Positions 1 through 64,000 of a DNA stretch of 64,000 nucleotides are shown piece after piece. The translations under genes were made by a program, and so were the position numbers. Numbering within the stretch: the stretch's first letter is position 1; each line of letters opens with the position of its first letter. Under the pieces are notes generated by a model that had not been told where the DNA came from, did no database searches, and worked only from the letters and a program-made list of their open reading frames with translations. This stretch comes from Streptococcus suis (GTDB taxonomy: Bacteria; Bacillota; Bacilli; Lactobacillales; Streptococcaceae). Location of the stretch: positions 1,674,001-1,738,000 of the forward strand of contig CP031970.1 in the NCBI GenBank assembly GCA_022354845.1, given 5' to 3'.

Positions 1-725
1 CTCTGTAAAAAGATATAGATTCCCAAGAAGCATATAATATAAATAAAGAGAATAGTTACAGATCTAACATCAATACCTTTATTTTCTAACAATCGCCACC
101 CCAGGCGAGCGTAGTTATACGATGGCAAGAAAGTTGCAATCTGAGAAAGAAATTTTGGCATAGCTGCCACTGGCATCCATAAACCACCCAAAAAAGAAAG
201 CACTAAATATGTTATTGTTCCGATTGGTTGAGACAAACTATCTAATCTACCGATTAGCAAGGCCATAATTAAAAATACAACACTTCCAATATTTAGTGTA
301 ATTCCTATATTAATCGTTTCAAGTACTCCTAAATTGATTCCTTTATAAAGGTAGGCAACTACAAACATAAGGAATGTAAAAGCAACTGAGATCAACAAAT
401 ATGAAAATACATGACTAATCACATAATAAATAGAATTAACTGGAGATACTCTCAAATAAGTATACCATTTTTTTTTTCGTTCATCTGCAATTTTAGTACC
501 AAGGAGATTGATTGCATTCCCCATAATTCCAAAAGCAATCATAGAAATTAAACAATACTCTGACCACGGTACACCGTTAACATTAGCATTTTTAGGAAAA
601 ATCGCTGTATATATAATATAAAAAATGACAGGCAAAGCAATGATAAATAATACATATTTGGTATCTCTAAAAACCCTTTTTATATCCAACCATATTAAGA
701 AGAAAAGTCTACTCGCTTGAAACAT
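1..725 (-). CDS. ABC-2 type exporter permease, cut by the left window edge
   Basis: The frame opens with ATG at 725 (MFQASRLFF) and stays open to base 1, giving about 241 residues and several hydrophobic segments typical of an ABC-2 exporter permease. A motif near the end, GGLWMPVAAMP, resembles the conserved G-x-W-x-P segment before the last helix of this family. The start overlaps the 3' end of the ATPase gene by 17 bases, so the two should be translationally coupled and form one transporter. The likely role is export of the Cys-rich peptide encoded upstream, or immunity to it. That role is inferred from position only. The C-terminus and any further genes of the operon lie outside the window. 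Confidence 0.8.
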   Translation of the reverse strand, partial: MFQASRLFFLIWLDIKRVFRDTKYVLFIIALPVIFYIIYTAIFPKNANVNGVPWSEYCLISMIAFGIMGNAINLLGTKIADERKKKWYTYLRVSPVNSIYYVISHVFSYLLISVAFTFLMFVVAYLYKGINLGVLETINIGITLNIGSVVFLIMALLIGRLDSLSQPIGTITYLVLSFLGGLWMPVAAMPKFLSQIATFLPSYNYARLGWRLLENKGIDVRSVTILFIYIICFLGIYIFLQ

Positions 726-1590
726 TTTCTAATACCTCCATAAAATATTGACGTAGATTACTTTGATTCTTTTTTATAATCGAAATAGGAATTTTTCCTA
801 TAGATACTACTTCATCTATCATTTGATACTTAAATTCTATTTCAGAATCAGTCTCTTCAAAACTAAATTTTTTAATTACTTCTAATTGTTTTTGAGTTAT
901 TTGACTCTTATCTACTGAATACGATGAACGTTTTTCGATTTTATCCTGAACATTAGTCATTTTACTATCTGAAACTAATAGCCCCTTTGACAAAATAAGT
1001 ACTCTATTACAGAACTCAGAAACTTCCTCCATATCATGACTAATCAAGATTATTGTCAAATCTTTACTGAACGAAAATGTGTTTAACGTCTCCCAAAATG
1101 CTTTTTTTGATACTACATCCATCCCGACTGTTGGTTCATCCAATATAAGTACTTTAGGATTATTAATTATCGCAGTAGCAAATTGAACTCGCCTTTGTTG
1201 CCCACCTGATAAAGAGTCACAATATTTATTCTTCACTGTTCTTAAGTTAACACTATCTAAAATACTTTCGACTGATTTGGAATTGGTTGAAAAGCGCTTC
1301 ACCATATCTAACCATTCGTAGACCTTCATCTTCTCAGGCATAGAAATTTCCTGCAACATAACCCCAACATCAGATTTAATATCGAAATTCCTCTTAACCT
1401 CCCCAGAATCTTGAGAAAGTATACCTAAAATTATTTTTATTAAAGTGGACTTTCCTTCACCATTCAAACCCAAAAGTCCAATGATATCACCCTTGTTCAC
1501 AACCAAGTCAACACCTTTTAATATTTGTTTATTTTTGAATGATTTGGTAATATTTGATATTTCAAAAACATTATTCACTTTAATCACCAC
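709..1590 (-). CDS. ABC transporter ATP-binding protein of the putative peptide cluster
   Basis: The 293-residue protein carries a Walker A motif (GLNGEGKST, residues 41-49, with Glu where Ala is usual), a Q-loop, the signature LSGGQQRR, Walker B VLILDEPT and a switch His (ISHDMEE). The last 90 residues are an extension with no recognised domain. This arrangement is common in drug and bacteriocin exporters of the ABC-2 type. The called start is GTG at 1590 and overlaps the preceding gene. A second GTG at 1578 is better spaced from a GGTGG sequence and could be the true start. It is transcribed with the 88-aa gene and the permease, downstream of the attenuator hairpin. Substrate specificity cannot be read from the sequence. 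Confidence 0.88.
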   Translation of the reverse strand: MVIKVNNVFEISNITKSFKNKQILKGVDLVVNKGDIIGLLGLNGEGKSTLIKIILGILSQDSGEVKRNFDIKSDVGVMLQEISMPEKMKVYEWLDMVKRFSTNSKSVESILDSVNLRTVKNKYCDSLSGGQQRRVQFATAIINNPKVLILDEPTVGMDVVSKKAFWETLNTFSFSKDLTIILISHDMEEVSEFCNRVLILSKGLLVSDSKMTNVQDKIEKRSSYSVDKSQITQKQLEVIKKFSFEETDSEIEFKYQMIDEVVSIGKIPISIIKKNQSNLRQYFMEVLENVSSE

Positions 1591-1846
1591 CCAACATCAA
1601 AATTATTTTATTAACAAAATCTCTTTGAACAGAAGTAAATTCGGGAATATTACTCTCAATAAATGAATCTGTCAAATATATTGCGCACAAATTATTATCA
1701 ATATCTTCATGATTCCTGTTTTGTAAACTTTTCCAACACAATTCAAACTCTTTCTGTGGGAAATCTTTCAATTCATAAATATTTGTTCCATCCTTGATAT
1801 AGATTTTTTCCTCCGATGACATATAATAAGTAATATTTGTTCTCAT
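1580..1846 (-). CDS. 88-aa protein of unknown function in the peptide cluster
   Basis: This is a small soluble acidic protein of 88 residues. The ATG at 1846 is preferred over the upstream TTG at 1852 because GGGAG lies 8 bases before it. It has no signal peptide and no membrane segment. A beta-rich N-terminal half (residues 10-30, with IYIKDGTNIYEL) followed by helical sequence is loosely reminiscent of PqqD-like RiPP recognition elements, which bind leader peptides. I did not recognise a family, so this is only a hypothesis. It lies directly after the attenuator hairpin and overlaps the ATPase gene, so it belongs to the cluster and could be a leader-binding, maturation or immunity factor. 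Confidence 0.7.
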   Translation of the reverse strand: MRTNITYYMSSEEKIYIKDGTNIYELKDFPQKEFELCWKSLQNRNHEDIDNNLCAIYLTDSFIESNIPEFTSVQRDFVNKIILMLGGD

Positions 1847-1870
1847 ACTCAAAACTCCCTAATTTATGGA

Positions 1871-1923
1871 TAAAAAAGCACTATAGAATCCAATTGAAAA
1901 GCAATGAATCACTATAGTGCTTT
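1871..1923 (-). terminator. Hairpin with T-run: attenuator between peptide gene and exporter genes
   Basis: Perfect 12-bp arms (1875-1886 and 1912-1923, AAAGCACTATAG and its complement) are followed on the minus strand by a run of six T. It lies between the Cys-rich peptide gene and the 88-aa gene. It should end most transcripts after the peptide genes and let a fraction through to the exporter genes, the arrangement known from the sagA operon. Confidence 0.8.
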
Positions 1924-1951
1924 ATTGACAACTAATAATTGGGTTAAAAAA

Positions 1952-2092
1952 TTAACCACAACAACAGCAACATGGACAGCAGCATAATGTTACACTCCAG
2001 TTCATTTGGTCACTAGATAAGAAATCATCTGTATCTAGTTTTTTGACTTCAAAACCTTGTGTTTGAAATTCTGAAATTTCTAGTTGTTCCAT
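1952..2092 (-). CDS. 46-aa peptide with a poly-cysteine C-terminus, candidate RiPP precursor
   Basis: The 46-residue frame starts at ATG 2092, with AAAGGA 9 bases upstream inside the end of the preceding gene, and stops at 1952. The first 30 residues are acidic and Cys-free (MEQLEISEF at the start, LDTDDFLSSDQM at 19-30). The tail reads NWSVTL followed by CCCPCCCCCG, so eight of the last ten residues are cysteine. A leader plus Cys-dense core, an ABC exporter downstream and an attenuator directly after the gene match linear azole peptide precursors such as SagA in outline. No modification enzymes are visible in the window; they may lie past the left edge. A metal-binding peptide is the main alternative. 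The frame itself is well supported; the function is inferred. Confidence 0.72.
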   Translation of the reverse strand: MEQLEISEFQTQGFEVKKLDTDDFLSSDQMNWSVTLCCCPCCCCCG

Positions 2093-2098
2093 AACTTT

Positions 2099-2185
2099 TT
2101 ATCCTTTCCAAAACAAGAAAACAAGCCCATAAATTAAACCAGATAGCAATCCGTAAATTGCAAATGTTTGTTTGCAGGGTTTCAT
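2099..2185 (-). CDS. 28-aa single-helix membrane peptide
   Basis: The frame starts at ATG 2185 behind a strong AAGGAGG at optimal spacing and encodes 28 residues: a short basic start (MKPCKQTF), one hydrophobic helix (about residues 8-26) and an end of FWKG. The stop codon lies 6 bases before the start of the Cys-rich peptide gene, and the last codons supply that gene's ribosome binding site, so the two are translationally linked. It is the first gene of the putative operon. It could be an immunity peptide, a membrane-active peptide or a translational lead gene. I recognise no family. Confidence 0.65.
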   Translation of the reverse strand: MKPCKQTFAIYGLLSGLIYGLVFLFWKG

Positions 2186-2206
2186 ATAGGTTTCCTCCTT
2201 ATTGAT

Positions 2207-2240
2207 AATTTGTCACCTTTGACATTGTTAGTATAACTCC
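2207..2240 (-). promoter_or_regulatory. Candidate promoter and operator of the peptide operon
   Basis: On the minus strand a TATACT hexamer near 2235-2230 lies upstream of the 28-aa gene, with no good -35. Just downstream is a perfect inverted repeat, TGTCA-N4-TGACA (2211-2224), placed where a repressor would block transcription. The weak -35 fits an activator-dependent promoter. Confidence 0.4.
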
Positions 2241-2289
2241 ATCAATAAAATTTATGTTCTTTTGGTCTATAAGTTGCAAAAATCAACAT

Positions 2290-2560
2290 ATAAGATGCAC
2301 AGGGGTTTGGGGATTCTCCCCAAAATAAAATTGAACTATCAGTTAAAAGGGTCAATCTGACCTTTACTGATGTTTCTATTTTAATGATAGTGTGTATACA
2401 CTGTCTGAGCTCGCAAAGTCCTTTTGATATTTTAAGGACATTTCCGTACTTGATACGGTGCCGTACATTGTCCGTACAGGGAGTTTTCACGACGACATGA
2501 TAAAAAACGTTGATCAGCATCAGCGTTTTTGCTATCATATTTTAAAATGAGGTCATCAAA
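2290..2560. other. Repeat-rich noncoding block, candidate oriT/oriV of the element
   Basis: Between the peptide operon and the mob genes, about 390 bases hold no convincing gene but dense dyads. These are a 7-bp-arm hairpin TTGGGGA-TTC-TCCCCAA (2307-2323), a longer imperfect hairpin around AAAGGGTCA-ATC-TGACCTTT (2347-2366), GTGTATACAC, CCGTA-N5-TACGG, and three CCGTAC direct repeats at 2444, 2461 and 2472. MobC-like genes begin 20-30 bases to the right. This is where an origin of transfer is expected, and the CCGTAC repeats could be iterons for the DnaD-like replication protein. No nick site is assigned. Confidence 0.5.
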
Positions 2561-2575
2561 ATGACTGGAAGACTA

Positions 2576-2932
2576 TCACTTCTTAGCTATTCGTTGCTTG
2601 TCTTCCTTCAATTGTTTCTCCACAAATTCTACAAGTTCCTCCATCAACTGACCTAATTCCATCAAATCTTGTTGGGAAATTTTTCCAAACTGGGTTGCGC
2701 TTTTAGCGAGGCTATTAATTACTCTACCAACAAATAATAATCTACCTGTCAGCGACAAATATTCTGGAAAGCTCACTGTCCAGACTTCAAAATCAGGTTT
2801 TAATAACTGCTTTCTAGCAAAACGAGAAAAGTTTGAAAAACCATCTTGCTTCATTCGCTCTAACAGTTTTTGATTTTCTTCTTCAGACAAAAAGACTTGT
2901 TTAATAACATTCCTAATTCTCTTTTTAACCAT
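2576..2932 (-). CDS. MobC-like relaxosome accessory protein (second copy)
   Basis: The 118-residue protein has a short basic start, VKKRIRNVIKQVFLSEEE, followed by GFSNFSRFARKQLL at about residues 31-44. This resembles the ribbon-helix-helix and S-x-(Y/F)-x-R signature of MobC-type mobilization proteins, with a helical C-terminal half. MobC proteins bind oriT and help the relaxase open it. The gene overlaps the stop of the preceding MobC-like gene and lies next to the candidate oriT. The two MobC-like proteins share layout (basic N-terminus, then SN(F/Y)-x-(R/-)FAR/YAR) but little identity, so they may act as a heteromer. Confidence 0.65.
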   Translation of the reverse strand: MVKKRIRNVIKQVFLSEEENQKLLERMKQDGFSNFSRFARKQLLKPDFEVWTVSFPEYLSLTGRLLFVGRVINSLAKSATQFGKISQQDLMELGQLMEELVEFVEKQLKEDKQRIAKK

Positions 2933-3294
2933 TAAGTTCCCTTAGATAATAATTTTCGTCTCTTTTTCTTGTGGTAACGTGTTAACTGCTTTTCATAATT
3001 TGAAACTAGCCTTCTGCTATAGTCCATAGCTCTGTAGGCATGACTATCTTGAGACTGCTCTGCAATTTTAGATAACTGCCTTAAATTATTTTCAATGCGT
3101 CTCAGAGAATAAATCATTTCATCAAACTGAGTATCATCAAATTGAATAAAGAGCGACGTTTCCTTAAAGAGCATCCGACGAGCATAATTAGAGAATGTCA
3201 CTAATCCTGAATCATCCACTAACTGATTAAGGACTTCATTCTGCAACTCCGTCACATAAAACTTCTTTAAAATAGTTCTGACACGTTCAGACAT
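2932..3294 (-). CDS. MobC-like relaxosome accessory protein (first copy)
   Basis: The 120-residue protein contains RVRTILKKFYVTELQNEVLNQL and VTFSNYARRMLFKE (about residues 32-45), matching the DNA-binding part of MobC/RHH mobilization proteins, followed by a helical region rich in Arg and Gln and a basic tail (KKKRRK). Its start overlaps the end of the 96-aa gene by 8 bases and its stop overlaps the next gene's start, so it sits inside a tightly coupled operon. It probably binds the dyads at 2290-2560. No relaxase gene accompanies it in the visible part of the element. Confidence 0.65.
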   Translation of the reverse strand: MSERVRTILKKFYVTELQNEVLNQLVDDSGLVTFSNYARRMLFKETSLFIQFDDTQFDEMIYSLRRIENNLRQLSKIAEQSQDSHAYRAMDYSRRLVSNYEKQLTRYHKKKRRKLLSKGT

Positions 3295-3577
3295 GACGGA
3301 CCATCCTTAAATAGCTATCTGCCTGATTAGTATCATATCGTTTCAACTCTTCTACCAGTTCTAAATAATCGGTCAGTAATGCTTCTGATAAGTTCGGAAA
3401 ATCATTCTCTGAGGCCTGACAAATGATTTCAAGCTGATTTGTGATTTCTCTAATCGAAAAGCTATAGTCCTCTGTCTCACTTTCATAGTCCTTCTTGAGG
3501 GCCAGGTAGCGGTCGTACTCCTCTTGTGACTTAAAACCAGCCACTAACATATTCTCTAATTGATAATATACTGTCAT
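3287..3577 (-). CDS. 96-aa hypothetical protein of the mobilizable element
   Basis: A helical acidic protein (MTVYYQLENML at the start; many Glu, Asp and Leu; predicted coiled segments over residues 20-85), with no signal peptide and no motif I recognise. It is coupled by overlap to the downstream MobC-like gene and lies 14 bases after the replication gene. Small proteins in this position of mobilizable elements are usually uncharacterised. It might bridge the replication protein and the relaxosome, but nothing in the sequence shows it. Confidence 0.6.
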   Translation of the reverse strand: MTVYYQLENMLVAGFKSQEEYDRYLALKKDYESETEDYSFSIREITNQLEIICQASENDFPNLSEALLTDYLELVEELKRYDTNQADSYLRMVRHV

Positions 3578-3591
3578 CTCTAGTTATCCTC

Positions 3592-4416
3592 CTAATCTTT
3601 CCATAAATCCATAGCTGCTAAGAAATCTTCAGATACTTCCACATTTGAAATTTCCAATGGATGGTAGTCTTTTTCAGATGCTATCACTTGGTCAGCAGTG
3701 ATAAGTCCTCTAGCTTCCCAATTCGTTAGTATCCCTTTGACGTAACTCATGTTTTGTTTCCTTGATTCAAGCTCAGCTGTTTTCTGAATAGCTAACTGCA
3801 ATAAGGAATGTTCAACTGTTATTTCCTCTAGTAATACTTTCTCATGTTGGGTTAATTCTCGATGCCATAGCGTTTCCATTAACCAGATATCATCAGTCAG
3901 TCGTGATGAGATTGGATCATTATCTAATCCTATCTTATCTTGACTTAACTTATCTTTACCTATCCTATCTTTACTTATCTTATCTTTAATTATATTGAGG
4001 TTCCCATCTGGATCCAGACTGGTTCCAACTTGGAGCCGAGTAGTTTGAAGGTAATTGATTAAGCGTGGACCTAGATTTATCTTCTCTAACAATTGATTAT
4101 CCTTCAGATAATCGATAAGGAGTTGACGATGATTACTAGGTGTGTAACGGTCTGCTTTGATGGTATTCTGCTCAAAGAAATCCTTGATAAAGTAAACCAT
4201 CTCATTGTTTAACAAGAGTAAATACTGCTTAAGGGTTAATAAATTTAGGCTATCTTCATTGGCGTTAATCATTCGCATAATCGGAAATGCCTCAACAATC
4301 CCATCGTCATCCGCATTAACTACTAAGTGACAATAAAGGGCCTGTGCTTCAAGTGGTAGGCGTAGAAAGCGTTGCGTCTGCACCACTGTCTTACTCAACA
4401 TTCGTCTATTAGCCAT
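3592..4416 (-). CDS. DnaD-like / phage replisome-organizer-type protein
   Basis: The 274-residue protein has an N-terminal winged-helix region (MLSKTVVQTQRFLRLPLEAQALYCHLVVNADDDG) typical of DnaD-like and phage replisome organizer proteins. A low-complexity linker with repeated KDKISKDRIGKDK units follows at residues 145-165, then a DnaB_2-type region with SYVKGILTNWEARGL at about 225-240, the hallmark YxxxILxxW motif. Such proteins load helicase at an element's origin. It is the second gene of the minus-strand operon driven from the switch region. The linker is encoded by near-tandem short DNA repeats (3950-3990), a possible length-variable site. Confidence 0.78.
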   Translation of the reverse strand: MANRRMLSKTVVQTQRFLRLPLEAQALYCHLVVNADDDGIVEAFPIMRMINANEDSLNLLTLKQYLLLLNNEMVYFIKDFFEQNTIKADRYTPSNHRQLLIDYLKDNQLLEKINLGPRLINYLQTTRLQVGTSLDPDGNLNIIKDKISKDRIGKDKLSQDKIGLDNDPISSRLTDDIWLMETLWHRELTQHEKVLLEEITVEHSLLQLAIQKTAELESRKQNMSYVKGILTNWEARGLITADQVIASEKDYHPLEISNVEVSEDFLAAMDLWKD

Positions 4417-4424
4417 GCCCTACC

Positions 4425-4709
4425 TCATCTTTCATATTGCTTCAACCAACGTGTAACTGCTCGTTTATCGTAAAGAGTCACGCCATCAATGACCATTGTA
4501 GGCATTCCTTCTCGTGTCCATTTTTGAATCGTAGTCGTTGAAACATCTAACCAGCGGGATAAGGCAGACATCCGAACCATTGGCTTATAGAGTTCCTTAT
4601 CCTCTAAAGCACGTGCGATGGCACTACTAACCATCTCGTCATAGTAAGCTCTCAACTGTCTTTCCAATGATTTCGGTAGTTGTACAACTAAAGTGGTTTC
4701 ATCAGCCAT
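4425..4709 (-). CDS. Excisionase-like HTH protein, first gene of the element operon
   Basis: This 94-residue protein carries a MerR-like winged-helix segment at its C-terminus: LSRWLDVSTTTIQKWTREGMPTMVI, then DKRAVTRWLKQ (residues 48-92). That pattern is typical of excisionases and recombination directionality factors. The N-terminal half is helical and may mediate oligomer contacts. It is the first gene downstream of the repressed minus-strand promoter at 4775-4803 and faces the repressor gene, the usual place for an excisionase that is made only when repression lifts. It could instead be a plain transcription regulator. Confidence 0.7.
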   Translation of the reverse strand: MADETTLVVQLPKSLERQLRAYYDEMVSSAIARALEDKELYKPMVRMSALSRWLDVSTTTIQKWTREGMPTMVIDGVTLYDKRAVTRWLKQYER

Positions 4710-4763
4710 AAGATTACCTCATTTATATTTCTCAATTAAATAAACTCCGAAAATTTATTTATT

Positions 4764-4839
4764 ATTCATTTTGAATTATATATTCTTTTGGAATTTATGT
4801 CAACTATTTTTATTCAAAAAGAATTAAATGTGTTATAAT
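4764..4839. promoter_or_regulatory. Divergent promoter switch with three ATTC-N5-GAAT operators
   Basis: Three 13-bp palindromes of the form ATTC-N5-GAAT lie at 4764-4776, 4782-4794 and 4812-4824. The minus-strand promoter (TTGACA at 4803-4798, 17-bp spacer, TATAAT at 4780-4775) has one operator filling the spacer and one over the -10. The plus-strand repressor promoter has an extended -10 (TGTTATAAT, ending at 4839) with the third operator over the -35 position. This is a CI-type lysogenic switch layout. Confidence 0.75.
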
Positions 4840-4857
4840 ACTCTCAAGGAGGTATTT

Positions 4858-5376
4858 ATGACCAATCATATTGCAAAACTGATAGAAGAGAGTGGCAAAA
4901 AACTAACTGAGATTAGTTCTGCTACAGATATTGCTTATCCTACCTTATCGGGATACAATCAAGGCATTCGTCAACCCAAAAAAGGAAATGCTCAAAAATT
5001 AGCTGATTATTTTGGAGTATCTGTTGCTTACATCTTAGGACTTGACGATAATAGACAAGCGCCGTCAACTATGGACATTATCACAGACAGCTTTAAAGTT
5101 TCCGAGATTAGTTCTGTAACACCTTTTAAAAGCGATATGGAGAAGCTGAAGAAAGGAATTGAATTAGGGGAGATTCATTTGTCTATGCCCTTAAATGAGG
5201 GCTTCTCAGACGATTTTAGACGCATTTTAGCTCGTTACTTGGTTAATCATGAGGAAGAATTCATGAAAACCTTCACTAAACACATGAATAGTTTAAAACG
5301 TGAGTCAGAAATTTGGCAAACTTGGATTCAGACTGAAGAATACCGAATTAGGCAAGAAGATCGACACAAAAAATAA
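4858..5376 (+). CDS. CI-like XRE-family repressor of the element
   Basis: The start at 4858 is chosen because AAGGAGG precedes it at ideal distance; the frame is open 30 bases further upstream without a ribosome site. The 172-residue protein has an N-terminal HTH_3 domain (ISSATDIAYPTLSGYNQGIRQPKKGNAQKLADYFGVSVAYILG, residues 18-61) and a C-terminal region of about 100 residues without a peptidase signature I recognise. It probably binds the three ATTC-N5-GAAT palindromes just upstream and holds the excision, replication and mobilization operon silent. It is followed 54 bases later by the integrase gene on the same strand. Confidence 0.82.
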   Translation: MTNHIAKLIEESGKKLTEISSATDIAYPTLSGYNQGIRQPKKGNAQKLADYFGVSVAYILGLDDNRQAPSTMDIITDSFKVSEISSVTPFKSDMEKLKKGIELGEIHLSMPLNEGFSDDFRRILARYLVNHEEEFMKTFTKHMNSLKRESEIWQTWIQTEEYRIRQEDRHKK

Positions 5377-5430
5377 ACGAACAGTTTCTCAATTACATAA
5401 GCTCCGAAAACTTAGAAATGGAGAACTGTT

Positions 5431-6585
5431 ATGTCTATACATAAATACGAAACAAAAAAAGGATTTTTTTATTATGTTAGCTTTTATATCGGTTTAGATG
5501 AATACGGAAAAAAGAAGAGACATCTAAAACGAGGCTTTAAAACTAAAAAAGAGGCTAGGCTATATGAAGCTAGGCTAGAAACTGGTCAACTTTCAGATGT
5601 TCTAAAAGCATCCAAGCAAAATACCAAGATCAGCTATCAGGAACTATATCAAGAATGGTTCCAAGCTTATCAAAATACTGTTGAAGCTACCACTGCTGCA
5701 AAGACTAAGGATATATACCGCATTCATATCCTTCCAATTTTTGGTTATAAGACAATTAGTCGTATCAGTCCATTGGAATGTCAAAATTTTATTACAGAAA
5801 AATCAAAGACCTTCAAAAATATGAAGCATATCAAGTCTTACACATCTAAAATATTTGATTTTGCCATCAACATGAACTATATTGACAAAAATCCGATGGC
5901 TAATGTTATCATGCCAAAAATAAAAAAAGAGAAATCAGAAAACTTCTGGTCTCTTGAAGAATTGCATCGCTTTTTAAAAATCGTAAAAGAGATAGAACCC
6001 TATAAACACTTTGCCTTGTTTCGTTTACTAGCTTATAGCGGCTTACGGAAGGGAGAACTTTACGCTCTAAGATGGGGAGACTTAGATTTTGATAATAATC
6101 TACTAACTATCAATAAGAGTATCGGTAGGATTGATGGTCATGCTATCGAAAAAGGTACTAAAAATAGTTTTTCAGTTCGCTCAATATATTTAGATAGTGA
6201 AACCATTGACATCTTAAAGCATTGGCAAGAACTTTATAGGCAGGAACAAAATCAGTTAGCGATTTCAAAAATTGACCTTTCTAATGAGTACATGTTTACC
6301 TACTTGACAAACTCGGACCAGTTTGAACCTTTACATGCGGACTATCTCAATAATATCCTCAAACGGATTATCAGAAAATACAAGTTAAAACCTATCAGTC
6401 CACACGGATTTCGACATACTCATGCTACACTTATGACAGAAATCGGAATTGACCCAACTAATACCTCTAAACGTTTAGGGCATGCAAGTAGTCAAATGAC
6501 ACTTGATATTTATACCCATACAACAAAAACTGGAGAGCAAAACTCCATCAAAAAATTTGCGGACTATCTCAATCAAGCAAAATAA
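5431..6585 (+). CDS. Tyrosine recombinase (integrase) of the rpsI-associated element
   Basis: The 384-residue protein has an N-terminal AP2-like arm-binding region (FYYVSFYIGLDEYGKKKRHLKRGFKTKKEA), a SAM-like core-binding domain (about 70-160) and the catalytic domain with Arg in YSGLRKGEL, His-x-x-Arg in HGFRHTHATL, His in LGHAS and the nucleophile Tyr in DIYTHTT. All five classic residues are present, so it looks active. GGAGAA precedes the ATG. The gene ends 137 bases from the rpsI stop codon and points at it, which places the attachment site at the rpsI 3' end. Tyrosine integrases of streptococcal mobile elements commonly use the ends of ribosomal protein genes. Confidence 0.93.
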   Translation: MSIHKYETKKGFFYYVSFYIGLDEYGKKKRHLKRGFKTKKEARLYEARLETGQLSDVLKASKQNTKISYQELYQEWFQAYQNTVEATTAAKTKDIYRIHILPIFGYKTISRISPLECQNFITEKSKTFKNMKHIKSYTSKIFDFAINMNYIDKNPMANVIMPKIKKEKSENFWSLEELHRFLKIVKEIEPYKHFALFRLLAYSGLRKGELYALRWGDLDFDNNLLTINKSIGRIDGHAIEKGTKNSFSVRSIYLDSETIDILKHWQELYRQEQNQLAISKIDLSNEYMFTYLTNSDQFEPLHADYLNNILKRIIRKYKLKPISPHGFRHTHATLMTEIGIDPTNTSKRLGHASSQMTLDIYTHTTKTGEQNSIKKFADYLNQAK

Positions 6586-6607
6586 TATCTCTTGATTGAG
6601 ATTTTTT
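6572..6607 (+). terminator. Weak terminator after the integrase gene
   Basis: AATCAAG (6572-6578) pairs with CTTGATT (6591-6597), followed by GAGATTTTTTC. The first arm is inside the last codons of the integrase. Confidence 0.45.
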
Positions 6608-6663
6608 CTAGAATAAAGTTTCTAAAGGGTTATCAAAAAGGTTATCACAAGTTCAAAAACATC

Positions 6664-6698
6664 AAAAAAAGCACCTTGCGAAAACTTCGCAAAGTGCT
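6664..6698 (-). terminator. Terminator of the rplM-rpsI transcript
   Basis: Ten-bp arms GCACCTTGCG (6671-6680) and CGCAAAGTGC (6688-6697), one G-T mismatch, with a T-run on the minus strand. It lies just beyond rpsI and could also stop integrase readthrough. Confidence 0.75.
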
Positions 6699-6722
6699 CT
6701 GAAACGTTGATATAACTGGGTA

Positions 6723-7115
6723 TTAACGTTTTGAGAATTGTGATGCCTTGCGGGCTTTTTTGAGACCTGGTTTCTTACGTTCAACCATACGAGCGTCACG
6801 TGTAAGAAGGCCTGCGCGTTTCAATGAATCGCGGAAGTCTGGGTCTACTTGAAGCAATGCACGCGCGATACCGTGACGGATCGCACCTGATTGACCACCG
6901 TAACCACCACCGTTCACGTTAACGAAAACGTCGTATGAACCTTGTGTTGAAGTTACTGCGAATGGTTGGTTAATAACCAAACGAAGGTCAGCGTATGGGA
7001 TGTACTCTTCTACATCTTTTTTGTTTACTGTGATTTTACCAGTACCTGGGACCAAACGTACGCGTGCAACCGCGTTTTTACGACGACCAGTACCTGTGTA
7101 TTGTGCTTGTGCCAT
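6723..7115 (-). CDS. rpsI: 30S ribosomal protein S9
   Basis: The 130-residue protein begins with [20 protein letters not shown] and ends in the canonical [14 protein letters not shown], the C-terminal tail that reaches into the decoding centre near the P-site tRNA. It lies 19 bases after rplM in the usual L13-S9 operon. The coding sequence is complete, so insertion of the mobile element downstream did not alter the protein. The element-borne DNA begins within or just after its 3' end; the exact crossover cannot be defined without the other end of the element. Confidence 0.98.
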
Positions 7116-7134
7116 TTAGATTACGTCCTTTCCC

Positions 7135-7581
7135 TTAGATAAGACCTGAAATATCAAGTACTTCTGGTTGTTGTGCAGCGTGAGTGTGCTCGCTACCCAC
7201 AAACACTTTCAATTTCATGCCTTGGGCACGACCAAGTGTGTTATGTGGAAGCATACCTTTAACTGATTTTTCAATCAAACGAACAGCGTTTTTAGAACGC
7301 AATTCACCAGCTGTGATTGATTTCAAACCACCTGGGTGCAATGAGTGAGTGTAGTACACTTTATCAGTTGCTTTTTTACCAGTCAATTTCACTTTCTCAG
7401 CGTTGATGACGATAACAAAGTCACCAGTATCAGTGTGAGGTGTGAAAGTTGGTTTGTTTTTACCACGAAGAACGCTAGCAACTACTGCTGAAAGACGTCC
7501 AAGAGGTACATCAGTAGCGTCTACTACATACCATTTACGTTCAACTTGGCCTGGTTTAGCCATAAATGTTGTTTTGTTCAT
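7135..7581 (-). CDS. rplM: 50S ribosomal protein L13
   Basis: The 148-residue protein matches L13 throughout ([61 protein letters not shown]). L13 is an early assembly protein binding 23S rRNA domains. The ATG at 7581 is preceded by GGAGAAATC and by a structured leader of about 110 bases. It is the first gene of the rplM-rpsI operon. Confidence 0.98.
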
Positions 7582-7716
7582 GATTTCTCCTATACGAATC
7601 GTTTTTGTTTACTAAGCGGATGTTCCGTTCCGCAGGTATTTGGAAGGTTCCGGGGCCTTTCAAATGGGGTAAACAATACCGTCTACCATTCTATCAAATA
7701 TGGTGGTTCTCGTCAA
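7582..7716 (-). promoter_or_regulatory. L13-leader-like 5' region and promoter of rplM-rpsI
   Basis: The promoter on the minus strand is TTGACG (7716-7711), 17-bp spacer, TAGAAT (7693-7688). The transcript then runs through about 100 bases with dyads (GGTTCCGGGGCC and GCGGAACGGAAC segments) before rplM. An autoregulatory L13 leader is known in Firmicutes at this place. I infer it from position and pairing, without a model match. Confidence 0.6.
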
Positions 7717-7811
7717 GCTATTTTACTTTACTTTTTTTATTTTTTTACCAATAGCAGAGCTTTGAATCATGTGAGCGATTGCAAATGAATTTTCCAAAGC
7801 AAACAGTCGTT

Positions 7812-8429
7812 CTACTCCCCTAGTTGACCTGGAAGTACCAATTTTTCCTTAGCTGAAAAAGTTTGATCAAATACTTGCAATTCAGCTTCGTTCACCTCAT
7901 AACCTGGAGGGTCTGTAAACCACCGGTCTCGATCGTCCAAGGCTTCTGGCCGAAATAACTTAACCAAGAAATGATCGGCTTCTGGGTCCGACTGATAGCG
8001 AACACCAACCTCCTTACCCTTACAAAATCAAATCGACTGTAGTAATCAGGAAAGCCTGTAATGGCCACCAAGACTGCTCCGCTATTTTCCGCCAAAGCCA
8101 GTGAATGTTCTAACAGAGCCTGGCCGCAACCGCGGCCCCGATGCTCTGGCGAGATGCTTAAGGGACCAAAGGTCATACTGGGCAGGCAAATTCCGTCTGC
8201 CGTGATCTCCGACGCCACGACGCCACATAGAGGATATGCCCCACCAACTGACCGTCGGCTTCCGCGACAAGATTGAGGTCTTTTATGACGTGTTTTTTGT
8301 TCCGTAATTAATGCACAATGAGGTGCTCAGTAGCGCGCCTGGGTGATAAACGTTCCAAAAGGCCTCACGCGTCAGTTGTTCAACCGCCCGATGATCCTTT
8401 TCTTCTTTTCTTCTGATGATTAGTGACAT
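7812..8429 (-). pseudogene. GNAT N-acetyltransferase pseudogene with several frameshifts
   Basis: Fragments in different minus-strand frames read as one GNAT protein. The start is MSLIIRRKEEKDHRAVEQLTREAFW (from 8429), the middle has the acetyl-CoA motif ISPEHRGRGCGQALLEHSLALAENSGA, then ITGFPDYYSRFDFV, and the end is PPGYEVNEAELQVFDQTFSAKEKLVLPGQ to a stop at 7812. At least three frame changes and an in-frame stop after NTS separate them, so no functional enzyme can be made. The central part (about 8080-8290) is clearly richer in G and C than the neighbours, which suggests transfer from another source before decay. The closest recognisable type is the YhbS-like acetyltransferases. Confidence 0.8.
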
Positions 8430-8515
8430 CTTAATTCCTTTTGATTATCCTATTCTGCAATATGTCACTGCCACACAAAAAGGAATACATCTTTGCAAGA
8501 AATTTCCCTTAGAAT

Positions 8516-9379
8516 CTATGCTCTCATTTCTGTCCCAATTGATAAAATCGCTAAGACTCCTGTACCTGTATGAGTGGCAATAACTGGTCCTAATTCTGTC
8601 AATAGAACATCAGAAACACGGTCGTCTTCCAATAAAGTAGATTTGACGCCCTCTGCCGCCTCAATATCACCCGTATAAGCAACCATGATTGTAGAATGAT
8701 CCAAGTTATCCAAGGTCAGGTTCAACATTTGCTTGATTCCTTTTTTACGACCACGGATTTTAGCTATTGATTCTAGTTTTCCATCAGCATTGAGCGAAAT
8801 GAGGGGCTTGATATTCACTAATCCACCGATCAAACCTGCAGCTTTGGACAGACGGCCACCACGCACTAAGTGTTGTAAATCATCAACTAAGAGATAGGTC
8901 CGCAAGCGTGGCACCAAATCTTCTACGATTGCCATGGTCTCCACCAATGTTTTACCCGCAGCACGCGCCTCAACGGCTTTCATAACAAGATAGCCTTCAC
9001 CTATGGTCGCCGCCTTCGTATCAATAATGGAAATGGCTGCTTCCGGGTATTGATCCAAGACCATGTCGCGTGCAATGACCGCACTCTGATAGGTCCCTGA
9101 AAGAGCTGCTGAGAAAGCGAGATAAAGCACCTCTTGACCTTCCTTGGCTGCCACTTCAAAAACTTCTTCAAACTGACCGACATTTACTTGACTGGTCATC
9201 GGCTGGCTACCACTTTCCATCTTCTCTAGCAATGTAGCACTAGTAAGGCGATTGTCCCCTACAGTCTCATAGGTTTGACCATCTAAATTGATGGTCAAGC
9301 CTAGTACATCAACCCCATGTTCTTCCACCCATCCTTTTGACAAATCCGAGGTAGAATCCGTTACTATTTTAAAACTCAC
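8516..9379 (-). CDS. DegV family protein (FakB-type fatty acid-binding subunit)
   Basis: The 287-residue protein has the DegV hallmarks: KIVTDSTSDLSKG at the start, TSQVNVGQFEEVFE around residue 60, and FSAALSGTYQSA around 85-97, where Ser contacts the bound fatty acid. DegV/FakB proteins carry exogenous fatty acids and present them to the kinase FakA. A FakA-type kinase gene is present at 25258-26922. The start overlaps the stop of the rae1 gene by 4 bases, so it is the last gene of an rlmB-rae1-degV operon. Confidence 0.9.
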   Translation of the reverse strand: MSFKIVTDSTSDLSKGWVEEHGVDVLGLTINLDGQTYETVGDNRLTSATLLEKMESGSQPMTSQVNVGQFEEVFEVAAKEGQEVLYLAFSAALSGTYQSAVIARDMVLDQYPEAAISIIDTKAATIGEGYLVMKAVEARAAGKTLVETMAIVEDLVPRLRTYLLVDDLQHLVRGGRLSKAAGLIGGLVNIKPLISLNADGKLESIAKIRGRKKGIKQMLNLTLDNLDHSTIMVAYTGDIEAAEGVKSTLLEDDRVSDVLLTELGPVIATHTGTGVLAILSIGTEMRA

Positions 9380-9897
9380 TCAGTCATATCCTCCATCACT
9401 TCTTTTAAGGCTTTAAACTGCTGATCTGACCAGGGATTCAGACGCGGGGTGTACAATTCAACTTGATCCACAAATTTATCCAAATCCTTTTTGATTACAT
9501 TTGTCCGTTCTTCTAGCTCACGCGCAGATACTCGTAAGGCTCCCTGTGAAAAAACAACCCATTGCTCATTTAAATCACTCGTTGCTACCGTAACCTGTTT
9601 GCGAGGATCACTATTTAACTCTGCACTCAAGCGTTCAATATAGCTATCTGCCGTTTCTTCCTCTTCAGTAAACACAACTTGAACATTAAATTCATCATAA
9701 TGCTGACGACTTCCGGGAACATGATGAGCATCAAAAACGCAAATGATGTCTATATTCTCAAATGAAGCATAGTGGGAAAGAATGCGAAGCAAGGTAGTCC
9801 TTGCGGCATCTAAATGACCTTTTTTGAAATCTTGTTTAGTTGATCTCCAAAAAGCAATCATATTATAACCATCAACAAGCAGAATCTTTTCTTTCAT
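9376..9897 (-). CDS. rae1: Rae1/YacP-type NYN-domain ribosome-associated endonuclease
   Basis: The 173-residue protein is an NYN/PIN-like domain: ILLVDGYNMIAFW at the start with the first catalytic Asp, ICVFDAHHVPGS, EETADSYIERL, and VTVATSDLNEQW. This matches YacP, known as Rae1 in Bacillus, which cleaves mRNA in the ribosome A site. It begins at the base directly before the stop codon of rlmB, the same order as in many Firmicutes, and overlaps the degV-type gene by 4 bases. Confidence 0.88.
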   Translation of the reverse strand: MKEKILLVDGYNMIAFWRSTKQDFKKGHLDAARTTLLRILSHYASFENIDIICVFDAHHVPGSRQHYDEFNVQVVFTEEEETADSYIERLSAELNSDPRKQVTVATSDLNEQWVVFSQGALRVSARELEERTNVIKKDLDKFVDQVELYTPRLNPWSDQQFKALKEVMEDMTE

Positions 9898-10626
9898 CTA
9901 AAGTTTCTTCCGAAATACTTCGTACATCAGCACAGCAGCTGCTACGCTGGCGTTGAGGGATTGGACATGGCCCTTCATAGGAATGGTAACCATCTCATCC
10001 ACCTGCTTTTTGATATTACTGGAAATCCCTTTACCTTCGTTGCCAATAATAAGTACTAGCTTGCCAGCTGTATTCCACTTGTGGCTTGGGGTTCCGTTCA
10101 TATCAGTACCAAATACCCAGAAACCAGCCTCCTTAAGCTTATCAAGGGTTTGGCTAAGATTAGTCACTCGGGCGATTGGGACATGGGCCACCGCTCCTGT
10201 TGAGGTCTTTGCCACAACGGGCGTCACGCCAACTGCTCGGTGCTTGGGAATGATGATGCCCGCTACCTGAGTCGCATCTGCGGTCCGCAAAATCGAGCCC
10301 AAGTTGTGAGGATCTGTCAGACCATCCAAGATGAGAATGAGAGGATTGTCTTCTGCTTCCGCTTTTTCCAAAATCACCGATAGGTCCGCATAGGCAAACT
10401 CAGAGACTCGTAGGACAAAACCTTGGTGAACGGCACCTTCTGTCATGTCAGACAGGGTCTTCTTCGGCGTCCAAGAAATCGACACCTTCTTCTCTGCCGC
10501 CAGTGCCTTGATTTTTTCTACATTTTTTCCGCGCAAATCATCCTGAATGTATAGCTTGTTACCAGTGTTGGCCTCCAAACTCTCCACTACAGCATGTACG
10601 CCATATACGATATCATTTTCTTCCAT
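9898..10626 (-). CDS. rlmB: 23S rRNA (guanosine-2'-O-)-methyltransferase RlmB
   Basis: The 242-residue protein has an N-terminal L30e-like substrate-binding domain (about 1-80) and a SpoU/TrmH catalytic domain with the three motifs NLGSILRTADATQVAGIIIP, LIIGNEGKGIS and IPMKGHVQSLNASVAAAVLMYE that form the trefoil knot and bind S-adenosylmethionine. RlmB methylates a conserved guanosine of 23S rRNA (G2251 in E. coli). The ATG at 10626 lies only 6 bases after a TATAAT box and no Shine-Dalgarno sequence is present, suggesting a leaderless message. Confidence 0.95.
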   Translation of the reverse strand: MEENDIVYGVHAVVESLEANTGNKLYIQDDLRGKNVEKIKALAAEKKVSISWTPKKTLSDMTEGAVHQGFVLRVSEFAYADLSVILEKAEAEDNPLILILDGLTDPHNLGSILRTADATQVAGIIIPKHRAVGVTPVVAKTSTGAVAHVPIARVTNLSQTLDKLKEAGFWVFGTDMNGTPSHKWNTAGKLVLIIGNEGKGISSNIKKQVDEMVTIPMKGHVQSLNASVAAAVLMYEVFRKKL

Positions 10627-10632
10627 AAGAGT

Positions 10633-10641
10633 ATTATAGCA
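10633..10641 (-). promoter_or_regulatory. Extended -10 promoter of rlmB that implies a leaderless mRNA
   Basis: The minus strand reads TGCTATAAT, then ACTCTT, then the start codon. Transcription normally begins about 7 bases after the -10 box, which is the A of the ATG. No recognisable -35 is present, in keeping with an extended -10 promoter. Confidence 0.65.
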
Positions 10642-10746
10642 TAGGTTTTCTAAAAAAGGGATTTCTCTTTGTAATAGCCGATAACCCTTGACTCATTCTT
10701 AAAACCATGTTATTCGTCCGTACAATCGGAAGAAAAGGAGATATTG

Positions 10747-11280
10747 TCAATTGAAACAAGAGCAGGACAGAAGTGCCTCAAGAAAAGTATCGCAATTTAG
10801 CAATACTTTTCTGAGGTGTTTTTTGATTTGAGCCCATGTTCTCAATAGGATTATACTCAGGTGAGTAAGGTGGAAGTGGTAAAAGTCTATGACCCTGCTC
10901 CTTGCATAACTCTTTTAGCTTATTCATCCTATGAAACCTTGCATTATCCATAATGATAACAGATGGTTTATCTAAAGTGGGTAGTAAAAATATTTTAAAC
11001 TAAGCTTCGAAAAAGTCACTAGTCATGGTTTCTTTGTAGGTCATCGGGGCTATAATCTCACCGTTTATTAGACCTGCAACTAAAGATATCCGCTGGAATC
11101 TTCTTCCAGAGATTTGACCTGTGATTAACTGACCTTTCAAAGATCGACTATATTCTCGATGAAAATATGTCTCAGACCCTGTTTCGTCAATATAAACATG
11201 TGTCAGGTGACTTAAGTTATTAAATTCTTTAAGAAACTGATTTACTTTCTCAGGGTCTTGTTTATAGTAGGTGCAGCTCC
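10747..11280 (-). pseudogene. IS630 transposase OrfB (DDE domain), disrupted
   Basis: The catalytic half of the transposase reads VYIDETG (first Asp), a long open stretch to MTSDFFEA, then a TAG stop where Trp or another residue is expected. It resumes with SVIIMDNARFH (second Asp) and LPPYSPEYNPIEN (Glu). After that a 2-base loss shifts the frame into WAQIKKHLRK and the end LLSCSCFN. The DDE residues are therefore all recognisable, but two lesions abolish function even if frameshifting from orfA occurred. Confidence 0.85.
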
Positions 11281-11592
11281 TTTTTTTCGAGTATATCCCA
11301 TAGCTTTGAGAGCGTAATGAATAGCTGTTGGATGACAGCCAAATTCAGAAGCTATTTCAGTCAAAAAAGCATCTGGATGAGCATCAAGATAGTTCTTTAA
11401 TTTTTCTCTATCAACTTTTCTCGGTTTGGTTCCCTTAACTTGGTGATGAAGCTCGCCTGTAGTCTCCTTTAATTTTAGCCATTGATAGATGGTGTTGCGT
11501 GAAATATCGAAAACAACAGATGCTTCAGTAATACTGCTAGTTTTCTCATAGTATGCGAGAACTTTTTTACGAAAATCTAATGAATATGCCAT
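11242..11592 (-). CDS. IS630 transposase OrfA (HTH domain)
   Basis: The 116-residue protein has two helix-turn-helix units: TEASVVFDISRNTIYQWLKLKE (about 20-41) and TEIASEFGCHPTAIHYALKAMGYTRKK (about 78-104). This is the DNA-binding half of IS630-Spn1-like transposases. Full enzyme is normally made by frameshifting into orfB near the NKTLRK end, where the frames overlap. orfB is broken here, so at most this DNA-binding fragment is made. Confidence 0.85.
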   Translation of the reverse strand: MAYSLDFRKKVLAYYEKTSSITEASVVFDISRNTIYQWLKLKETTGELHHQVKGTKPRKVDREKLKNYLDAHPDAFLTEIASEFGCHPTAIHYALKAMGYTRKKGAAPTINKTLRK

Positions 11593-11641
11593 AAGTACAT
11601 TATACTACAGATGTACTGTTTTTGTTTCATTTTACTATATT

Positions 11642-12031
11642 ATGACACTTATTTTGGGAATTGTGGCAGGCCTGATTACTTTTGCCATTGGCGGCTTATG
11701 GTACGGCTTGATTTTCCGCGATGCCTGGATTGAAGCCTCTGGCATTGATATGGCAAAGGTTGAAGCTGACCGTCAAGCTGGTAAAAACGGTCAAAAAGAA
11801 ATGATGATTTCTTTAGCAATTGAAGTTGTTACAGCCGTTGTTGCAATTTTCTTTATCAAAACTCTTGATGTTTCACCACTACATGCGGCTGGTGGCATGG
11901 GGGTAACTGCTGTACTTGCTTCATTAAAAAACTATGTTTTTGAGCAACGTCCAATCAAGCTTATCCTTATCAATGAAAGCTACAAATTGGTCTGCTACTT
12001 GGTAGAAGGAATTATTGCTTTAATTGCATAA
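11642..12031 (+). CDS. DUF1761 family membrane protein separated from its ribosome site by IS630
   Basis: The 129-residue protein has four hydrophobic segments, beginning ILGIVAGLITFAIGGLWYGLIF, with WIEASGIDMAKVE after the first, typical of DUF1761. Function is unknown. The ATG follows the IS630 end directly, so the immediate upstream sequence (CATTTTACTATATT) offers no Shine-Dalgarno sequence. The original AAGGAG and a possible promoter (TTGACT near 10688) now lie 0.9 kb away on the other side of the insertion. Expression is probably lost or strongly reduced, although the reading frame is intact. Confidence 0.8.
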   Translation: MTLILGIVAGLITFAIGGLWYGLIFRDAWIEASGIDMAKVEADRQAGKNGQKEMMISLAIEVVTAVVAIFFIKTLDVSPLHAAGGMGVTAVLASLKNYVFEQRPIKLILINESYKLVCYLVEGIIALIA

Positions 12032-12034
12032 ATT

Positions 12035-12067
12035 AAAAAGTTCTCTGGAAATTTCAGAGAACTTTTT
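12035..12067. terminator. Bidirectional terminator between DUF1761 gene and kup
   Basis: Perfect 13-bp arms AAAAAGTTCTCTG and CAGAGAACTTTTT around a 7-base loop. The A-run and T-run serve both strands, and the kup stop codon lies in the structure. Confidence 0.9.
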
Positions 12068-14045
12068 GCTTTCTTTCATCAATCGGCAACGGTCGAACAC
12101 CTGACAAAATAATGGGAATCCGCTCTACAGTTACTTCTGAGAATTGTAAACCAAACCAGCGGGTAGGAGAAGCTGTATAACGTTTAATGAATGCTCTCAT
12201 CCCCAGAATAAATCGATCAAATGTATTCAATTCAGGTGAATTGGCCATGGTCTCTTCTATGATAACAAAACGAAAATCTCCAATTTCTTTCTCATCTTGT
12301 AAACTATATACCTGTTTCTGTTTGAGTATTCTTCCCTGTTTCATTAAGTCACCCACAATGGTTCTTAAGTATCGAGAGACGTCCTGTCTCATTCTAAACC
12401 CTAAATAAAGATCTACCTTAATCAAGAAGTTTGTATCCAGGGTGTCAACTGAGTACTCTTTTGTGTAGGGTTGGTCTGTTACATGAACACGCACAAACCA
12501 GTATTGATTAGCCCGCTTTGATTTTTTCTCCAAAATTGAGTAGAGAATCGAGTGATCGATGAAATGTCCCTGTAGATGTCTACTGAGATAAACCAAATTA
12601 CTTGCATAAAGGGGGACACTTTTGTCTTGAGATAAGGCTTGTAATTGCCCCATATACTTAGACAATGGGAGCAATTTTGTATAATGAGATAATATTTGAT
12701 TGCTTTTATGCCAAACAAACATGACAAATAAAATGAATAGAGAGATAATAACAACCACATAACCACCATGAACAAATTTAATGACCGATGATAAGAAGAA
12801 CATTCCCTCTATCGACAAAAAGAATGCCAGACCCAGATAGGCTTGCCAGGGTTTGATGCCCGATTGTCTCACAAACTCAGTCAATAGAATAGAAGTCATT
12901 AACATGGTCACAGTAATCGCCAAACCATAAGCTGCTTCCATTTTTTCTGCACTCCTAAAATAGAGAACAATTGTAGAGGTCGTCATCCAAAGAAGCCAAT
13001 TTAACCTTGGAATATATAACTGACCTAAACTAGCACCAGGATAAGTAATTCGTAATCTAGGGAACAATTTTAAGCGCATTGCTTCTGAAACGAGTGTAAA
13101 AGAGCCTGAAATGAGCGCTTGTGATGCAATGATTGCAGCAAGAGTTGCTAAAATCACAGCAATCATGCTTAATCCTTGGGGAACACTCGCGAAAAATGGG
13201 TTTAAAGTAATTGACTCTGTTTGATGTGACAAAATCCATGCACCTTGTCCGAAGTAAGATAGCAAAATGGATACTTTTACAAATGGCCAACTAACATAAA
13301 TATTTCCCCTACCAACATGCCCCAAATCTGAATAAAGCGCCTCCGCACCGGTAGTAGCAAGAAATACTGAACCCAGTATGAAAATACCTTCCTTATTTTC
13401 AGGACTCATTAATAAGGAAATCGCATAAAGAGGATTGAATGCCTTAAAAACTTCTGGATAAGTGATAGTATTTGTTAAACCGACAAGTCCTAAAAATAAG
13501 AACCAGATAAACATGACTGGACCAAATACCTTACCAACAAAGCCTGTTCCAAATCGTTGAATACTAAACAATACTGTCAAAATCGCTAAACTCGTTGCAA
13601 TAACGATTGATTCATCTTGATAAAAGGTTTCCAACAACGGAACACTTCGTAAACCTTCTATAGCAGAAGTGACTGTTACAGCTGGCGTCAACGCCCCATC
13701 TGCTAGCAAAGTTGAGCCACCAATCATAGCAGGAATGATGAGCCATTTGGCTCTTTTTCTCACAAGGGTATATAAGGAAAAAATCCCCCCCTCATGATCA
13801 TTATCCGCCTTCAACGCAATCAATACATACTTAATTGTCGTAATTATAGTTAAAGTCCAAATAATTAAAGAGATAGAACCCAGAATAAATTCCTTATTCA
13901 CAGCCCCAATTCCTCCTTGGCCTCTAACAAGAGCTTGCATGGTATAAAGTGGACTTGTACCAATATCTCCATAAACCACCCCGAGAGCAATAAGAAAACC
14001 AGCCTTACTACCACGTTCAAAGCTTAAACTATCTTTCTCAGTCAT
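12054..14045 (-). CDS. kup: Kup-type low-affinity potassium transporter
   Basis: The 663-residue protein has 12 predicted membrane helices and the KUP signature near the start ([18 protein letters not shown], residues 22-39), followed by [21 protein letters not shown] and [24 protein letters not shown]. These transporters import potassium with protons. The cytoplasmic C-terminal domain (from about 480) is complete. The single gene is preceded by a clear ribosome site (AAGGAGAAGTG) and diverges from the aromatic-acid-exporter-like gene. Confidence 0.95.
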
Positions 14046-14198
14046 TTTTCACTTCTCCTTACATCACCACAGTATAGCACCGAAAGAACAGAATTGCAAC
14101 ACCTCATTTTAAAATGAAAACTTTTTAATAACTCCAATTTTTTCACTATCGTTTTACTTTGTGTTACAATATTTTTATCAATTAGAAAGAAGTGGAAT

Positions 14199-15158
14199 AT
14201 GCCTCTCTTACACAGAACAATAAAACTTATTTTAGCAACTGTTCTATCAATTTATCTGGCAGATTGGCTGGGATTATCATACGCAACTTCTGCCGGAATT
14301 ATTGCAATTTTAAGTATTTTGGATACTCGAAAATCCAGTTATAAAATGGCTCTTAATCGCTTCTATTCCACTCTACTTGCCTTATCTATCGCAACGATAA
14401 CTTTTTACTTGCTAGGTTTCGGGATTTGGACTTTAGGTGTCTACTTAGTCTTCTATGTTCCTCTTGCTTACCATTTTCGGTGGGAGGCAGGAATCGCACC
14501 CGCTACAGTCCTGGTCACTCACTTAATGCTTGAGGAAAGCCTATCCATTTCCCTCTTGACCAATGAGATGGGCTTGTTTCTGATTGGAGCCTTGACAGCC
14601 TTAATTTCGAATCTCTATATGCCTTCTCAAGAACGCATGATTGAGGAATATCACGAAAGAGTTGAAGACAAGTTGAAACAGATTCTCCTACGCTTTGAAC
14701 AGTTTTTAATCAAAGGGGACGGTAGGAATGATGCAACCCTCATCAACGAACTCGATCACATGCTGGACGATGCACTAAAGATTGTCTATTTAGAACGCCA
14801 CAACCAAGTTTTTCAACAAACAAATTATCAAGTCCATTATTTTGAAATGCGGGCTGCACAAAGCAAAATATTACGGACCATGGCAACCAATATCAATAAG
14901 TGTTTACTGGAAGCCCGAGAGAACATCATCCTAGCCAGCCTCTTTGAGCGAACAGCCCAACAACTCAGCAGAGAGAATTCAGCAAAAGAATTGTTATTGG
15001 ATATTGAATTATTCAATGCAACCTTCAGAGAGCGACCTCTACCTCAAACTCGAGAAGAGTTTGAAACCAGAGCTACCCTTTTCCAACTCCTGCACGATAT
15101 GGAGCATTTTATCCAACTCAAAGTCGATTTTTACCAAGCTTATTCAGAAAATAAATGA
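14199..15158 (+). CDS. Aromatic acid exporter family (FUSC-like) membrane protein
   Basis: The 319-residue protein has an N-terminal block of about six membrane helices (residues 5-145, with GLSYATSAGIIAILSILDTRKSS, the typical start of ArAE_1/DUF939 proteins) and a cytoplasmic helical domain of about 170 residues. Families of this type are annotated as aromatic acid exporters; the substrate here is unknown. GAAAGAAG precedes the ATG, and the gene is monocistronic with a divergent neighbour. Confidence 0.8.
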   Translation: MPLLHRTIKLILATVLSIYLADWLGLSYATSAGIIAILSILDTRKSSYKMALNRFYSTLLALSIATITFYLLGFGIWTLGVYLVFYVPLAYHFRWEAGIAPATVLVTHLMLEESLSISLLTNEMGLFLIGALTALISNLYMPSQERMIEEYHERVEDKLKQILLRFEQFLIKGDGRNDATLINELDHMLDDALKIVYLERHNQVFQQTNYQVHYFEMRAAQSKILRTMATNINKCLLEARENIILASLFERTAQQLSRENSAKELLLDIELFNATFRERPLPQTREEFETRATLFQLLHDMEHFIQLKVDFYQAYSENK

Positions 15159-15415
15159 CCTAATCATTGAAAGATCTACTATGTTTTACTTTTACTTATC
15201 AAAATTAATGTGCCTCTGTGTTTAGAACCTAGATTGACCATTTAACACCTCAATCTAAGACTTATTTTCACCTACTCATATTTTTACAAAATACAGTCAG
15301 TAATTTCTCAATAAGTTGCCTTTATTGCGATTGAATAGCTATTGCATAAAAGCACTTTACGTGTGAATACAGATTTTAAGGTAAATTCAGCCAACAATTT
15401 TAAATCGGAGGAACC

Positions 15416-16003
15416 ATGATATTATTTATATCTGCAATTATTCTTAGTATTTCAACAAGTATTGACTACTTGCTTCTTTTAATACTCCTCTTTTCAAAAA
15501 CTAAAAATAGAAGTGATAAACAACACATCTATCTGGGACAATTACTTGCATCTTTTATCTTGATAGTATCTAGCTTTATCATCAGTCAATTCGCCAATTT
15601 ACTACCTTCTGAGTGGATGATTGGCTTACTTGGAATCTTCCCGATTTTTTTGGGAGTTCGCATTCTATTTGAATCTGAAGAAGACGTTCAGATCTCAGAC
15701 AAAACAATAGGAGTCCTATCAGTTTTACTCCTTTCATTAGCATCTGGCGCTGATAATTTAGGGATTTTCTCGCCCTATTTCACAACCTTAACAATGCCAG
15801 AATTTATCGTAACAGCTGTCATCATTTTGTTGGGGACAACCGTTATTTGCTTCATCGCAGATGCTTTTGGCAGTCTCTCTCCTATCTCTGAATTTCTTGA
15901 AAAATACGAGCGTATCATTCTACCATTAGTGTTTGTTCTCTTAGGAGTCTATATTTTGATCGAATTCGGCACGCTAAATTATTTACTCGCATTTTTTCAT
16001 TAA
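15416..16003 (+). CDS. CadD-family cadmium resistance-type transporter
   Basis: The 195-residue protein has five to six hydrophobic helices. Features match CadD proteins: ISTSIDYLLLLILLF near the start, IYLGQLLASFILIVSSFIISQ, LLGIFPIFLGVRILFE, and ASGADNLGIFSPYF, where the conserved Asp-Asn lies. Family members give resistance to cadmium or export other cations and amines. No metal-responsive regulator gene lies next to it. CGGAGGA precedes the ATG, and a bidirectional terminator follows. Confidence 0.78.
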   Translation: MILFISAIILSISTSIDYLLLLILLFSKTKNRSDKQHIYLGQLLASFILIVSSFIISQFANLLPSEWMIGLLGIFPIFLGVRILFESEEDVQISDKTIGVLSVLLLSLASGADNLGIFSPYFTTLTMPEFIVTAVIILLGTTVICFIADAFGSLSPISEFLEKYERIILPLVFVLLGVYILIEFGTLNYLLAFFH

Positions 16004-16014
16004 GTGTTCTTATT

Positions 16015-16047
16015 CAAAAAATACCCCGTCAGTGACGGGGTATTTTG
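16015..16047. terminator. Bidirectional terminator between cadD-like gene and msmK
   Basis: Eleven-bp arms AATACCCCGTC and GACGGGGTATT with a 3-base loop, with A and T runs on both sides. Confidence 0.9.
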
Positions 16048-16063
16048 ATGCCATCAATCATGC

Positions 16064-17194
16064 TTAAACGATTGATTGCTCTGTTTCATCATTAAAGAAA
16101 TGCGCTTTATTGAGGTTGAAAGTAAGACGAACTTTTTCACCTGGATTGTGGTAATCACGCGCATCTACACGAGATACAAATTCTGTATTTCCAACTTTAG
16201 AATACAACATTGTTTCTGCACCAAGAAGTTCAGATACTACAACTTCAGCTTCTACGATAGATGATGGATAAGTATCTAATTCCAATTGAGAAGCTTTAAT
16301 GTCTTCTGGACGGATACCCAATGTAAATGACTTACCATTGTAGCCTTTTTCTTCCAAGTGTTTGCGACGACCTTCAGGTAGATCTACTTTGAAACCATCT
16401 CCGATAAGGACACCATCTTGAAGAGTAACTGTAAAGAAGTTCATAGCAGGACTACCGATGAAGCTAGCAACAAACTTGTTAACTGGATGGTTGTAAAGTT
16501 CTTCAGGTCTACCGATTTGTTCAATACGACCGATTGTACCTGTACCTGCTTCGTTCTTCGTAGCAGACATGATTACGATACGGTCTGCCAATGTCATCGC
16601 TTCTGTTTGGTCGTGCGTTACGTAGATAGTTGTTGCACCAATACGACGGTGAATTTTAGCAATCTCAGTACGCATGGATACACGAAGTTTCGCATCCAAG
16701 TTTGACAATGGTTCGTCCATCAAGAATACTTTAGCATCACGGACGATAGCACGACCCATGGCAACACGTTGACGTTGACCACCAGAAAGGTCTGCAGGTT
16801 TACGTTGCAAGAGTTCAGTCAAACCAAGGATTTGCGCTGCTTCTTCAACACGTTTTTTGATTTCATCCTTGCTGTATTTACGCAATTTAAGACCAAAAGC
16901 CATGTTGTCAAATACAGTCATATGTGGATAAAGCGCATAGTTTTGGAATACCATAGCGATGTCACGGTCTTTTGGAGCAACGTCGTTCATCAATACGCCG
17001 TCGATGTATGCTTCACCTTTTGTGATATCTTCCAAACCAGCAATCATACGAAGAGTAGTTGATTTGCCACAGCCTGAAGGACCTACAAAAACGATGAACT
17101 CTTTATCTTTTATATCTAAGTTAAAGTTTTCAACTGAGTAGTGTTCGCTATTTGGATATTTTTTATAAATGTTTTTTAAATTAAGATGAACCAT
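16064..17194 (-). CDS. msmK: Multiple-sugar ABC transporter ATPase (MsmK/UgpC type)
   Basis: The 376-residue protein (start at the second Met, VHLNLKNIYKKYPNS) has Walker A GPSGCGKSTT, signature LSGGQRQRVAMGRAIVR, Walker B VFLMDEPLSNLDAKLR and a C-terminal TOBE region (from about 290). This is the shared energy subunit of several CUT1 sugar importers in streptococci, which often stands alone as here, away from its permease genes. A catabolite-response element overlaps the upstream region. Its neighbour on the same strand is a PucR-like regulator. Confidence 0.93.
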   Translation of the reverse strand: MVHLNLKNIYKKYPNSEHYSVENFNLDIKDKEFIVFVGPSGCGKSTTLRMIAGLEDITKGEAYIDGVLMNDVAPKDRDIAMVFQNYALYPHMTVFDNMAFGLKLRKYSKDEIKKRVEEAAQILGLTELLQRKPADLSGGQRQRVAMGRAIVRDAKVFLMDEPLSNLDAKLRVSMRTEIAKIHRRIGATTIYVTHDQTEAMTLADRIVIMSATKNEAGTGTIGRIEQIGRPEELYNHPVNKFVASFIGSPAMNFFTVTLQDGVLIGDGFKVDLPEGRRKHLEEKGYNGKSFTLGIRPEDIKASQLELDTYPSSIVEAEVVVSELLGAETMLYSKVGNTEFVSRVDARDYHNPGEKVRLTFNLNKAHFFNDETEQSIV

Positions 17195-17231
17195 GTTCAA
17201 GCCTCACTTTCTTTGATAGCTTTATTGTAAA

Positions 17232-17245
17232 TGAAAGCGTTTTTA
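17232..17245. promoter_or_regulatory. cre site upstream of msmK
   Basis: TGAAAGCGTTTTTA differs from the CcpA consensus TGWAANCGNTNWCA at one position. It lies about 40 bases before msmK, consistent with carbon catabolite control. Confidence 0.65.
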
Positions 17246-17303
17246 AAATCTAGGTCAAGTTGCACAAAAAGAAAAAAATCTTTTGTACAACTTGCACAAA
17301 AGA

Positions 17304-18158
17304 TTAAATACTCATTCCCAAGATAGCCTGATGGCAAATAGCTAAATCATTTAAATCTTTCAATTGAAGACCTGTCATCTCCTGCCATTTATCAAGCCGA
17401 TATTGCAAAGTGTTTCGGTGTAGATAGAGTTTCTGAGCTGCTTTTGTTAACACTGCCCCTTCTTCCCAAAGAGCCTCAATGATCGCTTCCATCTGTTGGT
17501 TTGAAATCAACTGCCTCAATCCTGATTGTAGCTGAAGGTAAGACTGTCCGCTCCACAAATACAGATAGCTAAATGTCAAGAGGAAGGATTGTTGATGACC
17601 AGCACACCACTTTCTAAACAAATCTTGCTCAGCTTGAATTAACAGTGGCCACTGTGACTCTAACCATTCAGGCCACAACTGACCAAGAAAAATAGTCATA
17701 CGAAGTCCAAAATCAAACTCCATAGTGGCGAGCGTGTCCCCTAAAATTTCTCGAACATCCAACAAGATCGATTGGTCTAAAATAAAAATATGATGGTTGG
17801 ACTCCGGAGAATAGCTTGCTTGAAGATTTGGTAATAGTTGCTTCATCATATCCAACCAAGCCGTTTGCCCCTCCTGATCAATTGATGACCAAATATGTAC
17901 ATGAAGAACTTGCAATAGGCTAAAGGTTGTTGGTCGAATGCCATCATTCTCAAAATAGGATTGCCAAGGAGAACGAGCGTATGTTTCTGCTTGATTCTGC
18001 AATAGCTCAATCAACAGTTTCTCCCTTTCAGTCAATGTCATCCTATCAAAAGAAAAATAGCCCATTCCTGGCACATCAATGGTAATATCATCTCCATTTG
18101 CGTTTCTTTCGTTCCATCTCCCCTGTGGGAAAAAGGCTAATACACTGTCTCTATCCAT
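17304..18158 (-). CDS. PucR/CdaR-type helix-turn-helix regulator
   Basis: The 284-residue protein has a C-terminal PucR-type HTH (GAVLTKAAQKLYLHRNTLQYRLDKWQEMTGLQLKDLNDLAICHQAILG, residues 234-281), the hallmark of CdaR and PucR regulators. The first 220 residues form a sensor region I cannot assign. It is upstream of msmK on the same strand with a 100-base gap containing a cre, so it may regulate sugar uptake, but no ligand can be inferred. Confidence 0.75.
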   Translation of the reverse strand: MDRDSVLAFFPQGRWNERNANGDDITIDVPGMGYFSFDRMTLTEREKLLIELLQNQAETYARSPWQSYFENDGIRPTTFSLLQVLHVHIWSSIDQEGQTAWLDMMKQLLPNLQASYSPESNHHIFILDQSILLDVREILGDTLATMEFDFGLRMTIFLGQLWPEWLESQWPLLIQAEQDLFRKWCAGHQQSFLLTFSYLYLWSGQSYLQLQSGLRQLISNQQMEAIIEALWEEGAVLTKAAQKLYLHRNTLQYRLDKWQEMTGLQLKDLNDLAICHQAILGMSI

Positions 18159-18423
18159 TGCACTTCCTCTCTATTATTTTGGATAAGGATTGCTACCCAT
18201 ACTTTCCATCACCATTCCAACTCTTTAAAAATCAAAATGCACCATTGCCAAGCGTCTTTGATGAATGGAATCGGCAAAGAACCCTACCATTAACCATTAA
18301 AAAAACGATTGGCAACAAGCCATTATTTCTACTTTCGATTTTCATTGAATATAACTCTATTATCCTTCAAAAGCAACACAACGTCAAGATTCAACCTATA
18401 TCTCCTTATGTCAAAACATGATA
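18159..18423 (+). other. Intergenic stretch with an unexplained open frame
   Basis: The plus strand is open from about 18161 to 18421 and encodes a plausible-looking segment (SPFQLFKNQNAPLPSVFDEWNRQR near the middle), but its only ATG lies inside the divergent regulator gene and no ribosome site is visible. It may be a remnant of a truncated gene. I recognise no family. Confidence 0.25.
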
Positions 18424-18431
18424 AACGAAAT

Positions 18432-18453
18432 AAAAAAAGCCTTACGGCTCTTT
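18432..18453 (-). terminator. Terminator of rpmB
   Basis: On the minus strand AAAGAGCC-GTAA-GGCTTTTTTT forms a short stem followed by T residues just past the rpmB stop codon. Confidence 0.65.
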
Positions 18454-18457
18454 AACA

Positions 18458-18646
18458 TTATACACGTTCAACTTTACCTGATTTAAGTGCACGAGCTGAT
18501 GCCCAAACTTTTTTAGGTTTACCATCAATCAAAACAGTAACTTTTTGAAGATTTGGTTTAACTGCGCGTTTAGTTTGGTTCATTGCGTGTGAACGGTTGT
18601 TACCAGATACAGTCTTACGACCAGTAAAATAACATACTTTAGCCAT
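18458..18646 (-). CDS. rpmB: 50S ribosomal protein L28
   Basis: The 62-residue protein matches L28: [26 protein letters not shown] at the start and [16 protein letters not shown] at the end. Only one Cys is present, so this is the zinc-free form. GAGGAGG precedes the ATG. The gene stands alone with its own terminator; the 200 bases upstream to trmB hold no gene I can see. Confidence 0.97.
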
Positions 18647-18848
18647 TGTATATTCCTCCTCATTTGATCAAATATTACGGATGTGCTAGCACCACATACC
18701 ATACTAGTCTACCAAAAAATAGAGTGGTTGGCAAGGATTTTTTTTAATATTTTACCATGGCTACTGGCAACATTGACTTTTCATCAGCTAGTACTTTATT
18801 GAAAATCAATAAGACTTCTAGATTTAAAGACAACTCTAAAACAACAGA

Positions 18849-19487
18849 TTATTGAAATATAGCTTCAACTCGGTAAATGACCTTACCTTTATTTGAGAAT
18901 TTTTCCTCATACTCAGTCATAATATTGCCTTCTAGGCCGTCCGCATGTAAGTCTAACCAAACCTGCTTCAATACCATACCGTACTGTGAAAAGCTAGCTA
19001 AGCTATACTCAAACAGTCCACGGTTATCCGTTTTAAAATGAATTTCCCCGCGTTCCGGTAGGATTTCTTTATAGGTGTCCAAAAATGTCTTATAGGTCAA
19101 GCGACGTTTCTCGTGACGTTTTTTCGGCCATGGATCAGAGAAATTTAAGTACAATCTATCAATCTCTGCTGGCGCAAAATAATTTGTCAAACTTGAACCG
19201 TCTACTTGCAATAACTTTATATTCGGTAAATCTGCTTCCAGAACTCGATCCAAGGCATAGCTTAGAACGGTCATCTGAATATCAATCCCAATATAGTTCA
19301 CATTTGGATTTTGTGCAGCCATTCCTGTCACAAAACGACCTTTTCCAGACCCGACTTCAATATAAATAGGGTTATGATTCCCAAAAATTTCTGCCCACTT
19401 CCCCTTACATTCTTCCGGATTGGAAATAACAAACTGAGGATTGGTTGCTAAGAGCTCACTAGCTCCCTTTCGATTTCTAACTCTCAT
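18849..19487 (-). CDS. trmB: tRNA (guanine-N7-)-methyltransferase
   Basis: The 212-residue Rossmann-fold methyltransferase has the SAM motif [14 protein letters not shown] (about 41-54) and the TrmB signature [23 protein letters not shown]. It makes m7G46 in the variable loop of tRNAs. Its start overlaps the ccrZ stop by 4 bases, the same ccrZ-trmB pair as in Streptococcus pneumoniae. Confidence 0.96.
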
Positions 19488-20278
19488 ATATCTTTCTTGA
19501 AACTCTGACGAAATTGACGCAGAGCATATATTTCTTTATTAGCCGCCAGCACGTTGTAGCTTTCAACATGCTTCACAATTTGGTTTAAATACCCAAGCTG
19601 ACCATACCAATATATCTTACTGAGTACGGTTTGATTATATTTGTACCCATATGCTTGAAGCCATTCTTTCCACTCATGACGCGGAATATAATGTGTTAAC
19701 AGATAAGCCACATCTAACATACGGTCCGTCAAACAAGCTGTTTCCCAGTCAGTCAAGTATACTAATCCACTCGTTGTTTCTACCCAGTTTGTATGATGTA
19801 AGTCACCATGGACAAAAGTAGCTACTTCTTGACGGAAATTAGGCAAATGATTTAACAAATCTTGACAAATCGATTGCAAATATGTGTTTTGTGCCAATCG
19901 AGCTGGCGCTTCTTTTTGCCAACGATGTACCAAATCCTGTGGCTCCATATAAGTATAATTCATCTGAAGAGCCTGATTCAACAAAATACGAGAATAGTGC
20001 ATGCGCACCAGAATCTGACGCACCTGTTTACTTCCCATATCTTGACGTTCTAACGTCCTACCATTCAGCCACTCCTGCTCAACCCTATGCCCCATACCTG
20101 CCTCACGATTTGCTGATAAAATCGGTGGGGTAATTTGTTCCCGTGCCAAAACTGAAACAATAGGAGGCATTTCATACTTCACAAATACTGGCGTTCCGTC
20201 TGACCGTTGGCCTTTGAACGCCTTGCCACTATTCCCTGCAATAGACTGTAATTGTAGCCCACTGGTATCAAACTGCAT
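19484..20278 (-). CDS. ccrZ: CcrZ-type kinase-like cell-cycle regulator
   Basis: The 264-residue APH/choline-kinase-like protein has the catalytic loop [10 protein letters not shown] (about 158-167) and LTDWETA, equivalent to the metal-binding DFE motif with Trp in the middle. In S. pneumoniae the homologue CcrZ interacts with FtsZ and stimulates DnaA, linking division with replication initiation. AAGGAGG lies just upstream of the ATG. The pairing with trmB supports the assignment. Confidence 0.9.
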
Positions 20279-20327
20279 GCCATTCCTCCTTGAAAAATTC
20301 CTTACTATTTTACTAGTTTTCAGCTAT

Positions 20328-21368
20328 TTAGTCAATCAATTTTTTTAATTTGGCTGGTAAATATCCCTCGTGCAAAAAAATCCCAACCAGCAGTAATAGC
20401 ACCACCATTATACTCTCTTTAGAAAATAGCAGAGCTAAACTCACTTCGATTCCTAAAAGTCCGTAAAGTACAATACGCAGAACCTTTTGGAAACCAAGCC
20501 TTTTTTCATCTTTTCCCAACGGATATAACTGAGTCAAATATTGATAATCATAATGCCTGAAGAGCCCTAGCAACTGAAACAAGAGTAAATAATGAAAAAT
20601 GAGGACCAAGCCAATTGACAACCATGATTCATCAATCGCAACCAATGATAAGATGGCTAACAAAAACAAGCGCAATGCTAAGGCTAAGTAATCCCCTGCC
20701 CTCATAAAAGCACGTAGGTACAGATAAAACCACGTTTGTTGATCATGCACAAGGCGCAATATCCCATTTAGATAGGTTCTCGGTTTAACAGGTACACTAA
20801 TTCCTTTCACCGTGGTAAACAGGGCAAAGAAACGCAAAATTGACTGTTTTCTCTTCTGCTCATCCCGAATGGCTTTGGACCAATCCAACACTCCCTGTGA
20901 CTGATATTGTGCCATTTGGTGCTTGACTAGAATGTATTTTAGCACCAACAGCAAAAGGATATAGCAAACAATCATCCAAACAGCTAAACCCAGTATTAAG
21001 TAAATAGGAACCAATAACATTTGTACCAGCACCTGAATTCCAGACCAGAGGATATAAGTCCGTCTAGCTGCTACATGGATAATTTGTAGAACTTCTTTTT
21101 CCTTTGGTAAAAGGAAAATCTCATCTGCCTCTTCCAAATAAGTGGCGATTTTCCCAGAAAATAACACCAACAAACTGACCACTAAAAGCAGCAAGTAGAT
21201 TGGCAGGGAGTTTTCAGGAAAACTCAGTAGTAATTGCCGATATTGCAAGCTTAAAAAGCCGATAAATACCATCAGCACTAACACAAAATGGTCATTCAAT
21301 ACATAGCGCAAATACTTGGAACATTTAGTTAGGAAGTCCCTTCTGCGTTGTTGAAACATTGCCTTCAT
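20328..21368 (-). CDS. ecsB: EcsB-type ABC transporter permease
   Basis: The 346-residue protein has about eight to ten membrane helices in two blocks with a cytoplasmic linker (IRDEQKRKQSILRFFALFTTVKGISVPVKPRTYLNGILRLV), matching EcsB. With EcsA it forms an exporter that affects protein secretion and intramembrane proteolysis in Bacillus. Its ATG overlaps the ecsA stop codon by 4 bases. Confidence 0.9.
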   Translation of the reverse strand: MKAMFQQRRRDFLTKCSKYLRYVLNDHFVLVLMVFIGFLSLQYRQLLLSFPENSLPIYLLLLVVSLLVLFSGKIATYLEEADEIFLLPKEKEVLQIIHVAARRTYILWSGIQVLVQMLLVPIYLILGLAVWMIVCYILLLLVLKYILVKHQMAQYQSQGVLDWSKAIRDEQKRKQSILRFFALFTTVKGISVPVKPRTYLNGILRLVHDQQTWFYLYLRAFMRAGDYLALALRLFLLAILSLVAIDESWLSIGLVLIFHYLLLFQLLGLFRHYDYQYLTQLYPLGKDEKRLGFQKVLRIVLYGLLGIEVSLALLFSKESIMVVLLLLVGIFLHEGYLPAKLKKLID

Positions 21369-22099
21369 CTGGCCACTCCTTCTTGTGTCAACGCCAGATA
21401 AATTTCGTTGAGACTTGCACCTTTCATGTTAAAGGCATGTTGCAATTCCTCTAAATTCCCTGTTGCACGAACCTGACCTTGATGTAAGATAACAAAAGAA
21501 TCACACATTTTCTCGGCCGAATCAAGAACATGAGTAGACATCAGAATTGAAGTTCCTTTAGCTTTCTCCTCTTCTAATAGGTTTACTAAGTCCGAAATCG
21601 CTACAGGATCCAGCCCTAAAAACGGCTCATCAACAATCAACAAACTCGGTTCCACCATGAAAGCACAGATAATCATAACTTTCTGTTTCATTCCCTTAGA
21701 AAAATGAACAGGGAACCAGTCCAATTTTTCATCCAACCGAAAAACCGTTAACAACCCCTGAACTCGACTCCAGGCTTGATCCCAAGTCAAATCATAGGCT
21801 AAAGCTACTACCTCTAAATGTTCCTTAAGCGTCAATTCCTCATACAAGCTAGGTGTTTCAGGGATAAATCCAATTTTCTTCCGATAATTCTCTGCATCCT
21901 GTACAAGACTTTTCCCATCAATTAAAATTTCTCCTTGATAAGGAGTCAAAAGGCCAATAATTTCCTTTATCGTCGTTGATTTCCCTGCACCATTCAATCC
22001 AATTAAGCCAACTAACTGACCGCTCTCAACAGTGAAAGATACATCTTTCACTACGGGAATATTGATGTAGCCTCCTGTTATATTTTTTACTTCTAACAT
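21365..22099 (-). CDS. ecsA: EcsA-type ABC transporter ATPase
   Basis: The 244-residue ATPase has Walker A GLNGAGKSTTIKEIIGLLTPYQG (Gly-rich core at about 35-42), signature FSKGMKQKVMIICAFM with the variant FSKG, Walker B LLIVDEPFLGLDPVA and switch His STHVLDSAEKMCD. The variant signature is typical for EcsA. It diverges from the hit gene across a 62-base gap, the conserved ecs-hit arrangement of Firmicutes. Confidence 0.93.
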   Translation of the reverse strand: MLEVKNITGGYINIPVVKDVSFTVESGQLVGLIGLNGAGKSTTIKEIIGLLTPYQGEILIDGKSLVQDAENYRKKIGFIPETPSLYEELTLKEHLEVVALAYDLTWDQAWSRVQGLLTVFRLDEKLDWFPVHFSKGMKQKVMIICAFMVEPSLLIVDEPFLGLDPVAISDLVNLLEEEKAKGTSILMSTHVLDSAEKMCDSFVILHQGQVRATGNLEELQHAFNMKGASLNEIYLALTQEGVAR

Positions 22100-22115
22100 A
22101 CATTTCTTCCTATAA

Positions 22116-22138
22116 TTTGATATAATTATTATATCAAA
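22116..22138. promoter_or_regulatory. 23-bp perfect palindrome with back-to-back -10 boxes, ecsA/hit
   Basis: Arms TTTGATATAAT and ATTATATCAAA meet around one central base. Each arm contains a TATAAT: 22121-22126 for hit on the plus strand and 22133-22128 for ecsA on the minus strand. The two promoters cannot easily be open at the same time, so they probably exclude each other or share one regulator. Confidence 0.6.
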
Positions 22139-22161
22139 AAATCTAGAAAGAGGTTGTCATT

Positions 22162-22575
22162 ATGTCAGATTGTATTTTTTGTAAAATTATTGCTGGAGAA
22201 ATCCCAGCTTCTAAAGTCTATGAAGATGATCATATCCTTGCCTTTTTAGATATCACCCAAGTCACCAAAGGACACACTTTAGTTGTTCCTAAGAAACATT
22301 ACCGCAATATGCTTGATATGGACGCAGAAGTAGCAGCTACACTCTTTTCAGTGATTCCTACTATCTCCAGTCATTTGAAGGAGACACTCGGTGCTAAAGG
22401 CCTAAATATTGTCAATAATAACGAAGAAGTGGCTGGTCAGACTGTCTTTCATACCCATATCCATCTCTTACCACGATACGATAAAGAAGATGGACTGGAA
22501 ATCCATTTCAAGACCAACGAACCTGATTTCCCAGCATTAGCCCAGCTAGCGCAAAGCCTATATTTAGGAGAATAA
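22162..22575 (+). CDS. hit: HIT family nucleotide-binding protein
   Basis: The 137-residue protein begins SDCIFCKIIAGEIPASKVYEDD and carries the histidine triad HTHIHLLPR (about 103-111) whose middle His is the nucleophile for nucleoside phosphoramidates or AMP conjugates. The N-terminal CxxC is also typical. It lies opposite ecsA and 1 base before the next small gene, with which it is surely co-transcribed. Confidence 0.95.
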   Translation: MSDCIFCKIIAGEIPASKVYEDDHILAFLDITQVTKGHTLVVPKKHYRNMLDMDAEVAATLFSVIPTISSHLKETLGAKGLNIVNNNEEVAGQTVFHTHIHLLPRYDKEDGLEIHFKTNEPDFPALAQLAQSLYLGE

Positions 22576-22576
22576 G

Positions 22577-22882
22577 ATGAAACTTAGCAATATTATAGTG
22601 GCTGTAGGTGCTGCCAGTGCAACCTTTCTTGCTATTACCAACCGAGAAAAAATTTCAAAAGAAGTCAAGGAAACACAACAACTCCTGACTGATATTCAGA
22701 CCAGCAAATCGAATATCCAACATCAACTAGCCATTATCCAAAGTTTTCAAAAACCTTTGCAAGAATTAACAGCTGATCTCCAGTATAAAACACGCATCTA
22801 CCAACAAAGTATAGCAGGCAACTTACAAGAGATCCAAACCATCCAAGAAAAATACGCTTCAAAACACCCCCAAAAATTATAG
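22577..22882 (+). CDS. 101-aa membrane-anchored coiled-coil protein
   Basis: A hydrophobic N-terminus (IIVAVGAASATFLAITN, residues 6-22) is followed by one long helix rich in Gln, Lys and Glu, resembling YtxH-like small proteins. Function unknown. It starts 1 base after the hit stop codon with AGGAG inside the hit 3' end, so translation is coupled. Confidence 0.75.
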   Translation: MKLSNIIVAVGAASATFLAITNREKISKEVKETQQLLTDIQTSKSNIQHQLAIIQSFQKPLQELTADLQYKTRIYQQSIAGNLQEIQTIQEKYASKHPQKL

Positions 22883-22909
22883 AAAGCTGGGTAAAAAGTT
22901 TTATACCCA

Positions 22910-22958
22910 AAAATAGCTTTGAATCAACGTTTTTGATAACGTAATTCAAAGCTATTTT
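22910..22958. terminator. Long bidirectional terminator
   Basis: Perfect 15-bp arms AAAATAGCTTTGAAT and ATTCAAAGCTATTTT with an inner ACGTT/AACGT stem. It closes the hit operon and the converging LCP-gene operon. Confidence 0.85.
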
Positions 22959-23019
22959 CGTTATGCAAATTTAAATCATAGTGAGTTTTGCCCGATTTCT
23001 TTAACGATATTATCTGAGC

Positions 23020-24195
23020 TTATTCCCCTTCTGAACTATAGGTATCTGTAGCAGTGGTTTCTGAATTCATCTCTGCTGTCGTATCATATGTGGTCGAATC
23101 TTCAGTTGACGTTTGGGCCCAGGGACTTGCTTCAAGCACCAATTCATTTGTATATGCATTATATACATTAACTGGACTTGGAAGGTATATCATACTTTCA
23201 TTCACTTGAACATTTGTCACTAAATCAGTAGCAGTTGGTTGCCCGGTCGATGCTTTCAAAACATTTTGCATTTCCAACAGATGCTCACTAGTAGGCAATT
23301 GATAGCTGAGTTCGTTAATCATCTGTTCCTCACCCTGCAATTGATACGGTTCCAAATTAGATAAAGCATCTTTATACCCCAATAGAGAAGGGATAGTTGA
23401 GGTGTTAATTTCAATATTTGTCCGCATATTATTTGAAATAGCTGTCAGAATTTTTTTGTATTGTGTTAATCCATCTAAATTTAACAACTTATTCACGATA
23501 GCGGTAATCACTTCTCGTTGCCGTCTTTGCCGACCTATATCACCTTCAGGGTCATCATAACGCATTCGGGAATAAACCAATGCTTGATTACCATTTACTA
23601 ATGATTTTCCTTCCGGAACAACTGCAGTGTAAGCTGGTTCATGTTCCGAAATTGAGATTGGGAATCCCAAAGTATTATTTACCTCAATCCCCCCAAGTGC
23701 GTCAACCAATTCAACTAGCCCATCCATATTAATCTCAACATAGCGATCAATGGTAATATCCATCATTTTTTCAATCGTCGCAATTGCCATCGGAGCTTGT
23801 CCATAGCTATAGGAATGATTTAGTTTTTCAATTGTCCCACTGGATGTCCCATCTGGCTCTGCAATTTCAACCATGATATCTCTCGTCAGACTCATCATAG
23901 TAGTTGTTTTCGTCGTGGGATTTAAGGTAACAAGTATCATCGAGTCACTTCGACCACCGTCCCACTGACCCCCGCGAGAAGCCTGGTCCATATCAACCCC
24001 CATCAACAAGATGGTTAATGGTTCTGTCGCATCAATTGGTTGAATCGAATCATCATTATCATCCAAAGATTTAAATGTTTTTGAGATTTCCCCGAGCGAA
24101 AAGCCCAATAAACTATTGCCGTAAACTCCAGCGGCTACCACTGTCAATAAGAAAATCGACAAGGACATCAAGACTATTTTTTTCCAAATTTTCAT
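23020..24195 (-). CDS. LytR-CpsA-Psr family cell wall ligase (BrpA-like)
   Basis: The 391-residue protein has a short cytoplasmic start, one membrane helix (IVLMSLSIFLLTVVAAGVYG) and an extracellular LCP domain with LLMGVDMDQASRGGQWDGGRSDSMILVTL (Arg and Asp that bind the pyrophosphate), SLTRDIMVEI, INMDGLVELVDALGGIEV and RQRRQREVITAI. LCP enzymes attach teichoic acids or capsule to peptidoglycan. The tail from about 355 is Thr/Ser/Glu-rich. The gene order tsaE-GNAT-LCP matches the streptococcal lytR/brpA locus, and the start overlaps the GNAT gene by 4 bases. Confidence 0.92.
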   Translation of the reverse strand: MKIWKKIVLMSLSIFLLTVVAAGVYGNSLLGFSLGEISKTFKSLDDNDDSIQPIDATEPLTILLMGVDMDQASRGGQWDGGRSDSMILVTLNPTTKTTTMMSLTRDIMVEIAEPDGTSSGTIEKLNHSYSYGQAPMAIATIEKMMDITIDRYVEINMDGLVELVDALGGIEVNNTLGFPISISEHEPAYTAVVPEGKSLVNGNQALVYSRMRYDDPEGDIGRQRRQREVITAIVNKLLNLDGLTQYKKILTAISNNMRTNIEINTSTIPSLLGYKDALSNLEPYQLQGEEQMINELSYQLPTSEHLLEMQNVLKASTGQPTATDLVTNVQVNESMIYLPSPVNVYNAYTNELVLEASPWAQTSTEDSTTYDTTAEMNSETTATDTYSSEGE

Positions 24196-24719
24196 AGATC
24201 ACCAATCAACATACCCATATAATAGAGATCTAGCCATTCACCTTGATCAGTTCTAGCTCCTCTATATTGAGTTCCTTCTATTTGAAATCCTAATTTTTTA
24301 TAAAGATGTACTGCAGCTTGATTGCGAACTTGGACTGTCAACTCTAATCGGCTCAGCAAACCAATTTCCCGTACCCAATGCAAAACTTCTTCTAAGAGTA
24401 TAGTGCCAATTCCATAACCCCAATATTCTTTCTTAACTGCAATAAAGATATTTCCAATATGGCTAATTCGAAATTGTTTAGAAGACTTAACAGTTATTGC
24501 ACCGACAACCTCATTCTCTAGTTTTGCCAGCAAATGGATTTCCCTAGGATTTTCAATCCCAGCCGCAAAAATCGTTTTCATCTGCTCTTGATGATATGCA
24601 AAACCAGTTTCGTCCATGACCAAGAAATCTGTTTCTGAGGCTACTTGCTGCATAAAATGGATAAACGCCTGCGCATCACTGGGATCTGCTTCACAAAATT
24701 CAATCTCTTTTCTACGCAT
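24192..24719 (-). CDS. GNAT family N-acetyltransferase
   Basis: The start MRRKEIEFCEADPSD at 24719 is chosen because it overlaps the tsaE stop in the usual way; an upstream extension to 24800 would run deep into tsaE. The 175-residue protein has the acetyl-CoA loop KKEYWGYGIGTILLEEVL and the C-terminal VRNQAAVHLYKKLGFQIEGT of RimJ/RimL-type acetyltransferases. The substrate is unknown. Coupled on both sides to tsaE and the LCP gene. Confidence 0.88.
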   Translation of the reverse strand: MRRKEIEFCEADPSDAQAFIHFMQQVASETDFLVMDETGFAYHQEQMKTIFAAGIENPREIHLLAKLENEVVGAITVKSSKQFRISHIGNIFIAVKKEYWGYGIGTILLEEVLHWVREIGLLSRLELTVQVRNQAAVHLYKKLGFQIEGTQYRGARTDQGEWLDLYYMGMLIGDL

Positions 24720-25152
24720 TTGGAATCTCCGCAAGTAAACTTTGGCTTTGTCCTCCAAAGGCTTCAAAAGAAAGAGAGCGACCTTCTTCAACCTTTTCAA
24801 TGTAGATTCTTAGATAATCATCGAACAAAGATAAATCCAATAACTCTCCCCATTCGATGACAGTAATTCCGTCACCAAAAAGAAAATCATCCAAATCAAT
24901 AGAGTCAGGATCATCTCCAATTCGATAAACATCTAAATGAAATAATGGTAGACGTCCTTCATATTCGCGTACAATCGTATAGGTTGGACTTTTAATCATT
25001 TGCTCAATGCCAAGACCCTTCGCAATACCTTTTACCAATGTTGTTTTTCCAGCACCAAGATTTCCAGATAACAGTATCACTTGCCCCGCTTGACAAACAC
25101 TGCCGAGGTTTTCACCAATTGAAATCAATTCATTTTCATTTCGACTTAACAT
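24712..25152 (-). CDS. tsaE: tRNA threonylcarbamoyladenosine biosynthesis ATPase TsaE
   Basis: The 146-residue P-loop protein has Walker A LLSGNLGAGKTTLVKGIAKGLG, SPTYTIVREYEG and HLDVYRIGD, the TsaE signatures. With TsaB and TsaD it makes the t6A37 modification of tRNAs. The start is set at ATG 25152 (MLSRNENEL): longer starts at 25161 or 25209 overlap or precede the -10 box TATAAT at 25165-25160 and cannot be in a transcript from that promoter. The message would be leaderless. Confidence 0.92.
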   Translation of the reverse strand: MLSRNENELISIGENLGSVCQAGQVILLSGNLGAGKTTLVKGIAKGLGIEQMIKSPTYTIVREYEGRLPLFHLDVYRIGDDPDSIDLDDFLFGDGITVIEWGELLDLSLFDDYLRIYIEKVEEGRSLSFEAFGGQSQSLLAEIPNA

Positions 25153-25159
25153 ACATTCC

Positions 25160-25188
25160 ATTATACCATAGGCCAATTTGATTGTCAT
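25160..25188 (-). promoter_or_regulatory. tsaE promoter with start codon at the predicted +1
   Basis: ATGACA (25188-25183), 17-bp spacer, TATAAT (25165-25160). Seven bases separate the -10 from the ATG at 25152. Confidence 0.75.
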
Positions 25189-25218
25189 AAGCAGACCAGA
25201 AAATCCCAAACGAAAGTG

Positions 25219-25249
25219 AAAAAATCGTGAGTATGATCACATACTCACG
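25219..25249 (-). terminator. Terminator of the fakA operon
   Basis: Perfect arms CGTGAGTATG (25226-25235) and CATACTCACG (25240-25249) with a 4-base loop and a T-run on the minus strand. Confidence 0.9.
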
Positions 25250-25257
25250 ACACATTT

Positions 25258-26922
25258 TTATTCAACACTGAACAGATATGGGTAGACTGGCTGATCTCCT
25301 TGGTGGATTTCAACTTCAACGTCTTCAAATTGTTCTTCTAATTTTTCAGCTACGGCTTGAGCTAATTCTTTGTCACCTTCTTCTCCAAGATAGATAATAA
25401 CAATTTCACTATCTTCATCAAGCATTCTTTCAAATGTTGATTCAAGGGTCTCCATCATATCTGGATTAGATACAACAATTTTTCCATCAACCATACCAAG
25501 ATTATCATTTTTATGAATTTCAAGGCCATCAATTGTTGTATCACGAACAGCTGTCGTAATGCTACCACTTTTCACATCAGCTAGTGAGGCTGTCATGGCT
25601 TGTGCGTTACTGTCCAAATCACGACTAGGATCAAATGCCAACAAACTTGTAAAACCTTGTGGAAGGGTCTTAGTTTCTACTACTTTTACAACAACTTCCG
25701 CCGCTTCAGCCGCAGACTGAGCTGCCATTAAAATATTTTTGTTGTTCGGTAGTAAAATTACATTACGCGCATTGACCAAATCAATAGCTTTCAAAAAGTC
25801 TTCTGTGGATGGGTTCATGGTTTGACCTCCAGAAATGACATAGTCAACACCTTGTGATTTGAAAATCTCAGTTAACCCTTCCCCAGCTGCTACAGCAATA
25901 ATAGCATATTCTTTTTGCTCAGCTGGTTTTTGGAAAGAACCCTCTTTCTCAACTTGCGCTTCATGTTGCTCACGCATATTATCCACTTTAACTTTAACCA
26001 AGCTACCATATTGAAGACCAGCCTGCATTACCAAACCAGGATCTTCCGTGTGAACGTGTACTTTTACAATCTCATCATCGTTGACAACTAGGAGAGAATC
26101 CCCCAGATCATTGAGATAATTACGGAATTCTTCATAGTCAAATTCTTTAACATAAGTAGGGCCTTGGCGCAGAGCTACCATGATTTCTGTACAATAACCA
26201 TAAGCAATATCTTCCGTTGCAACGTGACCAGCTACAGACTTGTGGTGTTCTGCATTTATCATCTCTGACATAACTGCTGGAGTCGCCTCAAATTCTTCAG
26301 AAGCAATGTACTCACCTGTAAGAGCTGACAAGAAACCTTCATAAATATATACAAGTCCTTGACCGCCTGAATCGACAACTCCAACCTCTTTCAAGACTGG
26401 AAGCATATCAGGTGTTTTCTTTAGGGCGCGATTAGCACCATCCAGTGTTGCACGCATAACTTCGATTGCATCATCTGTTTCTTCAGCTTTTTTGAGCGCT
26501 GCAGTTGCGGCACCACGAGATACAGTAAGAATAGTACCCTCAACAGGTTTCATAACGGCTTTATAAGCTACCTCTACACCATGTTGAAAAGCCTGTGCTA
26601 AATCCTTACCATCCAATTCAACCTTACCCTTAACAGATTGACCGAAACCACGGAATAACTGAGATGTAATAACACCAGAGTTCCCGCGCGCTCCCATTAG
26701 CAATCCTTTGGACAAAATTTGTGCAGCTTCACCTACTGTAGAAGCAGGCTTATCCGCAACTTCCTTAGCACCATTTGTAATGGTCATCCCCATATTGGTA
26801 CCTGTATCCCCGTCTGGTACAGGGAATACGTTTAGTGAGTTGACATATTCAGCTTGTTTATTCAGACGAGTTGATGCAGCCTGCACCATTCCTTGAAATA
26901 AACTAGTAGTAATTTTAGACAC
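25258..26922 (-). CDS. fakA: Fatty acid kinase FakA (DAK2 domain, YloV)
   Basis: The 554-residue protein begins with the Dak2 kinase domain: VFPVPDGDTGTNMGMTI (Asp residues bind ATP-magnesium) and GLLMGARGNSGVITSQLFRGF. A central domain and a C-terminal DegV-like EDD domain follow. FakA phosphorylates fatty acids presented by DegV-family FakB proteins such as the one at 8516-9379, feeding phospholipid synthesis. It is 2 bases from the Asp23-like gene upstream, the standard yloU-yloV pair. Confidence 0.93.
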   Translation of the reverse strand: MSKITTSLFQGMVQAASTRLNKQAEYVNSLNVFPVPDGDTGTNMGMTITNGAKEVADKPASTVGEAAQILSKGLLMGARGNSGVITSQLFRGFGQSVKGKVELDGKDLAQAFQHGVEVAYKAVMKPVEGTILTVSRGAATAALKKAEETDDAIEVMRATLDGANRALKKTPDMLPVLKEVGVVDSGGQGLVYIYEGFLSALTGEYIASEEFEATPAVMSEMINAEHHKSVAGHVATEDIAYGYCTEIMVALRQGPTYVKEFDYEEFRNYLNDLGDSLLVVNDDEIVKVHVHTEDPGLVMQAGLQYGSLVKVKVDNMREQHEAQVEKEGSFQKPAEQKEYAIIAVAAGEGLTEIFKSQGVDYVISGGQTMNPSTEDFLKAIDLVNARNVILLPNNKNILMAAQSAAEAAEVVVKVVETKTLPQGFTSLLAFDPSRDLDSNAQAMTASLADVKSGSITTAVRDTTIDGLEIHKNDNLGMVDGKIVVSNPDMMETLESTFERMLDEDSEIVIIYLGEEGDKELAQAVAEKLEEQFEDVEVEIHQGDQPVYPYLFSVE

Positions 26923-26924
26923 AA

Positions 26925-27290
26925 TTATTCTCCTACGACTTTAATATTTTGGATAAAAACATTAACGGCATCAACAGAGATACCCAATTGACTCTCCAAG
27001 TTAAACTTCACGCGTTCTTGGATATTGCGAGATACTTCACTTATTTTTACACCATAACTCATCACAGTATAAACATCGACTGCAATACGACCATCTTCTA
27101 AAGTCTTGATAACTACACCTTTGGAATAGTTTTCTTTTCTCAAAAGAGCCTGAAAATTGTCCTTAATCGCAGATTTACTAGCCATCCCAACAACACCAAA
27201 AATTTCAGTCGTAGCACCGCCGACAACTGTGGCAATAACGTCATCAGTCAATTCTATTTGGCCGTCTTTTGTATTGATCTTTACAGTCAT
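26925..27290 (-). CDS. Asp23/Gls24 family protein (YloU type)
   Basis: The 121-residue protein (start at ATG 27290 behind GAGGTAAGGAAT) has the family core VIATVVGGATTEIFGVVGMASKS and VKINEV-like VYTVMSYGVKISEVSRNIQERVKFNLESQLGI, ending in VNVFIQNIKV. These proteins are small alkaline-shock relatives, here the usual partner gene of fakA. Its own role is unclear. Confidence 0.9.
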   Translation of the reverse strand: MTVKINTKDGQIELTDDVIATVVGGATTEIFGVVGMASKSAIKDNFQALLRKENYSKGVVIKTLEDGRIAVDVYTVMSYGVKISEVSRNIQERVKFNLESQLGISVDAVNVFIQNIKVVGE

Positions 27291-27496
27291 ATTCCTTACC
27301 TCAAATAGTTTTATCACTCCATTTTACCATATTTTCAGTATTCTGTAAAAAACAAGCTTGTGACATCTGATATCTTCTTGTGTTCTGAAGTATAAATCTT
27401 CTATATCTGAAAGAATGAGTAGCAACCCCCATGCTTTCTAACAGTCTATCTCTTTCATCTGCACTTTTGATGTATATTTCTCTCAGCTTTTACAAA

Positions 27497-27546
27497 ATTG
27501 AGTTCTTTTTCAAAAAAATTGAGTTCTTTTTCAAAAAAAAATTGAG
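27497..27546. repeat. Short tandem repeat of ATTGAGTTCTTTTTC units
   Basis: ATTGAGTTCTTTTTC plus an A-run occurs at 27497-27517 and again at 27518-27540; a third partial unit (ATTGAGG) opens the adhE terminator stem. The rest of the 27291-27496 gap holds the fakA-operon promoter (TAAAAT near 27330) and nothing else I recognise. Confidence 0.75.
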
Positions 27547-27576
27547 GTAGCTAAGAATCAACTTAGCAACCTCAAT
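27541..27576 (-). terminator. Terminator of adhE
   Basis: Arms ATTGAGGTAGCTAAG (27541-27555) and CTTAGCAACCTCAAT (27562-27576), one mismatch, followed on the minus strand by nine T. Confidence 0.88.
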
Positions 27577-27658
27577 CCTATCAGCCAGTTTTAGTTGGCA
27601 AATCTAATTATCTCCGAGAAGGTACTTTCAAAAATTGTTGCACGAATAAGGAAAGATA

Positions 27659-30310
27659 TTATTTAATCCGACCCGGACGTTCTTTGTAACCGTAGTAAGC
27701 GTCATTCATGATTTCTTCCATGTCTGCTACCATTGGCAAGCGTGGGTTAGCAGGTGAACATTGGTCTTCATATGCTAGAAGAGCCAATTCATGAGTGTAT
27801 TTCTTCCATTCTTGTTCGTCAATACCTTGATCTTTAAAGTTCATCTTGATACCAACTTTTTCACCCAATTCGTAAACTGCTTTAGCATAAGCTGCAACAG
27901 CTTCTTCTGGAGTAGAATGTGGCAAACCTAACATACGAGCGATGTCTTGGAATTTTTCATCCGCTTTCCAGTAGTTGTACTTAGGCCATGTAGTTGTCTT
28001 AGACGGACGAGTACCATTGTAACGGATAACGTATGGCAACAAGATTGCGTTTGTACGTCCATGAACTGTGTGGAAGCGACCACCAATCTTATGGGCCATA
28101 GAGTGGCTCATACCCAAGAAGGCATTTGCAAAAGCCATACCAGCCATTGTAGAAGCGTTGTGGATTTTTTCACGTGCTTCTGGATCACCAGTCAAGACAG
28201 ATTTTTCAAGGTATTGGAATACCAACTTAATAGTTTGAAGGGCAATACCATCAGTGTAGTCGTTCGCAAAGTTAGAAGTGTATGCTTCTGTCGCATGAGT
28301 CAATACGTCCATACCAGTATCAGCTGCGATGAAGGCTGGAACTGACTCTACCAATGCTGGGTCTATGATTGCAATTGTTGGTGTCAATGAGTAGTCAGTA
28401 AGTGGGTATTTGCGGTTATTTTTCTTATCAGAAATAACGGCAAACGGTGTTACTTCTGAACCTGTACCAGATGTAGTTGGGATACCGATGTATTTAGCTT
28501 TTTGACCCAATGATGGGAATTTGAAGGCACGTTTACGGATATCCATGAATTTTTGAACAAGGTCACGGAAGTCGATTTCTGGTTGTTCATAGAAGAGCCA
28601 CATTACTTTAGCAGCATCCATTGGTGAACCACCACCGAGCGCAATAATTGTATCCGGTTGGAATGCACGCATTAATTCAGCACCGCGTTCAACTGTTGTA
28701 ATATCTGGATCTGGTTCAACATCTGAGAAGACTTGAATAGTCACTTGATTTGAACGAGCATTCAATTGATCGATGACACGTTGAACAAAACCAAGACGTT
28801 CGATTGATTTGTCTGTTACGATCATAACACGTTCAAGGCCTTCTGCTGTTTGAAGGTATTGAATAGAGTTACGTTCGAAGTAAATTTTTGAAGGAACTTT
28901 AAACCATTGCATATTATTTCTACGTTTCCCTACTTTCTTGATGTTAAGAAGGTTGATAGCAGATACGTTATCACCAACTGAGTTACGTCCATATGAACCA
29001 CATCCGAGTGTTAATGATGGAATAAATGCATTATAAACGTCACCGATACCACCGAAAGTAGAAGGTGAGTTCCAGATAATACGCATTGCTTTCATTTCAG
29101 TACCGAAACGTTTTGCAAGTTCTTCATCTTTAGTATGGATTGCAGCAGAGTGTCCAAGACCGTTGAACTCTACCATTTGACGAGCTTTTTTAAGACCATC
29201 TTCTACATCTTCAGCTTTCAATACAGCAATTACTGGAGAAAGTTTTTCACGTGTAAGAGGCTCATTTGGTCCAACTTCAGCACATTCAGCAGCCAAGATG
29301 TTTGTTCCTTCTGGAACTTTGAAGCCTGCTTGTTCCGCAATCCATGCAGCAGGTTTACCAACGATATCAGCATTCAATTTACCTTCTGCACAGTTTTTGC
29401 TATTTGCTTTTACACCGAAGCAGTACTCTTCAAGGAGTGCTTTTTCTTTTTTGTTAACAAAGTAAGTTTTGTATGACTTAAATTCTTCAACGAATTGATC
29501 ATAAATTTCTTTGTCGATGATGACTGCTTGCTCAGAAGCACATACCATACCGTTGTCAAATGATTTAGACATAACGATATCGTGAGCTGCTTGACGAATA
29601 TCTGCAGATTTTTCGATATATGCTGGAACGTTACCTGCACCAACACCAAGAGCTGGTTTACCACATGAATACGCTGCACGTACCATTGCGTTACCACCTG
29701 TTGCCAAGATAGTTGAGATACCATCGTGATTCATGAGGGCATTTGTAGCAGCAATAGATGGCTCAGTAATCCATTGGATACAGTTTTCAGGGGCACCTGC
29801 TTTTACAGCAGCTTCATAAACGATACGTGCTGCATGTGCAGAAGATTCTTGTGCAGATGGGTGGAAACCAAATACGATTGGGTTACGAGTTTTAAGTGCG
29901 ATAAGTGATTTGAAAATAGCTGTTGAAGTTGGGTTAGTTGTTGGAGTAACACCACAGATAACACCAACAGGTTCTGCAATTTTTGTCAAACCAGTAATAG
30001 GATCATCTTCGATAACACCAGCTGTTTTTACACCGCGCATGTTATTTACAACGTGCTCACACGCAAACAAGTTTTTTGTAGCTTTGTCTTCAAAGACACC
30101 GCGACCTGTTTCTTCTACAGCGTGTGCTGCTAAGATACCATGAGCATCAAGCGCTGCTACAGATGCTTTCGCAACGATGTAGTCAACTTGTTCTTGGTTC
30201 AATTTGCGAAACTCATCCAAGGCTACCAAGCCTTTTTGAACAAGTTCGTCAACATGTTTTTGAGCTGCCACCAATTTTTCTTCAGGTGATACTACTTTTT
30301 GTTCAGCCAT
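27659..30310 (-). CDS. adhE: Bifunctional acetaldehyde-CoA/alcohol dehydrogenase
   Basis: The 883-residue fusion has an N-terminal CoA-acylating aldehyde dehydrogenase domain (catalytic Cys in [15 protein letters not shown], about residue 257) and a C-terminal iron-dependent alcohol dehydrogenase domain ([14 protein letters not shown]; iron ligands in [23 protein letters not shown]). It reduces acetyl-CoA to ethanol and regenerates NAD in mixed-acid fermentation, and forms spirosomes. Two Rex-like sites and a cre-like site lie upstream, fitting control by NADH/NAD and carbon source. Confidence 0.97.
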
Positions 30311-30338
30311 TTTAGTCCTCCATTTACAAAACAGATGT

Positions 30339-30413
30339 TTGTTACTTTTTTCACATGTTTATAATACAACAACTTTTTGATTTTGTAAAGTGTTTTTGTT
30401 AATTTTTTCACAA
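30339..30413 (-). promoter_or_regulatory. adhE promoter flanked by two Rex-like operators
   Basis: Promoter: TTTACA (30389-30384), 17-bp spacer, TATTAT (30366-30361). Sites TTGTTAATTTTTTCACAA (30396-30413, one mismatch from TTGTGA-N6-TCACAA) and TTGTTACTTTTTTCACAT (30339-30356) lie upstream and downstream of it. Confidence 0.7.
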
Positions 30414-30431
30414 TTCTTTCGAAAAATCCGA

Positions 30432-30445
30432 ATAAAGCGCTTTCA
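30432..30445. promoter_or_regulatory. cre-like site upstream of adhE
   Basis: On the minus strand TGAAAGCGCTTTAT, with a symmetric AAAGCGCTTT core, differs from the CcpA consensus at the last two positions. Confidence 0.5.
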
Positions 30446-30513
30446 TTTTTCGTTTTTGATAAACCATCTTCTTACAAAGGTGGCTCATCAATACACTATC
30501 ATAGGATACAACA

Positions 30514-31797
30514 CTAATTTTCACTTAGTTTTTCTAAAATACTAGCAAATTCTGTTTTAACTATTTCAAGATTTGTTTCAACCTCTTTTCGAGTCTGGTT
30601 GTTTTTCACCACGACTTGACCTGATTCGATTTCACTACCACCTAAGGTAATGATTGTCTTGGCTCCAAATACATCTGCTGACTTAAACTGGGCTTTGAGC
30701 TTGCGGTCAAGGTAGTCTCGCTCTGCTCGGAACCCTTGCTTGCGGATGGCTTGAACCAACTCAAGCGCCCCGCCATTGGCCTCCTGACCCAAAACAGCTA
30801 TGTAAACATCTATTTGGGTATCAATCGGAAGCTCAATACTTTGCTTTTCAAGTACGAGAATCAGACGTTCAATCCCCATGCCAAAGCCGAAGGCTGGTGT
30901 TTCTGGACCACCAAAATAGCTAACCAATCCATCATAGCGACCGCCAGCACAGATGGTCAAGTCACTGCCACCTACTTCGGTCATGAATTCAAAAATAGTA
31001 TGGTTATAGTAGTCTAGACCACGTACCATATTCGTGTCGATTTCATATGAAATGCCCAGTTTATCTAGCATAGACTTGACTGCTTCAAAATGAGCTGTAC
31101 TTTTCTGATCCAGATAGTCCAAGATGGATGGTGCATTTTCTACAGCAACCTTGTCTTCTTTTTCTTTTGAGTCTAGCACGCGGAGAGGATTTTCTTCCAA
31201 ACGGCGCTGGCTATCTTTAGACAGTTGATCCTTGAGCGGTGTCAGATAGTCAATCAAGGCTTGGCGATAGGCTGCGCGACTTTCTGGATTCCCCAAACTA
31301 TTGAGATGCAAACGAACATCTTTAATCCCCAACTCTTCAAAGAAATGATAAGCCATGGCAATAATTTCTACATCTGTTGCCGGATTATTTGAGCCGAAGC
31401 ACTCTACACCAATCTGATGGAACTGACGCAAACGACCTGCCTGCGGACGCTCATATCGGAACATGGGCCCCATATAGTAAAATTTTGCCGGTTTTTGCAC
31501 TTCTGGGGCAAAGAGTTTATTTTCTACGTATGAACGAACAACTGGCGCTGTGCCTTCTGGACGAAGAGTAATATGACGTTCTCCCTTATCGTAAAAATCG
31601 TACATTTCCTTGGTCACAATATCTGTGGTATCGCCAACAGAGCGACTGATTACTTCGTAATGTTCAAAGATAGGTGTGCGAATTTCTGAAAAATTATACT
31701 GTTTAAAGATAGAACGCGCGAAATTTTCTACATATTGCCATTTGGCAGAGTCCTGTGGAAGTAAATCTTGCGTCCCTTTTGGTTTTTGTAGTTTCAT
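30514..31797 (-). CDS. hisS: Histidyl-tRNA synthetase
   Basis: The 427-residue class II synthetase begins [13 protein letters not shown] and has motif 2 ([27 protein letters not shown]), the His-specific [13 protein letters not shown] and motif 3 ([10 protein letters not shown]), with an anticodon-binding domain from about 330. The start at the second Met (31797) fits the family; a Met four residues earlier is possible. The DUF4230-like gene lies just upstream on the same strand. Confidence 0.97.
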
Positions 31798-31909
31798 GGG
31801 CTTTCTCATTTCTCTAAATATTGCCCCTTATTTTATCATATTTTGGGCTTTTTTGGAAATGGCAGAGCAAACAAAAAGCCGTGCCTACTGACACGACCTT
31901 GTTTAAAAC

Positions 31910-32611
31910 CTATTTCTTGTCTACAATCTGGAAATTCAAGTCGACCACTTCGATTTCAACCTCAAGTTTTTCTTCTGAATTGAGATTGAGGAGGTTTTCT
32001 AAGGCTGTTTCAGCAAAGGCCGCTACTTTTTCTTGGCGTTCCGCGTCATTCAATACTTTCTCACTTGTCTTGTAAATGGCTTCTTGGGATTTTTCATTTA
32101 GAAATTCCTGGGCCTTTAGTCCAGAAGTGAAGACATCGACCGCCTTGTCCAGCAGACCATTGCTATTGTTGCTGATTTTAATTTCTCCATGTTGCTGAGA
32201 ATCAACTTCGACAAGAACAGGTTTCTTGAAGGTTAAATTATTGTTTTGAATCTGGAAATCTGACTGACTAATCCCTTCCAAGACCAACTTGAACTCCGTC
32301 TGCACAGGTATTTCAACAGACATTTCACGTCCTACAAAGAGCTTGGTAATCGGTTCTGTCCAGTCTGGCCATTCTTGCAGATTATTATTATTAAAAGTAT
32401 GGTTGGCAGTTGTATCCACCTCGGCACCTGCCACAACCAGCTTGCTTTCCGCTTCAAACTTCTTAATGACAAACTCATATTGAACCTTGTGGGTGCCTTG
32501 GAACCATGCTAGAATACTATTTCTAAACCAGAAGATCCCTATACCTAAAAGTAGCAACAAGACCAAGAGGCTAGCCAACTTTTTCGCAAAAAACTTCCCA
32601 ACTGTTTTCAT
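31910..32611 (-). CDS. Membrane-anchored DUF4230-like protein
   Basis: The 233-residue protein (start KTVGKFFAKK at 32611) has one N-terminal membrane helix (LASLLVLLLLLGIGIFWF) and an extracellular beta-rich domain starting YEFVIKKFEAESKLVVAGAEV, which resembles DUF4230, then a helical part (residues 150-215). Function unknown. It is followed by hisS on the same strand after 100 bases. Confidence 0.65.
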   Translation of the reverse strand: MKTVGKFFAKKLASLLVLLLLLGIGIFWFRNSILAWFQGTHKVQYEFVIKKFEAESKLVVAGAEVDTTANHTFNNNNLQEWPDWTEPITKLFVGREMSVEIPVQTEFKLVLEGISQSDFQIQNNNLTFKKPVLVEVDSQQHGEIKISNNSNGLLDKAVDVFTSGLKAQEFLNEKSQEAIYKTSEKVLNDAERQEKVAAFAETALENLLNLNSEEKLEVEIEVVDLNFQIVDKK

Positions 32612-32792
32612 ACAGTTCTCCTTCATATTGAGTAATTGGAACTCGTCCTATAACTATTATATACATGCCGTCAAGTGAATTTTGTTTCTTTTTGAATATT
32701 ATAGCTAACTTTCTTTAGTGAAGGTTCTATAATGAGTTAGCCACCTCGCCTTGCTCAAAAATATTTGTTTCGCTATCTTTGAGTAAGCTGTA

Positions 32793-32901
32793 ATTTCATT
32801 TGATAACAGGCTTGAAGCTGTTAGGCTAAGTAGCCAAGGCTAATAGTAGCCTTGATTTAGCTGACAAAACAGGTTCAAGGGTTCCTGTTGTCAAATGAAA
32901 T
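32793..32901. repeat. 109-bp MITE-like inverted repeat element
   Basis: Terminal 18-bp arms ATTTCATTTGATAACAGG (32793-32810) and CCTGTTGTCAAATGAAAT (32884-32901) match at 17 of 18 positions. The interior has further dyads (CTTGAA and TTCAAG; AAGGCTA and TAGCCTT), so the whole can fold into one hairpin. No coding capacity. It sits beside an IS30 stub. Confidence 0.6.
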
Positions 32902-32974
32902 CCAATTTAAGGCAAAAGAAAACACCTCTGTGCTATACTTGTTGTTCACCACAAACACAAGGAAGGGCACAGAG

Positions 32975-33034
32975 ATGCAAAAACATTATACACCAAAAGG
33001 CAAACATTTGACAATGGATAACCGTCGCCGAGTG
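32975..33034 (+). pseudogene. IS30-family transposase stub
   Basis: MQKHYTPKGKHLTMDNRR matches the start of IS1239-like IS30 transposases. The homology stops after 18 residues and an unrelated frame (VNFLWVANFNLKFGKL) continues to a stop at 33106. About 60 bases upstream (CACCTCTGTGCTATACTTG) are probably the IS left end. The rest of the IS is gone. Confidence 0.65.
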
Positions 33035-33243
33035 AATTTCTTATGGGTGGCTAATTTCAACTTGAAATTTGGAAAACTTTCTTTAGGTGGGAATTTAGGT
33101 GAATAAAATTTTTAAAAATATCTGTCAAGTAACTTTACTTTACAAAGAAGTTTTGATATACTGTTAAAGTTGACGCAAGTCATACTATAACTTTTAGATT
33201 TGAAGAGGGCTTTGCTCTCGTATTTTAATGGAGGAAAATAGAA

Positions 33244-33426
33244 ATGGCAGTACCTGCACGTCGCACTTCAAAAGCGAAGAAAAACAAACGTCGTACTCAC
33301 TATAAAGTAGCAGCTCCAACTGTGAAATTTGATGAAACTACTGGAGATTATTCACGTTCACACCGTGTATCTTTGAAAGGATACTACAAAGGACGTAAAA
33401 TCGCTAAGGCTGCTTCAGCTGAATAA
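33244..33426 (+). CDS. rpmF: 50S ribosomal protein L32, zinc-free form
   Basis: The 60-residue protein begins [20 protein letters not shown] and ends [15 protein letters not shown]. The CxxC pairs of zinc-binding L32 are absent, as is usual in streptococci. ATGGAGGAAAATAGAA precedes the ATG, and a small hairpin (GAGGGCTTTGCTCTC, 33201-33215) lies in the leader. rpmG follows 15 bases later. Confidence 0.97.
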
Positions 33427-33441
33427 TAGAAGGGAGATACC

Positions 33442-33591
33442 ATGCGCGTAAATATTACACTTGAACACAAAGAATCTGGTGAACGCTTGTACCTTACTTC
33501 AAAAAACAAACGTAACACTCCAGACCGTCTTCAATTGAAAAAATACTCACCAAAATTGCGTAAACACGTGATTTTTACTGAAGTGAAATAA
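33442..33591 (+). CDS. rpmG: 50S ribosomal protein L33, zinc-free form
   Basis: The 49-residue frame starts at ATG 33442 behind AGGGAG and reads [23 protein letters not shown], then [24 protein letters not shown]. Cys residues of the zinc form are missing. It is the second gene of the rpmF-rpmG operon. Its 3' end is a known integration spot for streptococcal mobile elements, and sequence resembling its terminator recurs at 36942-36992 and 37140-37190 beside an integrase remnant. Confidence 0.95.
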
Positions 33592-33602
33592 GACAACATA
33601 CA

Positions 33603-33638
33603 GAAAGCCTATGAAATCAACGTTTCTAGGCTTTTTCT
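33603..33638 (+). terminator. Terminator of rpmF-rpmG
   Basis: AGAAAGCCTA-TGAAA pairs with TTTC-TAGGCTTTTTCT. The sequence recurs twice downstream as att-like repeats. Confidence 0.8.
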
Positions 33639-33671
33639 GTTGCTTAAAATGCGATTTTGTCTGATTTTTTC

Positions 33672-35086
33672 GGCTCTTTGTCAACTGTAGTGGGTAGATG
33701 AAAAGCTAACACCTAGAGAGGATGAACTTCGTCCTCTCTTTCTTTATGTTCAATGCAATCAAAATCCGTTTTTTAAAGTTTTCAAAGTTCCTGAACCCAA
33801 AGGCATTTCTCTTAATGACTTTGATGAGATTATTGGTAGCTTCCAGTTTGGCGTTTGAATAAGGCAATTCTAGAGCATTCAAAACCTTGTCTTTATCCTT
33901 TAGAAATGTCTTCAATACCGTCTGGAAAATAGGATTAACGGTGGCTATTTCCTGTTCGATGAGGTCAAAGAAATGGTCTGAGTTCTTCTCTTGGAAATGA
34001 AATAAGAGAAGCTGATAGAGTTCATAGTGTTGTCGTAGTTCCTCGGAGAAAGACAGGAGTTTTTCTAGGATTTCCTTGTTAGTCAAATGCATGCGAAACA
34101 TAGGGCGATAAAATCGTTTATCGCTGAGTTTACGGCTATCTTGTTGTATCAATTTCCAGTAACGTTTCAAGGCTCGGTATTCCTGCGATTTTCTGTTGAA
34201 CTGATTCATAATTTGAATACGGACACGGTTCATAGCACGACTAAGGTGTTGCACGATATGAAAGCGGTCGAGTACAATTTTTGCATTCGGAAAAAGCTGT
34301 TTAGCAAGTTGATAATAGGGACTAAACATATCCATGGTAATCACTTTGACCCGATTTCTAACCTTTCTAGGATAGCGTAGAAAGTGGTTTCGGATGGTTG
34401 CTTGAGTTCTTCCGTCCAGAATGGTTATGACATTTAGGGAGTCGAAATCTTGAGCGATGAAGCTCATTTTCCCCTTCTTGAAGGCATACTCGTCCCAGCT
34501 CATCACCTCAGGTAAGGTATTCCAATCCGTTTCAAACTTGAACTCATTTAGCTTTCTTATAACTGATGATGTTGAGATAGATAGCCTGTGTGCAATATGT
34601 TGCATTGCTTGATTTTCGATGAGTAATTGAGCGATCTTCTGGTTAACAGCGACAGAGATTTGGTGGTTCTTCTTGACAAGAGGAGTTTCAGCGACCGCCA
34701 TTTTTCCGCAATCTTTACACTTGAAACGACGCTTTCGAAGACGGATAAGTAAAGGGTAGCCAGCAGTTTCTAGGTAGGGGATTTTAGAAGTTTTCTGGTA
34801 GTCGTACTTAGCCATTTGTCCCTTGCATTTTGGGCATTTAGGGGCTGTGTAATCCAAGTGACCGTGGAGTTCTAAGTGAGTCCCCATATCATATTCATCA
34901 GTGATAGTGATATTTTTGTCTTTAATTCTGAGAAAATTTGTGATAAGATTTAGTTGTTCCATATGAACCCTTTCTAATGTGAGTTTCGTCGCTTTTCATT
35001 ATAGGTCATATGGGACTTTTTTTCTACACTAAAAAAAGCTCTATAATCTCTACAGTGGATTTACCCACTACAGAAATTATAGAGCC
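33672..35086 (-). mobile_element. Intact ISL3-family insertion sequence
   Basis: 1415 bp with imperfect terminal repeats (left GGCTCT-N8-CTGTAGTGGGTA, right the complement) and a perfect 8-bp target duplication ATTTTTTC at 33664-33671 and 35087-35094. The transposase is full length. The right end carries an extra hairpin (35038-35085). Intact ends and direct repeats indicate a recent insertion. Confidence 0.95.
33706..34962 (-). CDS. ISL3-family transposase
   Basis: The 418-residue protein has two N-terminal zinc-finger-like CxxC pairs (CPKCKG at about 38 and CKDCGK at about 82), an HTH (IAHRLSISTSSVIRKLNEF) and a DDE catalytic region with MSWDEYAFKKG, ITMDMFSPYYQLAKQLFPNAKIVLDRFHIVQHLSRAMNRVR and the C-terminal YSNAKLEATNNLIKVIKRNAFGFRNFENFKKRI. 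It is complete with no stop or shift and looks active. Confidence 0.96.
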   Translation of the reverse strand: MEQLNLITNFLRIKDKNITITDEYDMGTHLELHGHLDYTAPKCPKCKGQMAKYDYQKTSKIPYLETAGYPLLIRLRKRRFKCKDCGKMAVAETPLVKKNHQISVAVNQKIAQLLIENQAMQHIAHRLSISTSSVIRKLNEFKFETDWNTLPEVMSWDEYAFKKGKMSFIAQDFDSLNVITILDGRTQATIRNHFLRYPRKVRNRVKVITMDMFSPYYQLAKQLFPNAKIVLDRFHIVQHLSRAMNRVRIQIMNQFNRKSQEYRALKRYWKLIQQDSRKLSDKRFYRPMFRMHLTNKEILEKLLSFSEELRQHYELYQLLLFHFQEKNSDHFFDLIEQEIATVNPIFQTVLKTFLKDKDKVLNALELPYSNAKLEATNNLIKVIKRNAFGFRNFENFKKRILIALNIKKERTKFILSRC

Positions 35087-35115
35087 ATTTTTTCTGATTA
35101 ACTTTATCTCCATAG

Positions 35116-35173
35116 TTGACAAACATAAAAAATTGTTTTAAAGTATGAATGAACAGAAAATAATATTCATTCA
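35116..35173 (+). promoter_or_regulatory. TetR gene promoter with operator 1
   Basis: TTGACA (35116-35121), 17-bp spacer, TAAAGT (35139-35144). Right behind lies TGAATGAA-N12-TTCATTCA (35146-35173), identical in layout to operator 2. Confidence 0.8.
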
Positions 35174-35191
35174 CAGGCGAGAGGAGACCTT

Positions 35192-35761
35192 ATGGCTAGC
35201 GAAAAAAAATTAACATTAAAAGAGTCTGCTAGAGAAATATTTGCTGACAAGGGGTACAAGGCGACAAGTATCTCAGAAATTGCAAAGCAGGCTAGAATGG
35301 CTGTGGGAAGCTTCTATAAATACTACGAATCAAAAGAGGATATTTTTCTCGATGTGTATATTGATGAGAATAACATTATCCGTCAGACTATGATAGATAA
35401 TATTGACTGGGACGGAGATATGGTTGAACTTATCAGTCAAATTTTCGGATGGTCACGTAGTCTCATTTCATCTAATAAAATTCTATTGGAATGGTACAAC
35501 TCTGATATTTCTGAGAAACTACATAACTATTATTCATCAGAAAAAGGTATCGACTCAAATCCATTTCATCTGTTTTTGGTAGATAAATTTACAAATAGGA
35601 TGCTCACCGAAGGCTATTCTCAAGAGAAGATTCAGGAAGTATTGCAAGTCTATCAGCTTTTCTACTATATGGATACACATATCACCGAGGCAGACTTACC
35701 GAATGCAAGTAAAACGATTGAATACTTAGCAACTTATTTTGTCAAAGGACTTTTTAAATAA
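35192..35761 (+). CDS. TetR/AcrR family regulator
   Basis: The 189-residue protein has the N-terminal TetR HTH: ESAREIFADKGYKATSISEIAKQARMAVGSFYKYYESKEDIFLDVY (residues 11-56). The ligand domain is not recognisable. Two TGAATGAA-N12-TTCATTCA operators flank the gene, one at its own promoter and one before the membrane protein gene, so it very likely represses itself and the two downstream genes. The ligand might be a redox-active or membrane-active compound given the flavoreductase-like target; this is inference. Confidence 0.9.
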   Translation: MASEKKLTLKESAREIFADKGYKATSISEIAKQARMAVGSFYKYYESKEDIFLDVYIDENNIIRQTMIDNIDWDGDMVELISQIFGWSRSLISSNKILLEWYNSDISEKLHNYYSSEKGIDSNPFHLFLVDKFTNRMLTEGYSQEKIQEVLQVYQLFYYMDTHITEADLPNASKTIEYLATYFVKGLFK

Positions 35762-35794
35762 AGAATTTCCTTCTTTATTTTTTAAAACAAAAAA

Positions 35795-35822
35795 TGAATG
35801 AATATAGTTTTACATTCATTCA
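35795..35822 (+). promoter_or_regulatory. TetR operator 2
   Basis: TGAATGAA-N12-TTCATTCA, 8-bp perfect arms, with a TATAGT -10-like hexamer (35803-35808) inside the spacer. It is 18 bases upstream of the next gene. Confidence 0.8.
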
Positions 35823-35840
35823 TATGTGGGGGTAAATATC

Positions 35841-36164
35841 ATGAACAAATTAACTATTACTGGAATTTCTTTTACAGTTATTGGCATCTTGGTTATTATC
35901 TGGGGAATCACTCTACAGCCAATCAATTTAGCGAGTCCAGACTTTATGTCTTTTGCGACTGGTGGTATGATTTTGCTAGCTACTGGGCTATGTATGATTA
36001 GTAACCTGCCTTCTATTTTGTCTGTTGCCGGAATCTGGATGGCAGCACTAACGACTATAGTTTATATTTACAGTTTGCCTGACACAGACTTAATTATTAA
36101 GGTAATTGGATTCGTACCAATAATTGCTTTAGCTGTGTGGTTATCTATAACATTTTGGAAATGA
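35841..36164 (+). CDS. 107-aa four-helix membrane protein
   Basis: The start at 35841 follows GGGGG at good spacing. The protein consists almost entirely of four hydrophobic helices (ITGISFTVIGILVIIWGITL; FATGGMILLATGLCMI; VAGIWMAALTTIVYIYS; VIGFVPIIALAVWLSI). No family recognised. It is under the TetR operator and overlaps the flavoreductase-like gene, so the two may form a membrane complex. Confidence 0.75.
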   Translation: MNKLTITGISFTVIGILVIIWGITLQPINLASPDFMSFATGGMILLATGLCMISNLPSILSVAGIWMAALTTIVYIYSLPDTDLIIKVIGFVPIIALAVWLSITFWK

Positions 36165-36172
36165 GGAAAACA

Positions 36173-36925
36173 ATGAAAAGAGGTAAAAAAATGATAACGA
36201 TTATTCTTATTGCTGTAGCTATACTTGCTCTCACTGTATGGGGAGGTATCGCCTTTCTTGGAAGAAGTCAGTCTTTATCAGTTAAGTCTATCGAAAATCC
36301 CAGTGAACACCTATATCTTATTCATTTGACGAAACCCAATAACCTAACCTGGAAATCTGGTTCATTCGCCAAGTTTACATTACCAGATATGAAGGAAAAT
36401 GAACAAAATAATCGGTGGTTAACTATTGCTTCCAGTACTAGCGATGACGAGATCCTTATTTTAACACACAACAGTGGTAGTTTCTATAAGCAAACTTTGA
36501 CTAGTTTACCAATCAATAGCAAAGTTGAGATAAGTTGGATACAGTCACATCTGTCAATCGAAGATAATGAAGAACCTATTGTTTGTTTCGCATCTGATGT
36601 TGGAATTTCAGCAATACGTCCCATTATCAGAGAATGGTCTGGTAGTCGCCCCGTTACCTTAAGTCATCTAGATAAGGGAGTGACGGTTTTTGATAAGGAA
36701 ATGACCGAACTATCCACTCAAAAAGAGAACTTTAATTATGAAACCAGTACTAGCCTTTCCGAAAGTCAAGAGCAGCTTGCAGAAAGCATCAAACAATATG
36801 GTAACAATGCTACATATTTATTATGCGGTCGACCTGACGACCTTGATAAAATGAAAAAATACCTTGAAGAAAAGGGGATTAATAGCCCGCAAATTAAAAT
36901 GGATAGATTTGAGGGTTTAAAATAG
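36173..36925 (+). CDS. Membrane-anchored ferredoxin reductase-like flavoprotein
   Basis: The 250-residue protein (start chosen behind GAGGA) has one N-terminal membrane helix (MITIILIAVAILALTVWGGIAF) and then an FNR-like fold. WKSGSFAKFTLPDM and NNRWLTIASS correspond to the FAD-binding beta-barrel, FASDVGISAIRPII to the NAD-binding GxGI-P region, and YLLCGRPDDLDKMKKYLEEKGI to the C-terminal CGxP motif. The canonical RxYS flavin motif is altered (NRWLTI). It may pass electrons to the small membrane protein; the acceptor is unknown. Confidence 0.72.
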   Translation: MKRGKKMITIILIAVAILALTVWGGIAFLGRSQSLSVKSIENPSEHLYLIHLTKPNNLTWKSGSFAKFTLPDMKENEQNNRWLTIASSTSDDEILILTHNSGSFYKQTLTSLPINSKVEISWIQSHLSIEDNEEPIVCFASDVGISAIRPIIREWSGSRPVTLSHLDKGVTVFDKEMTELSTQKENFNYETSTSLSESQEQLAESIKQYGNNATYLLCGRPDDLDKMKKYLEEKGINSPQIKMDRFEGLK

Positions 36926-36941
36926 GCATTATCACTTCGAA

Positions 36942-36992
36942 TATACAGAACCTATGAGAAACATATATCTAGGCTTTGTCTCCTGCTTAGAA
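36942..36992. repeat. Degenerate copy of the rpmG terminator region (att-like)
   Basis: ATACAGAA-CCTATGA-GAAAC, then TCTAGGCTTTGTCT, then TGCTTAGAATATGATTTTG aligns with 33599-33660 downstream of rpmG at roughly three of four positions. Such duplications arise when elements integrate site-specifically at a gene end. Confidence 0.6.
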
Positions 36993-37139
36993 TATGATTT
37001 TGTCTGAACAGAGTCTGTTTAACTTATAAGACATACCATACTTCCTACAGTTAGTTGGAAAACCAGAAATGCGATTAATACTTTTAAAAATCATCTTACC
37101 TATCATACCCACATCTTACACTCGTGGAAATTAAGTAAA

Positions 37140-37192
37140 TCTATACAAAGAAAGCCTAGGAAATCAATATTTCTAGGCTTTTTCTGATTAGA
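37140..37192. repeat. Second copy of the rpmG terminator region, next to the integrase remnant
   Basis: ACAAAGAAAGCCTA-GGAAATCAATATTTC-TAGGCTTTTTCTGATTAGAAT aligns closely with the rpmG terminator at 33599-33645. It lies 12 bases past the end of the truncated integrase, the expected place for an attachment site. Confidence 0.65.
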
Positions 37193-37204
37193 ATTTAACG
37201 TTTG

Positions 37205-37690
37205 TTACTTAATCAACTTTTCTAGTTTTTCAATCGCTCCCCTCATGGTATCTTTTTGTTTCTTAATCACATGGAGATAGACACGTTCAATCTCCTTGGA
37301 ATCCTCTGAATGTCCGACAAATTCTCGAATAGTGGGAAGGTCAATGCCTTCACTTGCCATAATAGAGATAAAGCTGTGGCGAAACATATGAGGGATGACA
37401 TGAATCGGTCTGCCAAAGTCTAGGAAAGTATCAATGTCCTTATAAGGCTTGCCTGCTTTCTTGTTTTGTTTTGCTGACTGATTAGAACTGCCTCTCAGGA
37501 ATTGTGAGAGTTCGTTGTGATAAAGGGGAGAGCCTTGACGATTTCCTGCCCTGATATAGGTTCTAGTAAAAAGATAACCTAAATCTTGGTAAGTCGGATT
37601 GAATTGAGCTTGTAACTTATTTCTGTCAATATAGTGACGTAGAACCTTCTTAACCTCAGGACTCATTGGAATCGTTCGGACTGAATAGGT
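37205..37690 (-). pseudogene. Tyrosine integrase remnant truncated by IS3
   Basis: About 162 C-terminal residues remain, open into the IS end at 37691 (TYSVRTIPMSPEVKKVLRHYI). The His-x-x-Arg box HMFRHSFISIMASEGIDLPTIREFVGHSEDSKEIERVYLHV with the last catalytic Tyr is intact, but the first catalytic Arg and the DNA-binding domains are missing. A shorter product could start at Met 37666. It points at the att-like copy at 37140-37192. Confidence 0.85.
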
Positions 37691-37749
37691 TACACTAAAC
37701 TAGACAGAAGAATAAAGTGTTCTACACTAAAGAAAAGAGGAGAACAGAT

Positions 37750-37992
37750 ATGTCTAGAAAAATTCGCCGTTACTTCACAGATGACTTCAAACAACAAATC
37801 GTTGACTTGCACAATGCAGGTAGAAAACGCAGTAAACTGATCAAAGAATATGATTTAACACCCTCAACCTTCGATAAGTGGGTGAAACAAGCAAGAACAA
37901 CTGGTTCCTTTAAAACTGTCGATAATCTGACAGATAAACAACGTGAGTTGATAGAACTCAGAAAACGAAATAAGAGCTCGAAATGCAATTAG
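37750..37992 (+). pseudogene. IS3 OrfA with a 1-base deletion
   Basis: The 80-residue product has the HTH region FTDDFKQQIVDLHNAGRKRSKLIKEYDLTPSTFDKWVKQARTTG. The end LIELRKRNKSSKCN departs from the usual leucine-zipper end. Adding one G after AAATAAG at about 37973 restores RKRNKELEMQLDILKQAAVIMARKGK and the normal stop at 38037-38039. The copy is therefore probably unable to make normal OrfAB. Confidence 0.8.
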
Positions 37993-38074
37993 ACATTCTA
38001 AAGCAAGCGGCAGTGATTATGGCACGAAAAGGGAAATAATCACTGCTAACAAGGATAAATACAGCATTTCAGCC

Positions 38075-38854
38075 ATGTGTCGTTGGTTGAAGATTCCTCG
38101 CTCTAGCTATTACTACAAAGCTGTAGTGCCAGTATCTGAGGCACAACTTGAAGAAATGGTGAAGCGCATTTTTCTTGACAGTAAGTCCAGATACGGCGCT
38201 AGGAAGATTAAGAAATGTCTGGAAGCACAAGGGATCACCTTGTCTCGCCGTCGGATTCATCGCATCATGAAGAGATTGAATTTGGTTTCTGTTTACCAGA
38301 AGCCTACCTTCAAACCGCATTCTAAAGGGAAGAATAAAGCACCAGTTCCGAATTTCTTAGAGAGACAGTTTAACCAACAAAAACCATTGGAAACCCTTGT
38401 GACGGACTTAACCGATGTTCGTGTTGCCAATCGTTGGGCTTACGTTTGCTTGATCATTGACCTCTTCAACCGTGAAATTATTGGCCTATCTCTTGGTTGG
38501 CACAAGACTGCTGACTTGGTCAAAGAAGCCATTCAAAGCATTCCCTACGCCCTGACCAAGGTCAAACTCTTCCATTCTGATCGTGGTAAGGAGTTTGATA
38601 ATGCCTTGATTGATGAGATGTTAAAAGCCTTTGGCATCACACGTTCGCTGAGTCAAGCGGATTGTCCTTATGACAATGCGGTAGCTGAGAGTACCTATCG
38701 CTCCTTCAAACTGGAGTTTATCAACCAAGAAAACTTCCGCTCTTTGGAAGAATTAACCCTTAAAACTAAGGATTATGTCCACTGGTGGAATCACCATCGC
38801 ATCCACAGCACACTAAATTACCAAACACCCATGACTAAAAGAGCAATCGTTTAA
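38075..38854 (+). CDS. IS3 OrfB (integrase core domain)
   Basis: The 259-residue frame has the rve DDE core: LVTDLTDVRVANRWAYVCLIIDLFNREIIG (first Asp), KLFHSDRGKEFDN (second Asp) and CPYDNAVAESTYRSFKLEFI (Glu), plus YVHWWNHHRIHSTLNYQTP. The upstream frame reads KYSISAMCRWLKIPRSSYYYK, so the true protein begins before the called ATG, normally by frameshifting from orfA. The domain is complete. Confidence 0.9.
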   Translation: MCRWLKIPRSSYYYKAVVPVSEAQLEEMVKRIFLDSKSRYGARKIKKCLEAQGITLSRRRIHRIMKRLNLVSVYQKPTFKPHSKGKNKAPVPNFLERQFNQQKPLETLVTDLTDVRVANRWAYVCLIIDLFNREIIGLSLGWHKTADLVKEAIQSIPYALTKVKLFHSDRGKEFDNALIDEMLKAFGITRSLSQADCPYDNAVAESTYRSFKLEFINQENFRSLEELTLKTKDYVHWWNHHRIHSTLNYQTPMTKRAIV

Positions 38855-38940
38855 CAAAAACACTTTATAAATTTTGTACAGAAAAGTGTTGCCTTTTCAT
38901 TTTATTTTACAATCCGAAGCACAATATTTATATCTACATA

Positions 38941-39004
38941 TTGCATGCAATTTATTGACTTTTTTGTAGTAAAGGAATATACTTATGACAAGTTAGCTTG
39001 TCAT
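38941..39004 (+). promoter_or_regulatory. Promoter and operator of the DUF6442/XRE pair
   Basis: TTGACT (38955-38960), 17-bp spacer, TATACT (38978-38983), then a perfect dyad ATGACAAG-TTAG-CTTGTCAT (38985-39004) at the transcription start. A TTGCATGCAA palindrome lies just upstream. Probably bound by the small XRE protein encoded downstream. Confidence 0.75.
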
Positions 39005-39024
39005 TAAAAAGGAGGAGTAAAATA

Positions 39025-39333
39025 ATGGATAAAGATAAGATTTTGGAATTAAGTAGAAATGAAAATAAAGATTTATTTGAAAATGAAATTATAAATTTAG
39101 GATGGAGTGTGGCTGCTACAGCAGGTTTAATTTGTTGCTGTATTTTATCAACTATACAAATTGTTGTTACTTCTTCAGTGAGATTTGAATTATGGGTAGT
39201 CTATTTCGTAATGTTAACAAGCAAGGAAATAGTTAAGTATAAAAGAAATAAAGAAATAGGTTCTATGTTTCTAATTATTTTTTATTTTGTACTTTCAGTC
39301 TTTTTTATAATTTGTTATGTAGCAACTTTTTGA
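39025..39333 (+). CDS. DUF6442-like small membrane protein
   Basis: The 102-residue protein starts MDKDKILELSRNENKDLFENEI, a hallmark of the DUF6442 proteins that pair with small XRE regulators, and has three hydrophobic helices. AGGAGGAG precedes the ATG. Function unknown; the pair resembles membrane-protein/regulator modules common in Firmicutes accessory DNA. Confidence 0.75.
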   Translation: MDKDKILELSRNENKDLFENEIINLGWSVAATAGLICCCILSTIQIVVTSSVRFELWVVYFVMLTSKEIVKYKRNKEIGSMFLIIFYFVLSVFFIICYVATF

Positions 39334-39365
39334 TTATCGAAAATTAATGAAGGCTGAGTTATAGC

Positions 39366-39575
39366 ATGAAAAAAGAAGAATTGATATTAAAAAATAATTT
39401 AAACTTATACAGAAGGAAAAAGAATCTATCACAAGAACAACTTGCTCAGTTAGTCGGTGTATCAAGAAATACTATTTCCTCAATTGAAAACGGAGTTTAC
39501 TCACCTAAAGCAAAATTAGCACTTATCATATGTATTGCATTGGATGAGAAATTTGAAAATATTTTTTATTTTTGA
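39366..39575 (+). CDS. Small XRE-family regulator
   Basis: The 69-residue protein is a single HTH_3 domain (LNLYRRKKNLSQEQLAQLVGVSRNTISSIENGVYSPKAKLALIICIALDEKFENIFYF), as in the Cro/YozG-like regulators that accompany DUF6442. It lies 32 bases after the membrane protein gene and likely binds the dyad at 38985-39004. Confidence 0.88.
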   Translation: MKKEELILKNNLNLYRRKKNLSQEQLAQLVGVSRNTISSIENGVYSPKAKLALIICIALDEKFENIFYF

Positions 39576-39594
39576 TAAATAGGAGGGATACAAA

Positions 39595-39621
39595 ATGGAT
39601 ATTACATTTTCAAAAGAGTAG
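39595..39621 (+). pseudogene. Eight-codon frame behind a good ribosome site
   Basis: AGGAGGG precedes ATG at 39595, but the frame stops after MDITFSKE. A terminator hairpin follows (39623-39656). Probably the start of a third gene of this module, cut off. The rest of the gap to 39844 holds no gene I can see. Confidence 0.35.
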
Positions 39622-39622
39622 A

Positions 39623-39656
39623 AAAAGATGAGTGACGGAACTCATCTTTTTTTGCT
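39623..39656 (+). terminator. Terminator of the DUF6442/XRE module
   Basis: AGATGAGT-GACGGA-ACTCATCT followed by six further T. Confidence 0.85.
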
Positions 39657-39844
39657 TTCTGAAATTTAACTGATAAGAGTTTTAGATTGATTTGTGCATA
39701 AGGGTGTTTAGATAAGGTAGAATTTAAGGTCATTAAGAGATATACCTTTGTTAGTAAAGAAGATTGATTCAAGGGGCATACAATACATTAGTACATTAGT
39801 AATGCTAACGATCACTACTTCTCCTTTACACAACAAATTTCTAA

Positions 39845-40258
39845 TCACTTATCAATATCACTTAAAACCTTTGACTTTGAAAGTTCAAATAATTTTTCTT
39901 CTATTAGTGCCATAACACTTAAGAATTCACTGTCAGCTTTTCCAGTCGGATCATCTAAACCCCAATCTTCTCTATGATGACAAGGTAGATATGGACAGTC
40001 CACGTTACACCCCATTGTTATAACAATATCAATGGGTGGTAGTTCATCAAGTAACTTAGAATATTGTGTCCTTTCCATATCGATATGATGCTTTTCTTTT
40101 ACTAGTCGGACTGCATCTTGATTGATTTGTGGTTTTGTTTCCGTTCCTGCCGAATAAGCTTCAAAATAGTCCGAATAATATTTTTTGGCCAAGGCTTCGG
40201 CCATTTGACTTCTACAAGAATTATGAACACAAATAAAGGCTACTTTAGGCTTAGGCAT
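39845..40258 (-). CDS. arsC: ArsC-type arsenate reductase (low molecular weight phosphatase fold)
   Basis: The start MPKPKVAFICVHNSCRSQ at 40258 is chosen because it overlaps the thioredoxin-like gene in the usual way. The 137-residue protein has the CX5R loop CVHNSCR and the extra redox cysteines in MGCNVDCPYLPC, plus DWGLDDPTGKA. These are the features of thioredoxin-coupled arsenate reductases. It is the last gene of a four-gene minus-strand cluster with an ArsR-type regulator. Tyrosine phosphatase activity is the main alternative. Confidence 0.85.
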   Translation of the reverse strand: MPKPKVAFICVHNSCRSQMAEALAKKYYSDYFEAYSAGTETKPQINQDAVRLVKEKHHIDMERTQYSKLLDELPPIDIVITMGCNVDCPYLPCHHREDWGLDDPTGKADSEFLSVMALIEEKLFELSKSKVLSDIDK

Positions 40259-40523
40259 CAACAATCTCCTCCTGAATAATCTCTTTAACTTCATTCACAG
40301 AGAGGACTTTTCCTGAAGCAACAACTTTTTCATTTAATACCAAAGCAGGAGTAGACATAACACCATATGCAGCAATCTTAGAAAAATCCCTTTCATGTTC
40401 GATTGTAACATCTATCCCTTCATCAATACAGGCCTGTTGAACATGTTCCTCTAATAAATTACATTTCTTGCACCCAGAACCTAGAACCTTAAACACAATC
40501 TGGTTTGATAAAACTTGTGACAT
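40251..40523 (-). CDS. Small thioredoxin-like protein (redox-active disulfide protein 2 type)
   Basis: The 90-residue protein has a CxxC in LGSGCKKCNLLEEHVQQA (residues 18-21) and the cis-Pro motif VMSTPALVLNEKVV. The family is often encoded next to ArsR regulators and DUF318 permeases. It could reduce the adjacent ArsC-like enzyme or hand a thiol-bound substrate to the permease; this is inferred from context. Confidence 0.85.
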   Translation of the reverse strand: MSQVLSNQIVFKVLGSGCKKCNLLEEHVQQACIDEGIDVTIEHERDFSKIAAYGVMSTPALVLNEKVVASGKVLSVNEVKEIIQEEIVDA

Positions 40524-40535
40524 CTATATTTCCTC

Positions 40536-41531
40536 CTAAAGAATAATTGTTTGCAATAAATTAAATAAATAACCTGCTAGGATAATTCCAAAAGTGCAGA
40601 TCGCAATGAATACTGCTAAAAGTTGTGGCTTTATAGCTCTCTTTAACATGATTAGGGAAGGTAGGCTGAGAGTTGTAACCGCCATCATAAAGGCTAATAC
40701 CGTTCCCAATTGTGCTCCCTTTTCCAACAAGGCTTCTGCTACAGGAATTGACCCAAAAATATCTGCATACATAGGTATTCCAATAAAGGTTGCTATGATA
40801 ACCCCGAATGGATTCCTATTTCCCAGAGTGCTAGTCACCCAATTCTCCGGTATCCAGTTATGAATAAAAGCCCCTATTCCTACCCCTATTAGAATATAAG
40901 GAAAAACTTTTTTAAATGTTTCAGAAACTTGTTCCTTAGCAAAATTAAATCTATCTCGAAATGTTAAATTCTCCTCTTCTAAAAAAGGCACATGGGCATT
41001 TTTCACAAAATCTTCAACATATTTTTCCATGCCGAGTTTTTCAATAAAAGTACCACCCAAAACTGCAATTACTAAGCCAAACAGCACGTAAATAAATGCA
41101 ATCTTTGTTCCAAAGATGCTCATCAGAAGAATCAAACTACCTAGGTCAACCATCGGAGAGGAAATTAAAAACGAGAAAGTCACACCAATGGGTAGTCCCG
41201 CACTGGTAAAACCCATAAACAAAGGAATGGAAGAACAAGAACAAAATGGAGTAACTGTCCCCAATAGAGCTGATACAATATTGGCAGAAATACCATCAAA
41301 CCGACTTAGAATCTTACGACTTCTTTCAGGTGGGAAATAACTTTGAATATAGGATATAGAAAAAATTAAGACACATAGTAAAATGGTAATTTTGATAACA
41401 TCGTAAAAGAAAAACTGAAAAGCTCCTCCAAGTCGAGTCGTCATATCAATCCCAATCAGCGACAATAACTTTCCAACACCTTCATTTAACCATTTCATTC
41501 CAAGAATTTGTTCTTGAATAAACCTCCACAT
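40536..41531 (-). CDS. DUF318/ArsP-like permease
   Basis: The 331-residue protein (start MWRFIQEQILG) has about eight to ten helices and the signature LLGTVTPFCSCSSIPLFMGFTSAGLPIGVTFSFLISSPMVDLGS with the paired CxC cysteines. Relatives are ArsP (organoarsenical export) and YraQ-type permeases. Clustering with ArsC, a thioredoxin-like protein and ArsR supports arsenic or metal-thiol export, but no ArsB or Acr3 pump is present. A 7-bp-arm dyad lies just upstream. Confidence 0.85.
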   Translation of the reverse strand: MWRFIQEQILGMKWLNEGVGKLLSLIGIDMTTRLGGAFQFFFYDVIKITILLCVLIFSISYIQSYFPPERSRKILSRFDGISANIVSALLGTVTPFCSCSSIPLFMGFTSAGLPIGVTFSFLISSPMVDLGSLILLMSIFGTKIAFIYVLFGLVIAVLGGTFIEKLGMEKYVEDFVKNAHVPFLEEENLTFRDRFNFAKEQVSETFKKVFPYILIGVGIGAFIHNWIPENWVTSTLGNRNPFGVIIATFIGIPMYADIFGSIPVAEALLEKGAQLGTVLAFMMAVTTLSLPSLIMLKRAIKPQLLAVFIAICTFGIILAGYLFNLLQTIIL

Positions 41532-41547
41532 GATCATACTCCTTTTT

Positions 41548-41567
41548 ATATCAAAAATCATTGATAT
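41548..41567. promoter_or_regulatory. Second ArsR-like dyad, between the regulator and the permease
   Basis: ATATCAA-N6-TTGATAT, 7-bp arms, 16 bases before the permease start. It shares the ATCAA/TTGAT half-sites with the operator before the regulator. Confidence 0.6.
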
Positions 41568-41590
41568 GTTTTGTTAAATCAAAAGCCATT

Positions 41591-41920
41591 CTATGATGAC
41601 TTCCGATTACAATGACATTGTCCTATAGTTTCAACCTCAAAATTCGTTAGTTGACCAAGACGACTCAGGGCATAATTACGACCTTGATAACTCACGCTAT
41701 AGTGTCTCCATTTCCCTTCTTGACGACTAACAACAATCCCTGACTGACATAAAATTTTCATATGATAAGACAAGGCCGACTGAGCAATCCCCAATTTCTC
41801 AATAAGTACACAAGCACAGGTTTCACCTTTTTTTAAATAATCTAGGATTAGCAAGCGTTTCTCATCTGCCAGAGCTTTAAACAATTGAGCATCCGTTGAA
41901 AAATCTTTAATATTACTCAC
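41591..41920 (-). CDS. ArsR-family metalloregulator
   Basis: The 109-residue winged-helix protein has KALADEKRLLILDYLKKGETCACVLIEKLGIAQSALSYHMKILCQSGIVVSRQEGKWRHYSV. Cysteines in ETCACVL (alpha-3 region, CxC) fit an As(III)-type site, and the C-terminal CHC adds further thiols. The start is GTG, with GAGG very close. It probably represses the cluster through ATCAAAATATTTTGAT just upstream. Confidence 0.9.
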   Translation of the reverse strand: MSNIKDFSTDAQLFKALADEKRLLILDYLKKGETCACVLIEKLGIAQSALSYHMKILCQSGIVVSRQEGKWRHYSVSYQGRNYALSRLGQLTNFEVETIGQCHCNRKSS

Positions 41921-41925
41921 CTCAT

Positions 41926-41941
41926 ATCAAAATATTTTGAT
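41926..41941. promoter_or_regulatory. ArsR operator
   Basis: Perfect 16-bp palindrome ATCAAAATATTTTGAT, 6 bases upstream of the regulator start. Confidence 0.75.
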
Positions 41942-42207
41942 TTATCTCTTCAGTAAGTATAAAACAACTTCAAATTATTGTCAATTAATTATAGCACTTT
42001 TATTAAGCCATATAAAAATGCATATAGTTAATTTCAAACTATGTGCATTTTTAAAAATAAAATTTATTAAGGAACGGGTACTGTTTAGATGTTTTCCAAG
42101 CATATTAATTGAGATAGGATTTTCATCAAACAACAGCTTTTCTTAAAATAAGACGATTGCGCCATTTGTCATTCCTCGATGTTACCCTCAAGTAAAAATA
42201 AATGAAT

Positions 42208-43920
42208 TTAATCCAACCATTCTTTTACCTTATCAGGATTTAATTCTATCCAATCTCTTGCAGATTGACGAGGAGTCTTGCCTTCTGAAATTGCCAACAT
42301 GACAGCCTGCATATCTTCTGGTTCCCAATTGAACTGATCAATAATGTTGTAAGCATCTGACTGATCCTCTTTCAGACCTTGTCTGACAATGGTATGGATT
42401 TCTTCCGCATCACCAAATACTCCCATAGGATCTTCTAATAATGTCAAATCGTACTTAGCAAACATCCAGTGAGGCATCCAAGCCGTAACCACGATATCAT
42501 CTTCATTTTTCAATGCTTGTTCCAAAGAGGTAACCATAGCACCTGTTGAAGAGGCGGTCAATGACCACGTGGATAAGTTCGCATATTCATTGACTGCGGA
42601 GTCAGCAGCTGCCATAATTCCAGCCCCAGGTTCAATTCCGATAATCGTTTGGTTGGCCTGTGAGGTCAATTCCTCAATTGTCGAGATGTCCATATAGCTT
42701 GGCACAGCTAGGCCAAGACTGGTACCAAACAAATTTGCGCCCAAATCTACCAGTTGATCTTTATACTGTTCATATTGTGCTTGGTGGGTTGCCGGCAACC
42801 ATGCAGAGACAGAAGCATCCGCATTTCCTTCTGCTATTGATTTCCAAGCTACTGCATTATCCAATGAGATGAGGTTGACATCATATCCTTGAGATGTTAA
42901 TACCTCTGCTAAAACATTTGTAGAAGCCACCTCGGAGTCCCACTCCACATAGGCAAGGGTGATTTCTTTTTTATCAGATGTGGTGGCCTTTAGGAAGGAT
43001 TGAGTAATACCAGTCACCAAAAATGAGATTAGCAAGATTGGAGCAAGGAACTTTGCAAATGTTGATTGCTTAGCAGCTTTCCGTTTCGGATGGTTTAAAA
43101 ACTGAGTAAAGCGATCAATAATGATAGCTAATACAACCAGTGCTAGACCTGAAACAAAACCTGCACCAATCTCTGCATGTTGTAGAGCAGATAAAACTCC
43201 ATTTCCTAAACCCGGAGCACCAATCATCGAAGCAGTAACGACCATAGAAAGAGCGAGCATGATTGTTTGGTTCACTCCCGCAAAAATAGTATTTTTTGCT
43301 AAGGGTAGCTCTACTTTAAACAAGCGTTGTCGATCGGTTGATCCAAATGATTCTGATGCTTCTATCAATTCTTCTGGAATCTCACGAATTCCCAAATTTG
43401 TAAATCGAACAGTTGGCGGCAAGGCAAAAATGACGGAAGCAAAGACCCCTGGAACCATTCCAATCCCAAAGAATGCAACGGCAGGGATTAGATAAACGAA
43501 TGCTGGCATGGTCTGCATAAAGTCCAACAACGGGCTAATGATTGATTTGGCACGATTGCTCTTAGCCATCCAAACACCCAAGGGGATACCTAATAGAACA
43601 GAGATTAGACTTGCAACAAGCACCAAAGTGAATGTATATAGCATTTCTTCCCATAATCCCTGATTATAGATGAACAGCAACCCCAACATCGTCAAAGCGG
43701 TGAAACCTTTTTTTCTAGAAACATAGTAAGCAAGGGCAGGAATCACAATCAGTAAAAGTAAGGGAGGAATTACATTCAAAGTATCTGAAACGAAGTTCAT
43801 CATCGCGTCACCACTTACTTGAATGACTTTAAAAAGTCCTGCTAAATGCTCGGTCAGCCAGTCAATTCCTTTGTCTACCAAATCTTTAATCGGTAAGCTA
43901 TTTTGTAATATATTATCCAC
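42208..43920 (-). CDS. Glycine betaine/choline ABC transporter, permease fused to binding protein (OpuABC type)
   Basis: The 570-residue protein has an N-terminal permease (about 1-300; EAA-type loop GIREIPEELIEASESFGSTDRQRLFKVELPLA) and a C-terminal extracellular OpuAC-like binding domain (from about 315; ITLAYVEWDSEVASTNVLAEVL, with VSAWLPATHQAQYEQY containing aromatic residues that cage the quaternary ammonium). Fusions like this are standard in streptococci and lactococci for osmoprotectant uptake. It is 9 bases after the ATPase gene. Confidence 0.94.
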   Translation of the reverse strand: MDNILQNSLPIKDLVDKGIDWLTEHLAGLFKVIQVSGDAMMNFVSDTLNVIPPLLLLIVIPALAYYVSRKKGFTALTMLGLLFIYNQGLWEEMLYTFTLVLVASLISVLLGIPLGVWMAKSNRAKSIISPLLDFMQTMPAFVYLIPAVAFFGIGMVPGVFASVIFALPPTVRFTNLGIREIPEELIEASESFGSTDRQRLFKVELPLAKNTIFAGVNQTIMLALSMVVTASMIGAPGLGNGVLSALQHAEIGAGFVSGLALVVLAIIIDRFTQFLNHPKRKAAKQSTFAKFLAPILLISFLVTGITQSFLKATTSDKKEITLAYVEWDSEVASTNVLAEVLTSQGYDVNLISLDNAVAWKSIAEGNADASVSAWLPATHQAQYEQYKDQLVDLGANLFGTSLGLAVPSYMDISTIEELTSQANQTIIGIEPGAGIMAAADSAVNEYANLSTWSLTASSTGAMVTSLEQALKNEDDIVVTAWMPHWMFAKYDLTLLEDPMGVFGDAEEIHTIVRQGLKEDQSDAYNIIDQFNWEPEDMQAVMLAISEGKTPRQSARDWIELNPDKVKEWLD

Positions 43921-43929
43921 ACTGATCTC

Positions 43930-45123
43930 CTATTCTTCTATTTCAATTCCTTGTTTAGTGAGAGCTTCGATGACACGACCTTTAATTAACACCCCTATCA
44001 AACGACCGTTTTCAACAACTGCAATAGGTGCTGCCGAATCATAAATTAGAGGTAAAATATCCTCTAGCAAGGTATCTTTTGAGACTGTACGAATATCCGT
44101 ATCAATATAGTCAATCAAACTATGCTGTTTTGCATTTGCCTTAAATGCCGCATCTGCCGAAATGACTCCTAGTAATTTTCTTTGGCGATTGACAGCAAGA
44201 AGCATACTCACTTCTTCTGTGTCCATCCGTCTCAAGGCAACTTTTGGGCCATCAATATCTATATTTGTCGTAATCGGCTTAATCATAATATTTTGAGCTG
44301 TTAACACTTTTGAACGATCGACATCTTCGATAAACTCACTGACAAATTCATTAACAGGATTGGTTAAAATTTCTTCACCCGTCCCTATTTGCATAATCTT
44401 ACCATCCTTCATGAGAGCAATTCTGTCCCCAATACGTAAGGCTTCGTTTAAATCATGTGTGATGAAGATGATGGTCTTCTGAACTTTTTCCTGTAGGTCT
44501 AATAATTCATCCTGCATTTCTTTCCGAATGAGTGGATCCAAGGCCGAAAATGCCTCATCCATCAATAATATATCGGGGTTATTGGCCAAAGCTCTTGCAA
44601 GACCTACTCGTTGCTGCATCCCACCAGATAATTGATCAGGGTATTGATCTTTGAAAGGTAAGAGTGAGGAATTATCTAGTGCTTGTTCGGCCAATTTCTG
44701 TCGATCAGCCTTATCCACACCCCTAATTTCTAACCCATACTCCGTATTTTCAAGAATAGTTTTATGCGGGAAAAGTCCAAATTTTTGAAAAACCATATTA
44801 ACGGAATGACGACGAACTTGCCTTAATTCATCTTGATTCATTTTTGCAATATCATGTCCTTCAATGTAAATACTACCATATGTTGGTTCAATCAAACGGT
44901 TAATCAGGCGAATGAGGGTCGATTTTCCGCTACCAGATAAACCCATAATAACGAATATTTCACCTTGTTTCACCTCGAAACTTGCATCATAAACACCTAC
45001 TGTACAACCGGTTTTCTCCAAAATATCTGTTTTGGCTCTTCCTTGTTTAACCATTTCCAATGCCTGTTTCTGTTTTTTTCCAAAAATTTTCGTAACATTC
45101 TTTATTTCTAATATTGATTCCAT
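43930..45123 (-). CDS. Glycine betaine ABC transporter ATPase with CBS domains (OpuAA type)
   Basis: The 397-residue protein (start [16 protein letters not shown] at 45123) has Walker [18 protein letters not shown], signature [15 protein letters not shown] and Walker [22 protein letters not shown]. Two C-terminal CBS domains (about 275-395) follow, which in OpuA sense ionic strength. It is the first gene of the betaine operon and is preceded by a 9-bp-arm dyad that overlaps the promoter. Confidence 0.94.
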
Positions 45124-45153
45124 TTTTTCTCCCTTCAAAGTGAACATATATAA

Positions 45154-45186
45154 TTTTAACATATATTGTCACTTTTAATGTTAAAA
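45154..45186. promoter_or_regulatory. Operator upstream of the betaine transporter operon
   Basis: TTTTAACAT-N15-ATGTTAAAA with perfect 9-bp arms, overlapping a candidate promoter (GTGACA, then TATATG on the minus strand). The rest of 45187-45412 shows no gene. Confidence 0.6.
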
Positions 45187-45412
45187 ACTGGTATCATTAT
45201 TACAAATGTTTTTCAGAAAAGTTACAAACAATAATGAATTTTGTATCACTGGCAATTTTATATACAGTTCTATCTATTTTTTAACTAACTCTATCCACCT
45301 CTAAACTTTTCAAATTGGGGTCTTACTCAATTGGGTTCTTACTCATAGTATACATTCAGGATTGTTTAATACACGTACAATAAAAAATCGAATGTTTCCA
45401 TCCGATTTTTTT

Positions 45413-47878
45413 CTAAATAAATAATTGCATATTTGCCTGTTCACTGTCCCCGATAAAGGTTGCTACACCGCCATACTCAACAAAATCAAATAATTCTTCT
45501 TTTTCTATCCCCATTAAATCCATACTCATCGTACAAGCCACAAATTTAACACCCAATTGATGTGCCTGCTCAATCATATCAGGAAGAGAATCAACATTTT
45601 TTTGCTTCATAATGTATTTGATCATCGATGCTCCCATTCCTCCCATATTCATCTGAGAAAGTGGTAAGTTATTCGCTTTGGAAGGTAACATGATATCAAA
45701 TAACTTGGCCAAGCCTGACTTTTTCACCTTTTGTTTCTTAAGAATAGATAGGCCCCAGAAGGTGAAGAAAATCGTTACCTTTTTCCCGTATGCAGCTGCA
45801 CCAGAAGCAATAATCATTGAGGCTAAAGCTTTATCCAAGTCACCACTGAAAACAACCATCGTTGCACCATCTTTTGTCTCCTTTAAAACTCCCTCTTGCC
45901 CTAACGACGGTAGATTTTTCATCTCGCTCTCAGAAATAGAAGACTTCCCTTTCACAATTGTGGCAAGAACCTTTCCATTTTCAATCTTGTTTGATAGTAG
46001 AGTATTTCCAGTATTTTGACACCAAGCTGCAAGGTCTGCACCAAAGCCAAAATCACTTGCTTCAATCTCCATTTTTTGACCAATAGACATCTTATCTATT
46101 TTTTCTTTCACTTTTAAAATTGGTCCCGGACATTGTAAGCCACAGGCATCTAGATGTATGATTTCTGAAGGCTCTTTAAGGTCTTCACTTTTATGTCTTG
46201 TCTGATTGAAAGATAGATAATCTAGTGGTTTTATGCGATAATGAGCAGTTTTATAAGTTTTATAGCCACCATCAAGATTTTTTACATCAAATCCTGCTTG
46301 ACTTAATATGCGTGCAGCATTGTAGCCACGATGTCCTACTTGACAGTAAACATATATCGGTTGATTTTTGGGAAGTTCTCCCAACCGTTGGCGCAATTGA
46401 TTTAGAGGTATGTGGTGACTAGACTCTATTGTACCAGTTGCTAGTTCAAATTCTTCTCGAACGTCCAATAAAAAGGCATTATTACTTATCAATTCATCAA
46501 CTTGTGACCATTGGAAAGTAGCTACTTTCCCTGAGAGGATGTTATCAGCAGTATACCCCAGCATGTTGACTGGATCTTTGGCTGATGAATAGGGTGGAGC
46601 ATAAGATAATTCAATACTAGCTAGTTGGTCTGCACGTGCTCCAAAACGCATGGCAGTCGCAATCACATCTATCCGTTTTTCTACACCCTCTGTCCCAATT
46701 GCTTGGGCTCCTAATATTTTCCCATCTATTCCAAACAAGAGTTTTAGGGCAATTGGAGATGCTCCCGGATAATAACCTGCATGTGAATTTGGATGAATAT
46801 GGATCGTTTCATATTCAATACCCGCTTGTTTTAATAATCTCTCACTATTTCCTGTGCTAGCTACAGTTAATTCAAACACTTTAGCAACAGCTGTTCCCTG
46901 TGTACCGAAATATCCTGCATCACTACCGTTGATGATATCAGCAACCAATCTTCCTTGACGATTGGCTGGCCATGCAAGTGGGATATGGGTCGGCTGACCA
47001 CTAACCAAATCAATGACTTCAATTGCATCACCAATGGCATAGATATCAGGTTGACTCGTCTGCAATTGTTGATTAACCTTGATGCCCCCTTTATAGCCCA
47101 ATTCAAGCCCAGCAACCTTAGCCAACGTATTTTCAGGTAGGACTCCGATTGATAAAATAGTCATATCTGTTTGAAGGGTTTTGCCACTGGTTAGAAGTAA
47201 CTCTCTTCCATTTTGTCGAAACTCCTTTAGGCCATCATTTAAAATCAAATTAACACCATGGATGTTCATCTGCGAATGAATGAGTTGTGCCATTTCTATA
47301 TCAATTGTCGGCATAACTTGGGGGGCCATCTCAATCAACTGAACCTGAATTCCTAATTCCACTAAATTTTCCATCATTTCAAGTCCGATAAACCCACCAC
47401 CAACAACGGTTGCTGTTGCAATCTGGTTTTCTGCGATATATGCCTTTATTTGGTCCATGTCAGGAATATTTCGTAAACGAAAGACATTATCAGCCTCTTC
47501 TATACCAACTATCGGTGGCACAATCGCTTTTGCACCAGTGGAAATAATGAGCTGATCATATGACTCGATATAGCGTTCACCTGTTTGATGATTTAGCACT
47601 GTTACACTTTTACTCTGCGGATTGATTTCTAGCACTTCTGAAAAGTTCCTAACATCCAATCCATATTGTTGATTCATTCCATCAACTGTCTGAAGCAATA
47701 AATTTTCGCGTTCCTTAATAACTCCGCCAACATGATAGGGAAGTCCACAGTTCGCGAAAGAAATATATTCTCCCTTTTCAAATAGAACAATCTTGTCCTC
47801 TTCATTTAAACGACGCAACCTCGTTGCAGCTGTTGCACCACCCGCAACTCCACCAATAATAACAATTTTTTTAGACAT
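45413..47878 (-). CDS. Four-domain persulfide protein: CoA-disulfide reductase, rhodanese, TusA, DsrE
   Basis: The 821-residue protein starts KKIVIIGGVAGGATAATRLRRLNEE (FAD binding) with the CoA-disulfide reductase Cys in YISFANCGLPYHVGG. The reductase ends near 445. A rhodanese domain (about 460-545) has the active Cys loop YCQVGHRGYNAA, a TusA domain (about 565-635) has LDACGLQCPGPILKVKEKID, and a DsrE/DsrF-like domain (650-821) follows with VVFSGDLDKALASMIIASGAAAYGKKVTIFFTFWG. Such fusions handle persulfides and polysulfides and transfer sulfane sulfur. A CstR-like operator lies in its promoter. All catalytic cysteines are present. Confidence 0.93.
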   Translation of the reverse strand: MSKKIVIIGGVAGGATAATRLRRLNEEDKIVLFEKGEYISFANCGLPYHVGGVIKERENLLLQTVDGMNQQYGLDVRNFSEVLEINPQSKSVTVLNHQTGERYIESYDQLIISTGAKAIVPPIVGIEEADNVFRLRNIPDMDQIKAYIAENQIATATVVGGGFIGLEMMENLVELGIQVQLIEMAPQVMPTIDIEMAQLIHSQMNIHGVNLILNDGLKEFRQNGRELLLTSGKTLQTDMTILSIGVLPENTLAKVAGLELGYKGGIKVNQQLQTSQPDIYAIGDAIEVIDLVSGQPTHIPLAWPANRQGRLVADIINGSDAGYFGTQGTAVAKVFELTVASTGNSERLLKQAGIEYETIHIHPNSHAGYYPGASPIALKLLFGIDGKILGAQAIGTEGVEKRIDVIATAMRFGARADQLASIELSYAPPYSSAKDPVNMLGYTADNILSGKVATFQWSQVDELISNNAFLLDVREEFELATGTIESSHHIPLNQLRQRLGELPKNQPIYVYCQVGHRGYNAARILSQAGFDVKNLDGGYKTYKTAHYRIKPLDYLSFNQTRHKSEDLKEPSEIIHLDACGLQCPGPILKVKEKIDKMSIGQKMEIEASDFGFGADLAAWCQNTGNTLLSNKIENGKVLATIVKGKSSISESEMKNLPSLGQEGVLKETKDGATMVVFSGDLDKALASMIIASGAAAYGKKVTIFFTFWGLSILKKQKVKKSGLAKLFDIMLPSKANNLPLSQMNMGGMGASMIKYIMKQKNVDSLPDMIEQAHQLGVKFVACTMSMDLMGIEKEELFDFVEYGGVATFIGDSEQANMQLFI

Positions 47879-47906
47879 GAGGTACTCCTAAATATTCTTT
47901 TTTATC

Positions 47907-47935
47907 ATTATATACCCTATGGGGTATATTGTCAA
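47907..47935 (-). promoter_or_regulatory. Consensus promoter with CstR/CsoR-like operator filling the spacer
   Basis: TTGACA (47935-47930), 17-bp spacer, TATAAT (47912-47907), identical to the sigma-A consensus. TATACCCTATGGGGTATA (47911-47928) occupies the whole spacer. The ATACC-GGTAT pattern is typical for CsoR/CstR family sites. Confidence 0.85.
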
Positions 47936-48006
47936 TGTTCTATTATATCTTTTTCACCAGTTTAACTCCCCTGCACTTAGGAACCTGCTATCTATCCGTA
48001 CAGAAA

Positions 48007-48040
48007 AATAAAAACTCCGCCAACTTTACGGCGAAGTTTG
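48007..48040 (-). terminator. Terminator of the Nudix gene
   Basis: On the minus strand AACTTCGCCGTAAAGTTGGCGGAGTTTTTATTTT forms a stem with a T-run just past the stop codon region. Confidence 0.75.
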
Positions 48041-48637
48041 TTGATTAATAATTTCAGTGAATCTGTGGGTAAATTGAGCTGTCATTCCCCATATATTTTC
48101 AGGAAGTTGTTCATAGAATGGAATAGAGCGCTTTTGATAACTAAATGGGTAACTAATTCCTCCTCTTAATCGTTCAAAAGGAAAATCACATTCTGGAACG
48201 ACTTTAGAATCCAATTGATAATAAACAGGTTGGATTGTCAGCAGGGTGGATAATGGCACCGTAAATATCCGAGCAACCTCTTCGTTAGGGACGATAGTCA
48301 TCCAATCCAGATTTAACCGTCCTACAAAGCAATGAATGGTCGAGCGCTCAAAGACCAAATAATCGATTTCTCCAAGTATATCAATTTGTTCTGGTTGAAT
48401 ATTTAGTTCCTCCACAGCCTCCCGAACAGCTGCTTGCTGTGGTGTTTCTCCTTCCTCAACTCCTCCACCAGGAAATGAGACTTCTCCAGGCTGAGAGATT
48501 GATTCACTGCGAACTTGATATAGAACCTGCCATTGATTCTCTGACCAAACCAATGGTAGGAGGACTGAAAAACATCGTTTTTCGCCTAAAGGTTGAGGAA
48601 TATAATTTGCCAATAGTTCTTCCAATTGATTCGGCAT
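48026..48637 (-). CDS. Nudix hydrolase, CoA pyrophosphatase type
   Basis: The 203-residue protein has the Nudix box GGGVEEGETPQQAAVREAVEELNI (about 76-99, with the REVxEE glutamates) preceded by SFP, and the CoA-pyrophosphatase (NudL/YeaB) features VRSESISQPGEVSFPGG. It likely splits CoA or related dinucleotides. Next to the CoA-disulfide reductase fusion this could be a thematic link, but the gene has its own promoter region. Confidence 0.88.
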   Translation of the reverse strand: MPNQLEELLANYIPQPLGEKRCFSVLLPLVWSENQWQVLYQVRSESISQPGEVSFPGGGVEEGETPQQAAVREAVEELNIQPEQIDILGEIDYLVFERSTIHCFVGRLNLDWMTIVPNEEVARIFTVPLSTLLTIQPVYYQLDSKVVPECDFPFERLRGGISYPFSYQKRSIPFYEQLPENIWGMTAQFTHRFTEIINQQTSP

Positions 48638-48749
48638 CGCTTACTCCTTTTTGTACTAACTAGTGATTTATTTCTATCATAACGAATTTACAGTTAGAAT
48701 GCAAGAAGTTTGTCTCTAAGTATGAAGTAAAAAAAGAAGGAGATGACTC

Positions 48750-50282
48750 TCACTTCCCTTTTAACATACCCATAATACCACGTGTCACCACGCGCCCAAC
48801 TTCCCGACCAACCTGACTCATCAAGTTTTTGGTAAAGCGATCCATTACAGAATCGGTTTTTCGGCTGGTTGGTTGATTGGCTCTTTGAGCAGCTTTAGCC
48901 GCTTCTTTCTGTGCTTTTTCTTCCAATTTTGCCTTTTCCTGAGCTTCTTTTTCCGCCTGTTTTTCCTCCTCGGCCTGCTCTGCTTTTTTGATGAGTTCAG
49001 CTTCTTTAGCCTCTGTCATGGCTAAAATCTGCTCATGGGCAGATTCACGGTTGACCGCGTCAGCATATTTTTCCATCAAAGGAGAATTATTAATGACTGA
49101 CAAAAGGGCGCTTGGCTCCACCGTTCCAAGCATACTCTTTGGAGGGTAAATCAATACTCGATCCGCAAAGCTTGGTGTCCCGTCAGCTTGCAGAGTAGAC
49201 ACAACCGCTTCACCTACCTGCAATTCCTGAATGACCTTAGCCAAATCCTTCCCACCTTCTTGACGGAAGGTTTCGGCAACAGTCGCGACTGTCTTGAGCT
49301 CTTTTGGTGTAAAGGCGCGAAGACCATGTTGGATGCGGTTGCCCAACTGAGCTGCCACGCTATCAGGAATATCCGTCGGATTCTGCGTTACAAAGAAGAC
49401 ACCAACACCTTTTGAACGAATCAAACGAACAATCAATTCAATCTTTTCAAGAAGAACTTTTGGAGCGTCCTTGAAGAGAACATGAGCCTCGTCAAAGAAG
49501 AAGACCATCTTAGGCTTGTCTAAATCGCCCACCTCAGGTAGCACTTCATAGAGTTCTGATAAAAGGCTGAGAAGGACTGTCGAATAAAGAGTTGGTTGAT
49601 TGAATAACTCAGTAGCTTGAAGGACGTTGATAACTCCAAGGCCATCTTCTGCTGTACGCATCAAATCAGCAATGTCAAGACTGGGCTCACCGAAGAAAAT
49701 CTTACCACCTTGTTGCTCCAAAACAACCAAGCTACGCAAGATGGCACCAACCGAACGAGCTGGAATATTTCCATAATATTGGCTCAGCTCTGCTGCATTT
49801 TCAGCTACAAAATTGAGCATAGCACGCAGGTCCATTAAGTCAATCAAGAGAAGGCCACGCTCGTCTGCCACTCTAAAAACGATGTTCAAGATGGACTCCT
49901 GAGTATCATTCAAGCCCAGCAAGCGCGTCAATAAGACAGGCCCCAGCTCTGAAATAGTCATGCGGACAGGAGTCCCATTTTCCCCCAAGACATCCCACAA
50001 CTCAACTGGATAAGCAACTGGACTATAATCTGAATAGTGGGTCTTCTCCAGACGACTAGGATCAATCTCCTTGGCATTGGCCGCAATCAAACTATTCAAG
50101 TCGCCCTTGATATCTGATAGGAAGACTGGAATGCCCGCATCACTCAACTGCTCTGCCAAGACCTTTAAGGTTACGGTCTTCCCTGTACCTGTCGCACCTG
50201 CGATGATCCCATGACGATTGAGTCGCTTGAGCTGCATCTCCGCTCGACTGCTTCCATAACCAAAAGCAATAACATCTGACAT
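48750..50282 (-). CDS. HerA-like helicase/ATPase (DUF853)
   Basis: The 510-residue protein has Walker A IIAGATGTGKTVTLKVLAEQL, Walker B MVFFFDEAHVLFKD and an Arg-finger region RLIRSKGVGVFFVTQNPTDIPD, matching DUF853 HerA-type P-loop ATPases. The C-terminal 90 residues are a charged coiled coil rich in Ala, Glu and Lys. Function in bacteria is poorly defined; a role in DNA processing is assumed. Single gene. Confidence 0.88.
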   Translation of the reverse strand: MSDVIAFGYGSSRAEMQLKRLNRHGIIAGATGTGKTVTLKVLAEQLSDAGIPVFLSDIKGDLNSLIAANAKEIDPSRLEKTHYSDYSPVAYPVELWDVLGENGTPVRMTISELGPVLLTRLLGLNDTQESILNIVFRVADERGLLLIDLMDLRAMLNFVAENAAELSQYYGNIPARSVGAILRSLVVLEQQGGKIFFGEPSLDIADLMRTAEDGLGVINVLQATELFNQPTLYSTVLLSLLSELYEVLPEVGDLDKPKMVFFFDEAHVLFKDAPKVLLEKIELIVRLIRSKGVGVFFVTQNPTDIPDSVAAQLGNRIQHGLRAFTPKELKTVATVAETFRQEGGKDLAKVIQELQVGEAVVSTLQADGTPSFADRVLIYPPKSMLGTVEPSALLSVINNSPLMEKYADAVNRESAHEQILAMTEAKEAELIKKAEQAEEEKQAEKEAQEKAKLEEKAQKEAAKAAQRANQPTSRKTDSVMDRFTKNLMSQVGREVGRVVTRGIMGMLKGK

Positions 50283-50413
50283 ATTCTAGCCTCTTTTCCG
50301 GTTTTTTCTAGCTTTATTGTAGCATAGTTTCTAGGAAAATAGCAGAGCAGACAACCGAATCACCTCAATATCCATAAAACAAAAAAGAAAAACCCGACGA
50401 ATCGGGTTCACTA

Positions 50414-51259
50414 TTAAAGATACAATAATTTGAAAAGTGCAATAGCGACAATTGCAGCAAGAATTGGAGCACATACACCAACCCAAGCATACCACCATTT
50501 TGAATCAGCCTTGTTTTCACCAAGAACAGATTTTGGAAGTAGGGCATGGACGATACGTGGACCAAGGTCACGCGCTGGGTTAAGACCAGGACCTGTTGGT
50601 CCACCAACAGCAGCCACAAGAGCCATAACTAGGAAACCAATTCCAATGTGAGCAACAGCAAGTGAACCTGATGTATATGGCGCAACCATTGTTTCAGCAA
50701 CTGTTTTGTCGTAACCTTGTTCAATGACTTTACCAACAAGCTCTGCACCAAAGAAATTCTTAGTCAAAGCAAGAGCACCAAAGAACAATACAAATGAACC
50801 AACAAACTCATTCAAGAAACCATTGATCGTTGCCGCTTTACGACTTTCTTTTGTACCATTGTCAAGCGCGTCGATCGTTGAGAATGAACCCAAAATATGG
50901 TTTGGATTTTCCGTTTTCATAAAGTATGGTTTATAAACCGTTACAATAACCAATTGACCAAACATTGCACCTAACAATTGAGCAACGATATACTGTGCAA
51001 CATGTTCCCATGGGAAGAGGCCTGATACTGCCAATCCGAGGGTGAAGGCTGGGTTGATGTGGTTTCCAGAAACATTACCAAACATCAATGCTGGCATCAT
51101 AACTGCCAAACCATAACCAATCGCAATGAGAATCCAACCAGAGTTGTTTCCCTTAGTGCCTTTAAGGTCAGCGTTTGCAACTGTACCGTTACCAATGATG
51201 ATGAGGAGTGCAGTCGCAATAAATTCAGTGATATATTTCACTGTCCATGTAACATCCAT
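50414..51259 (-). CDS. Aquaglyceroporin (MIP family, GlpF-like)
   Basis: The 281-residue protein has six helices and two NPA boxes: GNHINPAFTLG and GGPTGPGLNPARDLGPR. The Asp after NPAR and the long loop C fit glycerol facilitators of lactic acid bacteria. It is expressed divergently from the formate transporter gene, and a cre site lies between them. Confidence 0.93.
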   Translation of the reverse strand: MDVTWTVKYITEFIATALLIIIGNGTVANADLKGTKGNNSGWILIAIGYGLAVMMPALMFGNVSGNHINPAFTLGLAVSGLFPWEHVAQYIVAQLLGAMFGQLVIVTVYKPYFMKTENPNHILGSFSTIDALDNGTKESRKAATINGFLNEFVGSFVLFFGALALTKNFFGAELVGKVIEQGYDKTVAETMVAPYTSGSLAVAHIGIGFLVMALVAAVGGPTGPGLNPARDLGPRIVHALLPKSVLGENKADSKWWYAWVGVCAPILAAIVAIALFKLLYL

Positions 51260-51294
51260 ATTTTTCTAAATTTCCTTTCAAAAGTTGAATTATT

Positions 51295-51364
51295 TTGGAC
51301 AACAACCATTTTATCAAGTATAATAAACAAAGTAAAGCTATTCGATAAAATGAAAACGTTTACT
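51295..51364. promoter_or_regulatory. Shared control region of aquaglyceroporin and formate transporter genes, with cre
   Basis: Plus strand: TTGGAC (51295-51300), 18-bp spacer, TATAAT (51319-51324). Minus strand: TTTACT and TAAAAT form an overlapping promoter. TGAAAACGTTTACT (51351-51364) matches the CcpA consensus except the last base. Confidence 0.65.
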
Positions 51365-51398
51365 CGAAAAAAGTAGTAGATAAAGTGAGGAGATTAGG

Positions 51399-52199
51399 AT
51401 GGGAGCTACCCAAGATACACTACTATATACAATTGAAAAAAGCATTAAGAAAAAAGCAGATTTGTTTGAACACAGCTTTTCTGCCTACGCTGTTCGATCG
51501 ATGTTAGCCAGCCTCTATCTAGGTTTGGGGATTGTCATTTCTCTTTATACGGCAGATAAACTAAACCACGTCGCAGAAGGGCTCGGAAAATTTAGCTACG
51601 GTTTGATGTTTGGTTGGGGATTACTCATGATTTTATATATGAATGCCGAACTTGGAACATCCAACATGATGTATATGACTGTTGCCATTCACCGAAAAAC
51701 AATTCCTACTAAAACAGCCCTCAAGATGTTGGCAACCTGTATCCTTTTCAATTTCATCGGCGCTGTCCTTGTTTGTTACATGGTCTCACTGACTCTGCCT
51801 TATCAGCACGTTGATGCTCATAGCTACCTATTTGAAGCGACAGTGACAAAACTAGAAAAAACACCTCTTACCCAGTTTATTGAAGGAATCTTTGCTAATA
51901 TTGTTGTGAATATCGGCGTATTTACCTTCTTACGCATCAAAGATGATGCCGGACGTCTCATTTCCGTTATTTTCATCATCTTTATCTTTGCTTTCTTGGG
52001 ATATGAGCACGTCATCGCAAACTTCTCTCTCTTCTCTTTAGCCTTCTTCTCAAATGGTGGACCAGTTGAGGGAATGAACCTATTAAGTGTATTAAGCAAT
52101 TTCCTCTTTTCTGGACTAGGAAACTACGTTGGTGGCGGTCTCTTTATTGGACTTCTTTATAGTTGGTTGAATAATCAATCCAAACTTTATGTAGACTAA
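51399..52199 (+). CDS. Formate/nitrite transporter family channel
   Basis: The 266-residue protein has six helices with FNT features: AELGTSNMMYMTVAIHRK in the first half and the second re-entrant loop at GYEHVIANFSLFSLAFFSNGG. In a fermenting streptococcus it would move formate from pyruvate formate-lyase. GTGAGGAG precedes the ATG. Terminator AAAAAACTACG-N14-CGTAGTTTTTTT follows (52199-52237) and also serves lrgB. Confidence 0.88.
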   Translation: MGATQDTLLYTIEKSIKKKADLFEHSFSAYAVRSMLASLYLGLGIVISLYTADKLNHVAEGLGKFSYGLMFGWGLLMILYMNAELGTSNMMYMTVAIHRKTIPTKTALKMLATCILFNFIGAVLVCYMVSLTLPYQHVDAHSYLFEATVTKLEKTPLTQFIEGIFANIVVNIGVFTFLRIKDDAGRLISVIFIIFIFAFLGYEHVIANFSLFSLAFFSNGGPVEGMNLLSVLSNFLFSGLGNYVGGGLFIGLLYSWLNNQSKLYVD

Positions 52200-52233
52200 A
52201 AAAACTACGGTTGGAATTCCAATCGTAGTTTTT

Positions 52234-52929
52234 TTATTGTAAGATAATCTGCGCAACTATAGGACTAATCACCACATACATGATGCCTGTAATCCCAATA
52301 GCTAAACCAGCCATCGCCCCTTGCGTATGCCCATATTTTATCGCTGTACCCGTTCCAATGGCATGTCCTGTTCCTCCCAAAGCAAGACCAACAGCTACCG
52401 GGTCTTCAATTTTTAGTAGCTTTAAAAAGACCGGACCAAGAACACTTGTCAGAATCCCTGTTGCAACAACGACTACAAGAGTAACAGTTGCTATTCCTTG
52501 CATTTTATCAGTAATACCAACAGCCATAGCAGTGGTGACAGATTTTGGAAAAAGAGAGATTGCTAGAAAAAAATCCATCCCAAACCATTTGGCAATCAGG
52601 GCAGTAAAGACAGTATTGACAATACAAGCAACAAAAATTCCCAATAAAATACTTCGAATGTGATGTTTCATCAGATGGAAAGAACGATATAAAGGAATTC
52701 CCAGAGCTACCGTTGAAGGCACAATAAGCATATTTAGATAGGAACCTCCTGCATAATATTCCTTATAGGAAATACCTGTCATTTTTAAAAAGACAATAAT
52801 CAATCCTGTAGCTACCAACAGTGGGGTAGTGATTGGATGAGGAAATCTCCGATAGATCAGCATTCCAATTAAATATGCTGCAATTGATAACATAATACCA
52901 AAAATAGGATTGGAAAAAAGGTCAGTCAT
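52234..52929 (-). CDS. lrgB: LrgB-family membrane protein
   Basis: The 231-residue protein (start MTDLFSNPIFGIM) has the LrgB core ITGISYKEYYAGGSYLNMLIVPSTVALGIPLYR, SLFPKSVTTAMAVGITDKM and GLALGGTGHAIGTGTA. With LrgA it forms a holin/antiholin-like system; recent work on related proteins supports pyruvate transport. Overlaps lrgA by 8 bases. Confidence 0.93.
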   Translation of the reverse strand: MTDLFSNPIFGIMLSIAAYLIGMLIYRRFPHPITTPLLVATGLIIVFLKMTGISYKEYYAGGSYLNMLIVPSTVALGIPLYRSFHLMKHHIRSILLGIFVACIVNTVFTALIAKWFGMDFFLAISLFPKSVTTAMAVGITDKMQGIATVTLVVVVATGILTSVLGPVFLKLLKIEDPVAVGLALGGTGHAIGTGTAIKYGHTQGAMAGLAIGITGIMYVVISPIVAQIILQ

Positions 52930-53302
52930 GCATTCCCTCCGCATCAATGTAGTCACCTTCAAACTTCTGCTTCACAAATTGAACAACAAAACCAATGACT
53001 AAGATATTTAAAAAAATGGCGCCTAAGATGACGATGATAATAGGAAGTAAATAATCTTTAATTGCATCAAATCTCTCCATAATCCCCACCGCTGCAGGCA
53101 AAAAAAGAATGGTCATGTTAGCCAGCAAAAAATTTCCAACCGTATTAATGTGGCGAAGACGAATTAATTTGAACTCTAGGGCTAAGAATAGGAGGATTAA
53201 ACCAATGATACTTCCCGGAATAGGAAGATGAAAAATAGTCGAAATAGCTTCCCCTAAAAATGAAAATACCAAAATAATCATAAACTGAACATATAATTTC
53301 AT
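52922..53302 (-). CDS. lrgA: LrgA/CidA-family holin-like protein
   Basis: The 126-residue protein (start MKLYVQFMIILVFSFLGE) has four helices and the family motif LPIPGSIIGLILLFLALEFKLIRL. Cooperates with LrgB. A cre-like ATAAAACGTTTACA at 53461-53474 lies about 160 bases upstream, in line with the known CcpA control of lrgAB in streptococci. Confidence 0.92.
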   Translation of the reverse strand: MKLYVQFMIILVFSFLGEAISTIFHLPIPGSIIGLILLFLALEFKLIRLRHINTVGNFLLANMTILFLPAAVGIMERFDAIKDYLLPIIIVILGAIFLNILVIGFVVQFVKQKFEGDYIDAEGMHD

Positions 53303-53460
53303 TCCACTCCTCCATTCAACTCCTGTGGCCGTTTGTACTACACGAATCATGTCCCTTACATTAACAATTCCTTCATTTCAGATAACCCTCACAGTATGAA
53401 ATCATAAAAATTGCTATTCCATACATTAAGTTTACTACTCTGAAATTATTTTTCAAGGTG

Positions 53461-53474
53461 ATAAAACGTTTACA
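53461..53474. promoter_or_regulatory. cre-like site between lrgA and padR
   Basis: ATAAAACGTTTACA matches the CcpA consensus except at the first two positions. It could control lrgAB, padR or both. Confidence 0.45.
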
Positions 53475-53523
53475 CCTGAAATCCCTTGAAAATAGTTTGC
53501 AGATATTTTTTACATATAAACGC

Positions 53524-53600
53524 TTGACAAGATTGGTTTACGGGTGTATATTTTATATATAGTGAAATTTGATATATAAAAGATAAAAGCATATATCAAA
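53524..53600 (+). promoter_or_regulatory. padR promoter and PadR-like palindrome
   Basis: TTGACA (53524-53529), 17-bp spacer, TATATT (53547-53552). Behind it TTTGATATAT-N13-ATATATCAAA (53568-53600) has perfect 10-bp arms and sits where a self-acting repressor would bind. Confidence 0.75.
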
Positions 53601-53643
53601 ATAATACCCAAGATTGCCAAAATAAGTGAGAGGAGTGACCGCC

Positions 53644-53970
53644 ATGCATTTTCCCGTTCCTGCTGTGCTGACAGAATTTCTCATCATGGCCATTTTAGAG
53701 TCAAATGATTCTTATGGTTATGAAATTTGTCAGACCATTAAGCTGATTGCCAACATCAAGGAGTCCGCCCTCTATCCCATCCTAAAGCGATTGGAGCAAA
53801 ATGACTTTTTAACGACCTACTCCCGTGAATACCAGGGAAGAATGAGGAAATATTATAGTTTGACCCAATTGGGGCACGAAGAATTGGTCCGATTAAAAGA
53901 TGACTGGGATACATATACTAACACGATAAACGGTATTATAGAAGGGAGCGTCCGTCATGACAAGAACTGA
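53644..53970 (+). CDS. PadR-family regulator
   Basis: The 108-residue protein (start MHFPVPAVLTEFL behind GAGGAG) has the PadR winged helix: FLIMAILESNDSYGYEICQTIKLIANIKESALYPILKRLEQNDFLTTYSREYQGRMRKYYSLTQLG. Its stop overlaps the DUF1700 gene. It likely represses its own operon through the palindrome at 53568-53600. Confidence 0.92.
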   Translation: MHFPVPAVLTEFLIMAILESNDSYGYEICQTIKLIANIKESALYPILKRLEQNDFLTTYSREYQGRMRKYYSLTQLGHEELVRLKDDWDTYTNTINGIIEGSVRHDKN

Positions 53971-54727
53971 ATACATGGCTCAATTGGAAAAATATTTGAA
54001 AAAATTGCCTCATAAAGAATTCCAAGAAGCCATTACTTTTTTCAATGAATATTTTGACGAAGCTGGTCCAGAAAAAGAAACCGCAATCATGGAGGAATTG
54101 GGTTCCCCGAAAGAAGCAGCCAGTGAGTTGATTACCAACATATTAAACCGCCATATTCAAGTTGAAGATGTTCAAGAAGTGGATGATGAATCAATCAACT
54201 ATAAACCACTATACATAGTAGCCGGTCTTGTCCTTGCCCTCTTACTATCTGTATTTTTCCTCATTATCGAACCCCTCTTTGGCATCGCTGGGATTTTTAT
54301 CACTTCGATTGCAGGAGCCTTTTACTTAGGAAAAAACTTTCAAGAAGTTAGAAAAGCAAAAAAAGTTATCTGGTTAGCCATGCTGGCCATCGTTACACTT
54401 CCAATTGCCATACCCGTTCTCCTTATCTTACTTGGTGCCTTAGTAGCTCTCGTCTTGCTAATAATTGGTTTCATCATGGGAGGATTCGTTCTCGGTGTCG
54501 GACTATTTGTCAGTGGAGGCTATCTTATCTGGGAAGGATTTAGTCTACTTTCACATGGCATCAGTGTATTCTTACTAGGATTCGGTAGTGGCTTAACCAT
54601 GTTAGGCGGAGCGGTATTAGTCTGTCTAGTTACTCTTATTTTTGCCTATTGGTCTTGGAGGCTCTGCTTACTGCAGAACTATCCATCGATAAACGAAAAC
54701 TTTTCTATTATGGAGAAAGCAACCTGA
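53957..54727 (+). CDS. DUF1700 (HAAS-type) membrane protein, C-terminus possibly altered
   Basis: The 256-residue protein starts TEYMAQLEKYLKKLPHKEFQEAITFFNEYFDEAG, the DUF1700 helical signalling domain, then several membrane helices (75-230). These proteins are standard partners of PadR regulators. The last 25 residues (LCLLQNYPSINENF) look unlike family ends and overlap by 79 bases a different frame that continues to 54945, suggesting a deletion or frameshift near 54660. Confidence 0.8.
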   Translation: MTRTEYMAQLEKYLKKLPHKEFQEAITFFNEYFDEAGPEKETAIMEELGSPKEAASELITNILNRHIQVEDVQEVDDESINYKPLYIVAGLVLALLLSVFFLIIEPLFGIAGIFITSIAGAFYLGKNFQEVRKAKKVIWLAMLAIVTLPIAIPVLLILLGALVALVLLIIGFIMGGFVLGVGLFVSGGYLIWEGFSLLSHGISVFLLGFGSGLTMLGGAVLVCLVTLIFAYWSWRLCLLQNYPSINENFSIMEKAT

Positions 54728-54945
54728 CGGATGAAGAAATTGGGAATCTCATAAAAGAAGATGCCAATTTACAGGAACAATTAAAAGAGATTGGAATCTT
54801 CCCTGAGGGCGTTTATAAGGACCAAAGAGTTACCGTTGGAGACACCAAACAAACTTTTACAAGTGGGAAAAAAGATAGCAAGAATAAATTGACTATTACT
54901 TCCACAAATGGAGTCATTCAGCTTGGTAAAGAATGGTCGCCCTAA
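54649..54945 (+). pseudogene. Remnant of the third gene of the PadR operon
   Basis: A frame with no ribosome site encodes AELSIDKRKLFYYGESNLTDEEIGNLIKEDANLQ and then VTVGDTKQTFTSGKKDSKNKLTITSTNGVIQLG, whose end resembles the last strands of the DUF4097 adhesin-like repeat proteins that usually follow padR and DUF1700. No signal peptide or start region remains. The link to DUF4097 is tentative. Confidence 0.4.
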
Positions 54946-54951
54946 ACACTG

Positions 54952-54998
54952 GCAGATATCGTCTAGATACATTACTGAATAATATCTGCTTTTTTTAC
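54952..54998 (+). terminator. Terminator of the padR operon
   Basis: GCAGATAT (54952-54959) and ATATCTGC (54982-54989), followed by a T-run. Confidence 0.75.
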
Positions 54999-55035
54999 CA
55001 AAAAGACTCAATCACACACTAAGGAGGACTCATTT

Positions 55036-55542
55036 ATGTCTACTAAACCTCTTCAGATTTACTCCTATGATCTCTTGAAAGAACGAGGTGTTCAACTTGA
55101 GGATATTGCTGACCTAGTCATGCATCTACAAAATAAGTATATCCCACATTTGACACAATCAGAATGCCTAGAAAACGTTGAGGCAGTATTAACGAAGCGA
55201 GAGGTACAAAACGCAATTATTACTGGAATCGAATTGGATAAATTGGCTGAACAAGGAGCACTTTCTCAACCCCTTCAGTCTATTCTGATGACAGATGAGG
55301 GGTTGTATGGAATTGATGAAATTATGGGATTGTCAATTGTAAATCTTTACGGTACGATTGGCTTTACCAACTATGGATATTTAGACAAATCAAAACCAGG
55401 AATCATCGCCAAACTAAATAGCAAGGATGGGGTGCATTGCCATACTTTTCTAGACGATATCGTTTGCGCAATTGCAGCCGCTGCTGCTAGTCGAATCGCA
55501 CATAACGACCCCGATAAAAGTGCAATTACCAACCAAAATTAA
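55036..55542 (+). CDS. Phosphatidylglycerophosphatase A family protein (YutG type)
   Basis: The 168-residue protein has the PgpA core: YDLLKERGVQLEDIADLVMHLQNKYIPHLTQSECLENVEAVLTKREVQNAIITGIELDKLAEQG and HTFLDDIVCAIAAAAASRIAH. The Gram-positive YutG branch is soluble and its substrate is uncertain. TAAGGAGGACTC precedes the ATG. Single gene. Confidence 0.88.
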   Translation: MSTKPLQIYSYDLLKERGVQLEDIADLVMHLQNKYIPHLTQSECLENVEAVLTKREVQNAIITGIELDKLAEQGALSQPLQSILMTDEGLYGIDEIMGLSIVNLYGTIGFTNYGYLDKSKPGIIAKLNSKDGVHCHTFLDDIVCAIAAAAASRIAHNDPDKSAITNQN

Positions 55543-55544
55543 CT

Positions 55545-55583
55545 GAAAAACCAACTGTCCACATTGTGAGCAGTTGGTTTTCT
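55545..55583. terminator. Bidirectional terminator
   Basis: AAAACCAACTG and CAGTTGGTTTT arms with a 13-base loop separate pgpA-like and yhgE-like genes. Confidence 0.85.
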
Positions 55584-55585
55584 AA

Positions 55586-58042
55586 TTATTCATTATTCTG
55601 ATTATAAATCAAAAGACCTAATCCCATGAAGCCTGCTAAGAAGAGGCTCAGCATCCAAACTTGATGACTACTATTTCCAACCATAGAAATGGTTTGACGA
55701 AGACCTGAAACAGAATACGTCATTGGAAGATAAGGCTGAATCACTTTGAAAAACTGAGGGCTAAGCTCGATTGGATAAGTACCAGCACTGGAACCTAATT
55801 GTAGTAGTAACAGAATCAAACTTGCGAATGAACCAAAACGATTATTCCAGCCCACCAAGGCAGTAACGAGTGCCATAAAGGTCCATGAGGCCAAAAGGAT
55901 TAATCCCAAGGTTGCCATTGGATGAGCCGGATCAACCCCAATTAACAGAAGAACTCCATATAAAATCAGTGCTGCCAGACTGGCAATTGCACCATTCAAT
56001 AAGAGTTTCCCTTTAGCCCAATCCCAACGATTTTTGTAGGAACGATTATCAATGTGTTTGACAAAAATAACATTCGTAGATAAGGCTGCAACCATTAGTG
56101 CGACAGATACCATATAAGGAGCCATTCCGACACCGTTGGTCTTCACATCATCTTGGTCACTGTGTTCCAAGGTGACTGGTTGAGAAACTGCTTGTGCATT
56201 TTTGTCTTCTACAGAGATGACTGATAGTTGTTGACTGGCTGAACTGAGTGAATTTGTTAAGGTTTCACTGCCGACAAGTAGGGTCGAAATACCACTTGTC
56301 AAGGTTTGCCCACCACTAGCTAATTGATCCGCACCAGCAATTAATTGCTGACTACCAGAAGCCAGTTGCCCTGAACCGCTGACAAGTTGACTAGAGTTAG
56401 CAGCTAAGGTTGCCAATCCTGATGTTAACTGGCTACCTCCAGATTGGATACTACTGTTGTTAGCAACCAACTGAGCTCCACCCTCTGCTAGTTGGGCAAC
56501 ACCTGCTGTATATGCTGTCACCCCTGACATGAGTTGACTAGCTCCACTTGACAGTTGCGTTTGAAGTTGACTCACACCACTCGTCAAGGCTTGAGTTCCT
56601 GGTAGAACTTGCTGGTTCAAAGCTGTGTTGACCTGACTCAAGCCACTTGATAGGTTTTTAATGGCTGTTGTAGCACCTGGCAATGCCTGATTGGCAGCCG
56701 TGTTGATCTGACCGACAGCTGATTGCAATTGACCTAACTGCGTTCCAAGACCAGAAAGACTTTGTAGACTAGATAAGGCTTGACTCAGTTGAGATAATTG
56801 GCCCAAAATCGTTTGGGCTGCTGCCACTGTTGTAGAAGGCGAATTTTGGAGGGCTCCAACCAATTCAGCTTGCTGATCAGCTGTCAAGCTTTGATAGGTA
56901 GCCGTTGCTTGTAAGGCTGCAATGCTGGCTGTTTTATCGGCTTGTGCTGCAGTTAACAATCCTTGAGCTTGAGCACCCATCTCCGTCAAGAGACTAGATA
57001 GAGAAGTGGTATTCACTGCAACTCCTCCGATACTTGATAGGCTATCATTTAAATGGTTGATGGCCACTTGCAACTGAGGAAGCCCTGTCAATAAGGCCTG
57101 TATCTGACTAGACTGTTCGGCAGACAAACTAGTTGAACTAGCGAGTTGCTCCAAGCCTGCCTGCAATTGATTGGCTCCTGTTACCAGTTGTTCAACCTGG
57201 CCTGCTCCTGATTGTAATTGTCCCACCCCAGCGATGAGCTGAGAGGAATTGGCATTTAATTGCTCTGCACCTGAAGCAAGACTAGCTACCCCATTTGTGT
57301 AGGTTGTTAAGCCGCTGGACAGTGTTTGACTTCCTGAAGCAGCCTGATTGACTCCATCTGTGTAAGACACAACTCCAGTGGCCAATTGGTTTGCTCCTGT
57401 CACAAGTGATTGACCTGATGAAGATAAGGTAGATAGGCCTGATGATAGAGTCTGACTTCCGGTTTCTAATTGACTAGCTCCATCTGTCAATTGTTGACTT
57501 CCATCTGCCGCCTCAACCATACCAGATTGAATCTCTCCCATGCTGTCAAAAACAGCCGAGGTGTATGTTTCGGTAATCGTCTCTGAAACAGATGCTTTCA
57601 ATTTTTCCATGGCTGATTCGCCCATCTTAGAAGCGACAAAGCTGTGACCTTTAGAGGTTTGATAGGAAATTGTTAGATGCTCTGGCTGGTCCGTTAAGAG
57701 ACTAGAAGCTTTTTCTGACAAATCTTCTGGTAGGGTAATGACCATATAATAGTCCCCTTCTTCCAAACCACTTTCTGCATCTTTTTCTGATACAAAGTGG
57801 AAATCCAGACTCTTGCTTTCTTTCATATTATCCACCATATCATCACCAATGGTTAAGGTTTTATCTTGAAAGGTTGCAGACTGATCTTGGTTTACAACTG
57901 CTACAGGTAGCTGATCCAATCGTCCATAAGGATCCCACATAGAGGTTAGGAAACTAACATTGTATAAGGCCGGGACACAAGCTATACCAATAATGGTAAT
58001 CAAGGTCATTGGTCTAGTGAAAAAATTCTTTACTTTTTCTGA
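55586..58042 (-). CDS. YhgE/Pip-domain membrane protein with long repeat-rich ectodomain
   Basis: The 818-residue protein (start MSEKVKNFFTRPMTLI) has an N-terminal helix, the conserved YhgE domain DPYGRLDQLPVAVVNQDQSATFQDKTLTIGDDMVDNMKES, then about 450 residues of 7/11-residue repeats (LxxGxxxLxxG, as in QLTDGASQLETGSQTLSSGL) that form a long coiled coil, and five C-terminal helices (ABC-2-like). This family includes phage infection protein Pip and type VII secretion partner YueB-like proteins. It is opposed by a TetR gene with a shared operator. Confidence 0.9.
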   Translation of the reverse strand, partial: SEKVKNFFTRPMTLITIIGIACVPALYNVSFLTSMWDPYGRLDQLPVAVVNQDQSATFQDKTLTIGDDMVDNMKESKSLDFHFVSEKDAESGLEEGDYYMVITLPEDLSEKASSLLTDQPEHLTISYQTSKGHSFVASKMGESAMEKLKASVSETITETYTSAVFDSMGEIQSGMVEAADGSQQLTDGASQLETGSQTLSSGLSTLSSSGQSLVTGANQLATGVVSYTDGVNQAASGSQTLSSGLTTYTNGVASLASGAEQLNANSSQLIAGVGQLQSGAGQVEQLVTGANQLQAGLEQLASSTSLSAEQSSQIQALLTGLPQLQVAINHLNDSLSSIGGVAVNTTSLSSLLTEMGAQAQGLLTAAQADKTASIAALQATATYQSLTADQQAELVGALQNSPSTTVAAAQTILGQLSQLSQALSSLQSLSGLGTQLGQLQSAVGQINTAANQALPGATTAIKNLSSGLSQVNTALNQQVLPGTQALTSGVSQLQTQLSSGASQLMSGVTAYTAGVAQLAEGGAQLVANNSSIQSGGSQLTSGLATLAANSSQLVSGSGQLASGSQQLIAGADQLASGGQTLTSGISTLLVGSETLTNSLSSASQQLSVISVEDKNAQAVSQPVTLEHSDQDDVKTNGVGMAPYMVSVALMVAALSTNVIFVKHIDNRSYKNRWDWAKGKLLLNGAIASLAALILYGVLLLIGVDPAHPMATLGLILLASWTFMALVTALVGWNNRFGSFASLILLLLQLGSSAGTYPIELSPQFFKVIQPYLPMTYSVSGLRQTISMVGNSSHQVWMLSLFLAGFMGLGLLIYNQNNE

Positions 58043-58128
58043 CATAATAACTCCTTTAGACATCCTGTCCAAAAACTGATAAAATACATTATACAAGTAT
58101 CATTTTCAAAATCAAGTAGGAAGAATCG

Positions 58129-58151
58129 TTTTTAGACAATGTGTCTAAAAA
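58129..58151. promoter_or_regulatory. Operator between the YhgE-like gene and its TetR regulator
   Basis: TTTTTAGACA-ATG-TGTCTAAAAA, perfect 10-bp arms, 18 bases before the regulator start. Confidence 0.78.
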
Positions 58152-58169
58152 TGTTCAAAAGGAGAAAAT

Positions 58170-58703
58170 ATGGGAACAGATAATCGAAAAGAACGAACTC
58201 GTCAAGCCATTTTAGAAGCAATGGTGACTTGCTTAGAAACTCAAGGATTTAATGAGATTACAACCACCCATCTCGCTCAGACAGCAGGAATTAGTCGCTC
58301 TAGTTTTTATACCCACTATAAGGATAAATATGAATTGATTGACTCCTACCAACAAGGCTTATTTCACAAGTTAGAGACCATATTTGATCGCTATGATGGA
58401 AATCGACAGTCCTCTTTCTTAGAAATTTTTGAACTACTCTACCGTGAAAAATTATTGTCATCCTTACTGACCCATAACGGAACTCAAGAAATCCAAAATT
58501 TCCTCATCAATAAAGTTAGATTATTGATCGCAAACGATTTAGCTGAACGTTTGGGAAAAGAAGATTTATCACCACTTGAAAACGAGTACCGAAGCATTTA
58601 TTTTTCACATGCCTTCTTTGGAATCATTCAAGTATGGATAAAAAATGGGAAGCAAGAATCTCCTCAATATATGACCGATTTCCTTATTAAAATGTTGCCG
58701 TAA
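58170..58703 (+). CDS. TetR/AcrR family regulator
   Basis: The 177-residue protein has the TetR HTH RTRQAILEAMVTCLETQGFNEITTTHLAQTAGISRSSFYTHYKDKYELIDSY and a C-terminal region of the TetR_C type found next to YhgE genes. AAAGGAG precedes the ATG. It probably represses the YhgE-like gene and itself via 58129-58151. Confidence 0.9.
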   Translation: MGTDNRKERTRQAILEAMVTCLETQGFNEITTTHLAQTAGISRSSFYTHYKDKYELIDSYQQGLFHKLETIFDRYDGNRQSSFLEIFELLYREKLLSSLLTHNGTQEIQNFLINKVRLLIANDLAERLGKEDLSPLENEYRSIYFSHAFFGIIQVWIKNGKQESPQYMTDFLIKMLP

Positions 58704-58783
58704 TGCTTCATTTTTCGTTCCAAATCTCCTTAATTGTGTTATACTAAATGTTGCGCAAACGTTTTCAGTGAGGAGATTCAGAT

Positions 58784-59767
58784 ATGATTCAAGCAGAGCA
58801 TCTATCAAAAACTTATTCAGTTATAGATAAAGAAGTCGGTTTAAAAGGATCAATTAAAGCCTTTTTCAAACCAAAGAAAAAATTAATTCCAGCGGTTCAA
58901 GACATTTCCTTGCAAGTTGAGAAAGGAGAAATTATTGGATATATTGGCTCAAATGGTTCTGGTAAGTCAACCACAATCAAAATGTTAACTGGAGTCTTAT
59001 TTCCTGACCAAGGACAAGTCCGCATCAACGGGTTGAACCCACAAGAGCAGCGTAAGGAAGTGAATAAGCAAATTGGCGTCCTCTTTGGGCAAAAATCGCA
59101 TCTTGATTGGAATTTACCCGTACAGGAATCTTTTATTCTACACGCCAAAATTTATGATGTTCCAGATCAGCTATTTAAAGAGAGATTAACTGTCTTGATT
59201 GACTTATTGGATTTGTCAGACATCATGAAGCAACCTATCCGTAATCTATCTTTAGGACAACGAGTTCGCTGTGAATTTGCAGCTATCTTTATTCACCAAC
59301 CTGCCGTTGTCTTTTTGGACGAACCGACCATCGGCTTGGATGCCAGCGTAAAGGAGACTATTCGCTCCTTTATTCGCTACATGAATCAGCAATATCAAAC
59401 CACCTTTTTGATTACTTCCCACGATATGAAGGACATTGAGAGTCTCTGTGAGCGGATTTTCATCATTGATAAAGGCAAAAAAGTTTACGATGGTTCTCTG
59501 ACCATTCTAAAAGAACGGTTTTCCACTATCAAAACCATCCTTTTTTCCACAGAAAAACCAATTGAACAGGACTTACAATTGGAAGGCTTGGAATTTGTTT
59601 GTAAAGATGATTTTCACTTTGAAATTCACTACCAAAGTAAATTTTGGACCAGTGCTCAGGTGATTGAGCAAGTCTTCAATCACTTTACTGTGGAAGATGT
59701 TACCATGAAAGAATTGGAAATTGAAACCATGGTCCGCCAAATTTATGAGGAGGGTATTCATGCGTAA
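58784..59767 (+). CDS. ABC transporter ATPase (YbhF/DUF990-associated type)
   Basis: The 327-residue ATPase has a long insertion before Walker A (VGLKGSIKAFFKPKKKLIPAVQDIS), Walker A IGSNGSGKSTTIKMLTGVLFP, Q-loop FGQKSHLDWNLPVQESF, signature LSLGQRVRCEFAAIF and Walker B VVFLDEPTIGLDASVKE. This subtype always pairs with two DUF990-type permeases, which follow at once. A cre-like AAACGTTTTCA lies just upstream (58756-58766). Confidence 0.92.
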   Translation: MIQAEHLSKTYSVIDKEVGLKGSIKAFFKPKKKLIPAVQDISLQVEKGEIIGYIGSNGSGKSTTIKMLTGVLFPDQGQVRINGLNPQEQRKEVNKQIGVLFGQKSHLDWNLPVQESFILHAKIYDVPDQLFKERLTVLIDLLDLSDIMKQPIRNLSLGQRVRCEFAAIFIHQPAVVFLDEPTIGLDASVKETIRSFIRYMNQQYQTTFLITSHDMKDIESLCERIFIIDKGKKVYDGSLTILKERFSTIKTILFSTEKPIEQDLQLEGLEFVCKDDFHFEIHYQSKFWTSAQVIEQVFNHFTVEDVTMKELEIETMVRQIYEEGIHA

Positions 59768-60539
59768 ATATTTCTATATGACCCGCCTGACTATGATGAC
59801 TGCCATGCAATACAAGGCTTTCTTTCTAGCAACCTTCGTTTCACTGGCAGTGAAGATCTTGGTGGCTCTCTATGTCTGGAAAACTATTTTCTTTACTCAA
59901 TCTGAAGTCAACGGTTTTACCTTGCAGACTTTTACCACTTATATTATTTTCGCGAATTTACTAGCCAGTTTGAATTCTTTCTCACTGGGTGAAGATTTAT
60001 CTTATAGTATTTTGAAAGGGAGCATTGCTGGAGAATTTCTCAGACCCTACTCCTTTATCCTAGCCCTCTTTTTCAAAGATTTAGGAAATAAACTGTTGGA
60101 ACTCTTTAAATTTGGACTAGTATTTATCGGAATCTTGCTTGTTCATCAAGATTTCTATTTGCCTGATGGTAAAACATTACTCCTTTTTCTCGTCAGCTCC
60201 ATCCTCGGCATGTTTATCGTCCAGCTACTTGATATGGCTTTTGGATTTTTGGCTTTTTTTACAGTCAACGCTTGGGGCGTTATGCTCTTGAGAACCGGTC
60301 TCTTCAATCTAGCCTCTGGAGCACTCTTGCCACTCAGCTTTTATCCAAAGGCCGTGGAAAACTTTTTAAAGCTATTGCCCTATAATTATGCTGTTAATGT
60401 CCCTATCTCCATTTTACTTGGGCAAGAAAGCGATCTAAGGGCTTTGGGCTTGCAAGTTCTTTGGATACCTTTTCTCGCTATTTTTATTGTAGGCCTTTGG
60501 TCTCAAGCCAAACGACGCATTGTCATTTTTGGAGGTTAA
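59760..60539 (+). CDS. ABC-2 family permease, first of a pair
   Basis: The 259-residue protein (start MRKYFYMTRLTMMTAMQYKAFF, overlapping the ATPase gene by 8 bases) has six helices and the motif RTGLFNLASGALLPLSFYPKAVENFLKLLPYNYAVNVPISILLG near the end, typical of these permeases. It probably forms a heterodimer with the next gene's product. The substrate is unknown. Confidence 0.88.
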   Translation: MRKYFYMTRLTMMTAMQYKAFFLATFVSLAVKILVALYVWKTIFFTQSEVNGFTLQTFTTYIIFANLLASLNSFSLGEDLSYSILKGSIAGEFLRPYSFILALFFKDLGNKLLELFKFGLVFIGILLVHQDFYLPDGKTLLLFLVSSILGMFIVQLLDMAFGFLAFFTVNAWGVMLLRTGLFNLASGALLPLSFYPKAVENFLKLLPYNYAVNVPISILLGQESDLRALGLQVLWIPFLAIFIVGLWSQAKRRIVIFGG

Positions 60540-60540
60540 C

Positions 60541-61323
60541 ATGAAAAAATATATCAGCCTCTACTTGTATAATATCAAAGTCTTCATGATGGCTCAGATG
60601 TCATTTCGCGTGGACTTCTTTATCGGGCTCTTCTCCTCTTTGATTGAACAAATTGTCTATCTCATTTTCCTCAACATTCTCTTTGGAAACATTAAGGAAA
60701 TTGCCGGTTTCAATTACGGCCAAATGCTTTTCATCTATGGAATTGCAACAGTCGGTCGATCTATTCACTTAATTTTCTTTGATAATCTTTGGGTATTTGG
60801 TAGTCGCTATATCCGACAGGGAGAATTTGAACGACTCATATTGATGCCTGTCAATCCACTCTTTCAACTCATTTGTGAACGAATTCAGCCACAAGGAATT
60901 GGAACGACGCTTATCGGTTCCATTGCCCTCTTTCAAGCTTCCAAAGAACTTGGCCTGGAATGGAGTCTTGGCAAACTAATCTTACTCATTTTTATTACAA
61001 TTTGTATTGGCCTACTCTATGCAGCAATACAGCTTGGACCTACTGCTCTAGCTTTTTGGATTGTAGAGTCTTTTCCATTAACTATGGGTATTTTTGCCCT
61101 CAATCAGATGGCTCAATATCCTCTAAATATCTATCCAAAAATCATTCAAATTCTTCTGATATTTGTCTTTCCTTACGCCTTTACAGCTTATTTCCCAGCA
61201 CTCTATTTTTTAGATTTATCTATGTGGGGACTGGCCTTGCCACTTGTCCTTATCGTCATATTTAGCATCAATTACAAAATCTTCCGCTACGGCATGACCA
61301 AATTCACCAGTGTAGGTGGTTAA
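60541..61323 (+). CDS. ABC-2 family permease, second of a pair
   Basis: The 260-residue protein (start MKKYISLYLYNIKVFMMAQMSFRVDFF behind TTGGAGG) has six helices and the family segment LWVFGSRYIRQGEFERLILMPVNPLFQLICERIQPQ. It starts 1 base after the stop of its partner. The three genes form a complete exporter. Confidence 0.88.
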   Translation: MKKYISLYLYNIKVFMMAQMSFRVDFFIGLFSSLIEQIVYLIFLNILFGNIKEIAGFNYGQMLFIYGIATVGRSIHLIFFDNLWVFGSRYIRQGEFERLILMPVNPLFQLICERIQPQGIGTTLIGSIALFQASKELGLEWSLGKLILLIFITICIGLLYAAIQLGPTALAFWIVESFPLTMGIFALNQMAQYPLNIYPKIIQILLIFVFPYAFTAYFPALYFLDLSMWGLALPLVLIVIFSINYKIFRYGMTKFTSVGG

Positions 61324-61846
61324 AGACAGCGGAGCTGGATGTCAGTAGTGACTGGGAAGTGGCTAAGGCATGTTGGAAATAAAGTCAGTGACCGTTGCTT
61401 TTTGAGTGTTTTAGTTTGGTTTTAGTCCTAGGCGACAAGCCACAGACAGTACGGCCTTCACCTCAGTTCCTTATCAGACTAGGCGACGCTGATGCAGATA
61501 AGAGCCCTGTTACTATTTTGTTTCAAGGTAACAGGCTGAAGGGAGTGGGAAAGAACTCGACTAGTTAAAAAAGAGTTCGTCTTCCCACCCCGCACAGCTC
61601 AAACTGTCTGGGAGACAGTTTGAGGTTGGAGATAAAGCGAACTTTGTTCGCAACAGTCGTAATGGTCAGATTTGGAGTGTGAAACACGAACAAATCTGCC
61701 AATCAACCACTGCGCTGAGATGTTGACACGAACTCTGAAGAGTGGTGCTAAGCTTTTTGCCCAGCCTCTTCACTCATCAAATCAAGTCAACAACATCTGC
61801 TTTTGATTTTTGAAGAGTATAATCTAAATGACGATATCATTCCCTA
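61324..61846. repeat. Structured noncoding stretch with several hairpins
   Basis: About 520 bases without a gene. It contains GTGGGAA-N-GAACTC pairing with GAGTT-N-TTCCCAC (61544-61588), a perfect 12-bp-arm hairpin CTCAAACTGTCT-GGG-AGACAGTTTGAG (61598-61624), AAGCGAAC-TTT-GTTCGCAA (61636-61653) and others. The base composition is richer in GC than nearby gaps. It resembles intergenic repeat families of streptococci, from memory only. Confidence 0.5.
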
Positions 61847-61888
61847 CTAAAACAGCTTGACCGCCTTTAAGCAGTCAAGCTGTTTTAG
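61847..61888 (-). terminator. Terminator-like hairpin at the end of the HAD gene pair
   Basis: Perfect 15-bp arms CTAAAACAGCTTGAC and its complement; the stop codon of the HAD gene lies in the right arm. The T-run is short. Confidence 0.6.
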
Positions 61889-62691
61889 TTTGAGGTCAGC
61901 AGTACTTGTTCAACCACTTCTAATACTCCTGATTGATTATTTGATGGAGCAACAAACTTTGCTGCTCTAATCACTTCCTCTGGACTTCCTTCCATCGCAT
62001 AGGAATATGTAGCATATTCGAGCATTTCTAAATCGTTACCACTATCACCAAATACCATTATTTCACTTGGAGAAATCTCCCATCGACGGGCAAGAAAGTC
62101 TAAAGCGATCCCCTTATTCACTCCAGGAGGAATAATATCAATAAAACCAAATCCACTTGACACAGCACGTGCTTGTCCGTGACTAGCCTGATTCAGTTCC
62201 TCCAATAATGCTGAAACTGTCTCTTTAGGTAGATTAAGAGTAATCAGCGTAATCTCATCATCTGGTAACTGCAAGAGGCTTTCCACCTCCTCACAGACAA
62301 AATTATGACCTTGAATTAATTGTTTAAAATCATCCTTCAGATCTTTTGCATAATAAAGTGCTTTAAAACCACTAACGGAACAAGATTTAAGTAAATCTTG
62401 TTGATGTAATATTTCCAATACTCGCTCAACAACAGGCTTCTCAAAATGTGCATCAAAAATTCTAACACCATTTTCCACAATAACGGCACCCACTTCAGAA
62501 ACAATGGTCATATGATTTGCCTCTTCCGTAAAAAAGGAACGAATCTGTTGGTATTGGTTTCCAGAAATGGCCGCTACTCTAATCCCCTGTTCTTGTAGTT
62601 GTTTAAATATTCTCTTGAATCTTGAACGATCATAATCGTTTTGTGAGTTTAGAAAAGTTCCATCCATATCAAAAGCAACTAAGCGAATCAT
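61885..62691 (-). CDS. Cof-type HAD-IIB phosphatase (second of a tandem pair)
   Basis: The 268-residue protein (start MIRLVAFDMDGTFLNSQ) has motif I DMDGT, motif II AISGNQ and motif IV VFGDSGNDLEMLEYATYSYAMEGSPEEV. Cof-type enzymes dephosphorylate sugar phosphates and cofactors. It starts 1 base before the end region of its paralogue and shares its layout, so it arose by tandem duplication. Confidence 0.93.
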   Translation of the reverse strand: MIRLVAFDMDGTFLNSQNDYDRSRFKRIFKQLQEQGIRVAAISGNQYQQIRSFFTEEANHMTIVSEVGAVIVENGVRIFDAHFEKPVVERVLEILHQQDLLKSCSVSGFKALYYAKDLKDDFKQLIQGHNFVCEEVESLLQLPDDEITLITLNLPKETVSALLEELNQASHGQARAVSSGFGFIDIIPPGVNKGIALDFLARRWEISPSEIMVFGDSGNDLEMLEYATYSYAMEGSPEEVIRAAKFVAPSNNQSGVLEVVEQVLLTSN

Positions 62692-62692
62692 A

Positions 62693-63526
62693 TTATTCTT
62701 CCTTTCCAATATAATTTTCTATTACACGAAAAACACCAGCTTGACTATGGTGGGGAGCCAAGTATTTTGCAACAGCTTTAACCTTGTCAGTCGCATTTTC
62801 CATAGCATAGGAGTACCCTACGTAGGACAATAATTCGATATCATTGTCTGAATCACCAAATGCCATCACGTGTTCAGGGTCAATCCCTAAACTGTTCAAA
62901 ACCTGCTCCAAGCCCCAAGCCTTATGAATACCATGTGGTAAAATATCAATTGAGCCATAACCGCTTGTTACTGCAACTAATCGACCTTGAAAAGCCTGAT
63001 TAAACCTCTCAGTTAGTTGATCTACGCGATTTTCAGGCACCCATAGACCCACCTTATAAATCGGATCAGTGGTGGGATAAGTACTGAGATTTTCTAAGTA
63101 TTTCACTCGATTTTGGAAAGCAGCCATTTGTGCAGGCTCGATTGGTAAATCAGTTCCTGCAAAAGGCATATTTGAACCATCCTGCATATAAATATTTTCT
63201 TCATTTGATAACATCAGACACACGTCAGCCCATTGTCCACTGAAAAAATCTAAAATAGCCTTCGTTTCCTCTTTCAGAATAGCACGACGGATAAGTGTTT
63301 TACCATTCTGATAAACATGAGCCCCATTATCTGCTACAAAGATTAGTCGGTCTTCAAATCCTTTACAAAGTTGCAGTAATCTACCCATTCCATTGCCGCT
63401 GGCGATCACAAAAGGAATATTTTTTTGATTTAACTGATTCAAAATGATAGAAAAACGTTCTTTATCAAAACTTCCCTGACCATCTAAAAATGTTCCATCC
63501 ATATCTGTTGCGATTAATTTAATCAT
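62693..63526 (-). CDS. Cof-type HAD-IIB phosphatase (first of a tandem pair)
   Basis: The 277-residue protein (start MIKLIATDMDGTFLDGQGSFDKERF; an upstream open extension to 63703 lacks family homology) has motif I DMDGT, motif II IASGNG and motif IV AFGDSDNDIELLSYVGYSYAMENATDKV. Same family and order as the next gene. Substrate unknown. Confidence 0.93.
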   Translation of the reverse strand: MIKLIATDMDGTFLDGQGSFDKERFSIILNQLNQKNIPFVIASGNGMGRLLQLCKGFEDRLIFVADNGAHVYQNGKTLIRRAILKEETKAILDFFSGQWADVCLMLSNEENIYMQDGSNMPFAGTDLPIEPAQMAAFQNRVKYLENLSTYPTTDPIYKVGLWVPENRVDQLTERFNQAFQGRLVAVTSGYGSIDILPHGIHKAWGLEQVLNSLGIDPEHVMAFGDSDNDIELLSYVGYSYAMENATDKVKAVAKYLAPHHSQAGVFRVIENYIGKEE

Positions 63527-63688
63527 ACAATCTAACCTTTTCCCTTTCAAGGGGGTGCAAAACCCGAGTAAAGTGTGTATCTCAAATCCTAAAATAACTT
63601 CTTCTATTATAACATAGAAAAACCAGTCATAACCACCCTTGAAAATGAGTCCCAAGTTATCACTTAATAAAGCATATAGAACAGCTAA

Positions 63689-64000
63689 CCCCTTTCCTAT
63701 CATTTGGATTTAGAAGTAAAAATCAATAACAAGATGCGCGAGTTTAACAATATCATTTATCCAGATATCAGTAAATCTCCTCAACTTAACCTCAAAGCTC
63801 ACTACAGCTACTCCTTCCATACTCCAGATGATGACGGTACAGGAACGAAATTCAAAGGAATGATATTGTATGATTTAGCAATACTCTATCTAACTAATCT
63901 TCCAGCTATAGCAAATGATTCATTACTCTTGAGTAATGTTAGTTACCAAGCAACCGAAGCCCTTTTGAAGCTATATGATCAATCAAAATTATTGAATAAG
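63689..64000 (+). pseudogene. C-terminal fragment of a DUF2326-type protein at the right edge
   Basis: After an in-frame TAA at 63686 the frame is open to the window end: DLEVKINNKMREFNNIIYPDISKSPQLNLKAHYSYSFHTPDDDGTGTKFKGMILYDLAILYLTNLPAIANDSLLLSNVSYQATEALLKLYDQSK. The segment YSFHTPDDDGTGTKFKGMILYDLAIL and the following HDS-like NDSLL resemble the DUF2326 C-terminal domain of coiled-coil SMC-like ATPases found in defence-type loci. No start or N-terminal ATPase half is present, and upstream is the promoter of the HAD gene, so this is a truncated remnant unless the gene was rearranged. Confidence 0.6.

What the first reader, a model, noticed from the sequence alone, without database searches (positions are those of the whole stretch)
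1..2240. Candidate new RiPP locus with a poly-cysteine core peptide CCCPCCCCCG
Two small genes that standard gene callers could miss (28 and 46 codons) sit before an attenuator, an 88-aa protein and an ABC exporter. Eight of the last ten residues of the 46-aa peptide are Cys, after a Cys-free acidic leader-like part. Outline features match linear azole peptides (SagA, clostridiolysin), but the core is unusually short and ends in Gly, and I know no named peptide with this tail. The locus is carried by a mobilizable element, as bacteriocin cargo often is.
Basis: partly seen in the sequence, partly recalled or inferred. Interest (0 to 1): 0.85.

Follow-up and report, generated by a model that had tools for sequence, protein, structure and literature searches.

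The report
Gutted azole-peptide bacteriocin operon
A streptococcal mobile element still carries the gene for a cysteine-tailed peptide, the pump and the switch of an azole-peptide (streptolysin-like) toxin or bacteriocin cluster, but one deletion has removed the enzymes that would make the peptide active; fuller relatives exist in other bacteria.

Summary
The 46-aa peptide (2092..1952, minus) is a precursor of an azole peptide (LAP/TOMM). In a complete Streptococcus genome (G044) and in a genome of another family of the order (G412), homologues ending CCCPCCCCC(V or nothing) are followed by a SagC-like protein, a YcaO cyclodehydratase, a SagB dehydrogenase, a probable M16-type protease, an ABC exporter, a LytTR regulator and a membrane protein. 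The window's 88-aa ORF is an in-frame fusion of the first ~53 residues of the SagC-like protein to the last ~35 of the protease-like one: a deletion of about 3.6 kb. No YcaO was found in this complete genome. What remains is a LytTR-type promoter with direct repeats, a small membrane peptide, the precursor, its terminator, the exporter and the LytTR/membrane pair, as cargo of a 7.9-kb element in rpsI. Other lesions hit the same cluster in S. gallolyticus, S. suis and G197. The family was named 'gallolytisin' in silico in 2015 (Cys4XaaCys4 core; here Cys3ProCys5). This strain most likely makes no active product; retained immunity or sensing is inferred only.

The parts
2269..2298 (-). Two 9-bp direct repeats (2298..2290 GCATCTTAT, 2277..2269 GCAACTTAT; 8 of 9 identical) 12 bp apart: probable LytTR binding site
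   Evidence: Repeats at the same 12-bp spacing in G044 (exact), G045 and G412; spacing and position as published for LytTR regulatory systems (PMC6193735 passages)
2230..2258 (-). Predicted operon promoter: -35 AACATA 2258..2253, 17 bp, -10 TATACT 2235..2230; -35 lies 10 bp after the second repeat
   Evidence: Weak -35 (7 of 12 consensus bases in all), as expected for an activated promoter; not listed by the sigma-70 scan
2099..2185 (-). 28-aa hydrophobic peptide, small membrane protein of the cluster, function unknown
   Evidence: counterparts directly before the precursor in G044, G045 and G412
1952..2092 (-). 46-aa azole-peptide precursor, core CCCPCCCCCG
   Evidence: homologues under purifying selection; those of G044, G045 and G412 stand next to TOMM genes or their remains
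1872..1923 (-). Terminator-like hairpin and T run between precursor and downstream genes
   Evidence: z -4.6; hairpins at the same place in G045 (near-identical), G044, G412 and the L. plantarum plasmid (other sequences). The consensus scan did not list it
1580..1846 (-). 88-aa fusion ORF: N-terminal ~53 aa of a SagC-like leader-binding protein joined in frame to the C-terminal ~35 aa of a protease-like protein
   Evidence: left side matches G045 contig 113, right side matches G045 contig 101 and G197, switching at about 1689-1692
709..1590 (-). ABC transporter ATPase; its GTG start overlaps the stop of the fusion ORF
   Evidence: Pfam ABC_tran 98.6 bits; dN/dS 0.14 against G045
1..725 (-). 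ABC-2 permease (247 aa), running past the window edge; beyond it come a LytTR regulator (genome 1673972..1673457) and a 130-aa membrane protein (1673457..1673065)
   Evidence: permease found in 4 of 284 Streptococcus genomes at E <= 1e-40
2932..3294 (-). NikA-like mobilization protein of the carrier element
   Evidence: Pfam PF21983 34.8 bits, cut-off 27
5431..6585 (+). Tyrosine integrase of the carrier element, next to the 3' end of rpsI
   Evidence: Pfam Phage_integrase 90.4 bits
6723..6773 (+). 3' end of rpsI (gene named by my reading of the ORF), attachment site; second copy (41 of 51 bases) at genome 1672832, giving an element of about 7.9 kb
   Evidence: apart from further copies at L002 929 (41) and 4506 (36), the best other place scores 27 in L002 and 29 in the window

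Best explanation
This is a deletion remnant of a linear azole peptide (LAP/TOMM) cluster close to the gallolytisin group, carried by an rpsI-integrated mobilizable element. In fuller relatives a LytTR regulator, held back by the adjacent membrane protein, activates a promoter with two direct repeats; the precursor is made in excess because a terminator follows it; the SagC-like protein binds the leader; YcaO and SagB turn the Cys run into thiazolines and thiazoles; an M16-type protease removes the leader; the ABC pump exports the product and probably gives immunity. In this strain one in-frame deletion removed the rest of the SagC-like gene, YcaO, SagB and nearly all of the protease gene, so the peptide cannot be modified; promoter, precursor, pump and regulator pair remain. 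Shown: gene content, fusion, absence of YcaO, conservation, repeats. Inferred: chemistry, protease class, regulation, pump function, bacteriocin activity.
For: Synteny in G044 (L033; SagB 122.4 bits above cut-off 78.4, YcaO Pfam 128.5 bits, SagC-like 34.3 bits against cut-off 36.9) and in G412 of another family, and the same order with a Pfam M16 protease on an L. plantarum plasmid. The YcaO profile finds MusD, TruD and LynD, then MJ1094 and another YcaO, among solved structures (5 sequences). Fusion ORF; the parental flanks meet at about 1690 with a short overlap. No YcaO in G000. The same fusion with two residue changes on another contig (P0009), and a different fusion of the first 26 precursor residues to the same protease tail in S. 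suis (P0013). Precursor under purifying selection. LytTR repeats 12 bp apart with -35 10 bp further on in the window and G412, and repeats 12 bp apart in G044 and G045, matching PMC6193735; none in 300 bp upstream of the L. plantarum precursor, whose listed neighbours include no LytTR gene.
Against: No intact cluster nearer than about 70-80% identity was found, so the deleted stretch is inferred from G044 and from the two separated flanks in G045. G412's permease frame is interrupted in the held sequence, so G044 is the only copy of this type seen whole. The M16 assignment rests on an HxxEH motif and gene order: Pfam, PDB profile search, BLASTP (E 0.06), hhalign and a low-confidence model (pLDDT 40) did not confirm it. 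The YcaO of G044 and G412 (172.9 and 169.6 bits against 219.25) and their SagC-like proteins lie below curated NCBIfam cut-offs. Repeats with one mismatch at 12-bp spacing arise in 36 of 1000 simulated window upstream regions, so the window copy alone is weak; its strength is the recurrence across loci.
Confidence: 0.88

Rival explanations
1. Immunity-only (cheater) cassette: the deletion was favoured because it drops production cost but keeps the regulated pump, which protects against the product of intact neighbours. In-frame joining keeps ribosomes running into the overlapping ATPase start.
For: Two different fusions (window and S. suis P0013) are both in frame and both end in the protease tail that precedes the ATPase here. 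ATPase, permease, LytTR and membrane protein are intact here with dN/dS 0.13-0.20. Promoter with repeats is kept in G000 and in G197.
Against: Other remnants lose the pump too: the G197 ATPase frame is broken, the G045 permease is broken and its regulator cut short. dN/dS mostly reflects time before the deletion. That the pump gives immunity is untested; P0013's neighbours were not seen.
Confidence: 0.3
2. A working but split RiPP locus: the precursor is modified by enzymes encoded elsewhere (in trans), the 88-aa protein acting as a stand-alone leader-binding (RRE) protein.
For: The fusion keeps the strand part of the leader-binding domain; the model shows three strands and a helix (pLDDT 64). 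Stand-alone leader-binding proteins exist in other RiPPs (recalled).
Against: No YcaO in the complete genome; the rest of the domain is replaced by the protease tail; fold search gave nothing at E <= 0.001.
Confidence: 0.04
3. The poly-Cys peptide acts unmodified, for example by binding metal.
For: Eight Cys in ten residues can bind soft metals (general chemistry, not tested); the strain has no YcaO.
Against: In G044 and G412 the same core sits beside azole-forming machinery, and leader as well as core is conserved.
Confidence: 0.05
4. A streptolysin S-type cytolysin locus (SagA family).
For: Same B, C, D enzyme types, ABC exporter and terminator after the precursor in the relatives.
Against: No Gly plus 10 contiguous heterocyclizable residues (5 Cys at most), no CaaX protease among the cluster proteins scanned, M16-like protein instead (definition in PMC4603692 passages).
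Confidence: 0.06

Closest known systems
Gallolytisins (TOMM group named by Cox et al. 2015, PMC4603692)
   Same: Reported in 20 strains including S. gallolyticus; separate C and D proteins, ABC transporters and a regulator; core of eight Cys broken by one residue that can be Pro (section 24)
   Different: Published core is Cys4XaaCys4, here Cys3ProCys5; the window copy has lost C, D and B; LytTR repeats, membrane protein, M16-like protein and small membrane peptide are not in the section I read
Streptolysin S / listeriolysin S family (SagA, LlsA)
   Same: SagB/C/D-type enzymes, ABC exporter, poly-Cys core, terminator after the precursor (SLS terminator recalled); Tn7088 in L. crispatus is an IME with an LLS-like cluster broken by IS elements (PMC10763512 passages)
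   Different: Shorter Pro-interrupted core, no CaaX protease seen, LytTR control
Poly-Cys LAP cluster of L. plantarum plasmid pPB (NZ_CP104086.1)
   Same: Gene order C, D, B, M16 insulinase-family protease, ATPase, permease; 35-aa precursor ending WCCLFCCCC
   Different: YcaO 28.5% identical to that of G044, no LytTR gene among the listed features and no repeats found
LytTR Regulatory Systems (HdrRM, BrsRM and ABC-linked SMU_433/434, SMU_1070c/1069c of S. mutans)
   Same: LytTR regulator upstream of a membrane protein, ABC genes in the operon, 9-bp direct repeats 12 bp apart, 10 bp before -35 (PMC6193735 passages)
   Different: Here the operon also holds, or held, a RiPP pathway; inhibitor function untested; no Pfam family was matched above cut-off by the membrane protein

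Membership tests
[quoted passage not shown]
   Window genome: 0 YcaO matches. Met in relatives G044 and G412, so the family, not this copy, is TOMM
[quoted passage not shown]
   46 aa, 8 Cys in last 10
Gallolytisin | Discrete C and D proteins | tested here: not met
   Absent in window copy (fusion remnant only); met in G044 and G412
Gallolytisin | Cys4XaaCys4 with Xaa Pro, Ala or Asp | tested here: not met
   Cys3ProCys5. DNA pattern for Cys4XaaCys4: 6 of 284 Streptococcus genomes match, Xaa codons TCT, CTC, TTC, AGG, TTC, CTC, none Pro/Ala/Asp; the paper's sequence table could not be read
Gallolytisin | ABC transporters and a regulator | tested here: met
   ATPase, permease, LytTR
Gallolytisin | D protein closest to that of plantazolicin | not tested
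   No plantazolicin D sequence was compared
Streptolysin S-type cytolysins | Gly followed by 10 or more heterocyclizable residues | tested here: not met
   Longest Cys run is 5 (definition)
Streptolysin S-type cytolysins | CaaX-type protease in the cluster | tested here: not met
   None by Pfam among 8 G044 proteins and 6 G412 proteins scanned, nor the 7 of the window cluster; other neighbouring ORFs were not scanned
Streptolysin S-type cytolysins | Cytolytic activity | not testable with these tools
   Needs culture work
LytTR Regulatory System | LytTR regulator followed by membrane protein | tested here: met
   (LytTR 63 bits; 130-aa hydrophobic protein, no Pfam hit above cut-off)
LytTR Regulatory System | Direct repeats about 9 bp, 11-13 bp apart, just upstream of -35 | tested here: met
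   window 8 of 9 identical, 12 bp apart, -35 10 bp on; one-mismatch pairs also arise in 36 of 1000 simulations
LytTR Regulatory System | Membrane protein inhibits the regulator | not testable with these tools
   Needs deletion and reporter assay
M16 metallopeptidase (330-aa protein of fuller relatives) | HxxEH and downstream Glu, M16 fold | tested here: inconclusive
   HxxEH and an EIxQE stretch conserved in G044, G412 and the G045 piece (motif recalled); no Pfam, PDB or fold support

The most novel reading that the evidence does not exclude
The remnant is a selected, LytTR-switched 'defence-only' cassette: mobile elements repeatedly shed the azole-forming enzymes while keeping the pump, the regulator pair and the precursor leader, so that carriers sense and survive the product of intact neighbours; the leader-binding/protease-tail fusion itself may have a use.
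Probability: 0.18. Interest if true: 0.6.

Novelty: new member of a known kind. Interest (0 to 1): 0.45.

Why it matters
It gives anatomy to a TOMM group for which the held library has one paper: a conserved Cys3ProCys5 core across two bacterial families, the likely leader protease, a small membrane peptide and a LytTR switch with its promoter. It also shows that tail, terminator and pump alone do not make a working RiPP locus, since this copy lost its enzymes by one clean deletion, and it offers a natural set of whole and gutted versions for testing whether such remnants are decay or kept immunity.

Tried and rejected
Rejected or empty leads. (1) Modification genes to the left of the window: none recognised among the ORFs listed to genome 1656401 (60 aa or more near, 90 aa or more in the far 7 kb); the stretch holds the LytTR pair, an integrase remnant, an Eco57I/ResIII restriction system and a 1251-aa protein. 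(2) DNA relatives of window 1-2300 in phages (0) and plasmids (2 records, 63-base ATPase matches); C protein in phages 0, in viral contigs 0. (3) Precursor search: 94 of 284 Streptococcus genomes match at E <= 0.1, of which I accept 3 (G000, G045, G044; E <= 1.2e-22); the rest have E >= 7e-4 (also a second place in G000 at 0.005 with three stops), many with stops; the best of them (G043) was read and lies antisense to an unrelated gene. (4) Family searches of precursor, 28-aa and 88-aa ORFs: nothing above cut-off. (5) Structure models: protease-like P0017 pLDDT 40, fusion ORF pLDDT 64; fold searches gave no match at E <= 0.001 and are not used as evidence. (6) PDB sequence searches of the C and M16-like proteins: only chance hits. 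(8) Name of the window's species: not established beyond genus; G045 contig 113 (L034) equals NZ_NETH01000091.1, S. gallolyticus BI02 (L035). (9) An offset error in the script gave wrong G045 values for the 28-aa and 46-aa ORFs; the corrected 46-aa comparison is and only that is used.
Full report
What is there. On the minus strand of window 1-2300 lie a 28-aa hydrophobic peptide (2185..2099), a 46-aa peptide ending CCCPCCCCCG (2092..1952), a strong hairpin with a T run (1923..1872; z -4.6), an 88-aa ORF (1846..1580), an ABC ATPase (1590..709) and a permease (725 leftwards). The permease ends past the window edge and is followed by a LytTR regulator and a 130-aa membrane protein. Of 1347 six-frame segments of at least 25 aa only this one has 5 or more Cys in its last ten.

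No enzymes here. Among the ORFs listed down to genome position 1656401 I recognised no modification gene, and a YcaO family search of the complete 2,026,249-base genome gave 0 matches while 5 of 14 control genomes rang. Other RiPP enzyme families were not searched genome-wide.

Relatives explain it. The peptide occurs in 3 of 284 Streptococcus genomes at E <= 1.2e-22, G000 included. In G044 (one contig, 2.5 Mb) the peptide (80% identical, ending CCCPCCCCCV) is followed by a 289-aa SagC-like protein (TIGR03882, 34.3 bits against cut-off 36.9), a YcaO/SagD protein (Pfam 128.5 bits; TIGR03604 172.9 against 219.25), a SagB dehydrogenase (122.4 bits, cut-off 78.4), a 330-aa protein, ATPase, permease, LytTR and membrane protein. 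G412, a genome of another family of the order, came from a YcaO search (7 of 395 genomes at E <= 1e-20). It has the same nine genes, precursor included, in the same order; its precursor ends CCCPCCCCC with nothing after, and its permease frame is interrupted in the held sequence. An L. plantarum conjugative plasmid has the order C, YcaO, SagB, M16 insulinase, ATPase, permease with a 35-aa precursor ending WCCLFCCCC. The three YcaO proteins end in PHPFP, and the profile of two of them finds MusD, TruD and LynD first in the PDB.

The deletion. Residues 1 to about 53 of the window's 88-aa ORF follow the SagC-like protein (10 differences in 155 bases against G045; alignment); the last ~35 follow the C-terminus of the 330-aa protein. 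At the DNA level the left side matches G045 contig 113 at 93% and the right side matches G045 contig 101 at 95% and G197 at 97%, switching at about 1689-1692 with an overlap of a few bases. Scaled on G044 coordinates (my arithmetic) about 3.6 kb is missing: most of the SagC-like gene, YcaO, SagB and nearly all of the 330-aa gene. The same fusion with two residue changes lies on another contig of 1454 bases (P0009, source not shown). S. suis P0013 is a second, larger in-frame fusion of precursor residues 1-26 to the same tail. P0010, P0011 and P0012 are shortened SagC-like ORFs that may be true truncations or contig-end effects. P0003 and P0006 are precursor variants, P0006 with the Cys run lost by a frame change. 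G045 (S. gallolyticus BI02) has YcaO pieces on three contigs (one with a stop inside), transposase-like ORFs beside them by my reading, a broken 330-aa gene, a broken permease and a shortened regulator. In G197 the promoter region runs straight into the 330-aa gene, so precursor, C, YcaO and SagB are missing at the locus; the 330-aa and ATPase frames are broken, permease, LytTR and membrane protein are open. So of the 4 of 284 Streptococcus genomes that hold the permease at E <= 1e-40, one has a whole cluster.

The 330-aa protein. It fills the place of the M16 protease of the plasmid cluster. HxxEH and an EIxQE stretch are kept in G044, G412 and the G045 piece (motif recalled). Pfam, BLASTP, hhalign, PDB profiles and a low-confidence model do not confirm it, and its only hit in the large protein database is a 99% copy. 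I call it probably M16-like. A review of RiPP leader proteases lists M103 proteins for LAPs and M16 for class III lanthipeptides (passages of PMC10885120).

The switch. Passages of PMC6193735 describe LytTR regulatory systems: a LytTR regulator next to a membrane inhibitor, and direct repeats mostly 12 bp apart, with a bias to 10 bp before -35. Upstream of the 28-aa ORF stand GCATCTTAT and GCAACTTAT 12 bp apart, then 10 bp, AACATA, 17 bp, TATACT. G044 has an exact GCATCTTAT pair at the same spacing, G412 a GTAACTTAT pair with -35 10 bp on, G045 the window's form with one more change; the 300 bp before the L. plantarum precursor have none. In simulations of the window, G044 and G045 upstream regions an exact pair appears in 0 to 3 of 1000 sequences, a pair with up to one mismatch in 36 to 64 of 1000; G412 was not simulated. 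The simple sigma-70 scan did not list this promoter. The inhibitor role is inferred.

Selection. Precursor against G044: dS 1.93, dN 0.13; against G045 all 3 differences are synonymous. ATPase, permease, LytTR and membrane protein against nearest relatives: dN/dS 0.14, 0.13, 0.20, 0.18. These numbers mostly describe the time before the deletion. The fusion ORF stop overlaps the ATPase GTG start, so an in-frame deletion keeps translation coupled; that is a possible reason for two in-frame events, whose chance without selection is 1 in 9, and one of which was found by a search that favours open frames.

Carrier. Integrase, HTH regulator, DnaB_2-like and NikA-like proteins lie between the cassette and rpsI. 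The rpsI 3' end (6723-6773) has a copy at genome 1672832 (41 of 51), so the element is about 7.9 kb and the cassette is its distal cargo. In G044 the cassette has another neighbour set, next to hslO-like and dusB-like genes (names from my reading of the ORFs).

Known or new. Section 24 of Cox et al. 2015 (PMC4603692, that section read whole) names gallolytisins: 20 strains including S. gallolyticus, separate C and D proteins, D most like that of plantazolicin, ABC transporters, a regulator, seven precursors with Cys4XaaCys4. What I tested fits except the place of the Xaa: here Cys3ProCys5, in S. gallolyticus BI02 too; the plantazolicin likeness was not tested. No Cys4-Pro/Ala/Asp-Cys4 was found in 284 Streptococcus genomes. 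The word gallolytisin occurs in one paper of the library and the string CCCPCCCCC in none. Cytolysin criteria (PMC4603692 passages; PMC4513790 passages) are not met. A mobile element with an IS-broken listeriolysin-like cluster is on record (Tn7088, PMC10763512 passages), so decay of such cargo has precedent.

Verdict. Real feature, correctly read as a RiPP precursor, wrongly taken for a working new locus. Most likely function now: none as a bacteriocin; possibly kept immunity or sensing.

Noticed in passing
L002 929, 4506 and 16432 (genome 1657329, 1660906, 1672832): Three partial copies of the rpsI 3' end (41, 36 and 41 of 51 bases) left of the element, suggesting several elements stacked at rpsI; between them lie an Eco57I/ResIII restriction system and a 1251-aa protein of unknown type.
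   Followed up: partly
L043 (G197) 1889-2092 and 9166-9492: The promoter-proximal stretch of the cassette (parts of window 2574-2210) occurs twice in G197, on both sides of a different gene group with two radical-SAM-like ORFs and a large membrane protein (names by eye).
   Followed up: no
L047 (G064), minus strand: Two small open frames ending WCCCCYFCTSTGK and YCCCCYFCTSTGK near a weak SagC-like match: perhaps another streptococcal azole peptide with twin precursors.
   Followed up: no
L048 7532-7639 (+): 35-aa poly-Cys precursor MTNVRVQEVVDTQKGFETPFESGVTVWCCLFCCCC on L. plantarum plasmid pPB, not among the genes listed for it.
   Followed up: partly
L054 (G381), minus strand: Small open frame ending GGWCCSCCCWCWLTVFG beside a YcaO match, another candidate Cys/Trp-rich precursor.
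   Followed up: no
window 34976-35086: Rfam Streptococcus sRNA Srn266 (112 bits).
   Followed up: no
window 7602-7680: Ribosomal protein L13 leader (58.8 bits) upstream of what I read as the L13-S9 operon into which the element is inserted.
   Followed up: no
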